DNA of 39,215 nucleotides. Origin: a virus. Under the pieces are notes generated by a model. That model made no database searches and was not told the origin of the DNA. It was given only the letters and a program-made list of their open reading frames with translations. Of this stretch, positions 1 to 39,215 are shown piece after piece; position 1 is the first letter of the stretch; every line of letters starts with the position of its first letter. The translations under genes and the position numbers were made by a program. The stretch covers positions 1 through 39,215 of the IMG/VR virus record IMGVR_UViG_3300043773_000327; one strand, given 5' to 3'.

Positions 1-127
1 GACATTGTTGCACGTGACCTCTCTGAGGTTATGGCACCACTGCCAGCAGTAAACTGCTCTGCAGCAAATGCAGTTAATGACCGCGCACGTAACTTCGCTG
101 ACAAGCGCACACGTATTGCGTCAAATT
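1..127. repeat. terminal direct repeat, copy 1 (circular overlap)
   Basis: These 127 bases are identical to the last 127 bases of the window (39089..39215). The portal reading frame continues through the join without a break, so the repeat shows that the molecule or its assembly is circular. A length of exactly 127 matches a common maximum assembler k-mer, so the duplication is more likely an assembly overlap than a physical terminal repeat. The non-redundant genome is 39,088 bases. Confidence 0.93.
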
Positions 128-1614
128 ATTTTGCACACTCAGACCTTGCTGTACAAATGTACCAAGGTGCTGACTGGTACATCACATATGGTTTCCTCCC
201 GTTCGTAATTGAACTGGATGAAGACGCAAAACTGCCACGTATCCGCATAGAAAACCCAGTGGGTGCTTACCCAGAGTTTGACCGCTATGGACGTTGTGTG
301 GCATTTGCAAAGCGATACTCAATGACGCTAGGCGAACTCGTATCTCAGTTCCCTGACTATGAAGCCCAGTTGCTCGGACGCCGAGGCTACGACCAGGACT
401 TAACTGCTCAGGTTGAGATGATTCGTTACTACGACAAAGACCAATCAATCATCTATGTGCCAAACAAGGAAAACCTTGTCTTGTCACAGGCAGCCAATCC
501 AATTGGCAAGATGCATATTGTCGTTGCTCGTAAGCCATCTATTGATTCAGAACTACGTGGACAGTTTGACGACATCCTCGGTATTCAATTGCTTCGCAAT
601 CGTTTTGCTCTACTTGCAATGGAAGCAGCAGAGAAGTCTGTACAGGCACCAATCGTATTGCCTACAGATGTTAACGAACTGCAACTTGGTGGAGATGCTG
701 TTATCTACACATCTAACCCAGCAGGTGTACGCCGCGTAGAACTAAACATTCCACAGGGCGCGTTCCAGCAATCAGCATTGCTTAACTCTGAACTTCGCGT
801 CGGTGCTCGTTATCCTGAGGGACGTACAGGAAACATTGATGCATCAATCGTTACGGGACAAGGTGTACAGGCTCTTATGGGAGCCTTTGATACTCAGGTC
901 AAGTCTGCACAAGCAATCTTTGCTGCAGCACTACGTGATGTAATCAGCATTTGTTTTGAGGTTGATGAACTTATCTTCCCTAATGAAAAGACAATTCGCG
1001 GAGTAGATTCGGGTTCACCTTATGAAATTACTTATAAGCCTTCTAAGGACATCAAGAAAGATTATTCTGCCGATGTTCGTTACGGTATGCTTGCTGGTCT
1101 TAATCCCGCGCAAGGTCTTATCTTTATGCTACAAGCATTGGGAGGCGGATTAATCTCCAAGGATATGGCGATGCGTGAACTTCCATTCACCGTCAACGTA
1201 ACTCAGGAATTAGAAAAGATTGAAATTGAGAATATGCGTACAGCACTTCTCGGTTCACTAACTGCTATGACACAAGCGATTCCACAAATGGCTGCAACAG
1301 GTGGGGACCCATCAGGACTCGTAAACAAAATTGCTGCGGTTATCAAGGCACGTCAAAAGGGAGTTTCCCTTGAGGACGCAATTGAAGCCACATTTGCTCC
1401 GCAGCAACCAGTTCCTCCTGCTGGGGAAGCATCTATGGTTGAGCAACCGTCCCCTGCTCCCGCCGCTGCTCCAGCAGGAGGCGCTCTTCCCCCAGAGTTA
1501 ATGGGTGGAGCACCAGCAGAACAAGGACCACCAAGCATTCAGAGTCTTCTCTCATCACTGAGTGGTGCAACAGGACAAGGTTCTGCATCAGTAAGAACAA
1601 CAACTCGTCGATAG
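1..1614 (+). CDS. portal protein (C-terminal 537 residues; gene continues from 38915)
   Basis: This is the larger part of a 595-residue portal protein whose first residues are encoded at the other end of the window. The portal is the dodecameric ring at the capsid vertex through which DNA is packaged and ejected. The call rests on position directly behind the large terminase, on length, and on an SPP1/N4-like character: the body contains the stretch GADWYITYGFLPFVIE and a long helical middle. The last 110 residues are Pro/Ala/Gly-rich and probably disordered. An in-frame ATG at 31 exists but is internal, because the frame is open from base 1 and joins the 58 codons at 38915..39088. A 14-base gap separates it from the next gene. 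Confidence 0.82.
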   Translation, partial: DIVARDLSEVMAPLPAVNCSAANAVNDRARNFADKRTRIASNYFAHSDLAVQMYQGADWYITYGFLPFVIELDEDAKLPRIRIENPVGAYPEFDRYGRCVAFAKRYSMTLGELVSQFPDYEAQLLGRRGYDQDLTAQVEMIRYYDKDQSIIYVPNKENLVLSQAANPIGKMHIVVARKPSIDSELRGQFDDILGIQLLRNRFALLAMEAAEKSVQAPIVLPTDVNELQLGGDAVIYTSNPAGVRRVELNIPQGAFQQSALLNSELRVGARYPEGRTGNIDASIVTGQGVQALMGAFDTQVKSAQAIFAAALRDVISICFEVDELIFPNEKTIRGVDSGSPYEITYKPSKDIKKDYSADVRYGMLAGLNPAQGLIFMLQALGGGLISKDMAMRELPFTVNVTQELEKIEIENMRTALLGSLTAMTQAIPQMAATGGDPSGLVNKIAAVIKARQKGVSLEDAIEATFAPQQPVPPAGEASMVEQPSPAPAAAPAGGALPPELMGGAPAEQGPPSIQSLLSSLSGATGQGSASVRTTTRR

Positions 1615-1628
1615 CAAAGTAGGGGACA

Positions 1629-2171
1629 ATGACAACAATCATAGGCGTACAAACCGCAGATGGTTGCGTCATAGCAAGTGATTCACGAGTTGCTGAGGGT
1701 GGCAAAGTTTATACACATCCTCAGATGGTTAAGGCGGTTGAACGTGGAAGTTACATTATTGGTGGTGCTGGTGACTATCGTGCTCTACAAGTGGTACTCC
1801 ACGGGTGGTCGCCTCCATTAGTAAGTGCGAAAGCAAAACAAAATCTTTATGAGTTTGTCATTAACAAGGTTGCACCTTCGTTAAAGGCAACACTGACTGA
1901 GGCTGGTATTGAATTTACCAAGTCATCAGATAACGACGATAAGTTTGAACTACAACTTATTATCGGTATCAATGGAAACATATTTGAGATTGACAGCGAC
2001 TTTGCAGTTGCTATGAATGACAACGGACTTTACGCAATTGGTTCTGGTGGAGAGTACGCACTAGGTGCGCTACACGCAGGAGCAACAGTATTAGAAGCAA
2101 TGCGAATTGCAGCAGTTAACAACAATGGAACTTCGGCTCCATTTCATATTCTTGAACAAGAAACTAAGTAG
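1629..2171 (+). CDS. proteasome beta / HslV-like Ntn-hydrolase (threonine peptidase)
   Basis: A 180-residue protein, close to the length of HslV. After removal of the initiator Met it begins TTIIGV, as mature proteasome beta and HslV subunits do, which exposes a Thr nucleophile. Counting from that Thr, Asp17 lies in the ASD motif and a Lys at 34 fits the catalytic Lys33 with one inserted residue. GAGD (residues 46-49) and GSGG (138-141, the proteasome Ser129 loop) are also present. The usual late Asp166 appears as Asn in an NNNGTS stretch. What is seen is a complete Ntn fold signature with near-complete active-site residues. Position between the portal and internal virion proteins suggests a capsid-maturation protease, but this is inference. 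GGGGACA precedes the ATG. It could be catalytically weak or serve another peptidase role. Confidence 0.8.
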   Translation: MTTIIGVQTADGCVIASDSRVAEGGKVYTHPQMVKAVERGSYIIGGAGDYRALQVVLHGWSPPLVSAKAKQNLYEFVINKVAPSLKATLTEAGIEFTKSSDNDDKFELQLIIGINGNIFEIDSDFAVAMNDNGLYAIGSGGEYALGALHAGATVLEAMRIAAVNNNGTSAPFHILEQETK

Positions 2172-2179
2172 GAGGAACA

Positions 2180-2632
2180 ATGGCAGGGAATCAAAACAGT
2201 GGCGGTATGCGCCCGACTGCTCCGCAGAATAATCCTGCGAACATTTCTGCTACAGGTGGCAACGGACAATCAGGTCGTGACTACACAGGTTTCGCATACG
2301 GAGAAAACAAAGCACTAGCAGAACAACAGTCAGGTGCATCTATGGCTAAAGCGCCATCACCTACTGCAGCAGCACCATCAATGGCAAGCAACCTTCCGCA
2401 AGTAACACCTATCACTGCTCCAACAGAACGACCAACGGAGCCAGTAACGACAGGTATTGCTATGGGACCAGGAGCAGGACCAGAAGCACTCACACTTCCT
2501 GGTGCAGGTGACTCGAACGAAGATAGGCAGCGTCTGCTTTCTTATCTTCCAGCACTCGAAGTCGCAGCACAAAGCCCTAACTCCTCGCAAGCCTTCCGCA
2601 ATTATGTGAGAGTTTTAAGGGCGAGTCTTTAA
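2180..2632 (+). CDS. Pro/Ala/Gly-rich structural protein of unknown function
   Basis: 150 residues. The first 110 are low in complexity (Pro, Ala, Gly, Thr, Asn) and probably disordered. The last 35 look helical (NEDRQRLLSYLPALEVAAQS). An excellent ribosome site (GGAGG) lies just before the ATG, and the stop overlaps the next start (TAATG). It lies between the Ntn hydrolase and the giant internal protein, so a minor head component, scaffold-like helper or protease substrate is plausible. No family is recognised. Confidence 0.7.
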   Translation: MAGNQNSGGMRPTAPQNNPANISATGGNGQSGRDYTGFAYGENKALAEQQSGASMAKAPSPTAAAPSMASNLPQVTPITAPTERPTEPVTTGIAMGPGAGPEALTLPGAGDSNEDRQRLLSYLPALEVAAQSPNSSQAFRNYVRVLRASL

Positions 2633-5600
2633 TGAGCGATAGAGAAGCAGCGCAAAAAGCGTATGCCGATAGCCTGAAGAAGGCTAACCCTTCAGCATTT
2701 GACACCATTGGTGCATTCAATAAGTATTACAACGCGGATAAGAAGCCGCAGTCGTTGGCTTTGCCATTGGATTTTGGCAAGTCTGTTCCACCGACTAACC
2801 GCGCAGAAGCAGTTGCTTCCTACAATGCTAAGAACATTCAGAAGCCAAAGGCTCCAGATGAGCCAGGGTTCTTCGGTAAAATCTTTGCAGGTATGGAAAC
2901 TGCCTATAACTTTTCAGCACAGGTTGTATCTTTTGGTCTAACTCTTCCAGACCAGAACAACCCAATCTTTAATAGTGGTTTCAATCTTGATGGAGTCAAG
3001 AAGGCTTGGGATGAATCACGTAACATCTCGCCTGGACAAGCATTGGTTAGCCAAGTATTTGGCAAGCCAGTCAATATGTTCAATGATGCATTCTCTGACG
3101 TAGCAAGTTTTGCTACAGGTGGTGCAATCAACACTGACCGCTTTGTACAAGACCACATCTTGTTTGCGGCAAATGACTTTGATATTTTTGACAAGAACCA
3201 ACGCAAGAAGGCATTCGGTGACCAGGCAACTGGACGCGTATCTTCTTGGGCTACAGATGTAGTTGCTCGCTTTGTTATTGACCCAACCATCTTTGTTGGT
3301 AAGGGAGTCAAGGCATACAAGGGAATCTCTACTGCAGTATCTGGAACTAAAGAACTCCGTGCAATTCTTGCTGGAGAACAAACTGGTTTTAAGGCTAATA
3401 AGGTAAAGGCTACATTCGAGTCATTCCTTGAGAACACCGACAATATGAACGAGGCAGACCTCTTCCGCGTGAAGGCTATCCGCGAGTCGTCTAACCCTGC
3501 ATCATTGTCAAGCCTACTTGCAGATGCTAATAAGGAAACTGACAAGTTACTTCGTCACCAATTTAAGACAGATATCATCTTGTCTGCACAGGGTGATGCT
3601 GCATCATTTGAGCGTCTTGCAAAGACTAGCGAGATTCTTGCTGCCAAAGTTGGCGTACTTCGTGATGAAGTATCAAGCGTCAAGTTTATGGGCGAAGGTG
3701 TTGATAAGGCAACAGGTAATCTAACCCTTGACCTTGTTAATAACGGAACTGATGTTGAAGCAGCAAACATTCTCATCAAGCAATACGATGATGAACTTGC
3801 AAACATTCACAAGCAACTAGCAGCCGAGGCTGTGCTTGACCCTAATGTTGTGCCAAAGGTAGATGCACTTTCTGGATTCCGTCAGAAGTTTGCTAACAGC
3901 CAGAGTTTTATTGATATTCGTGCTACCGCTAAGGGAGAGTACACATCAGCCGTTGCACCTTGGGGTGCTCGCGTTCTGACTGGATTCTTCTACAAGCGTC
4001 CTAAGGGATGGATTGACTTCAATGACAATCAGTCCCTACAGACTATTGACAATATGTTGTCTCGTGTACGTGGAGTATCTGACAAGCAGGTTGCAAACTA
4101 CACTGCGAAGATTAACGATATCCAGAGACAACTTAAGGCTGGAATCAAAGATGACCCTAGAACTGGTCTAAAGGCTGCAGATGTAAAGCGCACATTAGAA
4201 GTACAATTAAAGGGATTCCAAGATGACTTGGCTAAGGCTCGATTTACTGTTGAGCGCAAGAATGAATTGTTCTCTCGCTACACAAATGCACTAGATGTCA
4301 ATGACCGTGCTCGTGTATACCAGGAGATTGAAGCAGAAGTCTTTAGCACTGTTGCTCGTCAGTATGGATTTAGTGATGATGCTGTAAAGAAGGCTTGGGC
4401 TACATTCCAAGATGGACGTGTGAGCGCACAGAATCTTATCCGCGAACGCGTATATACAGGTTCAACTGCTGCCGCAGAGAAGGCAAGCCTCAAGCCAATC
4501 CTTGGTGCTGAGAATGGAATGTATGTCATTCCTGCTCCACTTATGGAAACACAGTTAGCGCATCAGTTGCCTACTCTTGACATTGAGCAGATGTACCGCT
4601 CACTAAATAAGTACACACGTGGTGCACGTATCGACAAGGGTGGACGTGTCTATAAGACAACTAGCCGTGGTCGTGAAGTTGGAAACGAACTGATTGATGG
4701 ACTAGATTCATTGATTAAGTTTGAGGTTCTTGCTCGCGTTGGTTACCCAGTGCGTAACGTAACTGAAGGCTTGATGCGTACTATCGCTGTTGCAGGTCCT
4801 ATGGCTATCATCAAGGCGGCATCTGTCGGTTCTGGAAACCTTGTTGCTAATCGCTTTGTAGGTTCAACATTCCACGATGTATTTAAGTGGAGCAACACAG
4901 TTAAGTTACAAACAAAGCGTGCAGAACTTGTGTCACAAAGAACCATATCAAACAATGTCGACTTGATTGACCAGCAGATTGCAGACATCGATAAGATGCT
5001 TACCAATCCAGGCAAGGTTAAAGACAAGTACGGTATGGGTCTTAACCAGGTTGATGGCGTTACCTACCAGGATGCGCTAGGCGCAACTCCTGAGGATGCT
5101 GCTGCTATCTCTGAGCGATTCATTAAGAATGCTGCAAAGATTATGGATGATACATTCGTAGAATCCCATAGAAACCTTAGCCGTGCTTATGAAACAACTG
5201 GCGATTTCGTAACAATCACAGGAGATAATCCTGCTTGGGTTGCTGGATATGAGCGTGTAATTAACCGCCAACTCCGCAACTCAGAGATTACATCCCAGTT
5301 GCTTGCTGGCAAGAGTGTTGACGAAGTAGAAAAATTCCTACTTACCACTAATAAGGGTCGCAACATTATGCGAAACCTTGGTATGGGTCGTGAGGCTCGT
5401 GACATTGTTGAGGCTAACGTACTTAACATTGACAGCCTATTCCCTCGTGGAACAGAAGGCTTGAAGGAGATTGCTGCTAAGCGTCGTATCACTTCTGCTG
5501 ATATTGAGCAGTTCTTTGGTACTGGCACAGCAGGACGACCACCTATCAACGGTGCTCAGATTGGCGCAGCCAATGGAACAAGTGCTATTGCTAACGCATT

Positions 5601-7299
5601 CAGTGGAGTCCTTGAAGGATTCTATAAGTATGCTGGCGAAGTACCTGAATCAGCGTTGGTTCGTAACCCATTATTCGTAGACCTTTACCGCAAGCGTGTA
5701 GAGGCATCTATCCGTAATGCTATTGAGACATATCCAGGAGAGACAATTCCTCCTGCATACCTCAACAAACTAGAGAACTCAGCCCGCCAATGGGCACGTT
5801 CAGAGATGCGCCGTACTCTATATGACACATCAGAGCGCGTGGATTCAGCAACAACTCTTAAGTACATCTTCCCATTCTTTGGTGCATTCGCTGACGTTGC
5901 ACAAAAGTGGGGTCGCATTCTTGTAGATGACCCAGGTAAGTTACGTGTTCTTGAGACTACATACAACTCTCCTGACCGTATGGGTATCACTGAGAAGCGC
6001 GATGGCAAGACATACATCAACATTCCTGGTGAATGGGCTAAGCGTATGAAGTTGGGTGACCGCCCACTATCAGTACCTAAGGCATCACTTAACCTTATCT
6101 TCCAAGGTGGAGCGTGGTGGAACCCAGGTGCTGGTTGGTTCGTACAGTACGGTGCATCATCATTACTGAAGCAAGTTCCTCAGTTAGAGCAGAATGCGAT
6201 AATGAAGGAAATCCTTCCTTACGGTCCTGATGGTACTGGTTGGAAAGACCTTGTTCTACAGAGTGCTGGACTTCGTAAGTTATTTGCAATGGGTGATGAA
6301 GCAGACCCAATGCGTGCTAACTTGACAGTTACTATTGCTATGGAAGAGAACCACAAGTACGATGTTGGACTTCGTGATACTCCTCCAACTACAAAAGAGA
6401 TTAACGATAGGGCTTTAGGCATCCTTGCTATGGAGGCTGCAAGCCGATTCATTCTTCCTTTTGCTACAAATACTAAGTCTCCTTATCAGTTCTACATTGA
6501 TGAGTACCAGAAGATGCGTCAAGAAGATGCAGCAAATGCAACAGAGAACTTCTGGAAGAAGTATGGAGATGATTACTACGTCTTCACAACTAGCCGTTCT
6601 AAGAACAACACTGGTGTTAACGCATCTATCGAGGCTGATAAGCGTGCTACACAACTCAGCGACCTTATCGCTAAGAACCCTGAGTACGGTTGGTTCGTAG
6701 TTGGAGATGCTAACAATGGTGAGTTCTCACCTACTGTTTACAAGAAGCAACGCGAACTAGCGGTAGCCCCTGGTAGTACAACTAAGTTCCGTGAGTCTCA
6801 AGACCCTTACCAGGCTATTGCAGAGACACAAACATCAAAGGGTTGGATTACCTACAACAAGGGTATTGACTTCATTGAGTCGCAGCGCATTGCTCGTGGA
6901 CTTAAGAGTCTTAACTCTAAGGGTGCAGAGGATTTGGCTGCTGCTAAGAAGCAGTTCATTGCTGAACTATCTGCAGAGAATCCTTCTTGGGGCGCAGAGC
7001 GTGGAAAGATTGACACTAATAAGGTTAACAACTTCCTAGCATTTGCCAAGGAAATGACTCTTGATAAGCGCACTGCTAACCGTCCTGATATCAAGGCTGT
7101 TGCAGATTACCTAGCAGGACGTGAATATATTCGTGGCTTACTTGCACAACGTGAAAGCCAATCGTTAGACAACACTGCAAACCTTGACCTCAAGGAAAAA
7201 TGGGACTCATTCATCGGTGACCTAATCGATGAGAATGTCACATTTAGCAGAGTTTACACACGCATACTTGAAAACGATGACCTTCGGAAAGGTTTCTAA
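2632..7299 (+). CDS. giant internal virion protein (1,555 aa), putative
   Basis: The largest gene, about 12% of the genome, translationally coupled to the previous gene and overlapping the next by one base. It has no signal peptide. It is mostly helical, with amphipathic or weakly hydrophobic segments such as near residues 700-730 (GPMAIIKAASVGSG) and around 1,080 (KYIFPFFGAFADV), and a long Lys/Glu-rich C-terminus. Short-tailed phages commonly carry one or more very long internal proteins near the portal that are ejected with the DNA and help it cross the envelope. Position and size support that role. No lytic transglycosylase, MuF or ADP-ribosyltransferase motif was recognised. The large-structural-protein call is firm; the ejection role is inferred. 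Confidence 0.68.
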   Translation: MSDREAAQKAYADSLKKANPSAFDTIGAFNKYYNADKKPQSLALPLDFGKSVPPTNRAEAVASYNAKNIQKPKAPDEPGFFGKIFAGMETAYNFSAQVVSFGLTLPDQNNPIFNSGFNLDGVKKAWDESRNISPGQALVSQVFGKPVNMFNDAFSDVASFATGGAINTDRFVQDHILFAANDFDIFDKNQRKKAFGDQATGRVSSWATDVVARFVIDPTIFVGKGVKAYKGISTAVSGTKELRAILAGEQTGFKANKVKATFESFLENTDNMNEADLFRVKAIRESSNPASLSSLLADANKETDKLLRHQFKTDIILSAQGDAASFERLAKTSEILAAKVGVLRDEVSSVKFMGEGVDKATGNLTLDLVNNGTDVEAANILIKQYDDELANIHKQLAAEAVLDPNVVPKVDALSGFRQKFANSQSFIDIRATAKGEYTSAVAPWGARVLTGFFYKRPKGWIDFNDNQSLQTIDNMLSRVRGVSDKQVANYTAKINDIQRQLKAGIKDDPRTGLKAADVKRTLEVQLKGFQDDLAKARFTVERKNELFSRYTNALDVNDRARVYQEIEAEVFSTVARQYGFSDDAVKKAWATFQDGRVSAQNLIRERVYTGSTAAAEKASLKPILGAENGMYVIPAPLMETQLAHQLPTLDIEQMYRSLNKYTRGARIDKGGRVYKTTSRGREVGNELIDGLDSLIKFEVLARVGYPVRNVTEGLMRTIAVAGPMAIIKAASVGSGNLVANRFVGSTFHDVFKWSNTVKLQTKRAELVSQRTISNNVDLIDQQIADIDKMLTNPGKVKDKYGMGLNQVDGVTYQDALGATPEDAAAISERFIKNAAKIMDDTFVESHRNLSRAYETTGDFVTITGDNPAWVAGYERVINRQLRNSEITSQLLAGKSVDEVEKFLLTTNKGRNIMRNLGMGREARDIVEANVLNIDSLFPRGTEGLKEIAAKRRITSADIEQFFGTGTAGRPPINGAQIGAANGTSAIANAFSGVLEGFYKYAGEVPESALVRNPLFVDLYRKRVEASIRNAIETYPGETIPPAYLNKLENSARQWARSEMRRTLYDTSERVDSATTLKYIFPFFGAFADVAQKWGRILVDDPGKLRVLETTYNSPDRMGITEKRDGKTYINIPGEWAKRMKLGDRPLSVPKASLNLIFQGGAWWNPGAGWFVQYGASSLLKQVPQLEQNAIMKEILPYGPDGTGWKDLVLQSAGLRKLFAMGDEADPMRANLTVTIAMEENHKYDVGLRDTPPTTKEINDRALGILAMEAASRFILPFATNTKSPYQFYIDEYQKMRQEDAANATENFWKKYGDDYYVFTTSRSKNNTGVNASIEADKRATQLSDLIAKNPEYGWFVVGDANNGEFSPTVYKKQRELAVAPGSTTKFRESQDPYQAIAETQTSKGWITYNKGIDFIESQRIARGLKSLNSKGAEDLAAAKKQFIAELSAENPSWGAERGKIDTNKVNNFLAFAKEMTLDKRTANRPDIKAVADYLAGREYIRGLLAQRESQSLDNTANLDLKEKWDSFIGDLIDENVTFSRVYTRILENDDLRKGF

Positions 7300-8048
7300 T
7301 GGGAGCACTAGATAATTTATTTGGAGGAAGCAGCGGTTCGTCTGCTGATTCTTCTGCAACTGGCTATATCGGTAAGGTATACCTAGGCTCTACTCCTGTG
7401 GTCAAAGGCAAGCAAGTAATGTCACCTACAGGTACTCAGTACACAGAACTTGATACTGGTGGAGAAAAGTTTCAGTCAGTTACTGAGGTGCAGAACTCTT
7501 TCTACACTTGGGATGACCGCACACTGAATAACTTTATTGCACGTCTTAAGAAGTATGGCTACAACGATGTCACATTGCCTAAGGCTAAGTCAATCTGGGA
7601 TATGGCAGTTGAAGGCTCAAGCGCCTGGCTGGCGGGTTCTAATGGTACTCGTAAGGTAACGCCTGACCAGTACATTGAATGGTACTCAAAGGGCGCTAAT
7701 GCTCAAGCAGCACCTACTCCTACTAAGTCTATCTATCAGTACGACCCAGTAGTTCTAGGTGGATTAGTTGATTCTATTTACCAGAAGACACTTGGCAAGT
7801 TACCAACTGCTGAGGAAAAGGCTGCACGCCTTAAGGAACTTCAGGCTGAAATCAATAATGGAACAGTAAGCAAGACTGTTAAGGATAAGTCAGGTATGGC
7901 TGTCACAACAACTACCCCTGGATTTACCAAAGAAGAAGCAGAGTTAACTATTGCTGAGAAACTCAAGCAAGAGAATCCAGATGACTATGACCGCCAGAAG
8001 CGTATCGACTTTTCTGGTTGGCTATCACAGAATGTACAAGGTGCATAA
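7299..8048 (+). CDS. internal virion / structural protein, putative
   Basis: 249 residues, starting ATG at the stop of the giant protein and ending in a TAATG overlap with the next gene. The N-terminal 25 residues are Gly/Ser-rich, followed by a mixed domain (residues 25-130) and a helical region (150-240) with a TAEEKAARLKELQAEI coiled-coil-like stretch. One-base overlaps tie it to 2632..9037, so the products are probably made in fixed ratios and used in the same sub-assembly. No named family is recognised. Confidence 0.6.
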   Translation: MGALDNLFGGSSGSSADSSATGYIGKVYLGSTPVVKGKQVMSPTGTQYTELDTGGEKFQSVTEVQNSFYTWDDRTLNNFIARLKKYGYNDVTLPKAKSIWDMAVEGSSAWLAGSNGTRKVTPDQYIEWYSKGANAQAAPTPTKSIYQYDPVVLGGLVDSIYQKTLGKLPTAEEKAARLKELQAEINNGTVSKTVKDKSGMAVTTTTPGFTKEEAELTIAEKLKQENPDDYDRQKRIDFSGWLSQNVQGA

Positions 8049-9037
8049 TGGCGTATACCCCTGAACAACTACAGGCTGCTGCCGCACAACTTGCTAAAGG
8101 TGGTGTTAGTTCACTAACTGCTGAGCAAAAAAAGATGCTTGGAATTACTGATACTACAGACCCAGCAGCCGCAGCATTGGCTAAGGCTCAGCAAGAAGGT
8201 GTACAGACTGCACTCTCATACGGAATTAGCCAAGCACTTCTAAAGGCATACCCTGAACTGCAGGAAGTCTATGACCTATTCAAAGCAGGAAGCACTGGTC
8301 CTGCACTTGAGAAGTTATATCAGACTAACTACTACCAGAATCTAAGCCCTACAGTCAAGGCTCGTACAAAACAGAAGTTAGAACAACCTGGCGTATATCT
8401 TGACTCACTAGATAAGTACAAGGTAGCAGCACGTAAGCGTCTCGTAGATGCTGGCATCAAGATTTCGATGACAGACTTCGACAAGATTGCTGAAGATGCA
8501 TATGCTCGCGGTTTAGATGACAACCAGTTTGATGAAGTACTTCTATTCTCTGGCAAGATTACTGGCTACGGCGGAAAGATTCTTGGAGATACATCTGACC
8601 TCAAGTCATATGCTCAGTCATTTGCTGCAACAGGATACTTCAATGATGCTTACTGGTCACAGAAGTCAAGAGATTTATTTGCTGGCACAACCACAACTGA
8701 AGACATTCAGGCTGAGATTCGTGACAAGGCGGCAAGTGCATTCCCAGGATACGCAGACCAGATTAAGAATGGCACAAGCGTAGACGCTATCGCTTCAGCA
8801 TATAAGGGCGCAATGGCTAACATCCTTGAGCGTGATGCTGACTCTATTACTTACGATGACCCTCGCCTACGTCAAGCACTTCAATACATTGGTGCCGATG
8901 GTAAGCCAGCGGTAAAGCCACTATGGCAGTTTGAAAGAGAACTTCGTTCCACACCTGAGTGGGAGAAGACAAACAACGCACGTGACACTATCGATTCATT
9001 GTCACTCAAAGTAATGCGTGATTGGGGTCTAGCATAA
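8048..9037 (+). CDS. internal virion / structural protein, putative
   Basis: 329 residues, mostly helical. The ATG at 8048 is chosen because it overlaps the preceding stop (TAATG) and begins MAYTPEQLQAAAAQL; a longer upstream extension lacks a ribosome site. The start resembles that of the next gene (MAYTEAQWNNLQASL), so the two probably share an N-terminal assembly motif. The C-terminus has a PLWQFERELRSTPEWEKT motif. It probably belongs to the internal or ejected set encoded from 2632 to 10839. Biochemical function is unknown. Confidence 0.6.
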   Translation: MAYTPEQLQAAAAQLAKGGVSSLTAEQKKMLGITDTTDPAAAALAKAQQEGVQTALSYGISQALLKAYPELQEVYDLFKAGSTGPALEKLYQTNYYQNLSPTVKARTKQKLEQPGVYLDSLDKYKVAARKRLVDAGIKISMTDFDKIAEDAYARGLDDNQFDEVLLFSGKITGYGGKILGDTSDLKSYAQSFAATGYFNDAYWSQKSRDLFAGTTTTEDIQAEIRDKAASAFPGYADQIKNGTSVDAIASAYKGAMANILERDADSITYDDPRLRQALQYIGADGKPAVKPLWQFERELRSTPEWEKTNNARDTIDSLSLKVMRDWGLA

Positions 9038-10839
9038 TGGCATATACAGAAGCGCAGTGGAATAATCTTCAAGCATCGCTTCCATCTGAGGACCGTATGG
9101 GTTATATGGAGTACCTCAAAATAGCGGACCCTGTTGCCTATAGCAAAACTGCTGGCGCAGCATTAACAAATCTTAAGACAGCAGAGGCGGCAGCATCAAC
9201 CCCTGCTCCAGTATCAGTATCAGCAGCAGAAGGCGCAGCAGCGGCTCGTGCTGCAGCAGCGAAAGCAGCAGCAGACGTTAAGGCTGCTAATGATGCAAAA
9301 AATACTCCTACAAAACAGAATCCTTATTACACAAAGATTGTTTCTGGTGGCAAGACTCAGGCTCAAATTGATGCACTTCAGAATGCTATCGATACAGCAA
9401 AAGAAATTACTGATACATATGGAAACCTTGGAATCACTTCAACTGTTGACCCAAAGACTGGCAAGGTTGTAACAACCAATACCTCAGCAGCAAAGATTGC
9501 TGCAGATAAAGCAGCAGCGGAAGCGGCAGCGAAAGCAGCCGCAGATAAGGCTGCAGCCGATGCAAAAGCAGCAGCCGATAAGGCTGCAGCAGATGCGAAG
9601 GCAGCCGCAGATAAAGCAGAAGCAGAAAGAATTGCTTTAGAAAAGAAACTTGCAGAAGCAAAAACCGCTGCAGAAATTGCAGCACTCAAGGCTCAGTTAA
9701 TTAAACAACAAGAAGAGGCTGCAGCAGCGGCTAAAGCAGCAGCAGATGCAGCAGCAAAAGCAAAAGCAGATGCAGAAGCGGCTTTAGCAAAAGCAAAAGC
9801 AGATGGTGATGCTGCAGCAATAGCAGCAGCAACGGCTGCAGCAAAGGCTGCACAGGATGCGGCAGCGGCTGTAGCGGCAGAAGCAGCAGCGGCAGCAGCA
9901 AAAGCAAACCTTAATGTTTCTGGCAATGTTGTAACTCCTTTCGCTGGTACAACTGCAGCAGATATTGCAGCCAAGGCTGCAGCAGATAAGATTGCAGCAG
10001 ATGCTCAACTGAAAGAATCTAATCGTCAGTCAATCATCACGATTCTCCAGGACCGATTTGCTAAGTATGGTCTGACTGGTCTTGGCAACAAGATTAAAGA
10101 ACTTGCTATTGATGGAGCAACAGAGGCAACAATCACTCTAGGACTTCAGGCAACCGATGAATACAAAATGCGTTTCAAGGCTAACGAAGAGCGTCTTAAG
10201 AAGGGACTAACAGTCCTTCAGCCAGCAGAGTATCTCAACCTTGAAGATGGATACCGTCAGGTTCTACGCTCATACGGTTTGACAGCATTTGACAATGACG
10301 AATACGTGCAACAGTTTATATCTAATGACGTATCAGCAGCAGAACTTTCTAACCGAGTTGTGACTGCAGTACAGCGTGTACAGAATGCTGACCCTGCAAT
10401 ATCTAAGCAACTTCGTGAGTACTACGGAATCGGCAATGCTGACCTAGTTGCTTACGTTCTTGACCCTAATCAGCAGATGCAGAAGATTGAGCGTCAAGTT
10501 GCAGCATCAGAGATTGGTGTAGCAGGTGCTCGTCAAGGTCTTAAGGTAGGCGTTGGAGTTGCTGAACAACTAGCAGCACAGGGCGTATCACAGGCTGAGG
10601 CACAAAAGGGTTACGCAACTATCGCTGACATCCTGCCTACTGCAGAGAAACTCTCAGAGATTTACGGAAGCACTACACAGAAGTACGGACAAAGCGAAGC
10701 AGAGCAAGAAGTATTTAACTCACTTGCTTCAGCACAACGTGCTCGTCAGAAGTTAGCATCACTTGAGACAGCGCAATTCAGCGGTCAATCTGGTTTATCC
10801 AGAGGCGGCTTGAGTACGCAAACAAGCGGTAACTTCTAA
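9037..10839 (+). CDS. Ala/Lys-rich coiled-coil internal virion protein, putative
   Basis: 600 residues. The ATG at 9037 overlaps the previous stop (TAATG). Residues ~65-295 are extremely Ala-rich with regularly spaced Lys, Asp and Glu (repeats of AAADKAAADAKAAADK type), which predicts a long continuous helix or coiled coil. Residues ~330-600 are a separate helical domain (FAKYGLTGLGNKIKELAIDG, then YRQVLRSYGLTAF). The C-terminal 30 residues are Ser/Gly/Gln-rich. It closes the internal-protein group and precedes the scaffold leader. A rod-like core or ejection protein fits best. It is too early in the operon and lacks the features expected for a tape measure. Confidence 0.6.
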   Translation: MAYTEAQWNNLQASLPSEDRMGYMEYLKIADPVAYSKTAGAALTNLKTAEAAASTPAPVSVSAAEGAAAARAAAAKAAADVKAANDAKNTPTKQNPYYTKIVSGGKTQAQIDALQNAIDTAKEITDTYGNLGITSTVDPKTGKVVTTNTSAAKIAADKAAAEAAAKAAADKAAADAKAAADKAAADAKAAADKAEAERIALEKKLAEAKTAAEIAALKAQLIKQQEEAAAAAKAAADAAAKAKADAEAALAKAKADGDAAAIAAATAAAKAAQDAAAAVAAEAAAAAAKANLNVSGNVVTPFAGTTAADIAAKAAADKIAADAQLKESNRQSIITILQDRFAKYGLTGLGNKIKELAIDGATEATITLGLQATDEYKMRFKANEERLKKGLTVLQPAEYLNLEDGYRQVLRSYGLTAFDNDEYVQQFISNDVSAAELSNRVVTAVQRVQNADPAISKQLREYYGIGNADLVAYVLDPNQQMQKIERQVAASEIGVAGARQGLKVGVGVAEQLAAQGVSQAEAQKGYATIADILPTAEKLSEIYGSTTQKYGQSEAEQEVFNSLASAQRARQKLASLETAQFSGQSGLSRGGLSTQTSGNF

Positions 10840-10967
10840 ATAAATAGAATCCTGAACGGACCGACCAGCCCCGTCAGCGTAACAGACTGGTAGCAAGAGC
10901 CAGCCCAATTCCCCGATTGGATACTGCGGCTTGCGAACTACAACGAATAGAAGGGTGGACAGTTGCT
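10840..10967 (+). promoter_or_regulatory. 128-base leader of the scaffold/capsid genes
   Basis: A non-coding break in an otherwise packed late block. It holds a short pairable arm ACCAG (10864..10868) / CTGGT (10887..10891) and is C/G-rich around CCCCGTCAG. No clear -35/-10 pair or T-tract is visible. A leader or processing site that sets capsid and scaffold levels is possible but unproven. Confidence 0.35.
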
Positions 10968-11438
10968 ATGAGCAACAACTACTGGGACGAAGAAGATGAC
11001 AACGATACAACAATCACTGGACAAGAAAGTGAAAACGACTTAATTAAAAAGTTGCGGAAACTTGACCGTTCCAAAGAGAAGCGTATCAAGGAACTCGAAG
11101 AACAACTTGGCGGATACGTCAAGAAGGAAAAGGAGTTCTCCATCAAGGAAGTCCTAGAACAACAGGGTGTTAATCCTAAGGCTGCACGGTTAATCCTCAA
11201 AGATTTGGACGACGTAACTCCAGAGTCAGTTAATAACTGGCTCGAAGAAAACGGCGACCTCTTTGGGTTTACTAAGCAAGAGGACGCACCAGCAGACAAC
11301 AGCAATCTTGCTGAATTACGTAAGCAGAATGCTGTAACTCAAGGTGCATTAACACCTGACCGAGCAGAAGATTTGGAAATGAGAATTGCCCAGGCTCAGA
11401 GCCAGGAAGAACTCAACCGAATCCTTGCCTCAAACTAA
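10968..11438 (+). CDS. scaffolding protein, putative
   Basis: 156 residues, very acidic at the N-terminus (NNYWDEEDDNDTT). A charged helix follows (residues ~28-60, KLDRSKEKRIKELEEQL), then an acidic C-terminal half rich in Asn, Gln and Glu. Position immediately before the major capsid gene, high charge and helical character are typical of scaffolds, which guide procapsid assembly and are then removed. The ATG at 10968 is preferred over an in-frame TTG further upstream because it removes a non-conserved-looking Cys/Trp extension. If the Ntn hydrolase is a head protease, this would be a natural substrate (inference). Confidence 0.68.
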   Translation: MSNNYWDEEDDNDTTITGQESENDLIKKLRKLDRSKEKRIKELEEQLGGYVKKEKEFSIKEVLEQQGVNPKAARLILKDLDDVTPESVNNWLEENGDLFGFTKQEDAPADNSNLAELRKQNAVTQGALTPDRAEDLEMRIAQAQSQEELNRILASN

Positions 11439-11476
11439 CAAACATTCATAGTATCTAATCACCAGGAGGTGAACAC

Positions 11477-12430
11477 TTGGCTACAAACTACACATCGACA
11501 GACTCAGCGTCTCTCGGCGGAACAGCAGGTAGCGCAGGTCTAGTACAGAAGGCATACGATAAGTCTATCGAATTTGCCCTTCGCGACGAACCCCTAATTC
11601 GTGCAGTAGCAGACAAGCGCCCAGTATCCCCAACAAACAACGGAAACGTTGTTGTCCTACAGAAGTATGCAGACCTAGCGAACGCAACAACAGCGCTCAC
11701 AGAGTCTACAGACATCGACGGCGTTACAATCGGAACACCTACATCTGTGACTATCACAATGCAGGAGTTCGGTAACGCAACAACTAACACACGCGCTCTA
11801 CAGTTGTTCTCATTGAACTCAGTAGACCCAGACATCGTTACATTGATGGCTCGCAACCAGGCAGATTCAATCGACGCACTTGCTATGACAGCACTTCGCG
11901 GCGGTACAAACGTAATCTACTCAGGTTCAACAGCAACATCAACAGCAACAGTTACAGCAGCAGCAACATTGTCAACAGCGAACATCGCTAAGGCAGTTGC
12001 TAAGTTGCGTACAAACAAGGCTTCAGGTCGCCGTGGCAATGAGTTCTGGGCTGGAATCCACCCAGACGTAGCACACGACCTAATGCTTGAATCATCAGCA
12101 GCAGGTTGGGTAGTACCTAACGCATACGGTATCTCACAGGACCGTATCTGGGCTGGAGAAGTTGGTCGTTACAAGGGTGCTTACTTCGTAGAGTCACCAC
12201 GCCTATACGTAGCAACTGATGGTGCTGCATCTGCAAAGGTGTACCGCACAATCATCTGCGGACAGCAAGCACTTGCTGAGGCAGTGGCAGAAGAGCCACA
12301 CACAGTTATCGGTCCAGTAACCGACAAGTTGAACCGCTTCCGTCCAATCGGATGGTACGGCGTTCTAGGCTTCGCACGTTTCCGTGAAGAGGCTCTATAC
12401 CGCATTGAGTCAGGTTCATCAATCGCTTAG
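11477..12430 (+). CDS. major capsid protein (N4-gp56-like)
   Basis: 317 residues building the capsid shell. The pattern is that of the N4 gp56 major capsid family: an early FALRDEPLIRAVADKRPVS segment, then NNGNVVVLQKYADLANATT, then LTES followed by a beta-rich ITMQEFGNATTNTRAL, with the C-terminal half carrying IHPDVAHDLM and a glycine-containing beta region. Scaffold immediately upstream agrees. The start is TTG at 11477, chosen because a perfect AGGAGGT lies six bases before it and no ATG is suitably placed. A hairpin follows the stop. Confidence 0.85.
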   Translation: MATNYTSTDSASLGGTAGSAGLVQKAYDKSIEFALRDEPLIRAVADKRPVSPTNNGNVVVLQKYADLANATTALTESTDIDGVTIGTPTSVTITMQEFGNATTNTRALQLFSLNSVDPDIVTLMARNQADSIDALAMTALRGGTNVIYSGSTATSTATVTAAATLSTANIAKAVAKLRTNKASGRRGNEFWAGIHPDVAHDLMLESSAAGWVVPNAYGISQDRIWAGEVGRYKGAYFVESPRLYVATDGAASAKVYRTIICGQQALAEAVAEEPHTVIGPVTDKLNRFRPIGWYGVLGFARFREEALYRIESGSSIA

Positions 12431-12442
12431 TTGATTGACTCT

Positions 12443-12475
12443 GAGGGGTAGGCAAATTTGAAAAGTCTACCCCTC
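12443..12475 (+). terminator. strong hairpin after the major capsid gene
   Basis: Perfect 9-bp arms GAGGGGTAG (12443..12451) and CTACCCCTC (12467..12475) around a 15-base loop, 12 bases after the capsid stop. No T-tract follows, so it is more likely an mRNA-stabilising or partial terminator structure than a full stop. It would favour capsid mRNA over downstream genes. Confidence 0.5.
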
Positions 12476-12500
12476 TGGGGTGAGTTCATTAAGGAGAACA

Positions 12501-12773
12501 ATGACAACTTATTTATTTACTACACCTGTAGTAGAAGAAGGTCCTACTGGTGGACATCGCTTGTTCTACTTCTTCCGACTTAATCGCGGACTGACAGTAG
12601 TTCGTGATGGCTCTACATACAGCACTGGACGCTGGTTTACACAAGACCAACTCGACGAGTACGACGAGTACTGGCTAGGTGGACACGAACATCCTGGTAT
12701 CAGTGAGGCAACCAAGGCAGCAATGATTGCTGCAGATATAGATATTACAGAGGCGAACTTCGTAGCAGAGTAG
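12501..12773 (+). CDS. small virion protein, function unknown
   Basis: 90 residues beginning MTTYLFTTPVVEEG, with an AAGGAG site seven bases before the ATG. The middle is beta-rich and aromatic (HRLFYFFRLNRG); the C-terminal part is acidic and helical. It is directly downstream of the capsid hairpin. A head-decoration or head-completion role is possible from position alone. No named family is recognised. Confidence 0.6.
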   Translation: MTTYLFTTPVVEEGPTGGHRLFYFFRLNRGLTVVRDGSTYSTGRWFTQDQLDEYDEYWLGGHEHPGISEATKAAMIAADIDITEANFVAE

Positions 12774-12780
12774 GGACACT

Positions 12781-13206
12781 ATGCACCAGCACATCAGCAA
12801 GGTACTTGATTGGGGCTTCACCCCAGAGCACGACTTTGTGGCTACAAAATGGGGATGCGTTCTCTGTGATGAGACACAAGATAAACCATTTGAATATGAA
12901 GAAGTTTCAATTGACCACACGCAGTGCGACGAAGATTGTTTCGGATGCAAGGCTAAAGGACTTCAGTTAAACACTGGAGATGCTGGTAGACCTGTCTCAG
13001 ATAAGAAGTGGCAGGGTAGATTGAAGTTCTACAAGGATGCTAGAAACCAAGGAATCCAACCAGCAGGTACACACCCTGCTCAGGTTGAGGCTGCACACAA
13101 GGCAAGCGAGATACTAGGTAAAGCATACGACGCAGGAACAATGGGTGTTAGAGCAGACAAGGTTACGAAATCCGTAGCCGAAGTAATGAAAGCGGTGGAG
13201 AAATGA
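12781..13206 (+). CDS. Cys/His-rich zinc-binding small protein
   Basis: 141 residues. The N-terminal half carries CVLC (near residue 26), then HTQC-DEDC-FGC around residues 46-56, enough ligands for one or two zinc sites. The C-terminal half is helical and Lys/Ala-rich (AEVMKAVEK). It is in the virion block between the capsid and the Lys-rich proteins, and its stop overlaps the next start. Function unknown: the zinc site is read from the sequence, any DNA-binding role is inference. Confidence 0.6.
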   Translation: MHQHISKVLDWGFTPEHDFVATKWGCVLCDETQDKPFEYEEVSIDHTQCDEDCFGCKAKGLQLNTGDAGRPVSDKKWQGRLKFYKDARNQGIQPAGTHPAQVEAAHKASEILGKAYDAGTMGVRADKVTKSVAEVMKAVEK

Positions 13207-13331
13207 TGAAGAAGAAGGCATACAAGATGGGCGAAAAGATGGAGTCCAAGGCTGAGAAGATGATGGAAATGAAGATGGGCAAGAAGATGATGAAGAAGAA
13301 GGCTGTCAAGAAGGCTGCAAAGAAGAAGTAA
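13206..13331 (+). CDS. 41-aa Lys/Met-rich basic peptide
   Basis: ATG overlaps the previous stop (TGATG at 13204..13208) and the TAA is directly followed by the ATG of the next gene. Nearly half of the residues are Lys and nine are Met (MKKKAYKMGEKMESK at the start), giving a strongly positive helix. It is the first of three consecutive basic proteins (13206..13735). Binding to packaged DNA or to the inner capsid is plausible but not shown. Confidence 0.6.
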   Translation: MKKKAYKMGEKMESKAEKMMEMKMGKKMMKKKAVKKAAKKK

Positions 13332-13589
13332 ATGGCAGACCCAAGACTAAAGCGAGCAGGAGTTTCTGGCTTTAACAAGCCAAAGCGAACACCATCTCAC
13401 CCAACTAAGTCACACGTTGTTGTGGCTAAAGAAGGCGACAAGGTAAAGACTATTCGCTTTGGTCAACAGGGTGTTACTGGCGACAGACAACCTACTAAGC
13501 GTCAGGCTTCATTCAAGGCACGTCACGCAAAGAACATTGCCAAGGGCAAGATGTCTGCAGCGTACTGGGCGAATAAGGTGAAATGGTGA
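13332..13589 (+). CDS. small basic phage protein, DUF5872-like
   Basis: 85 residues, strongly basic, starting MADPRLKRAGVSGFNKPKRT and ending FKARHAKNIAKGKMSAAYW plus four residues. I recognise this pattern as a small, widespread phage protein (DUF5872-type, from memory) of unknown function, frequent in aquatic phages. It starts immediately after the previous stop and is overlapped by the next start. The family is fairly clear; function is not. Confidence 0.7.
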   Translation: MADPRLKRAGVSGFNKPKRTPSHPTKSHVVVAKEGDKVKTIRFGQQGVTGDRQPTKRQASFKARHAKNIAKGKMSAAYWANKVKW

Positions 13590-13735
13590 AGAAAGCATTC
13601 TGGGACAAGAAGAGTCCAAAGAAGAAGTCAACACCTCTGACATCTGCTCAGAAGGCTAAGGCTAAGGCAATGGCTAAGAAGGCTGGACGACCTTATCCAA
13701 ATCTTGTTGACAACGCAAGAGCCAAGAAAAAATAA
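13583..13735 (+). CDS. 50-aa Lys-rich basic protein
   Basis: ATG at 13583 lies inside the end of the previous gene, seven bases overlapping. The product is MVKKAFWDKKSPKKK at the start, followed by a conserved-looking LTSAQKAKAKAMAKKAGRPY and PNLVDN. It is basic throughout. The AKKAGRPYPNLVDN pattern recurs in other aquatic phages as a small protein near capsid genes (recollection). Function unknown. Confidence 0.65.
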   Translation: MVKKAFWDKKSPKKKSTPLTSAQKAKAKAMAKKAGRPYPNLVDNARAKKK

Positions 13736-13750
13736 ATAAAGGTGGGGACA

Positions 13751-14431
13751 ATGAACGACAAGTTAGCAATCGCCTGGTGCGATAACGGTATGGTCGATGG
13801 CAAGTTTATGCAAGGGGTCACTGATGTAATGCTCCACTCAGGAGTTGAAGTCGTGACCACCCTGCGTAGCCAAGGCAATCAAATTGCAAGACAGCGTGAC
13901 AGAGTAATCAATCATTGGTATGAAGGCAACAAATCCGATTGGCTTCTATGGGTTGACTCAGATGTAGTCATTAGCCCAGACACCTTTAAGTTACTTTGGG
14001 ATAACAAAGATGTGGAGAAGCGCCCTATCCTTTCGGGGGTTTACTTCACAACTGACCATCCTGAAGAACCACTGATGGAACCAATGCCAACTCTGTTCTG
14101 GTTCGTAGCACAAGGCGAAGAGGTTGGAATCAAAAGAGTCCATCCACTTCCTAAAGACAAGTTAATACAGGTAGGCGCAGCGGGTATGGGATTTGTCCTG
14201 ATGCACCGCAGCGTAGTTGACCGCATCCGTGAGGTCCTACCAACAGCACCACTCTTCTCAGATGTGGGACACGGTAAAAGTTTTATGGGTGAAGATATCT
14301 ACTTCTTCGCTCTATGTGACAAGGCTGACATTCCAGTCTTTGCTCACACTGCAGCAACAGTTCCGCATATGAAGCGGTTCTCCTTTGATGTTAACTACTA
14401 CGACGCGTTCGTAGGGAATAAGAGGAAATAA
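13751..14431 (+). CDS. GT-A-fold glycosyltransferase (family 2-like)
   Basis: 226 residues. The N-terminus has a nucleotide-sugar-binding arrangement (LRSQGNQIARQRDRVINHW), then WLLWVDSDVV with a DxD metal motif at residues 69-71. GAAGMGFVLMHRSV forms the acceptor-side strand, GEDIYFF (around residue 180) gives a catalytic/metal acid, and a late His follows in FAHTAATVPH. This is the order seen in small GT2-like enzymes. It probably transfers a sugar to a virion protein, cell-surface glycan or DNA base. Its place between capsid-associated and connector genes favours a virion target, by inference. ATG at 13751 follows GGTGGGGA; an in-frame GTG at 13742 is less likely. Confidence 0.75.
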   Translation: MNDKLAIAWCDNGMVDGKFMQGVTDVMLHSGVEVVTTLRSQGNQIARQRDRVINHWYEGNKSDWLLWVDSDVVISPDTFKLLWDNKDVEKRPILSGVYFTTDHPEEPLMEPMPTLFWFVAQGEEVGIKRVHPLPKDKLIQVGAAGMGFVLMHRSVVDRIREVLPTAPLFSDVGHGKSFMGEDIYFFALCDKADIPVFAHTAATVPHMKRFSFDVNYYDAFVGNKRK

Positions 14432-15354
14432 TGTCGTACACCCTGAGTCAGATGATTGATGAGGTTGTCTTGAACTTGGCTGGTTATACCTTCCAGCAAG
14501 ACCGAGCAACCTATTTGAGGACTGCAGTTACTACTACAACATCTTCAAGTGCTTCACCGCTAGTCCTGTCTCTGGGTTCGACTGAGAACGTTGGTAAGGG
14601 AATCATCGAGATTGATGAAGAGTTGATGTGGGTTGATTCATTTGACCGCGTTGCTAACACTGCAACAATCGCTCCCTATGGACGTGGTTATCTAGGTTCG
14701 ACTGCTGATACGCACACGGCAGACACCAAGGTAACCATTTCTCCAACCTTCCCTCGTAATGCTGTCAAGCGTGCAATCAATGACACCATCCGCTCACTAG
14801 GTGCAAGTATCTTTGCAGTCAAGAGCACATCATTTACATTCAACGCTGCACAGTCAACATACGCATTCAATAACCTCAACATCAAGAACATCTTGACTGT
14901 TGCTTGGGAATCAATCGGACCTTCTAAGGAATGGATTCCGATTCGACGTTGGGACTTTGACTCAACTGCAGATGCTACAGCCTTCGGCTCTGGCGCTCAG
15001 ACAATCACACTAGGTACTGCACCAATCCCAGGACGCACAGTCCGAGTTGTGTATGCAACTGACCCAGCAGCCTTTACTACTAACACAGAAGATTATGTAA
15101 CACAGACGGGACTTCCAGAGTCAACACGAGATGTTGTCATCCTTGGAACTGCTTACAGACTTCTATCATTCCTTGACCCAGCACGTGCTTCTCAGGTTAG
15201 CCCACAGGCTGACGAGACAGATGCAAAGCGCCCATACGGTGCTTCACAGAGTGCGACCAAGCAACTTTACGCCTTGTACGCACAGCGTCTCCAAGAAGAG
15301 ACAAAGGCACAGCAAAAGAATTATCCACCACGAGTTCACTTCTCCCGCCGATAG
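14431..15354 (+). CDS. head-tail connector / neck protein, putative
   Basis: 307 residues, coupled to the glycosyltransferase by TAATG. It starts with a helix (SYTLSQMIDEVVLNLAGY), has a beta-rich centre containing an IDEELMWVDS segment and a GRGYLGS turn, and ends with a helical tail carrying SPQADETDAKRPYGASQSAT. This beta-rich body with a helical AxRLL...P tail is common in proteins that sit under the portal. Its place between capsid and fibre genes fits. The exact connector layer cannot be told from sequence. Confidence 0.6.
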   Translation: MSYTLSQMIDEVVLNLAGYTFQQDRATYLRTAVTTTTSSSASPLVLSLGSTENVGKGIIEIDEELMWVDSFDRVANTATIAPYGRGYLGSTADTHTADTKVTISPTFPRNAVKRAINDTIRSLGASIFAVKSTSFTFNAAQSTYAFNNLNIKNILTVAWESIGPSKEWIPIRRWDFDSTADATAFGSGAQTITLGTAPIPGRTVRVVYATDPAAFTTNTEDYVTQTGLPESTRDVVILGTAYRLLSFLDPARASQVSPQADETDAKRPYGASQSATKQLYALYAQRLQEETKAQQKNYPPRVHFSRR

Positions 15355-15362
15355 GAACCTGA

Positions 15363-17546
15363 ATGACAACTAGAAAATACTCATCACGCTCACAGCAGAC
15401 AACACTCTCTGGAGCACTTACTTCATCAGGTACAACAACTACAGTCGTATCTGGCTCATCCCTTGCTGGTGGTGTGACTATCTCAGCAGGTGAAACCTTT
15501 ACGGTTGTCATCGACCCAGATACAGCCCTCGAAGAAATTGTAGATGTCACCGCCATATCTGGCAATACACTTACAATCACAAGAGGCATAGATGGTTCAA
15601 CAGGTACAGCACACTCTGCTGGTGCAATCGTGCGCCATATGGCAATTGGTCGCGACTACCGCGAAGCCAACACTCACATTGAAACAACAGCAGCACACGG
15701 TGCAACTGGTGCCGTAGTTGGTACAACTAACACACAGACTCTTACTAACAAGACTTTGACCAGCCCAGTGCTGACAACTCCAGCGTTGGGAACTCCAGCA
15801 TCTGGTGTACTTACCAACGCAACTGGGTTGCCACTTACAACTGGTGTAACTGGAACTCTTCCAGTAGCCAATGGTGGTACAGGTATTACTTCACTAGGAA
15901 CTGGCGTTGCAACATTCCTTGGAACTCCATCTAGCGCAAACCTTCGTGCAGCGCTTACAGATGAGACAGGAACAGGCTCAGCAGTATTTGCTACTAGCCC
16001 AACTCTTGTAACTCCAGTCCTTGGCGTAGCCACAGCAACTAGCATCAACGGAACAACAATTCCATCAAGTGCTACTTTGGTTAAGACCAGCGATACTGGC
16101 ACAGTCACAAGCACAATGATTCTTGATGGCACAATTGTTGACGCTGACATCAATGCATCAGCAGCCATTGACAAGACAAAGATTTCAGGTACAGCAATTA
16201 CTGCTGCAGATACTGGAACTGTTACATCAGCGATGATTGCTAACGGCACTATCGTCGATGCAGATGTATCAGGCACTGCTGCTATTGCTTACAGCAAGTT
16301 GTCTCTTGGCGGAACTATTACATCCGCTGACTTGGTTGATGGAACTATTGTTAACTCAGACATCAATGCCTCTGCCGCCATTGCACTTAGCAAGTTGGCT
16401 ACAGACCCACTGGCTCGTGCTAACCACACTGGTACACAGACAGCCAGCACTATCTCAGACTTTGACACACAGGTTCGTACCTCTAAAGTAACTGACCTTG
16501 CTGCACCTACTGGCTCATTCTCAATGAACAGCCAGAAGATTACAACTCTTGCTACACCAACTGACAACGCAGATGCTGCTACAAAGTTGTACGTAGATAC
16601 AAAGGTTGCGGACTTAGTTAACTCAGCGCCATCTACACTTGACACACTTGGTGAAATTGCAAGCGCAATCCAGTCAGGTGGAACCGTCTACGAGTCATTC
16701 GTGCTTAAGTCAGGTTCAACAATGACAGGTGCTCTCACCTTGTCAGGTGCTCCAACTGTAGACCTGCACGCTGCTACTAAGGCTTATGTAGATACAGTCG
16801 CTGGTTCTGCTACTGCTGCTGCAGCAAGTGCTGCCGCTGCTGCTACAACTTATGACAACTTTGATGACCGCTACTTAGGCGCTAAGTCATCTGCTCCATC
16901 TGTAGACAATGATGGCAATGCACTTATTACAGGCGCTATCTACTGGAACTCAACAACCAATGCAATGTATGCGTGGACTGGCACAGAGTGGGGTTCAATC
17001 TCCTCAACTGCCGCAATCTTCCGCTATCGCTTTGATGCATCTGGCGGAGAGACATCACTATCAGGAACTGATGCTAATGGCGTAACTTTAAGTTACCTAC
17101 CAGGCAAGGAGCAGGTATACCTCAACGGTGTACTTCTTGCTCGCACATCTGACTACACAGCATCTAACGGCACAAGCATCACATCTCTTGCAGCGCTTGT
17201 CGCTGGAGATGTTGTAGAGATTATTACCTTTACAGCATTTGAACTAGCAACAGCAATTGACAAGACTTTGTTTGATGCCAAGGGTGACATCTTAGTAGCA
17301 ACTGCTGCAGATACACCAGGCAAGTTGGCAGCAGGTACAAATGGTCAATATCTACAGGCTGACTCAACTACTTCTACTGGTCTTAAGTGGGCAACAGTAA
17401 CTGGCTACTCGGCACCGACACTTGGTTCAACAACAATCAACTCAGGTGCAACAGTAACAACAATTTCAGGATTAACCGACGTAGTACTTAATGGTCCAGG
17501 AAGTGTGGCAGATGAACTGGCACTAATCCTTATGGGCGCACTCTAA
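15363..17546 (+). CDS. tail fibre / receptor-binding protein
   Basis: 727 residues, low in Cys, rich in Thr, Ser, Ala and Gly. The N-terminal ~110 residues are a beta-rich attachment domain ([19 protein letters not shown]). Then comes the stretch [20 protein letters not shown] typical of environmental phage fibres, three ~31-residue repeats (16099..16407), and two tail-fibre-like KLYVDTKV / KAYVDTVAG elements around residues 400-480. A Thr/Ser-rich beta C-terminus begins near residue 550. It should trimerise and carry host recognition. The two cassettes downstream probably encode companion fibres or tips. Family by composition and motifs; receptor unknown. Confidence 0.8.
16099..16407 (+). 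repeat. three in-frame repeats inside the tail fibre
   Basis: Three tandem protein repeats of about 31-34 residues, with the core GT(V/I)[15 protein letters not shown](N/S) and a following SAAIxxxK(I/L) turn, encoded across this interval. The third copy is the most divergent ([14 protein letters not shown]). Such repeats usually form a trimeric beta-structure shaft. They are a natural place for length variation by recombination. Confidence 0.7.
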
Positions 17547-17561
17547 GAAAGGGAGTAAACA

Positions 17562-17867
17562 ATGGCAACAACAACTAAGGCACTGTTCCGTGGAGCAGCA
17601 ACAACTACAGTAGGAACAACTCTTTACACTGTTCCTTCTGCTACTACAACAGTAGTAAGCAATATCGCTGTGACCAATACAGCAGGAACTGCAGGTACTT
17701 TTACACTAGGACTTGCTGGTACTAACCTGCACACAACTGCAGCGATTGCTGCAAACACAACAGTATACATTGACCTAAAGCAGGTACTTGCTGCTACTCA
17801 AACTATTACTGGTGGAGCATCTGCAACAACAATCAATTTTCACATCTCAGGCGTGGAGGTATCGTAA
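17562..17867 (+). CDS. small beta-rich fibre-associated protein, cassette A
   Basis: 101 residues, Thr/Ala-rich, beta-strand character throughout (MATTTKALFRGAATTTVGTT at the start, LYTVPSATTTVVSNIAV next). It is paralogous to 19259..19588: both have ATTxTTLYTV, then VVSxIAVxN, then GTxxT. AAGGGAG precedes the ATG. It is followed by a glycine-rich fibre gene and a small partner gene, an order repeated in cassette B. A fibre base or adaptor role is inferred. Confidence 0.65.
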   Translation: MATTTKALFRGAATTTVGTTLYTVPSATTTVVSNIAVTNTAGTAGTFTLGLAGTNLHTTAAIAANTTVYIDLKQVLAATQTITGGASATTINFHISGVEVS

Positions 17868-17868
17868 T

Positions 17869-18936
17869 ATGGGTCTATCAACATTTCCAGTTCCGTCATC
17901 TGGTATTAGCATCAGTGATGTAAGAACTGCAAACTCAACATTAACTCTACAGCAGACAATCACTTCATCTGGTGCAGTAACAATTCCTGCTGGAGTCACA
18001 CGCGTATTCGCCATTGTTATTGGTGGTGGCGGCGGAGGCGGTGGCGGATATCAAATGGGAAACCCTGGTGGTACAGGCGGCGGTGGTGGTGGTGGAGTTT
18101 CTTATGGTTGGACCGTCCCATCAAAATATGCATTTATTGGTGCAGGCGGAACAGGCGGCACAACTGGTGCAAACAGTGGAACTATGGGAAACCCAAGCGT
18201 TTTTGGTTCAATAGTTGCAGGCGGTGGAGGTGCTGGGCTGTCTGGCAGCAATTCCACAACTCCTACTTTTGCAAATGTTTCGCAATCTCCTTATTTTATG
18301 TCAGTAAGTGGCTCAACTAGTGCAAGTACTTCAGGCGCAATACCTGGTATGGTGCTTATTGCTAATGGCGGTCTTGGTGGTTCTTTTACTGGCGGTGGTG
18401 ACTCTTCTGGTGCAGGTGCTGCAATTACTAACGATGTTACTACAACATCAATTAGACAGTATACATACGGGTGGGGAGAAGTAACAATTCTTCCTGGAAG
18501 CCCAAACATTACTGCAGCAAACCCATCTCCCGCTTATTATGGAAATAGTGCTGGTGCTAATCACACTAGCACTTCTAATGCTAATGGGCGCTCTGCTGGT
18601 AGCCCTACATACGCAGCAGGCGGTGGTGCTGGTGGTCAGCACAGCAGCGGCGGTTCAGGAACTGGAGGTACTGGCGGTTCAGGCGGAGCAACTTCATTTG
18701 GTGGCTACTCAGGCGGAACAGGCGCTGCTGGGTCTGTAAACGCAGGAGGTGGTGCAGGTGGTGGTGCTGGAGCACTTGCAAATGGTAGTAATGGTACCGC
18801 TAGTTCTTCTAGCAATGGAGGCAACGGAGGTGCTGGCGGCTCAGGCGGTGGTGGAGGCGGTGGCGCTGGTGGTGGTTCTAACCAGGGTGGTACTGGTGGC
18901 AATGGCGGCGTTGGCTGCGTAATGTTATTTTACTAA
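17869..18936 (+). CDS. glycine-rich tail fibre / tip protein, cassette A
   Basis: 355 residues. The ATG at 17869 is used because GGAGG lies eight bases before it; a longer upstream frame would overlap the previous gene. The N-terminal 55 residues are beta-rich (LTLQQTITSSGAVTIPAGVT), then long Gly runs alternate with Ser, Thr, Ala and Asn to the C-terminus, including polyglycine segments of up to nine. Glycine-rich domains of this type fold as polyglycine sandwiches in some phage fibre tips. It is paralogous to 19588..20364. Host-receptor binding is the likely role. Confidence 0.72.
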   Translation: MGLSTFPVPSSGISISDVRTANSTLTLQQTITSSGAVTIPAGVTRVFAIVIGGGGGGGGGYQMGNPGGTGGGGGGGVSYGWTVPSKYAFIGAGGTGGTTGANSGTMGNPSVFGSIVAGGGGAGLSGSNSTTPTFANVSQSPYFMSVSGSTSASTSGAIPGMVLIANGGLGGSFTGGGDSSGAGAAITNDVTTTSIRQYTYGWGEVTILPGSPNITAANPSPAYYGNSAGANHTSTSNANGRSAGSPTYAAGGGAGGQHSSGGSGTGGTGGSGGATSFGGYSGGTGAAGSVNAGGGAGGGAGALANGSNGTASSSSNGGNGGAGGSGGGGGGGAGGGSNQGGTGGNGGVGCVMLFY

Positions 18937-18947
18937 GGAGAATATAA

Positions 18948-19130
18948 ATGTTTAATTATGCTTATATAGTTGATGGGATAGTAACAACTGTCCTTGTATT
19001 TGATGACCAAGAATTACCACACACATTTGGAACTGCAATTTTAGTAACAGAAGAAACAGGTCCAGCAGCATACGGTTATACCTGGGATGGAACAGTATTT
19101 ACCCCACCTACAGAGGAGCCAACTGAATGA
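18948..19130 (+). CDS. small fibre partner / chaperone-like protein, cassette A
   Basis: 60 residues, starting MFNYAYIVDGIVTTVLVFDD and ending YTWDGTVFTPPTEE with one more TE. AAGGAG precedes the ATG. It shares a VVxxVLVxD beta start and a WDGTxFxxPxEE tail with the 20377..20601 protein, and both follow a glycine-rich fibre gene. Position and size suggest a fibre-assembly helper or tip subunit, but this is inferred. Its TGA overlaps the next ATG. Confidence 0.65.
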   Translation: MFNYAYIVDGIVTTVLVFDDQELPHTFGTAILVTEETGPAAYGYTWDGTVFTPPTEEPTE

Positions 19131-19255
19131 CTAAAGCCCGTGACCTAGCCAACCTTGCAGGTTCTGCAACAGTGTTGGCAACAGATACAGAAGTAGCAAC
19201 AGCAGTTGCTGCAGCAGATTCAACCCCGACAGCACTAATGACAATGGGAGCATAA
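19127..19255 (+). CDS. 42-aa fibre-region peptide
   Basis: Starts in an ATGA overlap with the previous gene and ends four bases before the next ATG. The product (MTKARDLANLAGSATVLATD and 22 more residues) is Ala/Thr-rich. The KARDLAN motif recurs in tail-fibre regions of aquatic phages, from recollection. It could be a tiny fibre subunit or the remnant of a fibre segment left between two duplicated cassettes. Coupling to its neighbours favours a translated gene. Confidence 0.5.
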   Translation: MTKARDLANLAGSATVLATDTEVATAVAAADSTPTALMTMGA

Positions 19256-19258
19256 TCA

Positions 19259-19588
19259 ATGGCAACAACATACAAAGTACTAGGGCAAGTCGCCCCTAGC
19301 GCAACAACAGCGACAACCCTATACACCGTTGGTGCTGGTAAGTCTGCAGTAGTTTCTACTATTGCAGTTGCCAACCGTGGTGGTACATCTGCTACCTATC
19401 GCATTGCGATTCGTGTTGCAGGTTCTGCTCTTTCAAACGAAGAGTACATTGCATACGACACTGCAATTACAGCAAACAACAGCACAATGATTACCATTGG
19501 TATCACTCTTGCTGCAACAGATGTAATCACAGTCTATGCATCAAATGCTGACTTGTCATTCAATGCCTTCGGAAGCGAGATTTCATAA
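19259..19588 (+). CDS. small beta-rich fibre-associated protein, cassette B
   Basis: 109 residues, paralogue of 17562..17867: matching blocks are TTLYTV, VVSTIAVANRGGTSATYRI, and a later ITANNSTMITIGIT that replaces the cassette A ITGG stretch. Beta-rich, without Cys. Its stop overlaps the ATG of the glycine-rich gene, so the pair is translationally coupled. Function inferred from the repeated order: adaptor or base of the second fibre. Confidence 0.65.
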   Translation: MATTYKVLGQVAPSATTATTLYTVGAGKSAVVSTIAVANRGGTSATYRIAIRVAGSALSNEEYIAYDTAITANNSTMITIGITLAATDVITVYASNADLSFNAFGSEIS

Positions 19589-20364
19589 TGGCTGTATCCT
19601 CATTAGTAGCCGCTGGTAGCGGCGTAACTCAGAAAGTACAAGAATTTACAAGCACTGGAACATTTACTGCTCCATCTAACTGCACAACTGTTGAAGTATT
19701 TCTTGTCTCAGGTGGTGGTGGTGGTGGTGCTGGTAATACCAGCGTAACTGCTTGTGGCGGTGGAGGTGGCGCAGGTGGTGCATTGACTCGTTTATTGACA
19801 GTAACACCTGGCACTTCATACACAGTTACAATCGGAGCAGGTGGCGCTGGTGGTTCAGGTGCTCAAGGAACCAATGGAAGCACTTCTTCTTTTGGTGCCT
19901 TACTGTCAATAGTTGGCGGCGGCGGTGGTGGTTTAGGAGATGGCACTGCTGCTAACACGCAAAGAGGAAAAGATGGTGCTTGTGGTGGCGGCAGTGCTGG
20001 TGCTACCAATGGCGAAGGCGGACCTGGCGGCGGTATGGGTTCAAATGGTGTCGGATTTAGCACATCAGGCGTACGAAGTGGAAAAGGTTCAGTTGGTGGT
20101 GCTGGTGGATTTAGTAACAGTTCTGCTGGAGGAAATGGCGGACTTGGTATTAATGGTTATTGCGGCGGTGGTGCTGGTGGCTCTGGTGATAGCGACTATG
20201 TTTGGGTAGGCACATCTGGCGGCGGTAATGGCGGGACTTCTGCCGTTGTCGCTCAAGCGGGAACCGCTAATACAGGCGGCGGCGGTGGTGGTGGTGCTGG
20301 TACCAGTACAACTACTGGTGGTGCTGGTGGCTCTGGTTATTGCTCAGTTACATACTGGTCATAA
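19588..20364 (+). CDS. glycine-rich tail fibre / tip protein, cassette B
   Basis: 258 residues, paralogue of 17869..18936 and about 100 residues shorter. It starts with a beta-rich stretch (VQEFTSTGTFTAPSNCTTVE), followed by alternating Gly runs, a YTVTIGAGGAGGSG motif, and a C-terminal GYCSVTYWS that resembles a folding or trimer tip. Two Cys residues lie in the Gly-rich part. The duplicated but divergent pair suggests the particle can carry two specificities, or that one copy is diversifying. Confidence 0.72.
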   Translation: MAVSSLVAAGSGVTQKVQEFTSTGTFTAPSNCTTVEVFLVSGGGGGGAGNTSVTACGGGGGAGGALTRLLTVTPGTSYTVTIGAGGAGGSGAQGTNGSTSSFGALLSIVGGGGGGLGDGTAANTQRGKDGACGGGSAGATNGEGGPGGGMGSNGVGFSTSGVRSGKGSVGGAGGFSNSSAGGNGGLGINGYCGGGAGGSGDSDYVWVGTSGGGNGGTSAVVAQAGTANTGGGGGGGAGTSTTTGGAGGSGYCSVTYWS

Positions 20365-20376
20365 GGAGAAAATATA

Positions 20377-20601
20377 ATGGCACATTTTGCAGAAATAGAT
20401 TCAAACAATGTAGTACTCCGAGTGCTGGTAGTAGATAATTCACAAGAGCATCGTGGGCAAGAATTTCTTGCTGATGACTTGGGTTTAGGTGGTACTTGGG
20501 TTCAAACTTCATACAATGCTAACTTTGGTGGCAAATACGCTGGAATCGGCGACACCTGGGATGGAACTAATTTCATCGCACCAGAAGAAGAAGCAGAATA
20601 A
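20377..20601 (+). CDS. small fibre partner protein, cassette B
   Basis: 74 residues: MAHFAEIDSNNVVLRVLVVD, then GTWVQTSYNANFGGKYAGIG, then DTWDGTNF. I recognise this as a small protein very common next to fibre genes in marine and freshwater phages, without a settled function. AAGGAG lies eight bases before the ATG. It has the same place and tail motif as 18948..19130. A likely terminator follows. Confidence 0.7.
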   Translation: MAHFAEIDSNNVVLRVLVVDNSQEHRGQEFLADDLGLGGTWVQTSYNANFGGKYAGIGDTWDGTNFIAPEEEAE

Positions 20602-20611
20602 CACTTATCCC

Positions 20612-20645
20612 TGAGCAAGGATTCAAACTGCTCACTAATTTTTTT
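20612..20645 (+). terminator. probable Rho-independent terminator after the fibre cassettes
   Basis: Arms TGAGCA (20612..20617) and TGCTCA (20629..20634) with an 11-base loop, then a run of seven T at 20639..20645. The stem is short, so partial read-through into the next gene is likely. Confidence 0.5.
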
Positions 20646-20662
20646 CTGACTTAAGGAGTAAC

Positions 20663-22648
20663 GTGGCTAGAGATATTACCGAAGGTCGTGCCAATCGTGC
20701 TATCGCCGTAGATGTGGGTGTTGTTGCATCCTCTGCTATCTGGCAGAACACAGATGTGGCATACGACGTAGCAATTGGTGGACTTCCATTCATCTATGCA
20801 ATCAATGATTCTCGCCCATATATCCGTCAGACAGCACCATTTAAGAAGGACCAGTTTGATAATGGTCAGGAGCCAGGCGAGCAGTCACTGACTGGTTGGT
20901 GGCTACGCTCACAGATGTCATTCCACTCTGGTGCTGGCATTAACTTCTTTGACCCAGGAACATCTGATGAAAAAGCACACTATCGTTTTGCCGATAGCAA
21001 GGGCATCAACGTATGGACTAAAGGTCAGGCAACACTACTTAAAAACTGCACTTCTGGTCACATAACAACTGGTGCTATTCGTTCTACTGGTCGTCGTTTC
21101 CAAGAACTTCGTTCTATCAAATGGAACTCAACATCTGGTGTATTGCTACACGATGAGTACGACGTAGATAAGATTGCCGCAGATGGAACTGTAACTCACT
21201 TCATTGACTACAACGCTGGTGCTGGAGTGTACCCAGTTTATGGTGTCTGCGATGACGGAACATATGCATACTGGTATACAAACGTTACATCTGGTGGCAC
21301 AGCAAAGCAGACGCTATACAAGAAACCATTGACTGGCTCTTCTGCGTCAACTGCTGACGAGGTTAAACTCTTTGACGCAAGCGGAACAATCAGCAATGCA
21401 GTAATGGAGTATGTCAAAGAGCGTATTGTTCTTTGTGCTGACAATAAGATTTACGAACTATCAACAGGAGCATCTGTCCTGAGTTCACCAGTTTACACTC
21501 ATCCTTCATCAGACCACGTATACACATCTATCACAGCATCAGGTCCTGCAATCTATGTTGCTGGATACAATGGCATTCAGTCTACGATTGTAAAGTTTAC
21601 TTTGTCAAGTGCTGGAGTTATGCCAACTTTGACATCAGCAGTAGTAGCAGCAGAGTTACCAGTGGGTGAGATTGTCCACAAGATTTACTACTACCTTGGC
21701 TATATGATGATTGGTACTAACAAAGGCATACGTGCTGCAGTTGTATCTGACCAGGATGGTTCAATCAACTACGGTCCACTGATTGTAGAAACATCACAGC
21801 CTTGCTATGACTTTGCAGCACGCGACCACTTTATATGGTGTGCCACTGGTGTCGACGGTGAACCAGGAACAATTCGTATTGACCTATCTAATGAACTAGA
21901 GACATTGCGTTTTGCCTATGCAAACGATGTTTACTATAGCGGTGTTACAGGTCACGTCACTACATCTTGTGCATTTGCAGATGGTACAGACAGACTTACA
22001 TTCTGTACAGCCTACGCTTCCGCTGCCGAAGGCGCTGTCTATATTGAGGATGAGTCAACTCTCCTTGCCTCTGGCTACCTGACAACAGGCAACATCCGAT
22101 ACGGAACTCTTGAGCCTAAGAATTTCAAGCGCCTACTCGGACGTGGTGACTTTACCTATGGTTCAATGGTTCTCGAAACTGTTGACAAGAATGGTGTTGA
22201 GTACGACCACATTACATACGATGCTTCTATCGCATCAGTTGAGGTTGGTACATCTAATCCTGCTACTGCTCAAGAGTATGTAGCATTTAAGTTTATTCTT
22301 TATCGTGATGGAACAACAACAAGCCTTGGTCCAGTCTTTAAGGGCTACCAAGCCAAAGCAACAATTGCTACACCTCGTCAGCGAGTGATGCGCTTTCCTG
22401 TCTACTGCTTCGATGTAGAGACAGACAAGTACAACACAATAGTTGGATACGAAGGCAGAGCCTTTGACAGAATCCAACTGCTAGAAGACATTGAAGAAAA
22501 CGGTGACGTACTTACCTGGCAAGATTTATCAACAGGTGAAACTCGTCAAGCAGTAATTGAACAAATCACATTCACCCGTATGACTCCACCTGACAAACGT
22601 TTCGACGGATTCGGTGGTGTCCTAGAGATAACGATTAGGACGGTTTAA
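20663..22648 (+). CDS. large tail protein (nozzle / beta-propeller-like), putative
   Basis: 661 residues, GTG start after AAGGAG. No signal peptide. The body is beta-rich with repeated aromatic/Gly strands (DDGTYAYWYT, ASGPAIYVAGYNG, YYLGYMMIGTNKGI, HFIWCATGVDGEPG), the look of a propeller. The last 130 residues are a separate beta domain ending in LEITIRTV. Short-tailed phages have a large propeller-containing nozzle protein, and the gene lies after the fibres and before lysis genes, so a tail tip or nozzle is the best guess. A minor tail protein of another kind is possible. Confidence 0.58.
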   Translation: MARDITEGRANRAIAVDVGVVASSAIWQNTDVAYDVAIGGLPFIYAINDSRPYIRQTAPFKKDQFDNGQEPGEQSLTGWWLRSQMSFHSGAGINFFDPGTSDEKAHYRFADSKGINVWTKGQATLLKNCTSGHITTGAIRSTGRRFQELRSIKWNSTSGVLLHDEYDVDKIAADGTVTHFIDYNAGAGVYPVYGVCDDGTYAYWYTNVTSGGTAKQTLYKKPLTGSSASTADEVKLFDASGTISNAVMEYVKERIVLCADNKIYELSTGASVLSSPVYTHPSSDHVYTSITASGPAIYVAGYNGIQSTIVKFTLSSAGVMPTLTSAVVAAELPVGEIVHKIYYYLGYMMIGTNKGIRAAVVSDQDGSINYGPLIVETSQPCYDFAARDHFIWCATGVDGEPGTIRIDLSNELETLRFAYANDVYYSGVTGHVTTSCAFADGTDRLTFCTAYASAAEGAVYIEDESTLLASGYLTTGNIRYGTLEPKNFKRLLGRGDFTYGSMVLETVDKNGVEYDHITYDASIASVEVGTSNPATAQEYVAFKFILYRDGTTTSLGPVFKGYQAKATIATPRQRVMRFPVYCFDVETDKYNTIVGYEGRAFDRIQLLEDIEENGDVLTWQDLSTGETRQAVIEQITFTRMTPPDKRFDGFGGVLEITIRTV

Positions 22649-22845
22649 TGACAGCGCAAGATTGGGCTGCGTTTACCGTAGCACTTATGACTATCTTTGC
22701 TGGCTTTGCTGGTGCAACTAAGTGGCTAGTAAAGCATTACCTGGCTGAATTAAAGCCAAACGGGGGCGGTTCCGTGAAAGACCAAGTGAACCGATTGGAA
22801 GAACGCGTTGACCAAATCTATCTCCTCCTTTGCGAGAAGAAGTAA
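22648..22845 (+). CDS. small membrane protein with coiled-coil tail (holin-associated)
   Basis: 65 residues. A hydrophobic segment (residues ~7-30, [20 protein letters not shown]) is followed by a short linker and a charged helix [18 protein letters not shown], a typical phage lysis-region membrane protein with a cytoplasmic coiled coil. Coupled to the tail gene by TAATG. The next gene starts inside it (38-base overlap). Probably part of the lysis set; exact role unknown. Confidence 0.6.
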
Positions 22846-24865
22846 TTTACTAGCAGTATTCTTTTTAGCCTTTGGCACATCCCTATTTGCTTTACCTGTA
22901 GCAGATGCAACTTGTATCAATACCGTGCAAGCACAGACAATTGCAGCGGCTGCAGAGCCTACACCAGCAGGAGAAACTCCAACTGTAACAACATTGGAAA
23001 CTTGTGGTGGAGATGATGTCTCTTATCAAATACCAGTAACTGCAACCATTACTTATGATGGTCAACAGTTCACAACTGTATATGCAACAACTAACTCAGT
23101 GATTACTTTTGGTCGTCCTGATAATACTTACTGGCAGTATCCCAATACTCCATCTATCTCAGTTAACTCTATGGACTGGGTTGCATATCCTACCGCTAGA
23201 CCTGATGAGCACTTTGTAATTCAGTCTAGTGATGGTGGATTTCAAGTTGATATGTCTGCTCGTCCTTATGGTGCACCTACATCGGTGTCACCTACAAGCA
23301 TTATTGTAACTGCAGCAATCAGTACAGATGGAACAGTTGCTATCAGTTATGTAATCAATGGACCTGAGTATGCAGGTACTCGTACTGGTGCAGTGCTCAA
23401 TGATGGAACAGTAGTAACTTTGGAACAAGCAGGTGCAGTTCGTCTTGAAGTTGCACCAACCCTTGCTCCTACTCCTGAGCCATCACCTTTGCCCGAACCA
23501 AGTCAAGAGCCATCTCCAACTCCGACTCCCTCAGATGAGCCTTCTGTTTTACCCGAACCAACTCCAACTCCGAGTCCTGAACCCTCAGTTGAGCCGAGTC
23601 CAAGTCCGACTCCAGAACCAAGTATCGAGCCTTCTCCCGAACCAACTGTGATTCCAACTCCCGAACCTTCTTCTCCCAATACTGAACCGTCGCCTGAACC
23701 ATCTGCTCCCCCTGTTATTGATGACAGTGCAATGTTAGCAGAGCAAGCAAGACTTGCCGCAGAAGCGGCGGCACGACAGGCAGCAGAAGAAGCAGAGCGT
23801 GCAGCAGCATTGGCACGTGAGCAAGAGTTAGCACGTCAGCAACAGGCTGCATTAGAAGCAGAGTTAGCACGTCAAGCAGCCATTGCTGCTGAGCAAGAAC
23901 GTCAGCGTCAGGCTGCTATCGCAGCAGAAGCAGAGCGTCAGAGATTAGCAGCCATCGCTGCAGAAGCAGCACGAGTGGCAGAGTTGGAACGTCAGCGTCT
24001 TGCTGCAGAGGCAGCAGCCAAAGCAGAAGCAGAACGTCTTGCAAAGATTGAGGCTGACCGAATTGCTGCTGAGTTAAAGGCTAAGCAAGAAGCCGAAGCA
24101 AAGGCGAAGGCTGAAGAAGAAGCCCGTCTTAAGGCAGAGGCTGAAGCCAAGGCTGAGGCAGAGCGACTAGCCAAGATTGAAGCCGAAAGACTTGCAGCCC
24201 TAGAGGCTGAGCGTCTACGCATTGAGGCAGAAGAGAAGGCTAAGGCTGAGGAACAAGCACGCCTAGAGGCTTTGATTAAGGAAGCACTTGAGGCAGCAAC
24301 TTCTGAAGATGGAGAGGCTCCAGTACTTATCGTCACGGAGCCTGAGATAGTGCCCGTAGAACCCCCTACAGAGCCTGTAGAACCCCCTGTAGAGCCTCTA
24401 CCGCCCACTCCTGAACCAGAACCAGAGCCAGAACCTGAGGTGGTTCCACCTGCTCCTGAGCCAGAGCCTACGCCTGAACCAGAGCCAGTGCCTGTCATCC
24501 CTAGTCAACCTGAACCCCCTGTCGTAGAGCCTAATCCTACACCAGAGCCAATCGCTTTGACAGAGGACACGAACTTAGAAGAACTTCCAGCAGACTTCCC
24601 TATTCTCCTAGAGAACGGAGTCGTGCTTACTGCAGAGGTAGTCATAGCAATTCAGTTGCTTGAGAATCCTGCAGAGTTGTTGGAAGCAATCTTTACAGAC
24701 CCAGCCCAGGCTTTAATGGCTCTCTCAAACATCGGTGCCGATATGTCGGATGAAGTACGAGAAGACTCAGAGAAGGTCGTGGTATCAGCCATCATCGCTG
24801 GTGGTATAGCAACCCAAGCAGCAGCAACCGCTGCCGCGACAGCCGCATACAGGAGAAAACCTTAA
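22808..24865 (+). CDS. secreted Pro/Glu- and Ala-rich protein in the lysis region
   Basis: 685 residues. TTG start at 22808 after GGAAGAA; it gives a clean signal peptide (RR, then [21 protein letters not shown]). Residues ~36-215 are a beta-rich domain with Cys36 and another Cys near 60. Residues 217-305 are Pro/Ser/Glu repeats (PEPSPEP type), 306-497 an Ala/Glu/Arg coiled coil ([15 protein letters not shown]), 508-584 Pro/Glu repeats again, and ~656-674 a C-terminal hydrophobic segment followed by YRRKP. This predicts an exported protein anchored at its C-terminus with a rod long enough to cross a cell wall. Its place between membrane proteins and the endolysin suggests a lysis or surface role, but nothing identifies its activity. 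Confidence 0.62.
23458..24560 (+). repeat. Pro/Glu and Ala/Glu repeat regions within the secreted protein
   Basis: Short-period protein repeats: PEPSP-like at 23458..23715, AEAERxRLAA-like at 23725..24300, and PEPEPEP-like at 24330..24560. They are in frame and predict extended and coiled-coil segments. They are also prone to length change. Confidence 0.65.
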
Positions 24866-25035
24866 TGAAAGACTTCTTTTCAGATATAGCAAATCAACTA
24901 TGGACACTCCTTGGAATGTTCGTGGCTTGGGTAGTCCTTGAGGGGTCAGCCAAGACAGTAGTTGGTTACGCAATCATTCTTTCCTCAGTTGTCTGGGGAT
25001 TGACCTTCAAACTACGTAACCCAAAGGACGAATAA
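24865..25035 (+). CDS. 56-aa membrane protein, holin candidate
   Basis: The ATG shares one base with the previous stop, and the TAA shares one base with the next ATG. Two hydrophobic segments (LWTLLGMFVAWVVLEG and VVGYAIILSSVVWGLTF) are separated by a short charged turn, with a basic/acidic tail KLRNPKDE. This two-membrane-span arrangement is typical of small holins. It lies between the secreted protein and the other holin-like gene. Confidence 0.6.
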   Translation: MKDFFSDIANQLWTLLGMFVAWVVLEGSAKTVVGYAIILSSVVWGLTFKLRNPKDE

Positions 25036-25277
25036 TGGACACATTCAAAAATGTACTGATGCGTATTGGCGCAGTCATTGCAGCAGAAGCACTGGGAGTT
25101 ATCGGTGCTGGCTCTCTCGTTGGTATTGAGGTATGGCAAGCAGCAGTATTGGCTGGCGCACTAGGTGCAGCCCGCGTACTGGAAGCCCTTGCCCGCTTCT
25201 TCCTCAACGATGGAAGCCTATCAGCAGACGAAATCAACGCAGCCTTTGCAAAGGTTGACAAGAAAGCGAGTGAGTAA
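25035..25277 (+). CDS. holin, putative
   Basis: 80 residues with a hydrophobic Ala/Gly-rich segment (IGAVIAAEALGVIGAGSLVG) and a second weaker one (AAVLAGALGAARVLEALAR), then an acidic helix (LSADEINAAFAKVDKKASE). It directly precedes the endolysin with no gap, the usual holin-endolysin order. A holin opens the membrane to release the endolysin. Other small membrane proteins nearby (22648, 24865, 25800) make the division of labour uncertain. Confidence 0.6.
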   Translation: MDTFKNVLMRIGAVIAAEALGVIGAGSLVGIEVWQAAVLAGALGAARVLEALARFFLNDGSLSADEINAAFAKVDKKASE

Positions 25278-25790
25278 ATGGGACAAAGAGCAGACTTCAT
25301 TGCAGTAGCAAAGACGGAACTCGGAGTTATCGAAGGTCCAAAGGACAACGAGACAAAGTACGGAGCCTTTACTAAGGCTAACTTCCTACCTTGGTGCGGT
25401 TCATTCGTGAACTGGTGTGCCAATGAGGTAGGTCTGAAGATTCCTAACTGTGTATCTACAGTGGCAGGTGCTAAGGCATTTGAGAAGAAGGGTCAATGGG
25501 AAAAGGCAAGCGATACCGCGACACCACTTCCTGGGGATATCGTATTCTTCGACTTCCCGAACGACGGAGTTGATAGAATCAGTCACGTTGGCATTGTCGT
25601 CAAAGACAATGGTGATGGTACGGTTACCTGTATCGAGGGCAACACAGCCCCAGATAAGAAGGGTGACCAGCGCAACGGAGGGCAAGTCTGCCTGAAGGTG
25701 CGTGCATTCAAGAAGAAGAACGGCTCTAAGTTACGTAAGTCACAGGCTGTGACAGTCGTAGGTTTTGGTAAGCCAGTCTTCAAATCCTAA
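25278..25790 (+). CDS. endolysin, CHAP-type peptidase/amidase
   Basis: 170 residues, a single CHAP-like domain without a recognised wall-binding repeat. The catalytic Cys is in PWCGSFVNWC (Cys40), the His in ISHVGIV (His103), with an acidic/Asn partner in CIEGNT (Glu120, Asn122). TPLPGDIVFFDF is the conserved strand before the His. CHAP enzymes cut peptide cross-links or the amide bond of peptidoglycan. No signal peptide, so it should depend on a holin. A basic C-terminal tail (KKKNGSKLRKS) may bind the wall. Confidence 0.85.
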   Translation: MGQRADFIAVAKTELGVIEGPKDNETKYGAFTKANFLPWCGSFVNWCANEVGLKIPNCVSTVAGAKAFEKKGQWEKASDTATPLPGDIVFFDFPNDGVDRISHVGIVVKDNGDGTVTCIEGNTAPDKKGDQRNGGQVCLKVRAFKKKNGSKLRKSQAVTVVGFGKPVFKS

Positions 25791-25799
25791 GGAGAACCA

Positions 25800-25991
25800 A
25801 TGAACAAAGAAAAACTAATCGCAATCGCAAGTACATACTTCCGTGCAGCATTCGCTGCCGTAACTGCACTCTACCTCGCAGGTGAGACAAGCCCACAGGC
25901 TCTACTCTCAGCAGCGGTGGCAGCGGTTGCAGGTCCAGTGCTCAAGGCATTAGACCCTAAGGCAACTGAGTTCGGCAAAGGTTCTAAGTAA
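25800..25991 (+). CDS. 63-aa membrane protein, second holin/antiholin candidate
   Basis: AAGGAG before the ATG. The protein has one Ala-rich hydrophobic stretch (RAAFAAVTALYLAGE) and a second (QALLSAAVAAVAGPVLKAL) with a basic C-terminus (FGKGSK). It is the last gene of the late block. Small size, hydrophobicity and place after the endolysin fit an auxiliary holin or antiholin. Confidence 0.55.
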   Translation: MNKEKLIAIASTYFRAAFAAVTALYLAGETSPQALLSAAVAAVAGPVLKALDPKATEFGKGSK

Positions 25992-26009
25992 CCTAAGTCT
26001 TAAGTAACA

Positions 26010-26063
26010 AAAGACCCCATCATCTTGGCAACACGCCGAGGTGGTGGGGTTCTTTTTGTTTTT
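26010..26063 (+). terminator. strong Rho-independent terminator, end of late block
   Basis: Left arm 26011..26028 (ACCCCATCATCTTGG core) pairs, with several G-U wobbles, with right arm 26036..26053 (CCGAGGTGGTGGGGT core) across a short loop, followed by TTTTTGTTTTT. It closes the structural and lysis transcription unit 19 bases after the last stop. Confidence 0.88.
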
Positions 26064-26187
26064 GTGGTATTGTTCTACTACTCGAAAGAGTGGGGGGCGA
26101 AACCTCAATGACGTTTGTACCGCAGGATTCGCACACTACCAACCATTAAAAAAATTATGGGGGGTAGGGGGGCATTTCCTAAATCAG

Positions 26188-26215
26188 ATTACCCGCAGGG
26201 TAATATGAATATAAT
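26188..26215 (+). promoter_or_regulatory. early promoter with overlapping operator-like palindrome
   Basis: A perfect inverted repeat ATTACCC-GCA-GGGTAAT lies at 26188..26204. A perfect -10 TATAAT lies at 26210..26215, and ATTACC at 26188..26193 sits at the right distance (16 bases) to act as a poor -35. A repressor or activator bound to the palindrome would cover the -35. The region drives the plus-strand replication block. Confidence 0.55.
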
Positions 26216-26243
26216 TAAATAATAATTAAATACAATAATAGAA

Positions 26244-26316
26244 TTAGATAGTTCTCCTTCATTGAGTCACTCCTGTCCTCTGAAGGAGGACTATCTAACA
26301 AACACTAGACAGGAGT
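26244..26316 (+). promoter_or_regulatory. leader hairpin whose loop can pair with the Shine-Dalgarno (pseudoknot)
   Basis: An 18-bp stem with one G-U pair (26244..26261 with 26281..26298) holds a 19-base loop. Nine loop bases, ACTCCTGTC (26269..26277), are perfectly complementary to GACAGGAGT (26308..26316), which contains the ribosome site of the gene starting at 26322. Together they would form an H-type pseudoknot that hides the ribosome site. The stem's right arm also contains AGGAGG. Seen in sequence; regulation is inferred. Confidence 0.6.
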
Positions 26317-26321
26317 TATAA

Positions 26322-26480
26322 ATGTTTAACTTTTTTAAGAAGCATAATGAAGACCACAATGATGTATGGGATGTACTAACTGATGTGACATTCACGGTTG
26401 CACTATTGCAAGAAGAAGTAGAAGTGTTACGTCAAGAAGTAGATTACTTAGTGGCTGAACTAGAAGACCTAGATGATTAA
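26322..26480 (+). CDS. 52-aa acidic coiled-coil protein, first early gene
   Basis: Starts MFNFFKKHNEDHNDVWDVLT and continues as a heptad-like acidic helix (LLQEEVEVLRQEVDYLVAEL) to the end. Its ribosome site is the one that can pair with the upstream hairpin loop. The last eight bases overlap the next ATG (ATGATTAA). Being first in the early transcript it may be a host-takeover or leader protein. No family is recognised. Confidence 0.65.
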   Translation: MFNFFKKHNEDHNDVWDVLTDVTFTVALLQEEVEVLRQEVDYLVAELEDLDD

Positions 26481-26661
26481 ACTAGATTCATATGAGTTAC
26501 CAGAGCACATTAGTTATAGTGCTTTCACTACTTTTCTCACTTGTGGGTATCAGTATTACCTTGGCAGACTACTCCAAGTTCCAGAAGAACCATCAGTCTG
26601 GTCAGCAGGAGGACGGGCTTTCCACTTAGCAGCAGAAACGTGGGACATTGAGAATGGCTAA
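26473..26661 (+). CDS. RecB/Cas4-like nuclease, N-terminal piece
   Basis: 62 residues matching the start of PD-(D/E)XK nucleases of the RecB/Cas4 group: ISYSAFTTFLTCGYQYYLGR with Cys24, the first iron-sulphur ligand, and GGRAFH ending in His51, the motif I His. It stops there. The rest of the family (acidic residues, Lys, QxxxY and three more Cys) is encoded separately at 26961..27569, after an intervening gene. The TAA overlaps the next ATG by eight bases. It could complement the second piece in trans or be a remnant. Confidence 0.7.
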   Translation: MIKLDSYELPEHISYSAFTTFLTCGYQYYLGRLLQVPEEPSVWSAGGRAFHLAAETWDIENG

Positions 26662-26977
26662 AGACGACGTGACTATCAAGCGACTTAAGACAGCACCCAA
26701 GAAGAAGAAGGCTACTAAGAAGGTTCCACCAAAACCAGAGTTCATCAATGTTAATGCTATGCAGTATGGCTACAACGCGTGGGTCAACGATGCACTTCGT
26801 GCAACTACTTTGTATGGTCAGCCAATACCTGAGGACTTAGAAGAGCGTGCTAAGTTCTTTCAGGACAAGTATGAGTACGCTGAAAGAAACAATAGAAGTC
26901 TTAAGGAACAAGTAGAGTTACTTAAATCAATCATCAATGATGCTATGACAAGGAGTTGCAGTGGCAGTTGTGAATAG
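26654..26977 (+). CDS. Lys-rich/coiled-coil protein inserted between nuclease halves
   Basis: 107 residues from ATG 26654, which overlaps the preceding stop (ATGGCTAA). The N-terminal 25 residues are very basic (KRLKTAPKKKKATKKV), then comes an aromatic region (NAMQYGYNAWVNDALRATTL) and a charged coiled coil (KFFQDKYEYAERNNRSLKEQ). It ends in CSGSC. No LAGLIDADG, HNH or GIY-YIG motif is visible, so it does not look like a homing endonuclease. It separates the two parts of the nuclease. It could be a DNA-binding partner of it. Confidence 0.6.
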   Translation: MAKDDVTIKRLKTAPKKKKATKKVPPKPEFINVNAMQYGYNAWVNDALRATTLYGQPIPEDLEERAKFFQDKYEYAERNNRSLKEQVELLKSIINDAMTRSCSGSCE

Positions 26978-27569
26978 TTACTGGCACAATGCCTGGCTCA
27001 AGGAGATTGACGGGCTTGACTTTTCCAAGGCACGAGTAGCAGGGCGAGCAACTAAGGCTAACCCTAATCGTGAAGACGGAACCTGGTGGTATGAGCAGGG
27101 GTCTATATGGACTGACGCTTACATCACTTGGCGTAAGAACAATCCTGACTGGAAAATCTGGACCACCCCACAGGGTGCAAAGGCTATTGAGTTAGAACTC
27201 AACCCCATCATTGCTGGTGTACCAGTGAAGATGTTCATTGACAGAATCTTTGAGGTCAACGGTAAACTTGTTATCGTCGACTTGAAGACTTCTCGCACAC
27301 GTCCAACCTCTGACTTACAACTAGGCTTCTACAAGGTAGGAGTCGAGATGATGTTAGGAGTGGAAGTCAATCTAGGAAACTACTGGATGTCTCGTGAATC
27401 GGGGACAGGAGAGATGATTGACCTAAGTAGATATACCAAGGACACACTTGAATACTTTGTTGATGGCTTTGACAAAGCACGAAAGGCTGGTATATTTCTA
27501 CCGAACCTACAATCGTGTAGTTTCTGTGGACTCACAGAACACTGCCAATTTACGAAGAAGGATAAATAA
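26961..27569 (+). CDS. RecB/Cas4-like PD-(D/E)XK nuclease, catalytic piece
   Basis: 202 residues, GTG start five bases after AAGGAG. It carries FIDRIF (Asp94), IVDLKTS (Asp107, Lys109), QLGFY (Gln120-x3-Tyr124) and the C-terminal Cys cluster CSFCGLTEHC (Cys186, 189, 195). With Cys24 of the upstream piece these would make the usual four-Cys iron-sulphur site. Related phage exonucleases work in recombination and replication. The gene lacks the motif I His, which is in 26473..26661, so activity probably needs both pieces. It shares a one-base stop/start overlap with the next gene. Confidence 0.8.
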   Translation: MAVVNSYWHNAWLKEIDGLDFSKARVAGRATKANPNREDGTWWYEQGSIWTDAYITWRKNNPDWKIWTTPQGAKAIELELNPIIAGVPVKMFIDRIFEVNGKLVIVDLKTSRTRPTSDLQLGFYKVGVEMMLGVEVNLGNYWMSRESGTGEMIDLSRYTKDTLEYFVDGFDKARKAGIFLPNLQSCSFCGLTEHCQFTKKDK

Positions 27570-27964
27570 TGTCAGAAGAAAACTGGAAGTTACAGGTATC
27601 AGTTAAGTCTCCGAATGGTGACCTAATCAATATCCGTGCAACATCAGCAGATGAACTCAGCGTATTGCTAGAAGGTATCTCTGATTACTCAACACAGATT
27701 GCAGCCACATCAAAGATGATTGCTGGTGCATACAACGTAGCCCCTTTGGCGACCACTACTTCAACAGTAGACACTCCTCCTTGGGCTACCTCCGCTCCCG
27801 CCCCGCAAGCGGCTCCATCCGCTACGGGTCTGTCATCACCGACCTGCGTTCACGGCAATCGCAAGTTCCTATCGGGAGTCTCGAAGAAGAACGGCAAGCC
27901 TTACTCAATGTGGGTATGTCCACAACCTCAGGGGTCGGACCAATGCGCCCCAACGAACGGCTAA
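27569..27964 (+). CDS. zinc-ribbon protein, partner of the nuclease
   Basis: 131 residues. The N-terminal half (residues 1-60) is a compact alpha/beta region (LQVSVKSPNGDLINIRATSA), followed by a Thr/Pro/Ala linker (60-90). The C-terminal part has CVHGNRKF, then GKPYSMWVC, then QC, a four-ligand zinc ribbon common to small phage proteins near single-strand-binding and recombination genes. Translated by coupling to the nuclease. It could bind DNA. No specific family name is given. Confidence 0.6.
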   Translation: MSEENWKLQVSVKSPNGDLINIRATSADELSVLLEGISDYSTQIAATSKMIAGAYNVAPLATTTSTVDTPPWATSAPAPQAAPSATGLSSPTCVHGNRKFLSGVSKKNGKPYSMWVCPQPQGSDQCAPTNG

Positions 27965-27976
27965 TACAACAGCCGA

Positions 27977-28032
27977 TGCTATAATAAGAATTGGCGGAGG
28001 GGCAGTTATTCAGGGGAAGGTGACTGTCCCTC
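27977..28032 (+). promoter_or_regulatory. extended -10 promoter with leader hairpin before the helicase
   Basis: TGCTATAAT at 27977..27985 is an extended -10 (TGn plus perfect TATAAT); no good -35 is seen. Just downstream, GAGGGGCAGT (27997..28006) pairs with ACTGTCCCTC (28023..28032) over a 16-base loop. The hairpin would be at the very 5' end of the transcript. GACAGGAG ahead of the helicase ATG repeats the early ribosome site. Confidence 0.5.
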
Positions 28033-28056
28033 TTCCAACTTAAGACAGGAGAGTCT

Positions 28057-28842
28057 ATGAGAACGTTAATAAGAAGTGTTGGACGTTCCGACATTGGCGG
28101 TGAACCTTTACCCGCAGTATTCAAAACATTTAATGTCAACAAAATTGTTTGCCGACGCTCAGAAGTGTCGATGTTTGCAGGTGTTCCAGGTGTGGGAAAG
28201 TCCACTCTGGCACTGGCTTTAGCCCTTCGTATGAGGGTTCCAACTCTTTACATCTCAGCAGATACCAACTCGCACACTATGGCTATGCGCCTGGCATCAA
28301 TGATTAGCGGTAAGAATCAGACAGATGTTGAAGCGTTGATGGAACGAGATGTTGATTGGACTAAGGCTGTACTACAGAAGTCATCACACATTGTATGGTC
28401 ATTTGAATCCAGTCCGACTCTGTTAGATATCAACGAAGAGGTTGAAGCATTCGAGGAACTATGGGGCTGTCCACCTGAAGCAATCTTCATTGACAACTTG
28501 ATGGACATTGCAACAGATGGTGGTGAAGAGTTTGCATCTATGCGTGCAGTGATGAAGGAACTCAAGTACCTAGCACGTCTTACTAATGCAGCAATTGTTG
28601 TACTGCACCATACATCCGAAGCAGTGCCAGGAAATCCAACTCAGCCACGCTCTGCATTGCAGGGTAAGGTCGCGCAGATTCCTGCACTTATCTGTACACT
28701 AGGTGTAGTGGGAACCTCAATGGCTGTCTCACCTGTAAAGAACAGATACGGAAGGGCTGATGCTAACGCTAACCTAATGGCTTGGCTTGCTTTCAATCCT
28801 GAGTATATGTTTATGGACGATATCCCAGAGAATGGTGGATGA
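28057..28842 (+). CDS. DnaB-like RecA-fold helicase / ATPase
   Basis: 261 residues, a stand-alone RecA-fold ATPase. Walker A is GVPGVGKST (residues 42-50), Walker B AIFIDNL (142-148, Asp146) and VVLHHTSE (181-188) is the motif III-type strand, followed by SALQGKVAQIPA. It lacks the DnaB N-terminal collar, which is common in phage RepA/DnaB-type helicases. Upstream of the primase zinc and TOPRIM genes, it is most likely the replicative helicase. Its stop overlaps the next start (ATGA). Confidence 0.8.
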   Translation: MRTLIRSVGRSDIGGEPLPAVFKTFNVNKIVCRRSEVSMFAGVPGVGKSTLALALALRMRVPTLYISADTNSHTMAMRLASMISGKNQTDVEALMERDVDWTKAVLQKSSHIVWSFESSPTLLDINEEVEAFEELWGCPPEAIFIDNLMDIATDGGEEFASMRAVMKELKYLARLTNAAIVVLHHTSEAVPGNPTQPRSALQGKVAQIPALICTLGVVGTSMAVSPVKNRYGRADANANLMAWLAFNPEYMFMDDIPENGG

Positions 28843-29039
28843 TGATTAGAGAAGAAGAAGACGACACAACGCAGGAGATGCGTGCCTTTGTCTTGCTTGA
28901 ACTGAAGCGAGAGACTGCAGCATTGATTGAAAAGATTGAAGCAGCAAAGGTACCAGTCACTGATGAGTGGACGGACGGACTCAACGCTGGACTAGCGTGG
29001 GCAGTACGCATCCTCAACAAGGACAAGAGCGCATCCTAA
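28839..29039 (+). CDS. small acidic helical protein of the replication block
   Basis: 66 residues: MMIREEEDDTTQEMRAFVLL, then an ETAALIEKIEAAKV helix, then LNAGLAWAVRILNK. Overlaps the helicase stop by four bases and directly abuts the next start. It could be a helicase-loading or accessory peptide by position. No family is recognised. Confidence 0.55.
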   Translation: MMIREEEDDTTQEMRAFVLLELKRETAALIEKIEAAKVPVTDEWTDGLNAGLAWAVRILNKDKSAS

Positions 29040-29384
29040 TTGCCAAGTCAATCGCGTAAGCACAGAGGGTACCGAAGTCAAAAGGTATGGGCTAACTTCC
29101 TAGCGGAGAATGGTTTCCCTTTTGCTGAGTCAACAGGTGCTGGGCGTAGTGGTACTGATATCACTGGCACAATCGGTATTGACTGGGAAGTAAAGGCACG
29201 CACAGGATTTAATCCTGCTGCTGCTATTGCACAATTAAAAGACAGGGACAAGGGTGACCTTGGCATTGTAGTCTTAAGACTCAACGGACAGGGAGAGAAG
29301 TCAGTCGGTGACTGGGTTACTCTAATGAGAGGCGAAGACTTAGTGTGGTTGCTACGGGAAGCAGGGTATGGTGATAAAAATTGA
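29040..29384 (+). CDS. Holliday-junction-resolvase-like PD-(D/E)XK protein
   Basis: 114 residues, TTG start immediately after the previous TAA. The motif pattern is GAGRSGTDI (Asp40), then IDWEVKART (Glu50, Lys52), then a hydrophobic strand LGIVVLRLN. This is the order D-x9-E-x-K of small archaeal/phage resolvases and similar nucleases, without the extra domain of RecU. It would cut branched DNA during replication or packaging. The second half holds a helix probably used for dimers. It overlaps the primase gene by 17 bases. Confidence 0.68.
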   Translation: MPSQSRKHRGYRSQKVWANFLAENGFPFAESTGAGRSGTDITGTIGIDWEVKARTGFNPAAAIAQLKDRDKGDLGIVVLRLNGQGEKSVGDWVTLMRGEDLVWLLREAGYGDKN

Positions 29385-29748
29385 CAACGACTTGCCATCA
29401 ATCAAAGGAATCCTTGAGCACTACGGGGCATCCTTACGCAGTACTCACGGACAAGTCAATCTTAGGTGTCCCTTTCACGGTGACTCCCATCAGAGCGGAA
29501 CAGCCAACCTCGACAAGAATATTTTTATCTGCTTTGCTTGCGGAGTTCAAGGCAACAGCATCCAAATCGTCGCACAACAAGAGGGACTAAACTTTAATGA
29601 AGCAAAGCGTTTTGCAGAAGGAATTACTGGGGAAGTCAGTACTCAAGTACGCGGAAAGTATTCATCTGGCAGAAGATTACCTAGCAAGCAGAGGAATACC
29701 CCTGGAGGTAGCACGGTTGGCTCGATTAGGCGTAGTCGCGGAGCCTGA
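29368..29748 (+). CDS. primase zinc-binding domain protein (CHC2-type)
   Basis: 126 residues. Residues 30-70 are the DnaG-type zinc finger: RCPFHGDS (Cys34, His37), then FICFACGVQGN (Cys55, Cys58), followed by IVAQQEGLNFNEAKRF, the usual helix after the finger. The remainder is a basic tail (SSGRRLPSKQRN) that overlaps the TOPRIM gene in another frame for 152 bases. It recognises the template for primer synthesis. The separate catalytic gene follows. A +1 frameshift could fuse the two, or they work as two subunits. Confidence 0.78.
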   Translation: MVIKIDNDLPSIKGILEHYGASLRSTHGQVNLRCPFHGDSHQSGTANLDKNIFICFACGVQGNSIQIVAQQEGLNFNEAKRFAEGITGEVSTQVRGKYSSGRRLPSKQRNTPGGSTVGSIRRSRGA

Positions 29749-30217
29749 TACTGGTCACGAACAATACGCTGGACGCTTATCAATCCCTTACATCACCAAG
29801 ACTGGTGTAGTTGACTTAAGATTTAGAAGTCTCAACCCTGCAGTTGAACCTAAGTATATGGGTATGACTGGGGCAGAGACTCGTATGTATAACGTGCTTG
29901 ATGTACAACGTGCAGGTGATTGGATTGGAGTGTGCGAAGGTGAACTGGATACTCTTACTATGTCTAGGTGTGTTGGGTTTCCTTGTGTTGGTGTACCTGG
30001 TGCGAACTCGTGGAAGAAACACTACACCAGATTACTCGCAGACTTTGAGCGCGTATTCGTATTTGCTGATGGCGATGCTCCAGGACGAGAGTTCGCCAAC
30101 TCACTTGCAAGGGAACTACCAGTTACCGTTGTATCCTTTGGGGAGGGCGAAGATGTCAACTCTGCCTTCGTGTCACAGGGCAGAGAATTCATTCTCGAAA
30201 AGATTGGCATTAAGTGA
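29597..30217 (+). CDS. primase TOPRIM catalytic protein
   Basis: 206 residues starting ATG inside the zinc-domain gene. An LAEDYLASRGIPLEVARLAR helix is followed by LSIPY and RFRSLNP, then VCEGELDTL (Glu114) and FVFADGDAPGRE (Asp158, Asp160), the TOPRIM acidic set. It synthesises RNA primers for the helicase-primase complex. It should pair with the zinc protein just upstream. Its TGA overlaps the next GTG (GTGA). Start choice: ATG 29597 is the first start in this frame. Confidence 0.8.
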   Translation: MKQSVLQKELLGKSVLKYAESIHLAEDYLASRGIPLEVARLARLGVVAEPDTGHEQYAGRLSIPYITKTGVVDLRFRSLNPAVEPKYMGMTGAETRMYNVLDVQRAGDWIGVCEGELDTLTMSRCVGFPCVGVPGANSWKKHYTRLLADFERVFVFADGDAPGREFANSLARELPVTVVSFGEGEDVNSAFVSQGREFILEKIGIK

Positions 30218-30585
30218 GCGACGAGACTGAACCACCGCACAACTATTGCCACGAATGTCGTATTACATTTGAAGATTCGTTTGAACTAGTGGACCATTAC
30301 CTTGAAGATGATGAAGAGTTCGACCCGTACTACATCCTGCCCAATGGATTCAAACTTATGTTAGGCTCACTGCTACGGTTTATGTTTGACCACGCTGATG
30401 AACCAGACCAGATAAGACTTATAACACAGTCTACTTATGTTACACTATTTGCTAGTGAGAATGGTTACGACCTAGTAGACGAACTGGTTGAGGATATGGT
30501 AGTAAAGTCAGCGTTGCAAGACTTTGACCAGTCCTTAATCAAACTACTAGAAGAGGAAACCAATGACGACGAAGGCGGAGCGTGA
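30214..30585 (+). CDS. acidic protein with single Cys-pair/His motif
   Basis: 123 residues, GTG start overlapping the primase stop. The N-terminus YCHECRITFEDSFELVDHYL has a Cys-x2-Cys and a His 13 residues later, like half of a C2H2 finger. The rest is highly acidic and helical (VDELVEDMVVKSA, EEETNDDEGGA). It resembles DNA-mimic or replication accessory proteins only in composition. No family is recognised. Confidence 0.55.
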   Translation: MSDETEPPHNYCHECRITFEDSFELVDHYLEDDEEFDPYYILPNGFKLMLGSLLRFMFDHADEPDQIRLITQSTYVTLFASENGYDLVDELVEDMVVKSALQDFDQSLIKLLEEETNDDEGGA

Positions 30586-30730
30586 GGAAATATGGCAGAT
30601 TATAAATCATCTGACGAATCAAGGACTGAAGGTATCGTCATACGACAAGGACGGTTCGTTCCTGATGGTAAGTCTCAAGATTCCTCTGCTGCACGCGCAG
30701 TCCACCTCGAAGTCCATCTGGGACAACTAA
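30563..30730 (+). CDS. 55-aa overlapping reading frame, possible gene
   Basis: ATG at 30563 follows AGAGGAAA. The product begins MTTKAEREEIWQIINHLTNQ, continues GLKVSSYDKDGSF, and reads like a folded small protein (a helix, then a beta-hairpin). It overlaps 30214..30585 by 23 bases and shares 139 bases with 30592..30978 in a different frame. Only one of the two long overlaps may be real. Listed as possible. Confidence 0.3.
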   Translation: MTTKAEREEIWQIINHLTNQGLKVSSYDKDGSFLMVSLKIPLLHAQSTSKSIWDN

Positions 30731-30978
30731 CCAAAGAACTTAACGACTTGCTACTGAGCAAGCATAAAGATTACGGTCCGAAGAATATCTCTCAGGCACC
30801 AGGCGGTGCAATCAATGGGCTACGTGTACGTATGCACGACAAGTTAGCACGCATCAACAACTTAGTTGATAGTGGTGCAACACCTGAGCACGAGTCACTC
30901 GAAGACTCATTCAAGGATATGGCTAACTACGCAATCATTGGGTTGCTAGTACTACGCAATCGTTGGGACAATGAGTGA
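30592..30978 (+). CDS. DUF1599 / nucleotide-modification-associated-like protein
   Basis: 128 residues. The C-terminal two thirds match, by recollection, the DUF1599 (Nmad1-type) pattern: LLSKHKDYGPKNISQAPGGA, then RVRMHDKLARINNLV and a final SFKDMANYAIIGLLVLRNRW. This all-helical family is found in phages and is linked by others to nucleotide modification; the biochemical role here is not known. The N-terminal 45 residues are variable and partly overlapped by 30563..30730. GAGGAAAT precedes the ATG. Its stop overlaps the next GTG. Confidence 0.65.
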   Translation: MADYKSSDESRTEGIVIRQGRFVPDGKSQDSSAARAVHLEVHLGQLTKELNDLLLSKHKDYGPKNISQAPGGAINGLRVRMHDKLARINNLVDSGATPEHESLEDSFKDMANYAIIGLLVLRNRWDNE

Positions 30979-31361
30979 GAGAAAAGGAACTCTTTGAGTG
31001 GTTGAGACAGACGTACCTGCCTGACCTCATACACTCACCTCAAGAGTACGACGGGTTTGATTGCACGACTGACCGATACAAAATGTTTATCGAACTCAAG
31101 TCACGCAAGACACACTACCCTGACCTACTGATTGAGAAGATGAAGTATGACTTCTTGATTGAGGAAGCACACTTGCTTGGCTTCACACCTTGGTACATCA
31201 ACTCAACTCCTCTTGGTGTGTGGGCTTTCCCTCTACATATGATGATGCCTATTGAGTGGAATGAGAAGTGGTTGCCTAGCACTACTGAGTTTGCAAACAA
31301 GAACAACAAGATGAAACTGGTTGGCTTCCTCCATTTAGATAACGGAGTAAAGATTAAGTGA
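30975..31361 (+). CDS. PD-(D/E)XK-like nuclease, putative
   Basis: 128 residues, GTG start in a GTGA overlap. YDGFDC (Asp26, Asp29) followed by MFIELKSRK (Glu40, Lys42) gives the acidic-x-Lys core of restriction-type nucleases; a helix IEKMKYDFLIEEA and a strand with NSTPLGVWAF follow. It is the third small nuclease of this fold in the block. It could be a recombination or host-DNA-degrading nuclease. The core is visible; specificity is unknown. Confidence 0.58.
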   Translation: MREKELFEWLRQTYLPDLIHSPQEYDGFDCTTDRYKMFIELKSRKTHYPDLLIEKMKYDFLIEEAHLLGFTPWYINSTPLGVWAFPLHMMMPIEWNEKWLPSTTEFANKNNKMKLVGFLHLDNGVKIK

Positions 31362-32017
31362 CACTAGAGTGGGCACGCATTGAACCTTGGCAGTATGTTG
31401 TAGATGCCGTTGCTTCTGAATACCACCGCAAGTTTAGTGACATAGAGTTAGAAGATATCCGTCAGTCTTTGTACCAGTGGTTCCTCGAACATCCAAATAA
31501 GTTGGATACTTGGGAAGCCATTGGTGTTAAGGATGCAAAGAACTTAATCTATCGTAGCCTACGCAACCAAGCATTAGATTATTGTCAGCATTGGAAGGCT
31601 AAGTCTGGTGGCTATGAGACTAGCGACTTGTTCTACTATGAAGCAGATATGGTTGAAGCATTACTCACACCAGTACTTCGCGGGGAGTGGGGTCAGATTA
31701 ACAAGATGGATTTAGGTCGCCCTGGTAAACCATCAGCACCAAATGAGGGTGGCAATATGATGGCTATGATGATTGAGATTGACTTCGCATACTGGAAACT
31801 AACCAAGGACGATAGGAAAGTATTGTTCCTCCGACACGCAGAGGCTATGGATTTCCCTGACATAGCGAAGGAACTCGAACTTGGTTCAGAAGATGCTGCT
31901 CGTATGAGACACAAGCGTGGCATCCGTAAACTCATCAACAAGATTGGTGGCTTCAAGCCTTACCGTGATGAGGATTTAGAACAGGTAGTTAATCAGGAAC
32001 ATAGTCCCGTAGAATAA
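31358..32017 (+). CDS. sigma-70-like transcription factor
   Basis: 219 residues, GTG start overlapping the previous stop. An N-terminal helical part (IELEDIRQSLYQWFLEH, then NLIYRSLRNQALDYC) resembles sigma region 2. After a linker rich in Gly/Pro (~110-140), the C-terminal part (residues ~148-200, KLTKDDRKVLFLRHAEAMDF followed by PDIAKELELGSEDAARMRH) is a sigma region 4 helix-turn-helix. It ends the early transcript, so it may direct host RNA polymerase to late or minus-strand promoters. Alternatively it is an HTH regulator. Its last 42 bases overlap a convergent gene. Confidence 0.68.
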   Translation: MTLEWARIEPWQYVVDAVASEYHRKFSDIELEDIRQSLYQWFLEHPNKLDTWEAIGVKDAKNLIYRSLRNQALDYCQHWKAKSGGYETSDLFYYEADMVEALLTPVLRGEWGQINKMDLGRPGKPSAPNEGGNMMAMMIEIDFAYWKLTKDDRKVLFLRHAEAMDFPDIAKELELGSEDAARMRHKRGIRKLINKIGGFKPYRDEDLEQVVNQEHSPVE

Positions 32018-32083
32018 CCCTGCGTAGGCTGCAAGAATTGCAAACGGTACAAGGAACGGCAGTATCAATAACATCTTACGCAT
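31976..32083 (-). CDS. 35-aa single-membrane-span peptide
   Basis: ATG at 32083 overlaps the stop of the upstream gene by eight bases (ATGCGTAA). Product MRKMLLILPFLVPFAILAAY plus GLFYGTMFLINYLF is hydrophobic nearly throughout. It is the last gene of the minus-strand block and is antisense to the sigma-like gene for 42 bases. Coupling and hydrophobic composition support it. A small host-membrane-targeting protein is a possibility. Confidence 0.55.
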   Translation of the reverse strand: MRKMLLILPFLVPFAILAAYAGLFYGTMFLINYLF

Positions 32084-32279
32084 TAGCCTTACTCCTTTGC
32101 ATTAGTTCTTCTCTTGTCATCAATGGCTTAGATGTCAGGTGCCAAGAGTTGCACTGGCTACATTTGTAGCAACGCACTGGCAAGGGCTTGCCTCTCCACG
32201 TTGCGTGACCTGACCAAGCCTTACTAATCATAGCCTTAGCGTGTGCTTCGGTTGGGAACTTATGCTTACTGCACTTCAT
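32076..32279 (-). CDS. 67-aa zinc-ribbon protein
   Basis: MKCSKHKFPT at the start and RCYKCSQCNSWHLTS near residue 45 give Cys, His and Cys-x2-Cys ligands for one zinc. The WHLTS ending recurs in small phage zinc proteins. Basic overall. The start overlaps the upstream stop by 14 bases. A nucleic-acid or protein adaptor is likely. Confidence 0.62.
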   Translation of the reverse strand: MKCSKHKFPTEAHAKAMISKAWSGHATWRGKPLPVRCYKCSQCNSWHLTSKPLMTREELMQRSKANA

Positions 32280-32424
32280 CTTGGGTACTTTCTGCTGGGT
32301 CTACATACATAGACTCTGAATAGTTGTCATAGAACTCTTCAATCTCTTTGCCACTAGCAAACTGAAGAGTGTTGTTCTTTGGTTCACAAGCGGAGCATCC
32401 GCCCTTCTCACATACCTTGCACAT
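32266..32424 (-). CDS. 52-aa Cys-rich small protein
   Basis: From ATG 32424, preceded by AACGAAAGGCA; the longer upstream frame is not used because this leader sequence recurs before other minus-strand genes. The product begins MCKVCEKGGCSACEPKNN, two Cys-x2-Cys pairs ideal for one zinc, then an acidic tail (FYDNYSESMYVDPAEST). Role unknown. Confidence 0.6.
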   Translation of the reverse strand: MCKVCEKGGCSACEPKNNTLQFASGKEIEEFYDNYSESMYVDPAESTQDEVQ

Positions 32425-32590
32425 CTTTATGCCTTTCGTTAATAAACTTTTGTATATCTTCTTTTCCGTATCCAAAGAATAGGTTTAAGTTCATACATTC
32501 AATCACCCAATCTGCTTCTGCGTGCTTAGCCTTAATAAATAACTTAACCATTCTGTTAATCGCTAACTCTTTCGCTTCTTCTACATTCAC
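32408..32590 (-). CDS. 60-aa helical small protein
   Basis: A GTG at 32590 is chosen because GGAGG ends five bases before it, and it lies one base after the stop of the FmdB-like gene. Product: helix VEEAKELAINRMVKLFIKAK, then HAEADWVIECMNLNLFFGYG and a charged tail. Longer Met starts exist but would run far into the preceding gene. No family is recognised. Confidence 0.55.
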   Translation of the reverse strand: MNVEEAKELAINRMVKLFIKAKHAEADWVIECMNLNLFFGYGKEDIQKFINERHKDVQGM

Positions 32591-32591
32591 T

Positions 32592-32765
32592 TCATCCTCC
32601 TGTTGAATAGAACCCGCTACCATTGAAGCGGATGCTTGGTGTGTTATAGATTCTAGTACTGACGTGACCACAAATACAAGTGACCTCATCATCACGTTCT
32701 TCTACACTGCGAGTAATCTCTTGGTGCGACATACATTTGTTGCAACGATACTCATAAGTTGGCAT
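32592..32765 (-). CDS. FmdB-type zinc-ribbon protein
   Basis: 57 residues from ATG 32765 (TAATG overlap with the upstream stop). MPTYEYRCNKCMSHQE, with Cys-x2-Cys at the start and CICG near residue 30, is the FmdB-family ribbon found across bacteria and phages. The tail RFNGSGFYSTGG is typical of the family. It probably binds zinc and nucleic acid or protein. FmdB members were named as putative regulators; the role here is unknown. Confidence 0.75.
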   Translation of the reverse strand: MPTYEYRCNKCMSHQEITRSVEERDDEVTCICGHVSTRIYNTPSIRFNGSGFYSTGG

Positions 32766-32941
32766 TAGTCTTTCCAATCTATCGGTGTTGGTGCGGTGCT
32801 GATTGCCCCACACTCCTTGCATTCCTGTCGTAGGTCATACCAACCTACTTCTCTTGTCTCTTCATCCCACATCACGGTGATTGTAAACATCTTGCAACCA
32901 CAGATACAGGTGAAGATAGGTGTACCTCTAAGGTCTAGCAC
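32765..32941 (-). CDS. 58-aa zinc-ribbon protein
   Basis: GTG at 32941 shares one base with the preceding stop and follows AGAGG. The product has CICGCKMF near residue 12 and ECKECGA near residue 43, two Cys pairs making one ribbon, with a beta strand ITVMWDEETREVGWYDL between. Adjacent to the FmdB-like gene, so possibly an old duplication with a different core. Role unknown. Confidence 0.58.
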   Translation of the reverse strand: MLDLRGTPIFTCICGCKMFTITVMWDEETREVGWYDLRQECKECGAISTAPTPIDWKD

Positions 32942-33369
32942 TAGTACCAACCTCTGCGCTGGCTGTGTGACCACGCCTTGCACGGTGTCCCGTAGCGGTG
33001 GGAGATGTACTTGTAGGCGTTGAGTATCTGTATTGCTGGGTCTTTACTCGTCTCCTTCAATACCTGTCCGATACCGAATGCGCTACTACCCTGTTGGTTC
33101 TTTGCTAAATGGTCGAAGCGACTCTCCTTCATAAACAATGAGTAGGCACAACGTCGCTGAGTTCTATCCCAGTTCCACCCTGCCTTAGCAAATCTCATTG
33201 CCATTATCTTGTTGTCCCGCTTCTGTTCCATTGTCGCCTTGGTCTGTGGCTCAGGCTTTGGCTTGGTATGGTTGAGGTTTACCCCGACCTGCACCTGTAC
33301 ATCATTACCGAATGGGGCAAACAAGATTGCCGTGACTAGGATTGAGACTGCTATTAGATGTCTTTTCAT
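32941..33369 (-). CDS. exported lytic-transglycosylase-like protein
   Basis: 142 residues. Residues 1-20 are a signal/anchor (MKRHLIAVSILVTAILFAPF), followed by a Pro/Lys-rich spacer. CAYSLFMKESRF carries the probable catalytic Glu82, and NQQGSSAFGIGQ is the SLT-type Gly-rich strand. Cys74 and Cys130 could form a disulphide. The tail AWSHSQRRGWY resembles resuscitation-factor and related lysozyme-like domains. It would cut peptidoglycan glycan strands outside the membrane. It is not in the lysis cassette but between regulatory genes, so an entry, superinfection or wall-remodelling role is possible. ATGA overlap with WhiB. Confidence 0.72.
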   Translation of the reverse strand: MKRHLIAVSILVTAILFAPFGNDVQVQVGVNLNHTKPKPEPQTKATMEQKRDNKIMAMRFAKAGWNWDRTQRRCAYSLFMKESRFDHLAKNQQGSSAFGIGQVLKETSKDPAIQILNAYKYISHRYGTPCKAWSHSQRRGWY

Positions 33370-33719
33370 CCGTAAAGTTTAGCAAGTATCTTGCGAACTT
33401 CGCGTCTGTGCCTCTGTTCTGCGGTCACAATCTTCTCGTTGCTTCTGTGTTTCAGTAAACGATAACGTTCTGATACCAACATCCCGCCCCAGATAGTGCC
33501 CCATCCACCCCAGAACTGCACGTTCTCAGGCTCTAGCCCCTCTTCTAAGCACTTATCTTTGACTGGGCAAGTGCGACATAGGGTAATCGCTTCAACGCTA
33601 CGCAAGACTTGGAGTGCTCGTTCGTCAGGATAGATTGAGTTCTCGTAGTGCCACAAGTCAGGGTCAGGGTGTCGGTTACAGTTTCCCTCTGCGTGCCAAC
33701 GCTTGTCCTTTAGTGTCAT
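33366..33719 (-). CDS. whiB: WhiB-family iron-sulphur regulator
   Basis: 117 residues with the full Wbl signature: Cys14, then Cys48-x2-Cys51-x5-Cys57 for a 4Fe-4S cluster, followed by GGWGTIWGG (residues 71-79; the family G(V/I)WGG turn) and a basic C-terminus (RHRREVRKILAKL) for DNA contact. WhiB proteins bind sigma region 4 and are confined to actinobacteria and their phages, so this is the strongest host indicator. It may reprogramme host promoters or exclude other phages. Coupled on both sides (TAATG upstream, ATGA downstream). Confidence 0.9.
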   Translation of the reverse strand: MTLKDKRWHAEGNCNRHPDPDLWHYENSIYPDERALQVLRSVEAITLCRTCPVKDKCLEEGLEPENVQFWGGWGTIWGGMLVSERYRLLKHRSNEKIVTAEQRHRREVRKILAKLYG

Positions 33720-33946
33720 TAGATGACCACCTTCAGTTCTGCAACTGGCAAGATGTTCACGACTTCGCCCTCTGTTTCATCTGACCAATTCAAATGCGCT
33801 TCCGATTGGTTGTCGTAAAGCCACTCGTCCTGTTCTCTAAGAGTCATACTGCCCCAGTTGCTGGGTAGTTCGGTGCCCTCTGGTAGCCAGACGTTGACCA
33901 CCTTCACGCCCTTTGTTTCGTAGGTAACTCTGAATTGTTTACTCAT
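33719..33946 (-). CDS. 75-aa small protein, unknown
   Basis: MSKQFRVTYETKGVKVVNVW, then LPEGTELPSNWGSMTLREQD: a beta-rich start followed by an acidic helix and a hydrophobic end (NILPVAELKVVI). Stop overlaps the WhiB ATG. The upstream gene overlaps by eight bases. The pattern resembles small proteins common in actinophage accessory operons. No function assigned. Confidence 0.58.
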   Translation of the reverse strand: MSKQFRVTYETKGVKVVNVWLPEGTELPSNWGSMTLREQDEWLYDNQSEAHLNWSDETEGEVVNILPVAELKVVI

Positions 33947-34121
33947 CTATCTCGTCCTCTAATTCTTCGACCTCAAAGAAGTACTCCACGTTGTAACCGC
34001 TATCGGATTCTTTAAGTCTGTTGCGTAGTTCAATACCTTTGTCTCTTGCTTCCTCGAAGTTGGCGAACTCATCTGTCAATGAGATAACAACCTTACAAAC
34101 CTGTACGTTATAGCGTTTCAT
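33939..34121 (-). CDS. 60-aa acidic small protein, unknown
   Basis: MKRYNVQVCKVVISLTDEFA, then NFEEARDKGIELRNRLKESD: a beta-alpha-beta look with a strongly acidic tail (EVEELEDEIDE). It overlaps its neighbours on both sides by 8 and 14 bases, which supports translation by coupling. Function unknown. Confidence 0.58.
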   Translation of the reverse strand: MKRYNVQVCKVVISLTDEFANFEEARDKGIELRNRLKESDSGYNVEYFFEVEELEDEIDE

Positions 34122-34218
34122 CTTCGTCCCCCTCTGTCAAAAGTCCTAGTTCTTTCATCAACTCTAACGCTTCGTTGAGTGTATCGATTGCGCTTTTAAT
34201 CTGTTGCTCCGTTGTCAT
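34108..34218 (-). CDS. 36-aa helical peptide
   Basis: ATG at 34218 shares one base with the upstream stop (TAATG). MTTEQQIKSAIDTLNEALEL, then MKELGLLTEGDEDETL: one amphipathic helix and an acidic tail. Ends inside the next gene. Real by overlap pattern; function unknown. Confidence 0.5.
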   Translation of the reverse strand: MTTEQQIKSAIDTLNEALELMKELGLLTEGDEDETL

Positions 34219-34361
34219 TAGTTTTCCCCTGTCTTTAGTGTCCATAGTAATGCGGTTTCCCACGCTTTAAGTTCGCCCTCTGTGAGGTAACTAAACTCTC
34301 TGTTGATTAGTTCGTTTTGTATGAAGTTAATCTCGTACTTAATCTCATCTTTTGTTTTCAT
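34218..34361 (-). CDS. 47-aa helical peptide
   Basis: ATG at 34361 follows GACAGGGG, a ribosome site type used repeatedly by early genes. MKTKDEIKYEINFIQNELIN, then REFSYLTEGELKAWETALLW: two helices with an aromatic turn. Coupled to its neighbours. Function unknown. Confidence 0.5.
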   Translation of the reverse strand: MKTKDEIKYEINFIQNELINREFSYLTEGELKAWETALLWTLKTGEN

Positions 34362-34426
34362 TTTCTTTTCCCCTGTCCGTGTGTGCATTGGTTAATTGGT
34401 ACTAAGCAATCTCCGCATAGTGGCAT
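34358..34426 (-). CDS. 22-aa Cys-rich micropeptide
   Basis: ATG at 34426 lies directly after the upstream stop; the TGA overlaps the next ATG. The product begins MPLCGDCLVPINQCTHGQGK, with four potential zinc ligands (Cys-x2-Cys, then Cys-x-His), followed by RK. Very small, so uncertain, but it fits the coupled chain exactly. Confidence 0.42.
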   Translation of the reverse strand: MPLCGDCLVPINQCTHGQGKRK

Positions 34427-34588
34427 TTACTCGCCCCAATACTCTAAGATTGTACGCATTGTTAGGCAGATTTTACAATCGCATTCCTCGTTTGTCATCT
34501 GCACAATAAACTCTAGGTGTGAGTAGTTGTCCTCATAGATTGTTGTAAGTAGTTCGTCTATGGTGTAGGGCTTAGTAGTTGTGCTCAT
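34427..34588 (-). CDS. 53-aa small protein with Cys motif
   Basis: ATG at 34588 sits in an ATGA overlap with the upstream stop. The product has an acidic helix start (DELLTTIYEDNYSHLEFI) and ECDCKICLTM around residue 36-44, a Cys-x-Cys-x2-Cys cluster. Unknown function; possibly a zinc-bound adaptor. Confidence 0.52.
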   Translation of the reverse strand: MSTTTKPYTIDELLTTIYEDNYSHLEFIVQMTNEECDCKICLTMRTILEYWGE

Positions 34589-34902
34589 TCGTCGCTCTCT
34601 AACTCTTCCTCTAACTCCGCAAGGGCTTCGTTGAAGATGTCGTTATAGTAGAGATAAAGGTCAAGGCTCATTAAGTTATAGATACTTATCTCCCCGCCTT
34701 GCCCTAGTTCTGCGTAGCCCCTGTCGTTGTATTCGCTGGGCATTGCTTGCCATTCCTCTACAATTTGGTTGTAGTAGATAGGGAGATAACCGTCTATCCA
34801 CTCGCCCGAATTGTCGCGGATTTCGTCAAGGGTTACATAGCCCTTTTCAATCTCGGTTTTGAATTCGTCTTTCATTTGTTGCTTGGTTGTTGTTGCATTC
34901 AT
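34585..34902 (-). CDS. acidic small protein, unknown (actinophage-like)
   Basis: 105 residues: MNATTTKQQMKDEFKTEIEK, then GYVTLDEIRDNSGEWIDGYL and PIYYNQIVEEWQAMPSEYND, ending with an acidic helix (EALAELEEELESDE). The GEWIDGYLPIYYxxIVxEW pattern is one I associate with short, widespread actinophage proteins of unknown role. Recurrent GACAGGAG precedes the ATG. Confidence 0.6.
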   Translation of the reverse strand: MNATTTKQQMKDEFKTEIEKGYVTLDEIRDNSGEWIDGYLPIYYNQIVEEWQAMPSEYNDRGYAELGQGGEISIYNLMSLDLYLYYNDIFNEALAELEEELESDE

Positions 34903-34906
34903 TTCG

Positions 34907-34993
34907 TTATTCTCCTGTCATTTCGTCGTTGATTAGTAAACCTGCGATACAGAGTAAGACTATCGGGGCAAGGGCTAGAAGTAAAGCGTTCAC
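34907..34993 (-). CDS. 28-aa single-membrane-span peptide
   Basis: GTG at 34993 follows AGGACA and overlaps the upstream stop (GTGA). Product MNALLLALAPIVLLCIAGLL, then INDEMTGE: one transmembrane helix with a short acidic tail. Very small; supported by coupling and composition. Confidence 0.45.
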   Translation of the reverse strand: MNALLLALAPIVLLCIAGLLINDEMTGE

Positions 34994-35127
34994 AATCTGT
35001 CCTCACAATCTCTGCTCATTGTGTCGCCACAATCGGGGCAGACTTGGCGATAGCATTCGACGTCGTGCCCCTCTATGTCGCAATCCTCCCAAATCCAATC
35101 GCTCACGCAATCCTGAATTGTTCTCAT
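34990..35127 (-). CDS. 45-aa Cys-rich small protein
   Basis: ATG at 35127 overlaps the upstream stop. Six Cys residues: DC near 6, DC near 15, EC near 24, VCPDCGD at 29-34 and DC near 40, probably one or two zinc sites. Acidic. Stop overlaps the next GTG. Unknown function. Confidence 0.5.
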   Translation of the reverse strand: MRTIQDCVSDWIWEDCDIEGHDVECYRQVCPDCGDTMSRDCEDRL

Positions 35128-35318
35128 TTGTTGCCCTCACAATCTGCATAGACGGGCTCTGTAACCCACTCGCCGTTAGGCGCGTTTTGGTAGGTGATGA
35201 GTTGCTGAGTCTCACCCGTAGCGCACCCGTTCGCGGTACCTAGTGCCCCAATGATGAGGACGATAAGGAAGAGGAACGCTCCGCCTATTGCTAAGGTTGC
35301 CTTTGTTAGCGTGTCCAT
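35124..35318 (-). CDS. 64-aa membrane-anchored or exported protein
   Basis: ATG at 35318 is chosen because it overlaps the upstream stop (TAATG) and starts at MDTLTKATLAIGGAFLFLIV. This is a single hydrophobic segment followed by LIIGALGTANGCATGE, so cleavage or lipidation near the Cys is possible, and a second Cys lies near the C-terminus. A small surface protein, for example for superinfection exclusion, is possible but unproven. Confidence 0.52.
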   Translation of the reverse strand: MDTLTKATLAIGGAFLFLIVLIIGALGTANGCATGETQQLITYQNAPNGEWVTEPVYADCEGNK

Positions 35319-35425
35319 TAGTTGCCCCCCTTGCTTTCGTTTGCTTCCCAAAACTTGCCCCAAAATTCGGCTTGCTCTTCTTGGATTTCCTTAAGTAATT
35401 CCTGAGTGAATAGTGGCGCGGTCAT
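35318..35425 (-). CDS. 35-aa helical peptide
   Basis: From ATG 35425 in a TAATG overlap. MTAPLFTQELLKEIQEEQAE, then FWGKFWEANESKGGN: one amphipathic acidic helix with three aromatic residues. A longer upstream frame is rejected because it would run into the preceding gene. Unknown. Confidence 0.48.
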   Translation of the reverse strand: MTAPLFTQELLKEIQEEQAEFWGKFWEANESKGGN

Positions 35426-35742
35426 TAGTTCGCCCCCTGTAAACTCTCGGCAATTGCTCGGCGGACGTAATTTTGGTGCTTGCTTGTTGTCACGCTGAAC
35501 TTCTGCTCTACGACGTACCAACCCTCCAAGAGGGAGAACCAAGCGATAGGGGTACCGTAGGAATAGACGACATACGCCCCGCCGTTTTCATTCATAACCC
35601 CGCCTAATTTTAGGGCGTCGGTTTCGTTTAGGCGTCCCGTTTCAGGGGTGTAGTTCTTGTACTTACCCGTAAGGGCGGACGCCTTGAACTCTTGGCGGGT
35701 TGTGATGTAGTGCATAGCGTCGCGCTGGTTTAGTTGCTTCAT
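35425..35742 (-). CDS. conserved small phage protein, unknown
   Basis: 105 residues beginning MKQLNQRDAMHYITTRQEFK and containing VYSYGTPIAWFSLLEGWYVV, a motif I associate with small proteins in many phages. Alpha/beta with basic tail (HQNYVRRAIAES). AACGAAAGGCA precedes the ATG. Function unknown. Confidence 0.65.
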   Translation of the reverse strand: MKQLNQRDAMHYITTRQEFKASALTGKYKNYTPETGRLNETDALKLGGVMNENGGAYVVYSYGTPIAWFSLLEGWYVVEQKFSVTTSKHQNYVRRAIAESLQGAN

Positions 35743-35835
35743 TTTGTGCCTTTCGTTTGGTAGTGCTTGGGTGTTTCCCGTACCCCGCTATAGTCTCGAA
35801 CTATTCGCACTCTGTAAAGTGTGCGGGGCTATGAT

Positions 35836-35997
35836 TTACCTCACTTGTACGGCTACTAATTCCTCAATCTCATCAGCGAGGGTTGCAAGTTGCTTGCAAT
35901 ATGCTGGGTCAAAATCTGTGCTTTCTGCCTTGCTATGAAGTGCGAGAATAATCCTCACCCAATCGCCCTCACTAAGTTCTAATGTCGCTGTGTTCAT
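35836..35997 (-). CDS. 53-aa first gene of the minus-strand block
   Basis: ATG at 35997 follows AACGAAAGGCA. MNTATLELSEGDWVRIILAL, then HSKAESTDFDPAYCKQLATL and a helix (ADEIEELVAVQV). It would be the first translated gene after the minus-strand promoter. A short C/G-rich hairpin region (35780..35827) separates it from the next gene. No family recognised. Confidence 0.58.
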   Translation of the reverse strand: MNTATLELSEGDWVRIILALHSKAESTDFDPAYCKQLATLADEIEELVAVQVR

Positions 35998-36031
35998 TTT
36001 GTTGCCTTTCGTTAGGGGGCTTTCTGCCCTT

Positions 36032-36108
36032 GTGAGATAACTCTCTCACGCTCACGGCTACCTTGTCAACCCCAAATCGTGTGATGTCCATCACATTATC
36101 GGACAAGG
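36032..36108 (-). promoter_or_regulatory. operator-like palindromes upstream of the minus-strand block
   Basis: Three inverted repeats lie in 80 bases: GTGAGA/TCTCAC (36032..36049), TGTGATG-TC-CATCACA (36080..36095), and an outer CCTTGTC/GACAAGG pair (36061..36067 with 36102..36108) that encloses the second. On the minus strand a TTGACA hexamer is at 36069..36064 and GATAAT at 36100..36095. None of the -35/-10 spacings is ideal. Best read as a regulated promoter zone for WhiB and the small genes. Confidence 0.45.
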
Positions 36109-36292
36109 GGAAAACCCCTAAAGCACACAAGGGGGAGAATGTCAAGGGTGAAACCCTGTGAGTTACATCACACCAACGGAACCTCTAACAATGGAGGGAT
36201 GGTTGAAGATTCAACTACTTCTAGGATTCTAGATTTTATTTCATAACGGGGGGGAAACTTCGACCTGCAGGGGAGATAGTTCACCCCTTAGT

Positions 36293-36356
36293 TTATCCAC
36301 AATAGTTATCCACAATGTTAATAAACTTGTGGAAAACTCTGATTAAGTTATCCACA
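36293..36356 (+). other. cluster of DnaA boxes, probable replication origin
   Basis: Perfect TTATCCACA boxes lie at 36293..36301, 36306..36314 and 36348..36356. A reverse-strand variant (TGTGGAAAA) lies at 36328..36336. Four boxes in 64 bases, within a non-coding region between divergent transcription units and beside A/T-rich DNA, make this a credible origin that uses host DnaA. The phage has a helicase and primase but no recognisable initiator or polymerase. Confidence 0.7.
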
Positions 36357-36485
36357 GCCCCAGTCAATGGGGCATAAGTCAAGCATTCATAGAGAGATAG
36401 TCAGATACCCGTCAGGGTGTCCAACTCTTACCGTCAGGTAGAGGGTTAGACATTTGAGGGGGGAGTGTATTAATTTGATGCGGGT

Positions 36486-36527
36486 GGGAGATATAGTCTC
36501 CCGACTAAATTTTCTGTTATATCTCCC
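36486..36527 (+). promoter_or_regulatory. mutually exclusive hairpins (attenuator-like)
   Basis: GGGAGATATA (36486..36495) can pair with TATATCTCCC (36518..36527). The same left arm GGGAGA can instead pair with TCTCCC (36497..36502). Only one can form at a time, the arrangement of attenuators and riboswitches. A C-rich tract rather than a T-tract follows. Confidence 0.4.
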
Positions 36528-36533
36528 CCCCCT

Positions 36534-36578
36534 TATATAGGCTCTGACCAGCACTTTTGCTGAGTCAGGGACTATATA
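36534..36578 (+). other. long stem-loop
   Basis: TATATAG/CTATATA outer arms (36534..36540 with 36572..36578), TGAC/GTCA inside and a CAGCA-CTTT-TGCTG tip make an almost continuous 20-bp stem. Could be a replication or packaging structure, or an RNA processing site. Confidence 0.5.
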
Positions 36579-36600
36579 GAGAAATAAATAAAAATATATA

Positions 36601-36663
36601 GAAACCGTGTGTTCGGTTTCGGTACTTCCTACAGGTTATCTTATATGTAATGATTTATCATTA
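36601..36663 (+). other. two palindromic hairpins
   Basis: GAAACCG-TGTGTT-CGGTTTC at 36601..36620 and TAATGAT-TT-ATCATTA at 36648..36663. Both are perfect in the stem. Neither is followed by a T-run. The second is typical of a regulator-binding palindrome. Confidence 0.5.
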
Positions 36664-36670
36664 TAGTTCT

Positions 36671-36717
36671 AAACGAACTCGCTTCGTTTGGGACTACGCT
36701 CGTTCGTTATATATAAT
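36671..36717 (+). promoter_or_regulatory. probable late promoter with overlapping hairpins
   Basis: TTGGGA (36688..36693), 18 bases, then a perfect TATAAT (36712..36717). AAACGAA/TTCGTTT (36671..36677 with 36683..36689) and the alternative AACGAAC/GTTCGTT (36672..36678 with 36702..36708) overlap the -35. About 320 bases before terL. Confidence 0.45.
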
Positions 36718-36885
36718 ATATAAATATATAACTGACTAAATGTTGAGTAAACGCCAGAGTTATGCCGTTACTCAGATAGCGTTATTAGACCGCTTTATAG
36801 CCCCCAGAGGGCGACTGATTTGCACCCCCAGGACTGAGACCTCTCGCAGAAAGTTGAAACACTGGTGGTGAGTTAGAGCAGTACG

Positions 36886-36952
36886 AGTTCCTTAGCATTT
36901 GGATAATGCGCCGCCTCTGGCGGAGATATGGGTTCGATTCCCTTTGGGATAA
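36886..36952 (+). ncRNA. tRNA-like cloverleaf with three-base anticodon loop
   Basis: A 67-base stretch has tRNA elements in order: acceptor arms with 5 of 7 pairs (36886..36892 with 36945..36951), TA at positions 8-9, D arm GCAT-TTGGATA-ATGC, a hairpin CCGCC-TCT-GGCGG in the anticodon place, a four-base variable loop, and a T arm whose loop is TTCGATT. The anticodon loop has only three bases and the acceptor is weak, with no CCA. It is therefore a tRNA-Arg(TCT)-like relic or mimic rather than a normal tRNA. Confidence 0.42.
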
Positions 36953-36970
36953 TGACTACTACGACTGACG

Positions 36971-37015
36971 GGGTTGATGCTGCGAGCAGACCAAGGGTGA
37001 AAGCCCCAGCAACCC
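36971..37015 (+). other. three-way-junction leader before terL
   Basis: GGGTTG (36971..36976) pairs with CAACCC (37010..37015), enclosing CTGC-GA-GCAG (36980..36989) and GGG-TGAAAG-CCC (36995..37006). A compact structure ends about 20 bases before the terminase start. Confidence 0.4.
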
Positions 37016-37037
37016 GCAACTAAGGATGGGACACCAA

Positions 37038-38906
37038 ATGGGACGCAAGCCAGGGATTCAGAACATCTCCAAGAAGGAAGCCCAGGAGAAAATGCTCCTG
37101 CTCCTAGAGCAAGGGGCGACCATTACAGCCGCTATGGCAGCCGTAGGTCGTAACGATGTCACCTTCCGCCAATGGTCGATGCAGGACCCTGACTTCAAGG
37201 AACGAGCCGACAAAGCCCGCCTGGCGGGTAAAGGGGTCAAGGCTGACCTGAAGGATTTGAAGGATATCTCCTTCCCCGACTTCTGCGAACAGTTCTTAGA
37301 TTCTAAGTTGTTCCCCCACCAGTTGAACTGGTTAGACCTGATGGAGGGTGTACCTCCCCGCTGGCAGCCCGCTGGTATGACATACGAGCCAGGTGAACCT
37401 GACCGTGTACTTATCAACGTACCGCCTGAGCACGCCAAGTCGACAACTATCACGACTAACTATGTGACCTACAAGATTGTCACTGACCCGAACACGAGAG
37501 TCATCATCGTCTCTAAGACTCAGGGTATGGCTAGAAAGTTCCTTGGTGCTATCAAGACAAGACTTTCACACCCAGCCTATATGAAACTCCAGACCGCCTT
37601 TGGTCCTAATGGAGGCTACAAGGCAGATGCTACCCAGTGGTCGGCAGATATGATTTACCTGGGTACAGGACGCGATTCTGGCGAGAAGGACCCTACGGTC
37701 CAAGCCTTGGGTCTTGGTTCTCAGATTTACGGTGCTCGTGCTGACTTGATTATCGTCGACGACGCGGTTATGGGAGCAAACGCCCACGAGTGGGAAAAGC
37801 AGATGGAATGGCTTCAGAAGGAAGTTATCACCCGTCTTGGTCGACACGGTAAGTTAATTATCGTTGGAACCAGAGTGGCACCAGTTGACTTATACAAGAT
37901 GCTACGCGACCCAGGGCAATGGTCAGGTGGGGTTTCCCCTTTCACCTACTGTGCAATGCCAGCGGTTTTAGAATTTGACGAAGACCCTAAGCAGTGGAAA
38001 ACCTTGTGGGCAGAAACTGACCAACAAGAAAACTCCAAAGACGACCCACTGCCAAATGGAAATTATCCAAAGTGGGACGGACCTTCTTTGTTTAAGAGAC
38101 GCTCTCAGGTGTCTCCATCTGTGTGGGCTATGGTCTACCAGCAAGAGGATGTGCAAGAGGATTCAATCTTTGCCCCTTCTTGTGTAGCAGGTTCTGTTAA
38201 CGGAATGCGTAAACGCGGTCCATTAAAACCTGGAGTACCTGGACATCCTCGTATCGTCGAAGGTGCACACACCATCATCGGACTTGACCCTGCTATGGCA
38301 GGTGCCACTGGTGCAGTAGTTGCAACTTACAATCGCGCCGATGGCAAGATTTATGTTTTGGATTGCGTCAATATGACCGAGCCAACTCCACAAAAGATTC
38401 AAGACCTCATCGAAGAATGGGTTCAGAAGTATCGCCCTCACGAACTGCGTATTGAAATCAACGCACACCAGAAGGCATATGCACTCGATGACAACCTACG
38501 CCAGTACTTGGCACAGTGGGGATGTCAACTGAACTCACACTTTACTGGTAAGAATAAATGGGACACATCATTTGGTGTAGCATCAATGGCTTCGCTATTT
38601 GGCAATACACGAGATGGACGTTTCCAAGATAACAACTTGATTGAACTACCAAGCAACGAAGGCTCTGAGGGTCTTAAGACTTTGGTACAAGAGTTGATTA
38701 CTTGGAAGCCTGATACTAGAAACCCTACAGACTGCGTAATGGCACTGTGGTTTGCAGTCATTCGCATCCGCGAATTGATGCAAGCAGGTTCACGCTTACA
38801 GTCCTACACGCAAAATCGTTGGGCTACGAGAGCACAGAAATCAAACAGAGTCACCGTGAATCTTCAAGAGGCAATCGCTGACCAGTGGTCAGAACAATAC
38901 GGATAA
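37038..38906 (+). CDS. terL: terminase large subunit with N-terminal HTH
   Basis: 622 residues from ATG 37038, which has AAGGA upstream; an in-frame ATG at 37026 adds four residues but lacks a ribosome site. Residues ~25-55 (LEQGATITAAMAAVGRNDVT, then FRQW) form a helix-turn-helix like that of small terminases. The ATPase follows: INVPPEHAKSTT (deviant Walker A, ~126-137), LIIVDDAV (Walker B, ~237-244), then the GTR coupling motif (277-279). The nuclease domain starts at IGLDPAMAG (Asp417). It pumps DNA into the procapsid and cuts it. No separate small terminase gene was found, so the HTH may serve in DNA recognition. Directly upstream of the portal. Confidence 0.9.
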   Translation: MGRKPGIQNISKKEAQEKMLLLLEQGATITAAMAAVGRNDVTFRQWSMQDPDFKERADKARLAGKGVKADLKDLKDISFPDFCEQFLDSKLFPHQLNWLDLMEGVPPRWQPAGMTYEPGEPDRVLINVPPEHAKSTTITTNYVTYKIVTDPNTRVIIVSKTQGMARKFLGAIKTRLSHPAYMKLQTAFGPNGGYKADATQWSADMIYLGTGRDSGEKDPTVQALGLGSQIYGARADLIIVDDAVMGANAHEWEKQMEWLQKEVITRLGRHGKLIIVGTRVAPVDLYKMLRDPGQWSGGVSPFTYCAMPAVLEFDEDPKQWKTLWAETDQQENSKDDPLPNGNYPKWDGPSLFKRRSQVSPSVWAMVYQQEDVQEDSIFAPSCVAGSVNGMRKRGPLKPGVPGHPRIVEGAHTIIGLDPAMAGATGAVVATYNRADGKIYVLDCVNMTEPTPQKIQDLIEEWVQKYRPHELRIEINAHQKAYALDDNLRQYLAQWGCQLNSHFTGKNKWDTSFGVASMASLFGNTRDGRFQDNNLIELPSNEGSEGLKTLVQELITWKPDTRNPTDCVMALWFAVIRIRELMQAGSRLQSYTQNRWATRAQKSNRVTVNLQEAIADQWSEQYG

Positions 38907-38914
38907 GGATAACA

Positions 38915-39215
38915 ATGGCATTATCAAAGCAGCAGGTGTTTGCGAGAGTTGAATCTCTTCGCCACCTCAACGGAGAACGCGACCAGCGCAACCTTGACGT
39001 ACTCGCAGTTCGCCAGGGAAAGATTGCTGACGTATATCCTGATTTTTTCCCAGAGGGCATCGACGCTAACGTAGTTGCTAACTTTATCGACATTGTTGCA
39101 CGTGACCTCTCTGAGGTTATGGCACCACTGCCAGCAGTAAACTGCTCTGCAGCAAATGCAGTTAATGACCGCGCACGTAACTTCGCTGACAAGCGCACAC
39201 GTATTGCGTCAAATT
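38915..39215 (+). CDS. portal protein, N-terminal part (continues at position 1)
   Basis: Begins with ATG at 38915 after AAGGATAAC, eight bases past the terL stop. The first residues, MALSKQQVFARVESLRHLNG, are followed by ERDQRNLDVLAVRQGKIADV, an N-terminal region typical of portal proteins. The frame runs off the end of the window and is continued by 1..1614; codon 59 of the gene is position 1. Residues 59 onwards in this interval duplicate 1..127. The complete gene encodes 595 residues. Confidence 0.85.
   Translation, partial: MALSKQQVFARVESLRHLNGERDQRNLDVLAVRQGKIADVYPDFFPEGIDANVVANFIDIVARDLSEVMAPLPAVNCSAANAVNDRARNFADKRTRIASN
39089..39215. repeat. terminal direct repeat, copy 2 (circular overlap)
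   Basis: Identical over 127 bases to positions 1..127. See the first copy. Treat one copy as redundant when counting genes or length. Confidence 0.93.

Follow-up and report, generated by a model that had tools for sequence, protein, structure and literature searches.

The window, by which we mean the whole 39,215-bp stretch of viral DNA that was analyzed, encodes a 180-aa peptidase of the proteasome-like Ntn-hydrolase family with an invariant active site, and its gene occupies a fixed slot behind the portal gene. In sister phages whose head gene families are the same, this slot may hold a divergent allele or an unrelated gene of about 83 aa. Based on the logic that a single-gene cassette which is swapped in this way should be accessory, we interpret the product as an accessory peptidase and not as an obligatory head-maturation protease. 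Our preferred reading, to which we give an even chance, is that of a swappable, phage-specific peptidase which acts late in infection on host or unfolded proteins or on protein-level defence. Proteasome homologues of phages have already been described (Fuchs, Alva and Lupas 2021, PMC8665760), but until now without an informative gene context or function, and that study had no actinobacterial phage with AAH. What is new here is a large clade among actinophages, the repeated occurrence of the gene next to head genes and its exchange at a fixed slot.

The window has a 127-bp direct terminal repeat, and since the record was opened inside the portal gene, this gene is present in two parts, one at the start of the window and its 5' part at the other end (38885-39215), with the reading frame continuing across. 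The portal protein is homologous to the portals of the Streptomyces Beephvirinae, and the presence of a WhiB-like regulator makes an actinobacterial host likely. The features that bear on the peptidase, based on open reading frames that were called mechanically, are collected in Table 1.

Table 1. Features of the window that bear on the peptidase and its surroundings.
Feature	Position	Strand	Evidence or remark
Portal protein, 3' part	1..1614	+	phrog_104, 3e-23
Portal-protease gap, 14 bp	1615..1628	+	purine-rich ribosome-binding-like sequence (GTAGGGGACA-ATG)
Proteasome-like (Ntn hydrolase) threonine peptidase, 180 aa	1629..2171	+	Pfam, PHROG, PDB profile, AF2, alignments
Conserved protein, 150 aa, function not assigned, phrog_8200	2180..2632	+	fixed right-hand border of the exchange slot
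Giant protein, 1555 aa, phrog_10618	2632..7299	+	putative internal/ejection-type virion protein
Probable scaffold, 173 aa	10917..11438	+	phrog_7813; weak DUF4355/Gp46 scaffold similarity, below cut-off
Major capsid protein	11477..12430	+	phrog_1357, 3.5e-74; Pfam Phage_capsid_3
AAA-type ORF, only one seen	28057-28842		AAA_25/DnaB match
WhiB-like regulator	33366..33719	-	Pfam Whib, 37.7 bits vs cut-off 23.6

The first-pass annotation, made from the sequence alone, had called the product a proteasome/HslV-like threonine peptidase of HslV-like length and had proposed a profile search against Ntn-hydrolase families. This search placed the protein inside the Ntn fold, with a score of 28.3 bits for Pfam PF00227 (Proteasome; cut-off 22.4) over residues 2-152, and further comparisons confirmed the assignment. 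These included the following: PF00227 was matched by 31 of 38 diverse homologues at E <= 0.001, phrog_1040 ('peptidase HslV family') was matched at E 3e-29, and a profile of 38 homologues run against the PDB found chains of HslV (6e-10) and of BPH, the beta-proteobacterial proteasome homologue (1.5e-9). An AF2 single-chain model was obtained with a pLDDT of 91.9 and a pTM of 0.87, and in a fold search with this model the best match was BPH (TM 0.76), followed by HslV (TM about 0.68), Anbu and proteasome beta subunits, the leading PDB matches all being BPH, HslV, Anbu or proteasome subunits. Helices H1-H4 of the alpha-beta-beta-alpha fold, which make the ring contacts, were all predicted, H2 with high confidence at residues 73-91; the loop after helix 2 is acidic (median net charge -3), and an insertion of the connectase type is absent. 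The protein scored well below the curated HslV equivalog cut-offs (33.5 versus 137 bits for NF003964 and 32.1 versus 157.75 bits for TIGR03692), and we thus regard it as HslV-like but have not filed it as HslV. Its gene starts with ATG and has an open frame of 182 codons for 180 aa; one or two sense codons at most separate the ATG from the in-frame stop before it, and a propeptide could not be accommodated in the window. At the ORF calling used, nothing precedes the start in 230 of 252 homologues. Removal of the Met would expose Thr1.

The conservation of the active site was examined across these 252 distinct complete homologues. The start signature of Thr, Asp17 and Lys33 and the GSGG loop that had been noted at first pass correspond to Thr2, Asp18 and Lys35 of the window protein, which together with Gly48 are the equivalents of mature Thr1, Asp17, Lys33 and the oxyanion Gly47, and to residues 138-141. 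All four catalytic residues and the loop glycines Gly138 and Gly140 were identical in 252/252 sequences, and the signature is therefore not a matter of chance. Since the N-terminus had served as a search pattern in some of the scans behind this set, the count was repeated on 91 proteases that were fetched through the neighbouring portal only. The equivalents of Thr1, Asp17, Lys33 and Gly47 were kept in 91/91 of these, for which the pairwise identity has a median of 34%. Conservation of 99% or more was reached at only 12 of the 180 positions, the four catalytic residues included. A chance signature or a dead gene was excluded by this invariance, and the pattern is what selection on the catalytic chemistry would look like while the remainder of the protein drifts. 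Neither of the two findings that had been named as grounds for abandoning the assignment, a place outside the Ntn fold or the loss of Thr2, Asp18 or Lys35 in close homologues, was made. It had also been suggested that Asn in place of the late Asp was worth testing; the column in question (Asn165 in the window) holds Asp in 132, Asn in 98, Thr in 15 and Ser in 7 of the 252 homologues, and Asn is accordingly a common natural variant and not diagnostic. The serine column of the GSGG loop varies as well (Ser 190, Thr 54, Ala 6, Asn 2). A dN/dS of about 0.38 was obtained for the protease; the value suffers from saturation and was given no weight.

Several known proteins resemble the window protein in part. 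The annotated HslV-like genes of phAPEC8, Pumpernickel and DSL-LC01 belong to the same profile family (phrog_1040) and likewise encode small Thr-type proteins of tailed phages, but their products are 28-36% identical to the window protein and the genes lie in accessory regions, not behind the portal. BPH (5ovs/5ovu), the best fold match, shares with it the lack of a propeptide and an acidic loop after H1/H2, but the two are only 17-22% identical, and BPH is a cellular heptameric double ring whereas the phage protein is seen as a single-chain model only. HslV (ClpQ) is alike in length, Thr start, GSGG loop and fold, and differs in that the equivalog scores are far below cut-off, no HslU was found among the window proteins scanned, and the window protein stands apart from HslV in the tree. 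BPH has no known unfoldase partner, and AAH and PPH are group-I proteasome-like proteins found in phages for which no dedicated AAA+ partner is known; PPH, however, has about 140 aa and lacks helix H2 (PMC8665760), while the 180-aa window protein has H2 predicted. Putatively AAH-like plasmid and phage sequences from Sinorhizobium, Streptomyces and Paraburkholderia formed a separate group together with three phages (100/100 support) at 25-28% identity to the window protein. In the tree the window clade, the Planktophila phages, clade C and Pumpernickel were apart from this AAH-like group and from HslV/phAPEC8, although the branches are long and support is moderate. One proteasome homologue on a Sinorhizobium americanum plasmid (L566:4001-4546), annotated as a hypothetical protein, is surrounded by genes of nitrogen fixation (nifQ, rpoN, nifS). 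A cellular origin in actinobacterial genomes was considered and set aside, in that a genome scan gave one locus only; the patterns were narrow, and absence from cells is not proven by it. That locus (L564, JAURLY010000091.1) is labelled as a gammaproteobacterial MAG and has a phosphoesterase, an HslV-like peptidase and whiB arranged as in actinophages; it is probably a misbinned phage contig.

The gene had been described at first pass as encoded next to the portal, and this position proved to be fixed in its own lineage, the ~39-kb actinophages that include the cultured Planktophila phages E7/F5, but not in its more distant relatives. The matches listed in the protease search included 78 IMG/VR relatives at 72-92% identity, which have the portal upstream and, in nearly all cases, phrog_8200 downstream; the collections are metagenomic and the listed matches lean toward close relatives. 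With distant relatives added, 210 protease loci from phages of the small type were counted, and in 205 of them the portal was immediately upstream. Many of these loci are re-fetched contigs, so that the counts are not independent. The five exceptions were three loci with a spurious ORF in between, one with no upstream gene at a contig end, and Pumpernickel. The portal-protease gap was 14-15 bp in 248 of the 294 loci counted. Two records, OX376640 and OX376641 (L002; assembly LanE43-AprF5), which are unannotated and carry the database name 'Caudovirales sp. ct2KA10', have a protease 55% identical to that of the window in the same place behind the portal. By their assembly name they are identified as the Planktophila phages LanE43AprE7/F5 that were cultured on Ca. 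Planktophila LanE-43 (PMC10202952), and with two cultured carriers the role of the gene is directly testable.

A survey of whether homologues always sit beside the portal had also been proposed, and the answer is that they do not. In large actinophages of the DSL-LC01 type the peptidase gene is found in accessory regions, sometimes next to whiB (about 54 loci among the matches listed), in Microbacterium phage Pumpernickel it lies beside ThyX and tRNAs, and in phAPEC8 among PhoH and methyltransferase genes, in all three cases away from the portal. There is, in addition, a second lineage, comprising about 26 of 80 clade-C loci among the matches listed, in which the peptidase gene has a metallophosphoesterase gene on one side and, on the other, a portal-scaffold-capsid block of another kind (portal phrog_64, capsid phrog_1357). 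When searched by its portal, this lineage had the peptidase nearby in 38 loci, while it was not seen in 37, some of which are on contigs too short for a decision.

Presence and absence in the window's own lineage were assessed by searching with the portal instead of the protease. There were 264 distinct portals with sufficient sequence behind them; 189 were followed by the protease, 31 by an unrelated gene of ~83 aa in the exact slot, 44 by neither and none by both. The 44 loci with neither include Streptomyces Beephvirinae (Zeigle, Immanuel3), the portals of which are 41-44% identical to that of the window and the overall gene order of which is alike. A further 29 genomes were available in two pieces each, and 10 of them had the 83-aa gene; no protease of this kind was found anywhere in the 30-41 kb read of those 10, and their portal, phrog_8200, scaffold and capsid families are the same as those of protease-bearing phages. 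In 27 near-complete genomes the portal, phrog_8200 and capsid families were common to both types (the capsid family in 27/27), and the scaffold family, whose gene is immediately 5' of the capsid gene and which occurs in phages with and without the protease, was found in all but one. Changes between protease and 83-aa gene numbered about six on the portal tree, at least four of them forced by supported branches. These phages of lake actinobacteria amount to a natural on/off experiment, in which sisters swap the gene for the 83-aa gene or for divergent alleles.

The 83-aa gene (L369:5078-5326 and 32 further distinct copies) occurs in several divergent forms, which share a basic N-terminus, an acidic C-terminus and a helical-looking core (...AGF...A...YP.W...). 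Some proteases are followed by a companion gene of 75-111 aa (L144:4679-4930 and relatives, and the Planktophila phages E7/F5), which was never found with the 83-aa gene. Neither small gene had a Pfam match, and their PHROG matches were at best weak, with none above threshold for the companion gene. A search with PADLOC gave no defence-gene match for the peptidase or for either of the small slot genes, and the idea that the peptidase is a known defence gene was dropped. Two alternative early-gene modules, one with genes of 202/123 aa and the other with genes of 334/259/146/151 aa, seemed to be mutually exclusive in the 27 near-complete genomes; the 83-aa gene was seen with only one of them and the protease with both.

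The proteases in the slot themselves fall into five classes that are less than 50% identical to each other, and these classes together with the other slot states required 30 changes on the portal tree, compared with a mean of 153 after shuffling. The median identity of the proteases was 37% where that of the portals was 77%, and for some pairs the order was reversed, e.g. 87% for the proteases versus 70% for the portals, as exchange would predict. A single conserved ortholog that trails the portal was ruled out by the difference in median identity and by the five exchanging classes. Taken together, the sequences are best explained by exchange of the slot gene through recombination, either for divergent alleles or for the unrelated ~83-aa gene. 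Protease class was also associated with the class of the giant protein, which varies strongly among relatives: within portal clusters the association was 364, compared with a permutation mean of 108 and maximum of 202. The two genes are near neighbours, and linkage suffices to account for this.

The head proteases of tailed phages (S14, S49, U35/S78 and T4 gp21 types) are of another fold and catalytic type and are needed for head maturation. The window-type gene resembles theirs in lying next to the portal, but close relatives that share its head gene families do not have it, and the suggestion made at first pass that it encodes a capsid-maturation protease was not borne out. The gene is encoded in the portal-capsid interval, as a head protease would be, but it does not always accompany its head genes, given that 31 + 44 of the 264 portals are without it, that Streptomyces cousins lack it, and that very different alleles exchange before similar heads. 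After the survey by portal, an obligatory head protease was accordingly given up as the preferred reading, and no literature on HslV in capsid maturation was found. There is still a minor chance that the protein serves as a maturation protease for head or ejection proteins where it is present, in which case it would get into the procapsid together with portal or scaffold, where it would trim the scaffold, the portal or the giant protein (1.4-1.9 thousand residues), the protease-less sisters having dispensed with trimming. Such a role is consistent with the conserved 14-15 bp spacing directly behind the portal and with the occurrence of the gene beside a different portal-scaffold-capsid block in a second lineage, as a pure accessory gene could sit anywhere. 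It would also fit the co-variation of protease class and giant-protein class beyond portal cluster, and among the window proteins scanned with Pfam/PHROG profiles no other protease family was found. What argues against it is that in the 10 genomes the portal, scaffold and capsid families are the same although the protease is missing, that the cultured Beephvirinae with their related portals do without the gene, that a single giant-protein class can be accompanied by any of several protease classes or by no protease at all, and that many relatives carry the peptidase far from head genes. The core capsid family, moreover, has forms of 317 and ~400 aa irrespective of the protease. In favour of a head role, on the other hand, the 83-aa protein could supply the same function by other means where the protease is lacking. 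The fuller proposal holds that two different actinophage lineages took up a proteasome-fold Thr peptidase next to the portal, that it works inside or on the procapsid and processes the ends of portal, scaffold or ejection proteins, and that it is optional in some sisters. This strikes us as slightly less probable again; if true, maturation of heads or ejection proteins would be served by a protease whose fold is not known to have such a role.

A specific modifying enzyme, i.e., a ligase or transpeptidase like the archaeal connectase, or a highly selective protease for one partner, is a somewhat more doubtful candidate than either of these. A monomeric ligase that has the same active site does belong to the proteasome-like family (PMC8665760), and outside the catalytic core the portal-fetched alleles have diverged as those of a partner-specific enzyme would. 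Against this, the ring-contact helices H1-H4 were all predicted without a connectase-type insertion, and the top folds were those of the double-ring peptidases BPH and HslV. Many actinobacteria possess a 20S proteasome, and a phage protein could conceivably mix into the rings of that proteasome or of an HslV-like peptidase, or compete for their regulators. Such a modulator would suit a phage that carries WhiB and infects actinobacteria, as its cultured relatives do (PMC10202952), but we consider it highly improbable, in that there would be no call for a purely inhibitory mimic to keep its active site invariant, and the nearest folds, BPH and HslV, are rings without alpha subunits.

The accessory peptidase that we favour would be catalytically competent, as predicted from its residues, and specific to phages, and would belong to group I of the proteasome-like proteins, the HslV/BPH-like branch. 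The most likely assembly is a ring or double ring of subunits that encloses the active sites, and the gene, a single-gene cassette in the portal operon between the portal and phrog_8200, is presumably expressed late together with the portal. Scans of phage proteins, which covered part of the window ORFs, turned up no HslU-type unfoldase, and this, together with an acidic loop as in BPH, suggests that peptides and unfolded or already loosened proteins are what it most likely cleaves. The peptidase would then act on host proteins or on protein-level defence during late infection.

Two further observations concern other genes of these phages. The longer form of the capsid protein, about 400 aa, has an insertion near window residue 255 (e.g. 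in G001, G003 and G011), and the two forms occur independently of the protease. In the window, an exonuclease gene (phrog_69/phrog_1870) at 26473-27569 is apparently split into parts of 62 aa and 202 aa with a separate ORF of 109 aa between them, and in L002 the two parts adjoin.
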